A stretch of 19,969 nt of DNA. It comes from CAVPRW01 sp046727435 [NCBI: bacterium]. Its GTDB lineage: Bacteria > Tectomicrobia > Entotheonellia > J063. Below are positions 1 to 19,969 of this stretch, in pieces. Within the stretch, counting starts at the first letter, position 1, and each line of letters begins with the position of its first letter. The DNA lies in the NCBI GenBank assembly GCA_046727435.1, contig JBKPCR010000523.1, forward strand, positions 1 to 19,969, written 5' to 3'. The notes below the pieces were generated by a model. That model saw nothing but the letters and a program-made list of their open reading frames with translations, was not told where the DNA came from and searched no databases. Position numbers and translations under genes: made by a program.

Positions 1-618
1 CGAGAAATAGATGGTATTTGGCCAGTCCGGCGGCTGCTCGATGACAAACCAGATGACGTCGAAGTCGTGATACTCGTATTCAATTTCAAAGTGGCCCAGG
101 CGCCGCATCGACGACGATCGTCCGTCGGCCCCCACGACGACGTCGGCTCGGATCTCAAATGGCTCCTCGCCATGGCGAAGACCACGGAGGCCGGTGATCG
201 TATCCCCCTCCTCAATGAGCTCGGTCGCCTTGGCCCCCATCCAGCACTGAAAGCTGGTGAAGGGGGCGGCCTTCTCCACCAGCGCCTGCAGAAAGATCGG
301 CTGGGGCATCCAGATGGCGTATGGATATTCGGGCACGACGGTGTTGAAGAAAAATCCGCCTGCGGTCTTGCCGTTGATTCGGATCAACCCTTCGGTGAGG
401 GTCGAATGCGGCTGCGCTAGGATATACTCGAGCAGCCCAAGCTCATCGAGCAAATGCGCTGTGCTTGGCTGCAGCACTTCGCCGCGAAACTCGCGATCAA
501 ACGTCTCGTGGGCCTCGAGGACAATGACTTCGACGCCGCGCTTGGCGAGCAAAAGACCTAGCATTAGGCCGGCCGGCCCCCCGCCCACGACACAGACGTT
601 GGTGTGGATATTCGTCAT
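1..618 (-). CDS. FAD-dependent monooxygenase, N-terminal part (runs off left edge)
   Basis: Reading the minus strand from the ATG at 618 gives 206 codons with no stop before the window ends, so only the amino-terminal half is present. The start MTNIHTNVCVVGGGPAGLML carries the Rossmann dinucleotide motif GxGxxG (Gly12, Gly14, Gly17), and Glu35 at the end of the second strand is positioned to bind the FAD ribose. An FRGEVLQPST segment (residues 44-53) and a VVGADGRSS motif (161-169) are typical of single-component flavoprotein aromatic hydroxylases (PHBH/UbiH-like class A monooxygenases). These use NAD(P)H and O2 to hydroxylate an aromatic or enol substrate. A GAGGGGGAA ribosome binding site lies just upstream. 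It is the next gene after the LDH2-family dehydrogenase on the same strand (150-bp gap) and may be co-transcribed with it. The substrate cannot be told from this fragment. Confidence 0.85.
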   Translation of the reverse strand, partial: MTNIHTNVCVVGGGPAGLMLGLLLAKRGVEVIVLEAHETFDREFRGEVLQPSTAHLLDELGLLEYILAQPHSTLTEGLIRINGKTAGGFFFNTVVPEYPYAIWMPQPIFLQALVEKAAPFTSFQCWMGAKATELIEEGDTITGLRGLRHGEEPFEIRADVVVGADGRSSSMRRLGHFEIEYEYHDFDVIWFVIEQPPDWPNTIYFS

Positions 619-768
619 CTTCCGGTTCCCCCTCTGGCGCCGTATGACTCAGCCCGTTTCGCATCTCACAGGTTTCCTGTCTAGGGCGCTCAGGTACAGG
701 ACGAAATGCACGTCACCAAGGCGACCATGAGCGGGCGCGGCGATTCAACGAGCTCCTAAGAAGTGATC

Positions 769-1803
769 TCAGGGTGTGCCAAGGGCGCGCAGTGCCTCGA
801 CGACTGCGCGGTCGAATACGAGGCCCTCGACGCGGCGACGCGCGCGCTCACGGAAGGCACGCTCCGACGGAATTCGAATCTCCTCGACCCCTGGCTGCCG
901 GGGGACGGCTTTTAGGTGGTCGACAAGTTCTGAGACCTGCCGCTTAAATTCGTCAGCCGGGATCAACAGGCCAGGGTCGAAAGCGACGAATAGAAACCCA
1001 TAATCCTGCACCTGGCCGCGGGCCAGCGCTGCGCCGGCAAGGAGGCCCATGGCCTGCACCACAAATGACAGCCCATAGCCCTTATGGCCACCGAAAGGGA
1101 GGACACCGCCGAGCAGCGCTGCTCGGGCATCACGCGTCGGTTGGCCTTCCTGGTCGAGCCCCACCCCCGCGGGCAGCGGCACGCCGAGCTCGGCATGCAG
1201 CAGCACCTCCCCCCACTGCAGTGCGGCTGTACCCATGTCGAAAATCACTGGCCCTTCAGCGGACGGGAAGCCAAAGCAGAGCGGGTTGGTCCCCAGCGCC
1301 GGTCGTGTCCCCCCTGAGGGGACCACGTGCGGCTGACCGCTGGCCAGGTGAATGCCGACTAACCCGGCTTTGACGATCATCTCCATATAGTAGGCGTTGC
1401 GCCCACTGTAGTAACTGTTATATACCCCTACGATAGCGAACTGACGGGCCCGGGCCTTGTCGATCGCGAGCTGCGCGGCCCGATACACGGCGACGTAGCC
1501 GACGTGGTTGCCGCCATCGAGCAGGGCCGACACCGGCGTGTCGTGGACTACCTGTACCGGTTGGCGTGATTGGCTGGTCTTGACATCCCGGGCGATGGCA
1601 AGAATCCGCGGCAGACTGGCAAAGGGATAGCCGCACAAGGCGTTATCGATCAATTGGTCGACAATGACGCACACCTCGTCGTTGGTAAAGCCTAGACGGT
1701 GCAATGCCTGTCCGCCAAGCGTCGTCGCCTCTGTGACACTCAGGCGGATGGTGTCAGGCGTATCCTGGTCAAGCAACTCACCGGTGGTGGTTGATGTTGA
1801 CAT
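769..1803 (-). CDS. Ldh (malate/L-lactate/ureidoglycolate dehydrogenase, LDH2) family protein with altered active site
   Basis: The 344-residue length and several segments identify the LDH2/MDH2 family, NAD(P)-dependent oxidoreductases acting on 2-hydroxy acids or imines: GTNPLCFGFPS (171-181), FDMGTAALQWGEV (188-200, family consensus DMATS...GK) and PFGGHKGYGL (236-245). The family's catalytic SHGxxR motif aligns with Phe61-Ala62-Ser63-x-x-Arg66, so the serine and histidine are missing while the arginine remains. The second conserved histidine (NS-x-H-x-G) aligns with Tyr132 in NSYYSG (129-134). It is therefore a divergent or non-canonical member. The ATG at 1803 has GAGGAA nine bases upstream, and a sigma70-like promoter lies at 1846-1874. 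It is divergent from the SDR/aldolase operon. Functions known in the family include malate, ureidoglycolate and (R)-sulfolactate (ComC) dehydrogenases; the actual substrate is unknown. Confidence 0.88.
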   Translation of the reverse strand: MSTSTTTGELLDQDTPDTIRLSVTEATTLGGQALHRLGFTNDEVCVIVDQLIDNALCGYPFASLPRILAIARDVKTSQSRQPVQVVHDTPVSALLDGGNHVGYVAVYRAAQLAIDKARARQFAIVGVYNSYYSGRNAYYMEMIVKAGLVGIHLASGQPHVVPSGGTRPALGTNPLCFGFPSAEGPVIFDMGTAALQWGEVLLHAELGVPLPAGVGLDQEGQPTRDARAALLGGVLPFGGHKGYGLSFVVQAMGLLAGAALARGQVQDYGFLFVAFDPGLLIPADEFKRQVSELVDHLKAVPRQPGVEEIRIPSERAFRERARRRVEGLVFDRAVVEALRALGTP

Positions 1804-1845
1804 CTAGATCGATTCCTCAATGGCCTGGGCGTGAATTGTTCCTGC

Positions 1846-1874
1846 ACCATACTCTATCCTGATATACCTGTCCA
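1846..1874 (-). promoter_or_regulatory. Sigma70-like promoter for the LDH2-family gene
   Basis: On the minus strand, -35 TGGACA (1874-1869) is separated by 17 bp from -10 TATGGT (1851-1846). It lies 43 bp upstream of the ATG at 1803. The flanks (GC before the -35, GG after it, G after the -10) are shared with the promoter at 5852-5881. Assigned by sequence only; no expression evidence is available. Confidence 0.55.
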
Positions 1875-1931
1875 GCGTCGGCCGAGTAGGCCGTATTGTG
1901 GTGATGATTCTGCGGACTGGGCGTGGAGGTG

Positions 1932-1940
1932 TGATATAAT
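1932..1940 (+). promoter_or_regulatory. Extended -10 element upstream of the SDR/aldolase operon
   Basis: TGATATAAT contains a consensus -10 hexamer TATAAT (1935-1940) with an upstream TG, the extended -10 arrangement. The -35 region is poor (CGGACT at 16-bp spacing at best), as is usual for extended -10 promoters. It lies about 60 bp before the SDR start codon at 2000. Confidence 0.5.
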
Positions 1941-1999
1941 CGTGCGCCAAATCTTACAGCTCGAAAACTTGTGTCGCAATCACGTGAGGAGATATTGCG

Positions 2000-2749
2000 A
2001 TGGGGAAGCTCGATGGTAAAGTCGCGCTAGTCACCGGCTCAGGTCGAAATATCGGCCGAGCCACCGTTCTGAAGTTGGCCGCCGAAGGGGCGCATGTGGT
2101 GGTCAACTCCCGTAGCAACCAGGCGGAGGCCGATGCGGTGGCACGCGAAGCCCAAGCGTATGGCGTCAAGGCGCTGTCGATCTTGGCAGACGTAGGCAAG
2201 AAGGATCAGATCGACAGTATGATATCGAAGGCCATGTCTGAATTTGGCAAGATCGACATCCTCATCAATAATGCGGCGATCCGCCCCCATAAGCCATTTA
2301 CGGAGCTGACGGTCGAAGATTGGGAGAGAGTTCGTGCCGTGGTGCTGGATGGAGCGCTCTACGCCAGTATGGCCGTGATCAACAGCATGGTCACCAACCA
2401 CTATGGGCGCATTTTGTTCTTCACGGGCGAAGGCGCTTTTTCCGGTGGTTCTGGGCGGGCCCACGTCTCGGCGGCCAAAATGGGCCTGGTGGGGTTGGCC
2501 CGGAGTTTAGCTTCCGAGTTCGCCGCCCACAATATTCGGGTCAACGTGGTCTGCCCCGGCAGTATCGACACCTCGCGCGCCAATCCCGAATGGTATCAGG
2601 GACGGGTGCCGAGTGCCGGCGGGATTCCCTTGGGGCGGCAGGGGATGCCAGAGGAAATCGCCGCCACCGCCCTGTTCCTGGTCACCGACGATAGCGGGTT
2701 TATCACCGGTCAAACCATTCATGCCAACGGCGGAGTCGCCTTCTTTTGA
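2000..2749 (+). CDS. SDR-family protein (FabG-like fold) lacking the catalytic Tyr, Ser and Asn
   Basis: A 249-residue classical short-chain dehydrogenase/reductase fold. The cofactor motif is TGSGRNIG (12-19, consensus TGxxxGIG). NNAA (90-93) and the CPGSIDT segment (185-191) follow, and the carboxy end GFITGQTIHANGG is typical of FabG-like enzymes. The catalytic tetrad Asn-Ser-Tyr-Lys is largely replaced. Lys160 is kept, but the tyrosine four residues before it is Val156 (HVSAAK, consensus YxxxK), the serine position reads FFTGEG (about Thr142), and the asparagine of the VNLxG motif is Val115. Such a protein may bind NAD(P)(H) without ordinary ketoreduction, or may use other residues. The ATG at 2000 has AGGAGA seven bases upstream. 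It is the first gene of an operon with the aldolase, 15 bp downstream. Confidence 0.9.
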   Translation: MGKLDGKVALVTGSGRNIGRATVLKLAAEGAHVVVNSRSNQAEADAVAREAQAYGVKALSILADVGKKDQIDSMISKAMSEFGKIDILINNAAIRPHKPFTELTVEDWERVRAVVLDGALYASMAVINSMVTNHYGRILFFTGEGAFSGGSGRAHVSAAKMGLVGLARSLASEFAAHNIRVNVVCPGSIDTSRANPEWYQGRVPSAGGIPLGRQGMPEEIAATALFLVTDDSGFITGQTIHANGGVAFF

Positions 2750-2764
2750 GGTCACCGGAGCGCT

Positions 2765-3532
2765 ATGCGGACTAATACGACAAAGGCCAAACTAGCCGAG
2801 GGCAAAGTTGTGTTCGGCGCGATCATCAGCCGTTTTGCGCCAGACCAGGTGGAGCTGTTCGGCGCCATCGGCTACGATTTTGTGATGATCGACTGTGAGC
2901 ATGGTCCGATGAGCTTGGACGAGGTCGAACACATGGTGCGTGCCGCCGAGGTGTTTGGCATCACTCCGATCACGCGCATCCCCAACCATGCGGACTCCAC
3001 CATTTTGCAGTTTCTGGATCGGGGCGTACAGGGCATCATTGTGCCCCATGTCAATACTCAGGAGGCAGCTGAGGGGGTGGCGCGCGCGGCTCGATACCAT
3101 CCCGAGGGCCACCGAGGTATGGGCAGTGGGCGGGCTCATGACTACGGGATTAGCGTGTCACGGGACGAATCGACGCGCTGGATTAACGCCAATGTGCTGG
3201 TCATCCCCATGATCGAAGAGACCGAGGCCGTGGATAACCTGGACGCGATTCTGAAGGTGCCTGGTGTCGACGTGCTCCACGTTGCCGCTAGCGACCTGAG
3301 CCAGAGTATGGGTTTTCCTGGGGCGGCGGCCGTGAGGCAAGTGATGCGGCAGGTGATTCCCAAGATCAGAGCTGGTGGTAAACTGGTCGGGGTAGGCGGC
3401 AATTCCCCAGCCGATGCCGCCGGCGTCGCCGAGTTTATCAAGGTGGGAGCCAATTTTGTGACGATTTCGGCGTTGGGGCTGCTACGCCTTGGGGCCGAAG
3501 ACTTCCGCCAGCGCGTGCAGGCAGCGCTGTGA
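2765..3532 (+). CDS. HpcH/HpaI-family aldolase (class II, pyruvate-type)
   Basis: A 255-residue protein of the HpcH/HpaI aldolase/citrate-lyase superfamily. Family members use a divalent metal to cleave or form 4-hydroxy-2-oxo acids, giving pyruvate plus an aldehyde. Visible motifs are MIDCEHGP with the catalytic His46, the substrate arginine in TRIP (Arg71), GVQGIIVPHV (87-96), the GSGRAHDYG loop (120-128), and metal ligands Glu151 (IPMIEETEA) and Asp177 (ASDLSQSMG). The usual G-P-x-D-L-S segment reads A-A-S-D-L-S, a small departure next to the metal ligand. A CGGAG ribosome binding site sits in the 15-bp gap after the SDR gene, so the two are probably co-transcribed. The operon suggests side-chain processing of a hydroxylated oxo acid. 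The exact substrate (for example a 2-keto-3-deoxy acid or 4-hydroxy-2-oxo acid) is not determinable. Confidence 0.92.
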   Translation: MRTNTTKAKLAEGKVVFGAIISRFAPDQVELFGAIGYDFVMIDCEHGPMSLDEVEHMVRAAEVFGITPITRIPNHADSTILQFLDRGVQGIIVPHVNTQEAAEGVARAARYHPEGHRGMGSGRAHDYGISVSRDESTRWINANVLVIPMIEETEAVDNLDAILKVPGVDVLHVAASDLSQSMGFPGAAAVRQVMRQVIPKIRAGGKLVGVGGNSPADAAGVAEFIKVGANFVTISALGLLRLGAEDFRQRVQAAL

Positions 3533-3597
3533 CCGCAATCAAGCAGTATGGACGAAGGACACAGGATGGCGCTGGGCTGCGCCTTTAGATGAGCTAT

Positions 3598-3644
3598 CCC
3601 CCCACCCAGCCCTCCCCCTCGATGGGGGAGAGTTCGGGAGGAGA
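3598..3644. repeat. REP-like dispersed repeat with hairpin, copy 1
   Basis: A C-rich tract (CCCCCCACCCAGCC) is followed by a perfect 7-bp stem, CTCCCCC (3612-3618) and GGGGGAG (3624-3630), with a 5-base loop. The same layout occurs in the opposite orientation at 16929-16972. This arrangement (CCCTCACCC..CCCTCTCCC..GGGAGAGGG) is common as an extragenic palindromic repeat in bacteria. It lies just after the aldolase stop and could also act as a 3' hairpin for that operon. Confidence 0.55.
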
Positions 3645-3784
3645 TGAAATTCTGGTACTCAGACCAGGGCATGACCTCGTGATTCGCTGTCACGCATGGC
3701 TTGCTGGCCTACTGAAGTATTATGCTATCGAGGTCGCCTGCATGGTTTGACCTGATGGCCCAGGGTCGCCACAGGAGGATGCTT

Positions 3785-4558
3785 GTGCCCCCTCCGTTCC
3801 CCGGTATGGACCCATATTTGGAACATCCCGCGCTTTGGCCGGGGGTGCATAACGGGCTCATTGCCGCGTTGCAACTCTCCCTGGCCCCCCAACTCCGGCC
3901 GCGGTACTACGTCGCCATTGAAGAGCGGCTGTATATCACCGAGCCGGATCAGAGAGTGTTTGTTGGGCGCCCGGATCTCGCGGTCATCGGTCAGCCAGCA
4001 GCCGAGATCGTGCTGAAGCCGACCCCCTCTGCGTCCTCTGTGTTGACAGTGCAGGTTCCCGTGCCCGATGAAGTGCGGGAGACCTATCTAGAGGTGCGGG
4101 AAACGCGCACAGACTATGTATTGACGGTATTGGAGCTCCTCTCTCCGACCAGCAAGCGTCCAGGGCGTGGTCGACGATTATATGAGGACAAGCGTATGGA
4201 GGTGCTGGCGAGCAGGACCCACCTGGTCGAGATCGACCTCCTTCGGGCGGGGGAGCCCATGCCGATTATGGGCGATGGTAGAGCCAGCGCTTACCGCACG
4301 TTAGTGAGCCGGGGGGACTGTAGGCCCAACGCCACCCTCTATGCCTTTGGAGTCCGCCAGCCTATTCCCCCCTTCTCTCTGCCACTGAAGCCAACCGACC
4401 AGGAGCCCACCATCGACCTTGGTCAGATCCTTCACGACCTCTATGACCGGGCGAGTTACGACTTGCGCCTGGACTATAAGGGCGACCCTGATCCGCCTCT
4501 GCCGCCGGTCGAGGCGGTCTGGGCGGACGAGTTGCTACGTCAGAAAGGCCTGCGCTAG
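3785..4558 (+). CDS. DUF4058 family protein
   Basis: The start is placed at GTG 3785, giving 257 residues beginning MPPPFPGMDPYLEHP. An AGGAGG at 3773-3778 sits six bases before this GTG, whereas it directly abuts the ATG at 3779 and would be too close for it; family members usually begin with an (M)xxPFPGMDPYLE sequence. The opening motif, the WPGVHNGL segment, YYVAIEERLYI, the (V)GRPDLAVI region and YLEVRE...VLELLSPTSK are the hallmarks of DUF4058. The VLELLSPxSK-like stretch with its conserved acidic and lysine residues is reminiscent of restriction-endonuclease-like (PD-(D/E)XK) cores such as Uma2 proteins; that comparison is inference. No signal peptide or membrane segment is seen. The function is unknown. 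It stands alone between a repeat and a terminator. Confidence 0.9.
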   Translation: MPPPFPGMDPYLEHPALWPGVHNGLIAALQLSLAPQLRPRYYVAIEERLYITEPDQRVFVGRPDLAVIGQPAAEIVLKPTPSASSVLTVQVPVPDEVRETYLEVRETRTDYVLTVLELLSPTSKRPGRGRRLYEDKRMEVLASRTHLVEIDLLRAGEPMPIMGDGRASAYRTLVSRGDCRPNATLYAFGVRQPIPPFSLPLKPTDQEPTIDLGQILHDLYDRASYDLRLDYKGDPDPPLPPVEAVWADELLRQKGLR

Positions 4559-4590
4559 GCGAACAGGATTGTGTATTAGTAGCAGGGAGC

Positions 4591-4616
4591 CACTCGTCAA
4601 GCCGGCCGAGTGTTTT
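4591..4616 (+). terminator. Probable intrinsic terminator after DUF4058 gene
   Basis: Stem CACTCG (4591-4596) pairs with CGAGTG (4607-4612) across a 10-base GC-rich loop, followed directly by TTTT. It starts 33 bases after the DUF4058 stop codon and lies between convergent genes. The T-tract is short, so efficiency is uncertain. Confidence 0.5.
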
Positions 4617-4670
4617 GACCTTGTGACACCTGCTCAGTCGACCACCGTTCCCTGGGTGTTCACGAGGATC

Positions 4671-5717
4671 CTATGCGCCTGGACCGCGCTCCATGGAGTA
4701 TGGTTGCCAGCGCATCAGCTCACTCCTCTCCAAGACCGACGGGTTCACACAGCTCCTGGGCCAACGGCCGCTCAGCACCAGCGCGATTTCTTGCCCTACC
4801 CGTCGCTTCCGCACCGGATCAAAGCGGGCCGAGGCTGAGGCCACGTGCGGCGTCAGGATGACGTTGCCCATCTTCAGCAGGGGATTGGTCAATGACGGAG
4901 GCTCCTGCTCGAGTACATCTAGCCCGGCGCCAGCGATCCAGCCTTCCTGCAGGGCTTTGATGAGCGCCTCTTCGTCCGTCGTGGGGCCGCGTCCAGTGCT
5001 GATGAACAGCGCCTCCGGTCTCATCTGCCGAAAGTGGTGTTCCGTCAGCAGATGATGGGCATCTGGAGTCGCCGGGGCATGCATCGAGACGATGTCGGAG
5101 CGCTGCAGCAGTTCGGTCAGGTCCACCGGCTCCACGCCATATTGACTCACGACCAACTCCTCGACGTAGGGGTCGTAGGCCAGCATGTGCAGGCCGAAAG
5201 CACGCGCACGAATAGCCACGGCTCTGGCCACATGTCCGAACGCGATGAATCCCAACGTTTGGCCCATAAGTCGAGGGAACTGGGACAGCATTGGCCGCCC
5301 CTCGGCCCACCGCCCATTTCTGACCAGCCTATCCATGACGACCAGCCGGCGATAGGTAGCCAAGATCAGCATCATGGTGTGGTCGGCGACTTCCTCGATG
5401 AACGTGTCGGGCACATTGGTGACCGGGATGCCACGCGCCGTGGCCGCTGCGATGTCGACGGAGTCGACGCCCACCGTACCAAGCGCGATGATTTTGCAGC
5501 GCTCGAGGCCATCGATCATACGCTTAGTGATGAGCCGTCCCTTGGCGTACAGGGCGTCGGCGTCACGGGCCGCTCTGGCAAACTCCTCCTCCGTCCCATC
5601 TGGGATCTCGATAATCTCCGCGTCAAGCGAGCCCAGTCCTTCCATTTCCAACTTATAGCCGACGCCCGCCACCGAGAAACTCGCCCCAGCTGGCGTGGCG
5701 ATCTTGAATTTTGCCAT
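4671..5717 (-). CDS. D-isomer-specific 2-hydroxyacid dehydrogenase
   Basis: A 348-residue NAD(P)-dependent dehydrogenase of the D-2-hydroxyacid (formate/glycerate dehydrogenase-like) family, which interconverts 2-oxo acids and 2-hydroxy acids in the cytoplasm. The catalytic set is present: Arg243 in STGRG, Glu272 in EQEPP and His291 in LTPHVA. The substrate-loop motif GTVGVDSVD (80-88) is also seen. The nucleotide-binding turn reads LGFIAFGHVAR (155-165), so the usual GxGxxG is AxGxxA, an uncommon variant. The family includes (S)-sulfolactate dehydrogenase (SlcC), phosphoglycerate and glyoxylate/hydroxypyruvate reductases; the sequence alone does not choose among them. The ATG at 5717 has a strong AGGAGGAG ribosome binding site. 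Its promoter at 5852-5881 matches that of the LDH2-family gene, suggesting joint expression. It is convergent with the DUF4058 gene. Confidence 0.93.
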   Translation of the reverse strand: MAKFKIATPAGASFSVAGVGYKLEMEGLGSLDAEIIEIPDGTEEEFARAARDADALYAKGRLITKRMIDGLERCKIIALGTVGVDSVDIAAATARGIPVTNVPDTFIEEVADHTMMLILATYRRLVVMDRLVRNGRWAEGRPMLSQFPRLMGQTLGFIAFGHVARAVAIRARAFGLHMLAYDPYVEELVVSQYGVEPVDLTELLQRSDIVSMHAPATPDAHHLLTEHHFRQMRPEALFISTGRGPTTDEEALIKALQEGWIAGAGLDVLEQEPPSLTNPLLKMGNVILTPHVASASARFDPVRKRRVGQEIALVLSGRWPRSCVNPSVLERSELMRWQPYSMERGPGA

Positions 5718-5834
5718 GTGACTCCTCCTCTCGTGACGTGCGATGCGATATTCTTTGCGGCAGCCGCGCTCGCACCTGTGAGCCTAAATGGTTCTGGTTG
5801 TTTCACGCAGTAGGATTCCGTGGTTGAATATTCG

Positions 5835-5862
5835 ACCCCAAAATTTCCCCCACCATACCCCA
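5835..5862 (-). promoter_or_regulatory. TGGGG-box element (possible operator) at the dehydrogenase promoter
   Basis: On the minus strand three TGGGG boxes occur at 5862-5858, 5852-5848 and 5840-5836. The last two form TGGGGGAAATTTTGGGGT, with the second box 12 bases after the first. This matches TGGGGAAACTTCTGGGGT at 14636-14619 in 15 of 18 positions. It overlaps the -10 region, where a repressor or activator could act. The functional role is inference. Confidence 0.4.
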
Positions 5863-5881
5863 TTAAGATGCATCCTGTCCA
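5852..5881 (-). promoter_or_regulatory. Sigma70-like promoter for the D-2-hydroxyacid dehydrogenase gene
   Basis: On the minus strand, -35 TGGACA (5881-5876) is separated by 18 bp from -10 TATGGT (5857-5852). The hexamers and immediate flanks are identical to those of the promoter at 1846-1874 upstream of the LDH2-family gene. The transcript would carry a leader of about 130 bases before the ATG at 5717. Confidence 0.55.
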
Positions 5882-6293
5882 GCATTAGAAGCGACCGTGG
5901 TGCGGTTGTTGATCGTGGATTTCCCTAGTGGGCGCTATCTTCCGCTGGGGTGCTCGCGTGGCCCCTCGCCCATGCTTAAAGTTCATACACCCCAGAAGCT
6001 CATGACCTTGCCGTTGGAGGCGTCCCATGGCTCAGAAGCGTCACTGTAGAAGTGCCCCCGACCTGGCAGTTCGAATAGCGGCTTGGTTGGAGGCGTAGGG
6101 AAATCTCTCCATTCAGCACCCGAGTGGATTGATATCTTCCGTCTACAAGTCAAACCATGCAGCTGCTTATAGAGCAGGTTCCGCGTCAAGCAGTGCAGAT
6201 ATTTGATCATGGCTATGATGGATTCGCCACTGGTGGTATCCTGTTGAGGGATATTATCGTTGGGGATGAGAGTGAGGTGGAAGGAGGAGCGCC

Positions 6294-7538
6294 ATGAAGT
6301 TCATGCTGTTTGTTCTACCCACGATTCCGGGCACCTTCGAAGAACGCAGGAATCTGCGTCCCATTGGCAGGAACAACGAGCGCTATCAGCAGATGTTGGA
6401 GGAGTTGCGCAAACTCGTCGTCTTGGCGGAGCAGGCGGGGTTCGACGTGTTTTCTACGACCGAGCATCACTTTCATTCCGAGGGATATGAGGCGTCCGTC
6501 GCGCCCTTGCTGCTCTATACGGACTTAGCGGCGCGCACGGAGCGTATTAAGTTCGCCTCGCTTGGGCTGGTCCTACCAGCGTGGGATCCGCTGCGGGTGG
6601 CGGAGGAAATCGCCGTCCTGGATCATCTGACCAAGGGGCGGTTCTACGCCGGCTTCGCCCGTGGCTACCAGGATCGCTGGGTAAACGTCCTAGGGCAGCA
6701 GTATCACGCCACCGGCGCGCCGATGGATGGCTCAGCCATCGACCAGCATAACCGCGAGGTCTACGAAGAGGTACTCGAGATCATTCGTAAGGCCTGGACA
6801 GAGGATACCATCACGTACAATGGGAAGTATTATCAGATTCCCTATCCCTACGAGGAAGGGATTCAACGCTGGCCGGCGGCGGAATGGACACGGCAGTATG
6901 GTGCGCCCGGCGAAGTCGATGCGCAGGGTGTGGTGCGCAAAATCAGTGTCATTCCGAAGCCCTATCAGCAGCCACACCCACCACTCTTCCAGCCGTTTTC
7001 GGTGAGTGAAAATACGATTCGCTATACGGCGCGATTCAGTATTGTGCCCTGGATTCTCGTCTCCAACCCACCCGATTTCCAGCGACTCTGCCAGGTCTAT
7101 CAGGAGGTCGCCCAAGCATCGGGACGCTCCCTCAAACTGGGTGAAAGCGTCGGTGCCTTCCGCGCGGTCCACTTTGGCAAGACGGAAGCTGAAGCCGTGG
7201 CACTCTTGCGCGACACGAACTACCGGGGATTCATCGAATACTTTAGCGGCTTTGGCTTTGGAGAGGCGTTCCGCACGGCTGAGGACAACGACAAATATCC
7301 GATGACGCCTTTGCCGCTCGAAGAACTGACCGTGGAGCGGTTGCGCCGGGTAAAGTATGCTCTAGCGGGGACACCCGATCAAGTGCGAGTGGAAATTGAT
7401 GCGTTGCAGACACTCTACGGCAGCGGTGGTGAGCTCGAATGGTTTGGCTGGTTCTTTGACCAAGGGTTCATGTCATGGGATGAGACGCAACGGCAGTTTG
7501 AGGCCTTCGCCAAGGAGATCATGCCTCACTTCCGCTAA
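6294..7538 (+). CDS. LLM-class flavin-dependent oxidoreductase (luciferase-like), 414 aa
   Basis: A 414-residue bacterial-luciferase-like (TIM-barrel) protein. Supporting segments are the start MKFMLFVLPTIPGT, AEQAGFDVFSTTEHHFHSEG (residues 47-66, the family's E-H-H-F), GLVLPAWDPLRVAEEIAVLDHLTKGRFYAGFARGYQ (consensus P..hPlrvAEeia.LD.ls.GRl..G.grG) and the closing MSWDETQRQFEAFAKEIMPHFR. Family members use reduced flavin (FMNH2 or F420) for mono-oxygenation or reduction of small organics. It is longer than the usual 330-370 residues; the extra length lies mostly in the stretch containing YPYEEGIQRW and the aromatic-rich loop after about residue 180. AGGAGG lies upstream of the ATG at 6294. 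It is divergent from the dehydrogenase gene. The substrate is unknown. Confidence 0.92.
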   Translation: MKFMLFVLPTIPGTFEERRNLRPIGRNNERYQQMLEELRKLVVLAEQAGFDVFSTTEHHFHSEGYEASVAPLLLYTDLAARTERIKFASLGLVLPAWDPLRVAEEIAVLDHLTKGRFYAGFARGYQDRWVNVLGQQYHATGAPMDGSAIDQHNREVYEEVLEIIRKAWTEDTITYNGKYYQIPYPYEEGIQRWPAAEWTRQYGAPGEVDAQGVVRKISVIPKPYQQPHPPLFQPFSVSENTIRYTARFSIVPWILVSNPPDFQRLCQVYQEVAQASGRSLKLGESVGAFRAVHFGKTEAEAVALLRDTNYRGFIEYFSGFGFGEAFRTAEDNDKYPMTPLPLEELTVERLRRVKYALAGTPDQVRVEIDALQTLYGSGGELEWFGWFFDQGFMSWDETQRQFEAFAKEIMPHFR

Positions 7539-7908
7539 CATACGGCTACAAGACAGCGCTCGCGGAGCGGGCCGAGACCACACTCTGAACCAGTGCATCG
7601 TGCCCTCGGCCTTCATTCCCAGCTTCAACGTAACCTCGGCATCTTCCAATACCATCTTGTGGCGACACGCAAGCTCTGGCCCACCGTTGCCCTGGTCTTG
7701 AACCCGCGGAGCGGGACGGATACCACCTGAGCACGTGGTATCCGCTCATGCCATCAACGGCTGTCGGCGGTGCTCATCACCCTCTGGTCTGTCAGGCCCC
7801 CTGGTTCGTAAGAATGCCGTAGTTGGTCATGGAACGGTCGCCGGGCGCTATGGCATCATTGACGAGTGATTTAGCGCACGAGAACGTTCGCGCCAAACTT
7901 CAACATGC
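7539..7908. other. Intergenic region between convergent genes with imperfect direct repeat and hairpin
   Basis: No supportable gene is seen in these 370 bases. A near repeat (GCGGAGCGGGCCGAGACCAC at 7562-7581 and GCGGAGCGGGACGGATACCA at 7708-7727) brackets a stretch whose codons resemble nothing I recognise. The second copy is part of a perfect inverted repeat (7718-7743). Confidence 0.5.
7718..7743. terminator. Perfect 9-bp inverted repeat between convergent genes
   Basis: GGATACCAC (7718-7726) and GTGGTATCC (7735-7743) are exact reverse complements around an 8-base loop, CTGAGCAC. It sits between the convergent LLM and TPP-beta genes, where a bidirectional terminator is expected. There is no T-tract on either side, so it is only a possible terminator. 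Confidence 0.35.
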
Positions 7909-8496
7909 TCACCCAGGAATCCCCAACTCCTTCTGCAAATCTTTCACCGCCTGATCCCGAGTGCGAGTCTGCCACCGGGCACGCCGACCGATCGGTTCAT
8001 TTTCAATCTCGGGGTCAACTTTTAGGGCCACGAAAACCGGACCAGGTAAATCTAAAATGGCCTTGATGTTGTTGGTAAAATCCTCCAGGGTATCGAAGGC
8101 GAAGGTATGCGGGTATCCGGCTCCACGTGCAATGACATCATATGCAATGTTCTTGGCATTTGGAACGGGCTGGCCACCGGTGGTAGCGTAACATTCGTTG
8201 TCGAGCATAAAATGATAAAAATTTCCGGGCGCCTGCTCAGCGATGGTTGCTAACGCGCCCATCCCCATCAGTACGTCTCCCTCAGAATCAAAGAGAACGA
8301 CCTTTTTATTCGGTTGCGCCAACGCCAGACCCAGACCAAATGACGCATGCCCCCCCATCGCGGGGTCGCCGAGAGGCGCATCGAGAGTAGGACTGGTGCT
8401 GACATTCACCCAATGCCGGCCGCCTCGGCCTGGAATCACAATCGCATCCCCACGATATTGCTGGAAGACTTTGAGCAACTCTGCCGTTTGGATCAT
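7909..8496 (-). CDS. TPP-dependent decarboxylase, beta (TPP-binding) subunit; ComE/phosphonopyruvate-decarboxylase-like
   Basis: A 195-residue protein equal to the carboxy-terminal TPP-binding domain of pyruvate-decarboxylase-type enzymes. LGDPAMGGHASFGLGLALA (42-60) is the family entry segment. The TPP/Mg motif is SEGDVLMGMG (71-80) followed about 25 residues later by DNECYATTGGQP (99-110), a GD...N arrangement in which the usual GDG is GDV. DNxxYxxTGGQ is characteristic of the sulfopyruvate decarboxylase beta subunit (ComE) and phosphonopyruvate decarboxylase group. It would pair with the alpha subunit encoded 31 bp upstream to decarboxylate a 3-substituted 2-oxo acid to an aldehyde. Which oxo acid is not shown by the sequence. 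The last gene of the minus-strand operon. Confidence 0.88.
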   Translation of the reverse strand: MIQTAELLKVFQQYRGDAIVIPGRGGRHWVNVSTSPTLDAPLGDPAMGGHASFGLGLALAQPNKKVVLFDSEGDVLMGMGALATIAEQAPGNFYHFMLDNECYATTGGQPVPNAKNIAYDVIARGAGYPHTFAFDTLEDFTNNIKAILDLPGPVFVALKVDPEIENEPIGRRARWQTRTRDQAVKDLQKELGIPG

Positions 8497-8527
8497 CTCA
8501 GATCTCCATGCGCCGTGTAAATTTGCT

Positions 8528-9046
8528 TTAGCGATTGAAGCCGTGATATTCGTCGCCTACAAGCACGGCGACCGGCCTCTTGGTCTTCTTCGCCTCTTCA
8601 AAAGCCACCGAAATTCGCGCGGCATCCTCATCATTTTCCACTAAATAGTAATTAATACCAAAAGCGTTGATGAAGCGCTCGGTATAGGTGGCAGCGGTGT
8701 CCTGGGTGACACCGTGACGGGTCCAACCCCGATAACCTACCATCAACACGATTGGAATGTTCAGGCCCAGCGCCCAGCCCCGGAGCGAATCTCCTGACTC
8801 CATCAAGCCAGTGTTCTGGATAAGGATGATGGGCGTCTTCCCTCCCACTGAGAGTCCAGCGGCTGTCGCAAAGGCATGCCCTTCACGACTCACCGCCACC
8901 AGATGCAGCGATGGATCGGCCTTCATCAGCAGATACAACCAGTTGGTCTCGCTGTCGGGCAACCAGACGACATGCGTAACGCCGTTTTTCTTCATTTCTC
9001 CCATGACCGTTTCCGGACTGAGATGAGCCTCTTGCGCTTGAGTCAT
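8528..9046 (-). CDS. TPP-dependent decarboxylase, alpha (PYR-domain) subunit; ComD-like
   Basis: A 172-residue protein matching the amino-terminal PYR domain of TPP enzymes encoded as a separate subunit, as in sulfopyruvate decarboxylase ComD. Glu55 in VSREGHAFATAAGL is the conserved glutamate that activates the thiamine ring. LIQNTGLMESGDSLRGW (75-91) corresponds to the QNSGLGN...L motif of the phosphono/sulfopyruvate decarboxylase group. The carboxy end (EEAKKTKRPVAVLVGDEYHGF) is the usual end of this domain. Alpha and beta together rebuild one decarboxylase of about 367 residues. GGAGG lies six bases before the ATG at 9046. Downstream of the LLM gene (139-bp gap) in the same direction, so it may be part of the same transcript. 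Confidence 0.88.
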   Translation of the reverse strand: MTQAQEAHLSPETVMGEMKKNGVTHVVWLPDSETNWLYLLMKADPSLHLVAVSREGHAFATAAGLSVGGKTPIILIQNTGLMESGDSLRGWALGLNIPIVLMVGYRGWTRHGVTQDTAATYTERFINAFGINYYLVENDEDAARISVAFEEAKKTKRPVAVLVGDEYHGFNR

Positions 9047-9185
9047 GCTTGACCTCCGCAGGAAGGTTCTTCAGGGTGACATCCCCGAGGGGAATTTGCG
9101 CTCCACAGATTGACAGTACTCCGCACTGGCTGATACAGGAGCATCGACCCCATGGTACAGGCCTCCTCCTCGTTGCGTCCGGGTC

Positions 9186-10304
9186 TCAGACGTAATGGGG
9201 CATGACCTCGGTCGCGAACAGCTCGATGGAACGTAGCGCCTGCTCGTGGCTGAGATCGCCCCATTGGAAGGAGCAGATGAAGTAGTTGGCGCCGGTTTCG
9301 ATGTATTCGTCCAGGTAGGCGCGCATGGAAGCCGGTGAGGCGGCGATCACCCGGCTGCTGAGTCCACCTGGGTTCATCCGACGACGCTCTTGCTCCTCTG
9401 ACAGCACCATCGTCGCATACGACTCGCGGGGCACTTCGCGGGACGGCACAGAAGACGGACGGGCCCGCATGCGATCGCCAAGGAACTGGGTCAGGCCGCG
9501 TTTTTCCGCCTCGAGACGGCGAGGTGTCTCCAGGTTCCAGCGATATGCCGACCAGGCAGGTGTCGCCTGGGCCACGGCTTCATCATCCGTCTCGGCGAGC
9601 AGCATGTGGTTGATCAGGCCGATTTTCGGCTCTTCGCCTTGCTCCGTCAGCGCCCCGACACCCTGATGTTTTTCCCACAGCTCGCGGTAGCGCTTGACGT
9701 AGGCATCGAACACACTCAGCGGCACATCGAGGACGGCGTTCATGCCATGGCGCGCTGCCGTCTCGATATTGCGCATATACCACAGCGGTGGGTGGGGAGC
9801 TTGCTTCGGACGCATGCGCATTGGCAACTTGTCGAAATCATAGAATTGGCCATGATAGGTGAGCTCATCATGGCTCAAGCCCTCGCGTATGATTGCCAGG
9901 GTTTCAAGGTACCGGGCATAATTGACCTCGACGTCGGATTCCTGCCCCCAGAAGTATGCTTCCAGGACACCGCCACGGCCCACACCGATCTCCATACGCC
10001 CGCCACTAAGGCTGTCAAGCATGCTGATCTCTTCGATGAGACGTACCGGGTGATGCAGCGGCAGCACATAGACACAGGGTCCGAAACGTAGATGCTTGGT
10101 ACGTTGGGAAACAGCGGCGAGAAAGACATTTTGCGATGGCGCCAGGCTGTGGACTGCCGGGGTATGGTGCTCCGCCAGGTGGTAAGCGTAGAATCCAGCC
10201 TTATCCAGTTGCTCAATCTGAATGAGCCTATGGGCGTAGATCTGCTCGAGGTCCATGCCTGGAACCGGTTCGATGTGGTCGAAGACACCGAATTGTAAAG
10301 TCAT
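9186..10304 (-). CDS. LLM-class flavin-dependent oxidoreductase (luciferase-like), 372 aa
   Basis: The start is placed at ATG 10304 (MTLQFGVFDHIEP), preceded by GGAGGTG; the open frame extends further upstream, but that stretch is the antisense-frame shadow of the hydrolase gene and has no family similarity. The 372-residue product has the luciferase-like signature AGFYAYHLAEHHTPAVHSLA (near residues 35-54), PCVYVLPLHHPVRLIEEISMLDSLSGGRMEIGVGRG and a closing ELFATEVMPHYV. The family uses reduced flavin for monooxygenation or desulfonation-type chemistry; the substrate is unknown. It is clearly distinct from the 414-residue LLM protein at 6294-7538. It follows the alpha/beta hydrolase gene by 20 bp, a typical operon spacing, and precedes the split TPP decarboxylase genes. 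Confidence 0.92.
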   Translation of the reverse strand: MTLQFGVFDHIEPVPGMDLEQIYAHRLIQIEQLDKAGFYAYHLAEHHTPAVHSLAPSQNVFLAAVSQRTKHLRFGPCVYVLPLHHPVRLIEEISMLDSLSGGRMEIGVGRGGVLEAYFWGQESDVEVNYARYLETLAIIREGLSHDELTYHGQFYDFDKLPMRMRPKQAPHPPLWYMRNIETAARHGMNAVLDVPLSVFDAYVKRYRELWEKHQGVGALTEQGEEPKIGLINHMLLAETDDEAVAQATPAWSAYRWNLETPRRLEAEKRGLTQFLGDRMRARPSSVPSREVPRESYATMVLSEEQERRRMNPGGLSSRVIAASPASMRAYLDEYIETGANYFICSFQWGDLSHEQALRSIELFATEVMPHYV

Positions 10305-10324
10305 GTTGCACCTCCGGATTGACG

Positions 10325-11134
10325 CTATGCGGTTGTCACGGGCTGTTGGACAGGCACATACCGCGCGATGAAGAAGGCCATCGCATTGGCGATGGCATCG
10401 CAGAACTGCGCCTCCTGGTCGAAGAAGTGGTCCTGTCCGGCGTACAGATACAGGTCTACCGGAACCCCCGCCTGCTCCAGCGCCTGGTACATGCGCATGG
10501 TCATGGCGTGAGGTACGCGGGTGTCTGCAGTGCCGTGTACCAACAGCGTCGGTGGATAGTCGCCGTTGACATGGGCGAGCGGACTCGCCGCCTTGACGAT
10601 CTCCGCCGCGGGATTCTCGCCGAACAGCTTGGCCATTGTTGGCCGGCGAGCCCATTCCGTGAGGTCGGCGACCGGGGACACGCCGATGACACCCGCCACT
10701 TCGCTGCTGACAGCGGTATGGTCGCTATTGCCTTCAAATGCATCAAGGCCTCTGGTGCCCGCCGCCAACAAGGCCAGATGTCCACCGGCAGATTTGCCAC
10801 CCACGACAATCGTCGCCGGGTCAATCCCGAGACTCTCACAATTGGCCCGCATCCAGCGAATCGTCGCCTTCACATCCTGAATCTGCGCCGGCCAAGGCGC
10901 CTCATCCATGATGCGATACTCGCCAGTGACGCAGACGAACCCACGCTCGGCCATGCGCACCCCATAACGGTCTTTGAGCGGAGCACGGTTGGCGGTCTGC
11001 CAGCCGCCGCCTGGCAAAAAGAGTAGGCCCTGGACAGGGCCCGGGGTGTGCGCTGGACGAAAGATATCGACTTTGAGCTCACGCCCTCCAACGTTATGGA
11101 CGACAACATTTCCTTCAATACCGATGTCCGTCAT
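10325..11134 (-). CDS. Alpha/beta hydrolase (esterase/BD-FAE-like)
   Basis: A 269-residue alpha/beta hydrolase. The nucleophile motif is GGKSAGG (112-118, GxSxG) with Ser115; Asp204 (HGTADTRVP) and His236 (AGQDHFF) complete the catalytic triad. The oxyanion-hole motif, usually HGGGW in the hormone-sensitive-lipase/carboxylesterase group, reads LPGGGW (40-45), with Pro41 in place of His. No signal peptide is visible, so it is probably cytoplasmic. It likely hydrolyses an ester, lactone or carbamate intermediate. The ATG at 11134 has AGGAGA five bases upstream. It is the first gene of the minus-strand operon hydrolase, LLM, TPP-alpha, TPP-beta, and is divergent from the full-length TPP enzyme. 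Confidence 0.92.
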   Translation of the reverse strand: MTDIGIEGNVVVHNVGGRELKVDIFRPAHTPGPVQGLLFLPGGGWQTANRAPLKDRYGVRMAERGFVCVTGEYRIMDEAPWPAQIQDVKATIRWMRANCESLGIDPATIVVGGKSAGGHLALLAAGTRGLDAFEGNSDHTAVSSEVAGVIGVSPVADLTEWARRPTMAKLFGENPAAEIVKAASPLAHVNGDYPPTLLVHGTADTRVPHAMTMRMYQALEQAGVPVDLYLYAGQDHFFDQEAQFCDAIANAMAFFIARYVPVQQPVTTA

Positions 11135-11567
11135 CGTTGTCTCCTATAAGCACGCAAGATCGTCGTTAGGAGCCAGAGTCAAGGTCTCGACTGCTCTCAC
11201 TGTTTGTTAGGGCCAAACCAGAACACGGCCCAGCATAACACAAATGCAGCACGCATGGCGATACTCCTCTTGGGCCTTCCACGGTATGCCCTATCCTATA
11301 GCCCTTCGTAGCGCTCCGGTTGCGCTTCAGAAAGCAGCGCCGCTTGCCAAGTGCTATTAAATCGCCTATTCTCTGCTCCTGTGTCGTCAAGCGGCCTGCG
11401 CATCATTTGGCCATGCATGAAATGATGCCCCGAGGTGTTGCCCGATGACGGAGCGATTCACTTTTTTGTGCGGGGTTGTTAAGATGCTGACGGCCTGAAC
11501 GAAGCAGAACATCACGAGTACCAGTGAACTGTGGGACGTTACACAACCAGATCGTGGAGGACACTGA
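11135..11567. other. Divergent intergenic region (433 bp)
   Basis: It separates the hydrolase operon (minus) from the full-length TPP enzyme (plus). A plus-strand promoter candidate lies at 11457-11485. I could not find a convincing minus-strand promoter. Short minus-strand reading frames here (for example 11166-11390) lack ribosome binding sites and recognisable content. Confidence 0.5.
11457..11485 (+). promoter_or_regulatory. Sigma70-like promoter for the full-length TPP enzyme
   Basis: -35 TTCACT (11457-11462) and -10 TAAGAT (11480-11485) are separated by 17 bp, each matching consensus in four or more positions. About 82 bp lie between the -10 and the start codon at 11568. Confidence 0.45.
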
Positions 11568-13223
11568 ATGAATACACAGCAGGTCATCGCACGGATCTTA
11601 AAAACGGAAGGCGTCGAGTGGATCTCATGCTTTCCGTCTAATAATTTAATCGAGGCAGTCGCCAAGGAAGGCATTCGGCCAATCATGTTCCGGCAGGAGC
11701 GTGGGGCGCTCATGGCTGCCGACGGCTACAGCCGGATGAACAACCGTCAGAAGTTCGGCGTCGTGATCACCCAGGGTGGCCCCGGCTCTGAGAACGCTAT
11801 GGGCGGATTGGCACAGGCCTTCGGCGATAACGTACCGATCCTGTACCTGCCAGGCGGCCCAGCGTTGGCCCAACATTCGGTGCAGCCCAATTTTTCCCCC
11901 GTGCGCACGTATCAGTCCGTCTCCGTCTACGGCGAGGTCGTCTGGAAGTCGGATATGGCCGCCAATGTGATGCGACGGGCATTTCACCATCTGCGCAACG
12001 GGCGTCCAGGACCGGTGATCGTCGAGATCCCGGCCGATGTCGCCACGCAGGAAGTCTCCGAAGCGGCCCTGCACTATCAGCCCCCCAAGAGATATCCGCA
12101 AACGCCTTCGGCAAGCGATGTCAGGGATGCCGTGCGGCTGTTGCTGAGGGCCCACAAGCCCGTCATCTGGTCCGGGATGGGTACGCTGCTGGCGGAGGCT
12201 TCGGCAGAGCTGCAAGAGCTGGCGGAGCTGACGGAGATCCCCGTCTACTGCACGATGCCCGGTAAATCTGGTTTCGATGAACGTCACCCCCTGGCGCTGG
12301 GCTCCGGCAGTTCCTCCACCAGCCTGCAAGCCCGTCAGTGGCTGCAAGACTCTGACCTCTTGCTAGCCCTAGGCTCAAGCTTGACGCGCACCAGCTACGG
12401 TCAGCCCATCCCCGCTGGGAAAATCATGATCCACAACACGGAGAGCCTGCAGGACATCGACAAGGATTATTTCATCGATGTCGGTCTGCCGGGTGACACC
12501 AAACTGACCATCCGGATGCTGATCGATGAAATCAAGGCCGAGCTCGGCCCGAACGGACGCAAGGGACAGACCCACGTCGCCGCGGAAATCGCCGAGATCA
12601 AGCAGAAGTGGATGGCCGAGTGGACGGCGTTACTGCACTCGGATGAGGTGCCCATCAACACGTATCGGGTGATCGGCGAGCTGGAGCGCACGCTCGATAA
12701 GGAACATAGCATTGTCACACACGACGCCGGCGCGCCCCGTGACACGATCATGCCGTTCTATTCTGCCACGGTGCCGCACAGCTACATCGGCTGGGGGAAG
12801 ACGACGCACCTGGGCTACGGCATCCCGCTGATGATCGGCACCAAGCTCGCCAAGCCCGAGAAGTTCTGCCTCAACTTCATGGGCGACGGCGCCTTCGGCA
12901 TGTCCGGCTTAGACCTTGAAACCTCCGTCCGCGCCGGTGCGCCCATCACCACCATCCTCCTCAACAATGGTGACATGGCCACCTACCCAGGCGGGTATCC
13001 AACCGCACGCCAAATGTTCGAAGTGACTAAGATGACCGGCGACTATGCTAAGATCGCCGAGGGTCTGGGCGCCGTCGGCATTACGGTCACGCAGCCGGAC
13101 GACATAGCTCCCGCGCTGAAGCAAGCCCAGCGCCTGAACGCTGAAGGTCGCACCGTGCTGCTCGACATCCACAGTAATCTCGAGGCCCGCCGGTCGCGCT
13201 TCGAGCAGGGAATGGGAGGCTAG
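11568..13223 (+). CDS. Thiamine-pyrophosphate-requiring enzyme, acetolactate-synthase/benzoylformate-decarboxylase type
   Basis: A 551-residue full-length TPP enzyme with the usual PYR, central and PP domains. The PYR domain has Glu44 in FRQERGALMAADGY (41-54), the cofactor-activating glutamate, and TQGGPGSENAMGGLAQAF. The PP domain holds MGDGAFGMSGLDLETSVR with GDG at 439-441, and LLNNGDM with NN at 466-467, the complete TPP/Mg motif. It resembles acetolactate-synthase-like 'thiamine pyrophosphate-requiring proteins', a group with many uncharacterised members that act on 2-oxo acids. Sulfoacetaldehyde acetyltransferase (Xsc) is another TPP enzyme of similar size, but no signature here singles it out. 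GGAGG stands upstream of the ATG at 11568. A carboxymuconolactone-decarboxylase-like gene follows on the same strand, about 410 bp downstream. Confidence 0.93.
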   Translation: MNTQQVIARILKTEGVEWISCFPSNNLIEAVAKEGIRPIMFRQERGALMAADGYSRMNNRQKFGVVITQGGPGSENAMGGLAQAFGDNVPILYLPGGPALAQHSVQPNFSPVRTYQSVSVYGEVVWKSDMAANVMRRAFHHLRNGRPGPVIVEIPADVATQEVSEAALHYQPPKRYPQTPSASDVRDAVRLLLRAHKPVIWSGMGTLLAEASAELQELAELTEIPVYCTMPGKSGFDERHPLALGSGSSSTSLQARQWLQDSDLLLALGSSLTRTSYGQPIPAGKIMIHNTESLQDIDKDYFIDVGLPGDTKLTIRMLIDEIKAELGPNGRKGQTHVAAEIAEIKQKWMAEWTALLHSDEVPINTYRVIGELERTLDKEHSIVTHDAGAPRDTIMPFYSATVPHSYIGWGKTTHLGYGIPLMIGTKLAKPEKFCLNFMGDGAFGMSGLDLETSVRAGAPITTILLNNGDMATYPGGYPTARQMFEVTKMTGDYAKIAEGLGAVGITVTQPDDIAPALKQAQRLNAEGRTVLLDIHSNLEARRSRFEQGMGG

Positions 13224-13633
13224 CCGGGAGGCGCCGCGGTTTTCGATACGATGTTTGGATCCCCGGAGGTATGGAAATGGCTCAATTGTCGACAACGTCA
13301 AGCCGGGGATTGGAGCGCCCTTGGTCTTACACGGATGCCGGATCGCAGCACACAGCCATACCTTGACGCCAGGTGTGTGCGGATGAGGCATTTTGCGGAG
13401 CACCTTCGGCGTTGACGTGAGTATGGTACATTGCGTGCGCTTTGGCGAGCCACTTATTCAATGAAAGCCCTTCAGTATAGTGTGGCATGCCCCATGCGCA
13501 TACGACTAGGCCTCATTTGATAATAGTATTCAAGGGCTCCCATCGTGTCGGAAACGCAGGCCGTATCATCCCTAGGGTGCGTGATGTCAATGATGAGTAA
13601 CATGGCGCAGCAAACAGATGTGAAGGAGAGTGC
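13224..13633. other. Intergenic region (410 bp) with inverted repeats
   Basis: No gene is supported. It holds an inverted repeat pair (ATCCCCGG at 13259-13266, CCGGGGAT at 13303-13310) enclosing a 10-bp palindrome TTGTCGACAA (13286-13295). Two possible -10 hexamers precede the next gene, TATAGT (13476-13481) and GATAAT (13519-13524), neither with a good -35. A minus-strand frame (13472-13723) runs into the downstream gene and is taken as chance. Confidence 0.5.
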
Positions 13634-13942
13634 ATGGCAGAAGCACGATCGACGATATACGACCATTTTCCTCAGCTCGGGCGACTGCGCGATGAGGTGT
13701 TGTTCGGTGACGTGTGGGAACAACCGGAATTATCCAAGCGGGATCGCAGTCTGATCACCGTCGCTACCTTGACAGCACTCTACCGGACGGATGAGTTGCG
13801 GGGGCATATTCGGCGGGCGTTGCAAAATGGGGTAACCAAAGACGAAATTCGCGGGCTCATTACCCATCTGGCGTTCTATGCCGGATGGCCGACAGCCGTG
13901 AATGCGGCACGGGTCGCACTGGAGGTGTTTGAGGAACGCTAA
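13634..13942 (+). CDS. Carboxymuconolactone decarboxylase (CMD) family protein
   Basis: A 102-residue all-helical protein of the CMD/AhpD-like family. The stretch LFGDVWEQPELSKRDRSLITVATLTALYRTDELRGHI is highly typical of PcaC-type proteins, and is followed by NGVTKDEIRGLITHLAFYAGWPTAVNA. No CxxC is present, so it is not a peroxidase-type AhpD. PcaC itself decarboxylates 4-carboxymuconolactone in the protocatechuate branch of the beta-ketoadipate pathway; many single-domain relatives of this kind have other or unknown roles. A GGAGAG ribosome binding site precedes the ATG at 13634. It follows the full-length TPP gene in the same direction. Confidence 0.92.
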   Translation: MAEARSTIYDHFPQLGRLRDEVLFGDVWEQPELSKRDRSLITVATLTALYRTDELRGHIRRALQNGVTKDEIRGLITHLAFYAGWPTAVNAARVALEVFEER

Positions 13943-14105
13943 CCAGAATCAGGAGTCAAACGTAGCGAGGCAATTCAAGGGCAGTGGTTCGGTTGGCATT
14001 TGCCGAGAGCGCACAGAGACACTTCGGAACGCCCCCAGGGGAGTCGGCGTCAACAGCCGCCTGGGTGAAGACAAGCTTCCCCGGCTCGTGCGGTCCTGGC
14101 TGGGT

Positions 14106-14144
14106 CGAATCACGCCAAGATCCCAGCAATCTTGGCGTGATTCG
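14106..14144. terminator. Perfect 16-bp inverted repeat between convergent genes (bidirectional terminator candidate)
   Basis: CGAATCACGCCAAGAT (14106-14121) and ATCTTGGCGTGATTCG (14129-14144) are exact reverse complements around a 7-base loop, CCCAGCA. It lies between the convergent CMD and VOC genes. There is no T-tract, so it may terminate by a factor-assisted mechanism or be a processing/stability hairpin. Confidence 0.6.
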
Positions 14145-14174
14145 CTTCGTAGAGGTCCGTGTGTATGCGCAATA

Positions 14175-14585
14175 CTAGGACGTCCCTGACCCCACGGGAG
14201 CGCCAGACTCCCGACGGGCATAGCTGACAGTCAGCACCTCCCAGTTGTGGCCATCGCCGTCGGTCCAGTAGAAGTTGCGCCCGCCCATGCGCGTATTGAG
14301 GGTCATGTCGTCAGGTCCTCGCGGCGAGCTGCGGTACTTGATGCCCGCTGCCTGCACGCGGGCGAGGATCTGGTCGAACTCCGCATCGCTGACGTGAAAG
14401 CAGTAATGATGGCTAGCAAACTGCTCCCGCTCGTCGAAGTCGAGGGTGAGAGTCTCGTTCACGTAGACGGGCGTAAAGTGGCCCCGTGCCTCCTCCCACG
14501 GGGTGCCTAACAGGGTCGCGAGGGACCGCGCCGAGGCGACGGGGTCCCGAGAGGGAACGATGAGATGATCCAGTAGGATAGCCAT
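14175..14585 (-). CDS. VOC-family (glyoxalase/dioxygenase-like) protein
   Basis: The start at ATG 14585 (MAILLDHLIVPSRDP) has AGGAGG six bases upstream; an upstream in-frame ATG at 14639 lacks this and lies in the regulatory box region. The 136-residue product shows one vicinal-oxygen-chelate module pair: LDHLIVPSRDP with a metal-ligand histidine, FASHHYCFHVSD with a second set of histidines, and FYWTDGDGHNWEVLTVSY with the glutamate. The fold binds a divalent metal and can serve as a lyase, isomerase, dioxygenase or resistance protein; the reaction cannot be chosen from sequence. It is convergent with the CMD gene, and its promoter region carries four repeated TGGGG boxes. Confidence 0.92.
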   Translation of the reverse strand: MAILLDHLIVPSRDPVASARSLATLLGTPWEEARGHFTPVYVNETLTLDFDEREQFASHHYCFHVSDAEFDQILARVQAAGIKYRSSPRGPDDMTLNTRMGGRNFYWTDGDGHNWEVLTVSYARRESGAPVGSGTS

Positions 14586-14617
14586 TGGACGCCTCCTGTG
14601 GCTGTTGCCGACGAATA

Positions 14618-14672
14618 TACCCCAGAAGTTTCCCCACACGTTCGATGTACCCCATTATATCGATGTTCCCCA
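14618..14672 (-). promoter_or_regulatory. Four repeated TGGGGWA boxes around the VOC promoter
   Basis: On the minus strand, TGGGGAA or TGGGGTA boxes lie at 14672-14666, 14654-14648, 14636-14630 and 14624-14618. Successive boxes are 18, 18 and 12 bases apart, alternating in the sixth base (A, T, A, T). The second box abuts the -10 hexamer. Two of them are embedded in a longer direct repeat, TCGATGTACCCCA and TCGATGTTCCCCA, on the plus strand (14642-14654, 14660-14672). The pattern is what a cooperatively binding regulator would recognise; this role is inference. Confidence 0.5.
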
Positions 14673-14682
14673 GGAATATAAA
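14654..14682 (-). promoter_or_regulatory. Sigma70-like promoter for the VOC gene
   Basis: On the minus strand, -35 TTTATA (14682-14677) and a perfect -10 TATAAT (14659-14654) are separated by 17 bp. The start codon at 14585 is about 68 bp downstream of the -10. Confidence 0.55.
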
Positions 14683-14983
14683 CGCACTTGTGCCGCTGCA
14701 CCGGGTGCTTGCTCACCATCTGTGGGCATCCGCCTGAGGCCCACTTGTTACGGTGATCTCCTCCATGGAGTGAGACAGATGGGCACGCGGCGACGGGGTG
14801 GCGTAGGCCATTTCAGATCGTTGACACCTCTCACAACCCCCGGTACACTCTCGGCGACGACCATTCAGCATGGCCCACGCGGTGCGCACAGATGCCCCAG
14901 GAGCCAAGACTGGAGTAGAGGCCCTATTGAAGCCGAGGTTTGAGCTGCTGTCGATGATTTTCGGCGCGAGTACGGAGGTGCCC

Positions 14984-15802
14984 ATGGGTGAGGCAAGCAA
15001 TGTGCAGGCGATCACCGACTACTGGGGTCGAGACGGCCTGGGGCAAGCGATCCTCGATGTCCTTGCCGCTTCGGGCAAGAACCTCGAGGCGCTGACCATC
15101 GACGCGCTGGCACCACTGGATCAGTTTCACGGCGGCGGCAAGACGGCGACCGTGCGACTTGCCTGCCTTGCCGGCTTGCATTCTCGGATGCGGGTGCTGG
15201 ACGTCGGCGGCGGCCTAGGCGGGCCGGCGCGGACGCTGGCGGTCGAGTTCGGTTGTCACATCACTGTGGTTGATCTGACGGCGTCCTACGTGCGAGCGGC
15301 GGAGGCCCTCACCGCGCGGCTGCGGCTCGGCGATCGCGTGACACACTATGTCGGCAATGCCTTGGAGCTGCCATTCGATGATGGCACATTCGACGTGGTA
15401 TGGACACAGAACAGTGGGATGAACATCGCTGCCAAGGAGCGACTGTACGTGGGCTTTCAACGTGTGTTGCGCCCCGGAGGATTGTTGGCGCTCCAGGAGC
15501 CCATGGCTGGGCCACTGCAGCCACCTATCTTCCCTGTGATGTGGGCACGCGACGCGACGACCAGCTTCCTGCGTATGCCCATGGAAATGCGTGCGCTGAT
15601 CGAGGCTGCCGGGTTCCAAGCGCGTGCCTGGGAGGATGTGACGCTCGAGATAGCCGGCTCTGGGTCCGACGCTACGGCCCCGATCCACACCATCCAATCC
15701 CTGGTGATGGGAGACGATCTGGCAGCCATCAGCCGCGCTGGCCGCCGCAATCGCGATGAGGGCCGCATCGTGATGGTACAAGCAGTATTCGATCGACCGT
15801 AG
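14984..15802 (+). CDS. Class I SAM-dependent methyltransferase
   Basis: The start is set at ATG 14984, preceded by GGAGG five bases away; an upstream ATG at 14870 has no ribosome binding site. The 272-residue protein has the class I methyltransferase core: motif I VLDVGGGLGGPAR (71-83), the acidic end of strand 2 in VVDLTASY (Asp97), GNALELPFDDGTFDVVWTQNS as motif II/III, and FQRVLRPGGLLALQEP as the later motif. The amino part DYWGRDGLGQAILDVL and the lid GGGKATV-like segment (50-57) resemble the sarcosine/dimethylglycine- and UbiE/tocopherol-type small-molecule methyltransferases. No signal peptide. The substrate is unknown. It is divergent from the VOC gene. Confidence 0.9.
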   Translation: MGEASNVQAITDYWGRDGLGQAILDVLAASGKNLEALTIDALAPLDQFHGGGKTATVRLACLAGLHSRMRVLDVGGGLGGPARTLAVEFGCHITVVDLTASYVRAAEALTARLRLGDRVTHYVGNALELPFDDGTFDVVWTQNSGMNIAAKERLYVGFQRVLRPGGLLALQEPMAGPLQPPIFPVMWARDATTSFLRMPMEMRALIEAAGFQARAWEDVTLEIAGSGSDATAPIHTIQSLVMGDDLAAISRAGRRNRDEGRIVMVQAVFDRP

Positions 15803-15854
15803 GCGGTTATTCGGAATTTCACAGCATTGCAACCTTGCATCACCCCGACAGCGA

Positions 15855-15875
15855 GCGCGCTGCGACGGAGCGCGC
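15855..15875 (+). terminator. GC-rich hairpin after methyltransferase gene
   Basis: GCGCGCT (15855-15861) and AGCGCGC (15869-15875) are exact reverse complements around a 7-base loop, GCGACGG. They lie about 50 bases after the methyltransferase stop. No T-tract follows, so termination is only a possibility. Confidence 0.35.
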
Positions 15876-16065
15876 CTTGGAAAGCTTACCGACAAACTGA
15901 CCGGTGTGGAGCTCATGGGGCCGTTATACTACGTCCAGTTCCCCAAGCGATGCGTCTTGATGCCGGCTTCTTCTCTTGCTCATAGAGCTCTCCAAATGGT
16001 AAGCTGGGGCCTTGACCGCGTGAGGTCGCAGCCCAGCCGATTAGGCAATCGATAGGAGGAATACG

Positions 16066-16173
16066 ATGGGCGAAGTGGTTTTGGAAGGAGTAGACCTCTT
16101 GGTCGACTGCATGGAGCATAGGCTGCGGCCCAGACCGGAATCTCCGCATCGTCCATTGGTAAAGCTGAAATGA
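16066..16173 (+). CDS. Possible small protein or leader peptide (35 aa)
   Basis: An ATG at 16066, preceded by a strong AGGAGG with a six-base spacer, opens a 35-codon frame (MGEVVLEGVDLLVDCMEHRL... ending LVKLK) and stops at 16173. That stop is followed one base later by the ATG at 16175, a spacing that would allow translational coupling to the next gene. The amino half is acidic and mildly hydrophobic, the carboxy half basic and proline-rich. No family is recognised. It could be a real small protein, a leader peptide controlling the next gene, or an untranslated frame with a fortuitous ribosome binding site. Confidence 0.45.
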   Translation: MGEVVLEGVDLLVDCMEHRLRPRPESPHRPLVKLK

Positions 16174-16174
16174 T

Positions 16175-16489
16175 ATGGAGAATTGGCGTATGAATGTGAT
16201 GCGGCTCCCGGACGAGCAATTTCCACATCAAGATCAAGACTTACAGCAGCGATTACCGGTCGAAGAGATCGTCGAGCAAGTGAACGCGATTCTGCGGGCC
16301 CATGGACTCGAGGCTCAACTCACCAGCTTTAGCGTCATGCATCGGCGCTTCGCCAACTGTACCTGCGCAGAATCTTCGGCGGTGGTGAGTTTACAGGGGT
16401 TTGGACGCGCCATGTCGCGCGTCGAGGTCGAGTGCTACGACCCCTGTGTGAAGCTCGGTTGCGCCTCGCAAGAACCATTACATCGGTGA
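16175..16489 (+). CDS. Hypothetical small protein with clustered cysteines
   Basis: A 104-residue unrecognised protein. The ATG at 16175 is one base after the stop of the 35-codon frame. An alternative ATG at 16190 has a GGAG nine bases upstream and would give 99 residues, so the start is uncertain. The first part, with VEEIVEQVNAILRAHGLE, should form a helix. The second part contains ANCTCAESS and VECYDPCVKLGCASQ, that is CxC followed by C-x3-C-x4-C, five cysteines that could bind a metal or an iron-sulfur cluster, or form disulfides. No signal peptide is seen. The following gene starts eight bases after its stop, so they are probably one operon. Function unknown. Confidence 0.7.
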   Translation: MENWRMNVMRLPDEQFPHQDQDLQQRLPVEEIVEQVNAILRAHGLEAQLTSFSVMHRRFANCTCAESSAVVSLQGFGRAMSRVEVECYDPCVKLGCASQEPLHR

Positions 16490-16497
16490 GGTGGGCG

Positions 16498-16848
16498 ATG
16501 GAGGAAACATTCGTCGAGGTGCGCGATCGGATGTTACGCCGTGTGGGAGAGGAGGTCGAGATCCAACTAGCCCAGGCACGTACGTCAATCGAACAAGCTT
16601 TTTATTGCGGTGAGTTGCGCGCCATCGCAGACACGTGGGAGCTGGAGGCGGTGGACGATTTTTCGCTGTTACTGGGCGACCTGGGCCACATTGAGCTCTG
16701 CCGCCCGGACCTCGACAACGACCTGACGTTTGTCGACCCACGCCTACGCATCCCTGATGCGCTGCCCGAGCGCACCGCCTATTATCAGGGCCGGCGCAAG
16801 ATTCTCGACCGCGTGCACCGGGAAATCTCTGCGCGTTTGGCCACCTAG
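16498..16848 (+). CDS. Hypothetical protein (116 aa)
   Basis: The start is set at ATG 16498, preceded by GGTGAGGTGG and eight bases after the previous stop; the open frame extends further upstream but overlaps the preceding gene. The 116-residue product begins MEETFVEVRDRMLRRVGEEVE and looks largely helical and charged, with a central acidic stretch (LEAVDDFSLLLGDLGHIELCRPDLDND) and a basic carboxy end (GRRKILDRVHREISARLAT). No membrane segment, signal or recognised motif is seen. It is the third member of a small unrecognised cluster located between a methyltransferase and a RidA-like gene. Confidence 0.65.
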   Translation: MEETFVEVRDRMLRRVGEEVEIQLAQARTSIEQAFYCGELRAIADTWELEAVDDFSLLLGDLGHIELCRPDLDNDLTFVDPRLRIPDALPERTAYYQGRRKILDRVHREISARLAT

Positions 16849-16928
16849 GGATGGTCAAACCCCAGCCGCGGCGATGCCGATGCCATCGAGCCGTTTTTCT
16901 TCCTTCCGAGAGGAAAGGAGACACCGCT

Positions 16929-16972
16929 CATCTCTCTTCCACCGGGAAAGGGTTGGGGTGAGGGGAGAGGGT
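16929..16972. repeat. REP-like dispersed repeat, copy 2 (inverted relative to copy 1)
   Basis: Read on the minus strand this begins CCTCTCCCCTCACCCCAACC, then CTTTCCCGG and GGAAGAGAG, the same order of C-rich tract followed by a pyrimidine/purine hairpin as at 3598-3644. It lies in the 152-bp gap before the RidA-like gene. The stem is less perfect than in copy 1. Confidence 0.5.
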
Positions 16973-17000
16973 ATAGTTCATACGACTCAGGAGAGGCTCC

Positions 17001-17399
17001 ATGCAGAAAGAGGCTTTTTGCGCTCCAACGGTGTACAACCCCGTGCGGTATGTCCAAGGGATCAAGACGACTGGTGGCACGATCGTGTGGATCTCTGGGC
17101 AAGTGTCGCAGGACCAAGATGGGAAGGTGGTGCACAAAGGGGATTTCGCCGGGCAAGCGCGCCGGGCCCTGGCTAATCTCCAGGCCATGGTCGAGGCTGC
17201 TGGAGGGACCATCCAGGATATCGTCAAGGTCAACACCTATCTGACCGACCTGCGCTATCGCGAGGAGCTAGCCCGCATCCGCGTCGAATTCTTCCCAGAC
17301 GGCAAGCTGCCGGTCTCGACCCTGGTCGGCGTTGCTGGCCTCGCTGATCCCGACATGCTGGTAGAAATCGAAGCGGTCGCGGTGCTGCCGGAGAAATAA
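17001..17399 (+). CDS. RidA/YjgF-family protein lacking the canonical arginine
   Basis: A 132-residue RidA/YER057c/UK114-type protein, which normally forms a cytoplasmic trimer and, in true RidA, hydrolyses reactive imine/enamine intermediates released by PLP enzymes. Visible family segments are VWISGQVSQDQDGKVVHKGDFAGQARRALANL (29-60), DIVKVNTYLTDL (73-84) and the closing LVEIEAVAVL. The arginine of the P-x-R-(S/T) motif, which binds the substrate carboxylate in RidA (Arg105), is replaced: the stretch is LPVSTLVGVAGL (103-114), with Ser106. It therefore belongs to one of the Rid subfamilies not expected to have imine deaminase activity. GGAG lies upstream of the ATG at 17001. Confidence 0.92.
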   Translation: MQKEAFCAPTVYNPVRYVQGIKTTGGTIVWISGQVSQDQDGKVVHKGDFAGQARRALANLQAMVEAAGGTIQDIVKVNTYLTDLRYREELARIRVEFFPDGKLPVSTLVGVAGLADPDMLVEIEAVAVLPEK

Positions 17400-17511
17400 C
17401 TGGGTAGAACGTGGGGATTGGATCATCTTGCTGCTGACCGGTGCAGACGCTGTGCAATGGGTACACACGCAAAGACGGAAGTGAGCTGAGGAGACGGGAA
17501 GGAGCAGAGCG

Positions 17512-17871
17512 ATGTACTTGTTTCGGATTTTGATCGCCTGGTTGCTTTCGGCAGCAGCGTTCCTAGGGGTATCGAAACTCCTACCAGGCTTTCGTATCGG
17601 GAGTTTTGGTACCGCCCTCGTGGTCGCAGCGGTTTACAGCATCTTGTATATCGTGCTGCATTTCATCCTGTTCAAAATCTTCTGGATCCTGACTATTCCC
17701 TTGGTCATCCTGACGCTCGGGATCATCTTCTTCGTAGTCAACGCAGTGATCCTGTGGTTGACAAACAAACTCATCGAGGACTTCGATATCGATAGCACGG
17801 CAACCTTGCTCATAGCCGCGGTATTGTTGACGGTTGCCAATTGGATCATCCGCGTCGTGCTATTTATTTGA
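17512..17871 (+). CDS. Phage holin family (Phage_holin_4_2/YvlD-like) membrane protein
   Basis: A 119-residue, very hydrophobic protein with four predicted membrane segments: about residues 4-25, 32-54, 58-82 and 94-118. The polar loop TNKLIEDFDIDS lies between the third and fourth. The GF-x-I-G turn after the first helix (LLPGFRIGSFGTAL) and NAVILWLTNKL are typical of the phage-holin-4_2 family (YvlD-like). Despite the name these are common chromosomal membrane proteins of unknown role, and no phage genes are nearby. AAGGAG lies seven bases before the ATG at 17512. Transcription is convergent with the glutamate-synthase-type gene, whose stop is 35 bp away. Confidence 0.9.
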   Translation: MYLFRILIAWLLSAAAFLGVSKLLPGFRIGSFGTALVVAAVYSILYIVLHFILFKIFWILTIPLVILTLGIIFFVVNAVILWLTNKLIEDFDIDSTATLLIAAVLLTVANWIIRVVLFI

Positions 17872-17906
17872 GAAGAGGTAGTCCCTAACCACAGTTCTCT
17901 TGCAAC

Positions 17907-19969
17907 CTAATCATCCACGCGGGCGCGCTCGATGATCGTGGTCACCTTGGCGAATTCGTGCCGCACGTAGAATTCCCAATTGGCCAGGATGCGTGTGGCG
18001 ATCTCACTACCGGTCAAGCGCTGGTGGTTTTCGATAAGGCGGCGCAGATGTGGCTCGTCCTCGGTCGAAAGCCGCTCGACCTTGACGGATTCAGTGTTTA
18101 GGCGTCCGTCTCGATACGCTTTGAAGCCATTGAACAGATACAGCACCCCACTGCGGAAGCCTCCAGCACAGTTCCAGCCGATGTCCTCCACATCCTCAGC
18201 CAGGATGACGACGGTGCCACGCGTCATGTATTCGCAAGCATCATCCCCGACCCCCTCGACCACCGCCGTGGCGCCACTATTGCGTACCATGAATCGCAAG
18301 GCGGCCTTACCGCGAACATACATCTCACCACCGGTGGCGCCATAGCCAGACGACATCCCCACGACTGCAGCTTTGTTCGCCGGGCAGGCCAGATCAGCGG
18401 GCGGGCGGACAACAATCAACCCACCGTCCGCCATCGAGTCGCCCACCGCATCGTTGGCAAACCCATTCAGGAAAATCTGCATGCCGCCGTGGATGCCAAA
18501 GCCGAGTCCATTGCCGGCATGCCCCTTGAGGTGGATCTTGATCGGGAAGCGCTGGCCTTCGCGCTCTTTGCGTAGGGCCAACTCGCCCGACAGGGTAGCA
18601 CCGAAGGCACGATCGGTGTTGCAAATCTCGTAAGACACCTCCACCGGTCGTGGGTTGTGGGGGTCGAGGGCTCGAGCAGCATCCTGCAGCAGACGTTGGT
18701 TCAGTGAGTTGATGGGAAAATAACGATAGGTCAGTTCGCCCACGGGCAGTGGCGTGTGCAACAGATCGTCGAAGTGAATCCGCCCCATCGAGTTCGGGAG
18801 GTCCTGGCGCTCGTGCAGCAAGTCTGTACGCCCGATGATCTCACGGACGCTACGATAGCCCATGGCAGCCAGATGCTCACGGATCTCGCGGGCAAAGAAT
18901 AACAAGAACTTCAGCCCATAGATCGGCTTCCCCTGATACTTTGCAATCAGGTCCTTGCGCTGTGTGGCGACGCCGACCGTACACCCCCCGAGATGGCAGA
19001 CACGCTGCTGTACGCAGCCGATGGTCTCCATGAAAATCGTCCCCAGCCCGACGGCATTGGCGCCGAGGATGAACATCTTGACGGCATGCAGACCCGTCTG
19101 GATGCCGCCATCGGCCACCAGCTTCGCCTGCTCGCGCAGGCCACTCCCGGCCAGCACCATATGGGACAGTTGCACCCCATACTCCACAGGTAGGCCGCCG
19201 TACTTGATGGTGTCGAGCGGTGAGGCCCCGGTGCCGCCGCTGTGGCCGGCCATCCAGACGATATCCGCCCCGGCCTTGACGATGCCCGCCGCCACCATGG
19301 CCGCTCCAGAGACCGAGACGATTTTCACCCCGATACGAGCGGCAGGATTGAGCTGACGTAGTTTGTAGATGACGGCGTTGAGATCCTCGATGCTGTAGAT
19401 ATCCTCATTGTTAAAAGGGGATTGCAGCTCCGTTCCGACGTCGACATGGCGCACCTCGGCGATGATGGGCACCACCTTGCGACCGGGGAGAAGGCCCCCC
19501 ATCCCGGGCTTTGCCCCCTGGGCAATCTTGATGTTGATCACCCGACACTTGCGCAGGTAACCGGGCGTCACGCCGAAACGCCCGGAGGCAAACTGGTGGC
19601 TCTGCGGATTGGCATTTTCACTATTGGGTAACAGCTTCATACGATAGAGGGGAATTCCCCCTTCGCCGGTCCCAATGGTGCTGCCCACGAGGTTGTATGC
19701 AATGGCCATGTCGCGGTGCGCGGGGTCGCTGATCGAGCCAAACGACATGTCGCCGCCGAGCACCCGCCCCTTGCCATCGAGGTCCATCAGAATCTTCCAT
19801 TCTGGCTCGACCTCGTCCAGGGGGACCGGCGGTCGATCGGAGACAATCTGGAACGTATCGGCGACGGTGATGGGCAGACGATGGCGAATCACCTCCGTCC
19901 AGCCCCGATATTCGTCGTAGCCGGTCATGACCTCCAGGAACCCCTCGATGAACTCGCGTGGCGGAGTGT
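17907..19969 (-). CDS. Glutamate synthase large-subunit-type protein: FMN domain plus GXGXG domain (5' end off right edge)
   Basis: The minus-strand frame is open to the right edge: upstream of an internal ATG at 19928 the codons continue ...PPREFIEGFLEV without a stop, so the gene starts outside the window. The visible 687 codons contain the FMN-binding TIM barrel of glutamate synthase (GGDMSFGSIS, GTGEGG, IAQGAKPGMGGLLPG, IVWMAGHSGGTGASP, VADGGIQTG, GANAVGLGTIF). The cysteines of the [3Fe-4S] cluster follow as GCVQQRVCHLGGC (C-x5-C-x4-C, near 18982-19016). The carboxy-terminal GXGXG helix domain comes next (GHAGNGLGFGIHGGM, NDAVGDSMADGGLIVV, SSGYGATGGEMYVRG). This matches the synthase half of GltB, where 2-oxoglutarate and ammonia give glutamate. 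Whether an amidotransferase domain lies upstream cannot be seen. Some family positions differ (GWNCAGGFRSG for GrNfaAGMtGG), so it may be a glutamate-synthase-related enzyme rather than GltB itself. Confidence 0.92.
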   Translation of the reverse strand, partial: TPPREFIEGFLEVMTGYDEYRGWTEVIRHRLPITVADTFQIVSDRPPVPLDEVEPEWKILMDLDGKGRVLGGDMSFGSISDPAHRDMAIAYNLVGSTIGTGEGGIPLYRMKLLPNSENANPQSHQFASGRFGVTPGYLRKCRVINIKIAQGAKPGMGGLLPGRKVVPIIAEVRHVDVGTELQSPFNNEDIYSIEDLNAVIYKLRQLNPAARIGVKIVSVSGAAMVAAGIVKAGADIVWMAGHSGGTGASPLDTIKYGGLPVEYGVQLSHMVLAGSGLREQAKLVADGGIQTGLHAVKMFILGANAVGLGTIFMETIGCVQQRVCHLGGCTVGVATQRKDLIAKYQGKPIYGLKFLLFFAREIREHLAAMGYRSVREIIGRTDLLHERQDLPNSMGRIHFDDLLHTPLPVGELTYRYFPINSLNQRLLQDAARALDPHNPRPVEVSYEICNTDRAFGATLSGELALRKEREGQRFPIKIHLKGHAGNGLGFGIHGGMQIFLNGFANDAVGDSMADGGLIVVRPPADLACPANKAAVVGMSSGYGATGGEMYVRGKAALRFMVRNSGATAVVEGVGDDACEYMTRGTVVILAEDVEDIGWNCAGGFRSGVLYLFNGFKAYRDGRLNTESVKVERLSTEDEPHLRRLIENHQRLTGSEIATRILANWEFYVRHEFAKVTTIIERARVDD

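What the first reader, a model, noticed from the sequence alone, without database searches (positions are those of the whole stretch)
16066..16848. Cluster of three small unrecognised genes, one cysteine-rich and one of only 35 residues
Seen: a 35-codon frame with a strong AGGAGG, whose stop at 16173 abuts the ATG at 16175; a 104-residue protein with CxC and C-x3-C-x4-C (five cysteines in its second half); and a 116-residue acidic/basic helical protein starting eight bases later. Inference: an operon-like unit of unknown function, possibly a metal- or redox-responsive small-protein system, or a leader peptide controlling the two genes. I recognise no family for any of the three.
Basis: partly seen in the sequence, partly recalled or inferred. 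Interest (0 to 1): 0.6.

Follow-up and report, generated by a model that had tools for sequence, protein, structure and literature searches.

The report
Two orphan small genes, doubtful leader
Two of the three proposed small genes look real but have no relative in what was searched here, one of them unusually rich in cysteine, while the 35-codon frame is probably not a protein gene, so this looks like an ordinary pair of unknown genes rather than a demonstrated new system.

Summary
The coordinates and motifs are as described, but the three frames are not equally credible. The 116-residue frame (P3, 16498-16848) is clearly coding. The 104-residue frame (P2, 16175-16489) is probably coding and richer in cysteine than its neighbours (5 in 104 against 30 in 4,919). 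Its likelier start is 16190: that ATG has a Shine-Dalgarno site and 16175 has none, so the 'stop abuts ATG' arrangement is probably an annotation effect. The 35-codon frame (P1, 16066-16173) has a good AGGAGG, but its codon usage is unlike neighbouring genes, and 79 of 2,000 shuffles of the same stretch give a frame as long with a comparable site. No relative of P2 or P3 was found in Pfam, NCBIfam, PHROGs, PADLOC, PDB, plasmids, phages or viral contigs; bacterial genomes were scanned for P2 only, with exact short peptides. Conservation, the test that matters, could not be made. P2's one weak lead (cytidine-deaminase CAE zinc motif, E about 2) fails membership. Best reading: two co-translated small proteins of unknown family, P2 probably binding a metal through its cysteines. 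The leader-peptide idea is weakly supported at best, but not excluded.

The parts
16054..16059 (+). AGGAGG, Shine-Dalgarno-like, 6 bases before the P1 ATG
   Evidence: duplex -10.2 kcal/mol, and 5.1% of the window's 710 ATGs on both strands reach -10
16066..16173 (+). P1, 35-codon frame, probably not a protein gene
16141..16182 (+). approximate extent of a weak predicted hairpin pairing P1 codons (CUCC) with the GGAG before 16190
   Evidence: present in the minimum-energy folds of the 53-, 66- and 141-base stretches, absent from the 91-base one; also in the 171-base fold; z -1.6 for the chosen 53 bases, not notable otherwise
16177..16180 (+). GGAG, likely Shine-Dalgarno of P2 for the ATG at 16190
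16190..16489 (+). P2, cysteine-rich protein, 99 residues from the preferred start (104 from 16175)
   Evidence: coding signal; Cys excess; no homologue
16498..16848 (+). P3, 116-residue acidic protein, predicted mostly helical, with a GAGG-type Shine-Dalgarno
   Evidence: coding; duplex -11.3; helix 5-46 (confident only in about the first 20 residues); no homologue
16872..16888 (+). terminator-like stem followed by a T-run, 23 bases after P3
   Evidence: 1 found in 15750-17600, 1.5 expected by chance, so weak

Best explanation
The cluster is a two-gene unit, P2 followed by P3, of small proteins of unknown family in an unidentified organism, probably a bacterium; P1 is most likely an untranslated or incidental frame in the 5' leader. 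Shown: P3 and (less firmly) P2 carry the codon usage of this window's genes; they lie on one strand 8 bases apart; P2 has five cysteines against a background of 0.6%. Inferred: the two are translated from one message; P2 is a small soluble protein whose CxC and C-x3-C-x4-C cysteines hold a metal ion (zinc or an iron-sulphur cluster) or a disulphide; P3 is a helical protein that acts with it. Which process they serve is not shown.
For: Coding statistics. Shine-Dalgarno of P3 -11.3 and of P2 at 16190 -6.4 kcal/mol. Cysteine excess P = 0.0005. No strong opposing frame: four antisense frames score below zero (whose codon table held one gene out of frame), and in the corrected profile minus-strand frames nowhere exceed P3's frame within P3. 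P3's model predicts long helices, confident only at the N-terminus.
Against: No homologue, so no proof of purifying selection or of conserved cysteines. P2 scores at the low edge of real genes, and in the 25-codon windows starting at 16291, 16321 and 16351 another frame scores slightly above it. The structure models are poor (mean pLDDT 43.8 and 52.8), so fold and metal site are guesses. No promoter-like site was found on the + strand. The metal role rests on composition alone.
Confidence: 0.35

Rival explanations
1. P1 is a leader or coupling peptide: a ribosome translating P1 up to 16173 opens a hairpin that hides the GGAG of P2, so P2 (and P3) are made only when P1 is translated.
For: AGGAGG before P1; P1's stop lies 16 bases before the ATG at 16190; a hairpin pairing P1 codons with the GGAG is predicted for 53, 66 and 141 bases (11 of 200 shuffles fold as well for 16134-16186) and for 171 bases.
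Against: The hairpin is absent from the 91-base fold, and the 66-, 91-, 141- and 171-base stretches fold no better than many shuffles (31, 79, 128 and 40 of 200); the Shine-Dalgarno of P2 is not less accessible than usual here (11 of 17 other gene starts are less open); the 398-base leader folds no better than shuffles (z 0.77); P1 codon usage is unlike genes; no Rfam match at E up to 1 in 15700-17100.
Confidence: 0.12
2. P2 is a truncated or divergent member of the cytidine-deaminase zinc fold: C64-A-E66 and P90-C91-x4-C96 correspond to the CAE and PCxxC zinc motifs.
For: The only PDB sequence match of P2 at E up to 10 is yeast cytidine deaminase 1r5t, aligned on its CAE motif; P2 scores 3.8 bits against a profile of 8 deaminases, above the other 184 of 185 stop-to-stop frames of at least 60 residues in the window (best of them 3.0; the 3.7 in the list is P2's own frame), though 69 of 5,000 shuffles reach it.
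Against: E-values 1.9 and 1.2 are chance level and the deaminase was picked after the fact from the whole PDB; 69 of 5,000 shuffles of P2, and 42 of 5,000 that keep its cysteines in place, score as high, some up to 10.6 bits; the profile alignment covers only 16 residues; no PCxxC, no N-V/I-E-N motif, and P2 ends 8 residues after C96, so the second half of the fold is missing; no Pfam or NCBIfam hit at E up to 10; fold search of the poor model lists no deaminase; direct BLASTP E 0.63 and 0.13, the second not on the motif.
Confidence: 0.04
3. P2 and P3 are decayed remnants or chance open frames.
For: No homologues; P2 has weak codon bias.
Against: P3 has full-strength coding bias over both halves; both have Shine-Dalgarno sites, P2 at 16190.
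Confidence: 0.12

Closest known systems
Cytidine deaminase (PDB 1r5t and relatives)
   Same: C-x-C-A-E-x-S/T-A at residues 62-69 of P2, as in several bacterial deaminases; a P-C followed by a third cysteine
   Different: PCx4C instead of PCxxC, no N-V/I-E-N, 27 residues from the first to the second zinc cysteine (33 in the 1jtk sequence), C-terminal half missing; similarity statistically at chance level
CutF-type leader protein of the R. capsulatus cutFOG operon (PMC9973294; abstract and section headings seen)
   Same: a small frame with several prolines near its C-terminus upstream of another gene; possible hairpin over the next ribosome-binding site
   Different: P1 has a single cysteine, acidic residues near the N-terminus rather than a hydrophobic signal peptide, no multicopper oxidase follows, and it is probably not translated
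CnrY/NccY anti-sigma factor (NF033790)
   Same: weak match of P3 residues 10-52 (E 0.13)
   Different: 12.8 bits against a cut-off of 35; no sigma factor among the window proteins that I gave to Pfam (not all of the window's frames)
Gene families exclusive to uncultivated taxa (FESNov catalogue, PMC10849945; abstract seen)
   Same: genes without match in curated libraries; 404,085 such families were catalogued
   Different: those span several species under purifying selection; neither that, nor that this organism is uncultivated, was shown here

Membership tests
Cytidine deaminase | zinc and catalytic motif [CH]-A-E (motif names recalled; seen in the aligned deaminases) | tested here: met
   C64-A65-E66 in P2, alignment; a three-residue match, weak by itself
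Cytidine deaminase | second zinc motif P-C-x-x-C | tested here: not met
   P2 has P90-C91-x4-C96; all 8 deaminases aligned have PCxxC
Cytidine deaminase | N-V/I-E-N substrate motif before the CAE | tested here: not met
   P2 has S-V-M-H there
Cytidine deaminase | significant profile match | tested here: not met
   no Pfam or NCBIfam hit; 3.8 bits to a home-made profile, 69 of 5,000 shuffles as good
CutF-like leader | Sec signal peptide | tested here: not met
   by inspection of P1 only: E3, E7, D10, D14 in the first 14 residues; no predictor was run
CutF-like leader | stem-loop shielding the next ribosome-binding site | tested here: inconclusive
CnrY/NccY anti-sigma factor | score above the curated cut-off | tested here: not met
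   12.8 against 35 bits
Lineage-restricted small gene under selection | homologues in several species with purifying selection | not tested
   no homologue obtained; genome contigs was scanned for P2 but not for P1 or P3

The most novel reading that the evidence does not exclude
P1 is translated and is a cis-acting leader whose translation opens the ribosome-binding site of a new metal-binding cysteine protein (P2) and its helical partner (P3), a small metal- or redox-sensing operon without known relatives.
Probability: 0.06. Interest if true: 0.6.

Novelty: new member of a known kind. Interest (0 to 1): 0.17.

Why it matters
If P2 and P3 prove conserved they would be one more pair of gene families without known relatives, with a testable guess (metal binding) for one of them. 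Such families are many: 404,085 were catalogued from uncultivated taxa alone (PMC10849945, abstract), so on present evidence little singles this pair out except the cysteine content of P2. The useful result is the correction: one of the three 'genes' is doubtful and the start of the second should probably move.

Tried and rejected
Homology. Pfam, NCBIfam, PHROGs and PADLOC gave nothing above chance for P1, P2 or P3 (P2 and P3 again 34, 69; P2 fragments 70); the best were TTI1 for P1 (E 0.086, 13.2 bits against 27), CnrY for P3 (E 0.13, 12.8 against 35) and two PHROGs for P2 (E 0.22 and 0.39). PDB by sequence gave one chance-level chain each for P2 (E 1.9) and P3 (E 0.31); P1 was not tried. tblastn against plasmids and phages gave no match or matches at E of 4 or worse for P2 and P3; P1 was run against plasmids only, no match. 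Viral contigs: P2 and P3, whole and as sub-fragments, none confirmed of 11, 15, 39 and 20 candidate stretches. Genome contigs: P2, none of 104 candidate stretches confirmed; the second and last scan, spent on the neighbouring glutamate synthase to place the organism, confirmed none of 16, so P3 was never searched there. These scans need exact 8-residue peptides from a single sequence and miss distant relatives. Two further neighbours in viral contigs also gave nothing.

Neighbourhood. The methyltransferase upstream has relatives on plasmids, the best 47% identical. The one annotated record of three looked at has other genes around it, and P2 and P3 have no match better than E 0.8 in the three stretches. 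Against all 124 loci held at that point the only match up to E 1 was P2 in L063, E 0.14, a locus brought in by a chance pattern; it was not followed.

Structure. Single-sequence AlphaFold2 models were poor; Foldseek searches with them gave no match at E 0.001 or better (20 and 2 matches up to E 10) and are not interpreted.

RNA. No Rfam family at E up to 1 in 15700-17100; leader and downstream stretches fold like shuffles; 1 promoter-like site (on the minus strand) and 1 terminator-like site against 0.6 and 1.5 expected.

Codon tables. The first included one gene in the wrong frame; it was corrected and repeated, and only corrected values are used for P1, P2 and P3. The 17 training frames are my choice: 13 of them were given to Pfam and 12 of those 13 have a family; 4 were not scanned (2000-2749, 2765-3532, 4671-5717, 7909-8496). 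The shuffles keep base composition only. The anti-Shine-Dalgarno sequence used is the common bacterial one, recalled.

Full report
What is there. P1 runs 16066-16173 (35 codons), P2 16175-16489 (104 residues, Cys 62, 64, 87, 91, 96), P3 16498-16848 (116 residues). Upstream on the same strand is a methyltransferase (14870-15802), 263 bases before P1; downstream is a gene of the Ribonuc_L-PSP / Rid family (17001-17399).

Is each one a gene? I built a codon-usage table from 17 other frames of the window that I took as genes (12 of the 13 given to Pfam have a family; 4 were not scanned). P3 scores 0.360 bits per codon, inside the gene range, with none of 2,000 shuffles as high, and its choice among synonymous codons alone is reached by 0 of 5,000 random recodings. 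P2 scores 0.107, none of 2,000 shuffles as high, but only 1.0% of equal-length stretches of the training genes score that low; part of the deficit comes from its cysteine codons, which are rare in the table, and the synonymous-only test gives 0.0064 for the whole, 0.096 for the first half and 0.017 for the second. P1 scores -0.056: 14.8% of shuffles are as high and 0.6% of in-gene windows as low, and its synonymous choice is like random (0.45), though with 33 codons the power is modest. A frame profile shows the signal of P2's frame beginning at about 16171 and passing to the frame of P3. In P2 it is weak in the 25-codon windows from 16291 to 16351, where another frame scores slightly higher, and around P1 the best, weakly positive frames are on the minus strand.

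Starts. The AGGAGG before P1 pairs with the ribosomal anti-Shine-Dalgarno at -10.2 kcal/mol, but 5.1% of all 710 ATGs in the window, both strands, reach -10, and 79 of 2,000 dinucleotide shuffles of 15803-16189 contain a frame of at least 35 codons with a site of -10 or better. Of seven ATGs in the window preceded by AGGAGG at a suitable distance, three are starts of frames I took as genes; the other four, P1 included, open frames of 9 to 43 codons. P2's ATG at 16175 has no such site (-2.9), while the ATG five codons later, at 16190, has GGAG nine bases upstream (-6.4); P3 has -11.3. I therefore place the start of P2 at 16190, which removes the 'stop abuts ATG' relation; P1's stop would lie 16 bases before it.

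Cysteines. The 17 proteins hold 30 cysteines in 4,919 residues; five in 104 has binomial P = 0.0005, and none of 3,170 overlapping windows of those proteins (104 residues or the whole protein if shorter) reaches five. P2 was noticed because of its cysteines, so this P value overstates the surprise.

Relatives. None was found. The organism is unknown: no genome is held for the window and a scan of bacterial and archaeal genomes with the nearby glutamate synthase confirmed no relative by its exact-peptide method, although tblastn on plasmids finds relatives of that protein at about 41% identity, which shows how insensitive the peptide scans are. 'No relative' therefore means none of close kinship in the collections searched.

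Fold. Single-sequence models reached mean pLDDT 52.8 for P3, with a confident helix only in about the first 20 residues, and 43.8 for P2. Fold searches with them returned nothing at E 0.001 or better.

A lead tested and dropped. P2's only PDB sequence match was yeast cytidine deaminase at E 1.9, on the CAE zinc motif. Some bacterial deaminases read CNCAERTA where P2 reads CTCAESSA. Against a profile of eight deaminases P2 scored 3.8 bits, above the other 184 of 185 window frames (best 3.0; a 3.7 in the list is P2's own stop-to-stop frame), but 69 of 5,000 shuffles of P2 and 42 of 5,000 that keep the cysteines in place do as well, and the alignment is 16 residues long. P2 lacks the substrate motif, has PCx4C for PCxxC and ends before the second half of the fold. 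It is not filed there.

Leader peptide. In a 53-base stretch chosen around it, P1 codons pair with the GGAG of P2 (z -1.6, 11 of 200 shuffles as stable). The same hairpin is in the minimum-energy folds of 66, 141 and 171 bases but not of 91 bases, and none of these stretches folds notably better than shuffles (31, 128, 40 and 79 of 200 as stable). The Shine-Dalgarno of P2 is more open than in 11 of 17 other gene starts here, and the whole leader is not specially structured (z 0.77). Translational coupling through P1 is therefore possible but poorly supported.

Verdict. Two probable small genes of unknown family, one with a possible metal- or disulphide-forming cysteine set, and one doubtful short frame. 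Gene families without known relatives are very numerous (404,085 from uncultivated taxa in PMC10849945; abstract read), so the finding is ordinary until homologues show conserved cysteines.

Noticed in passing
17907-19928 (-): 673-residue protein joining the Glu_synthase domain and the GXGXG domain, with no amidotransferase domain among its Pfam hits; resembles a fusion of N-methylglutamate synthase subunits C and B (comparison recalled, not tested). Best plasmid relatives listed are only about 41% identical.
   Followed up: partly
7909-9046 (-): Two adjacent genes that look like the split subunits of a thiamine-diphosphate decarboxylase (sulfopyruvate or phosphonopyruvate type, recalled); only 8528-9046 was scanned, with a TPP_enzyme_N match.
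   Followed up: no
9043-9153 (-): Another 36-codon frame with AGGAGG, mostly in the gap between two genes (start 9153), similar in kind to P1; such frames recur here.
   Followed up: no
16928-16973 (+): Stretch containing GGTTGGGGTGAGGG, reminiscent of REP-like intergenic elements (recalled); a single match in the window with up to 2 mismatches, while 42 of 200 shuffles have at least one.
   Followed up: partly
3722-4558 (+): DUF4058 protein (E 2.3e-89) with the lowest codon score of the 17 frames taken as genes (0.103 bits per codon).
   Followed up: no
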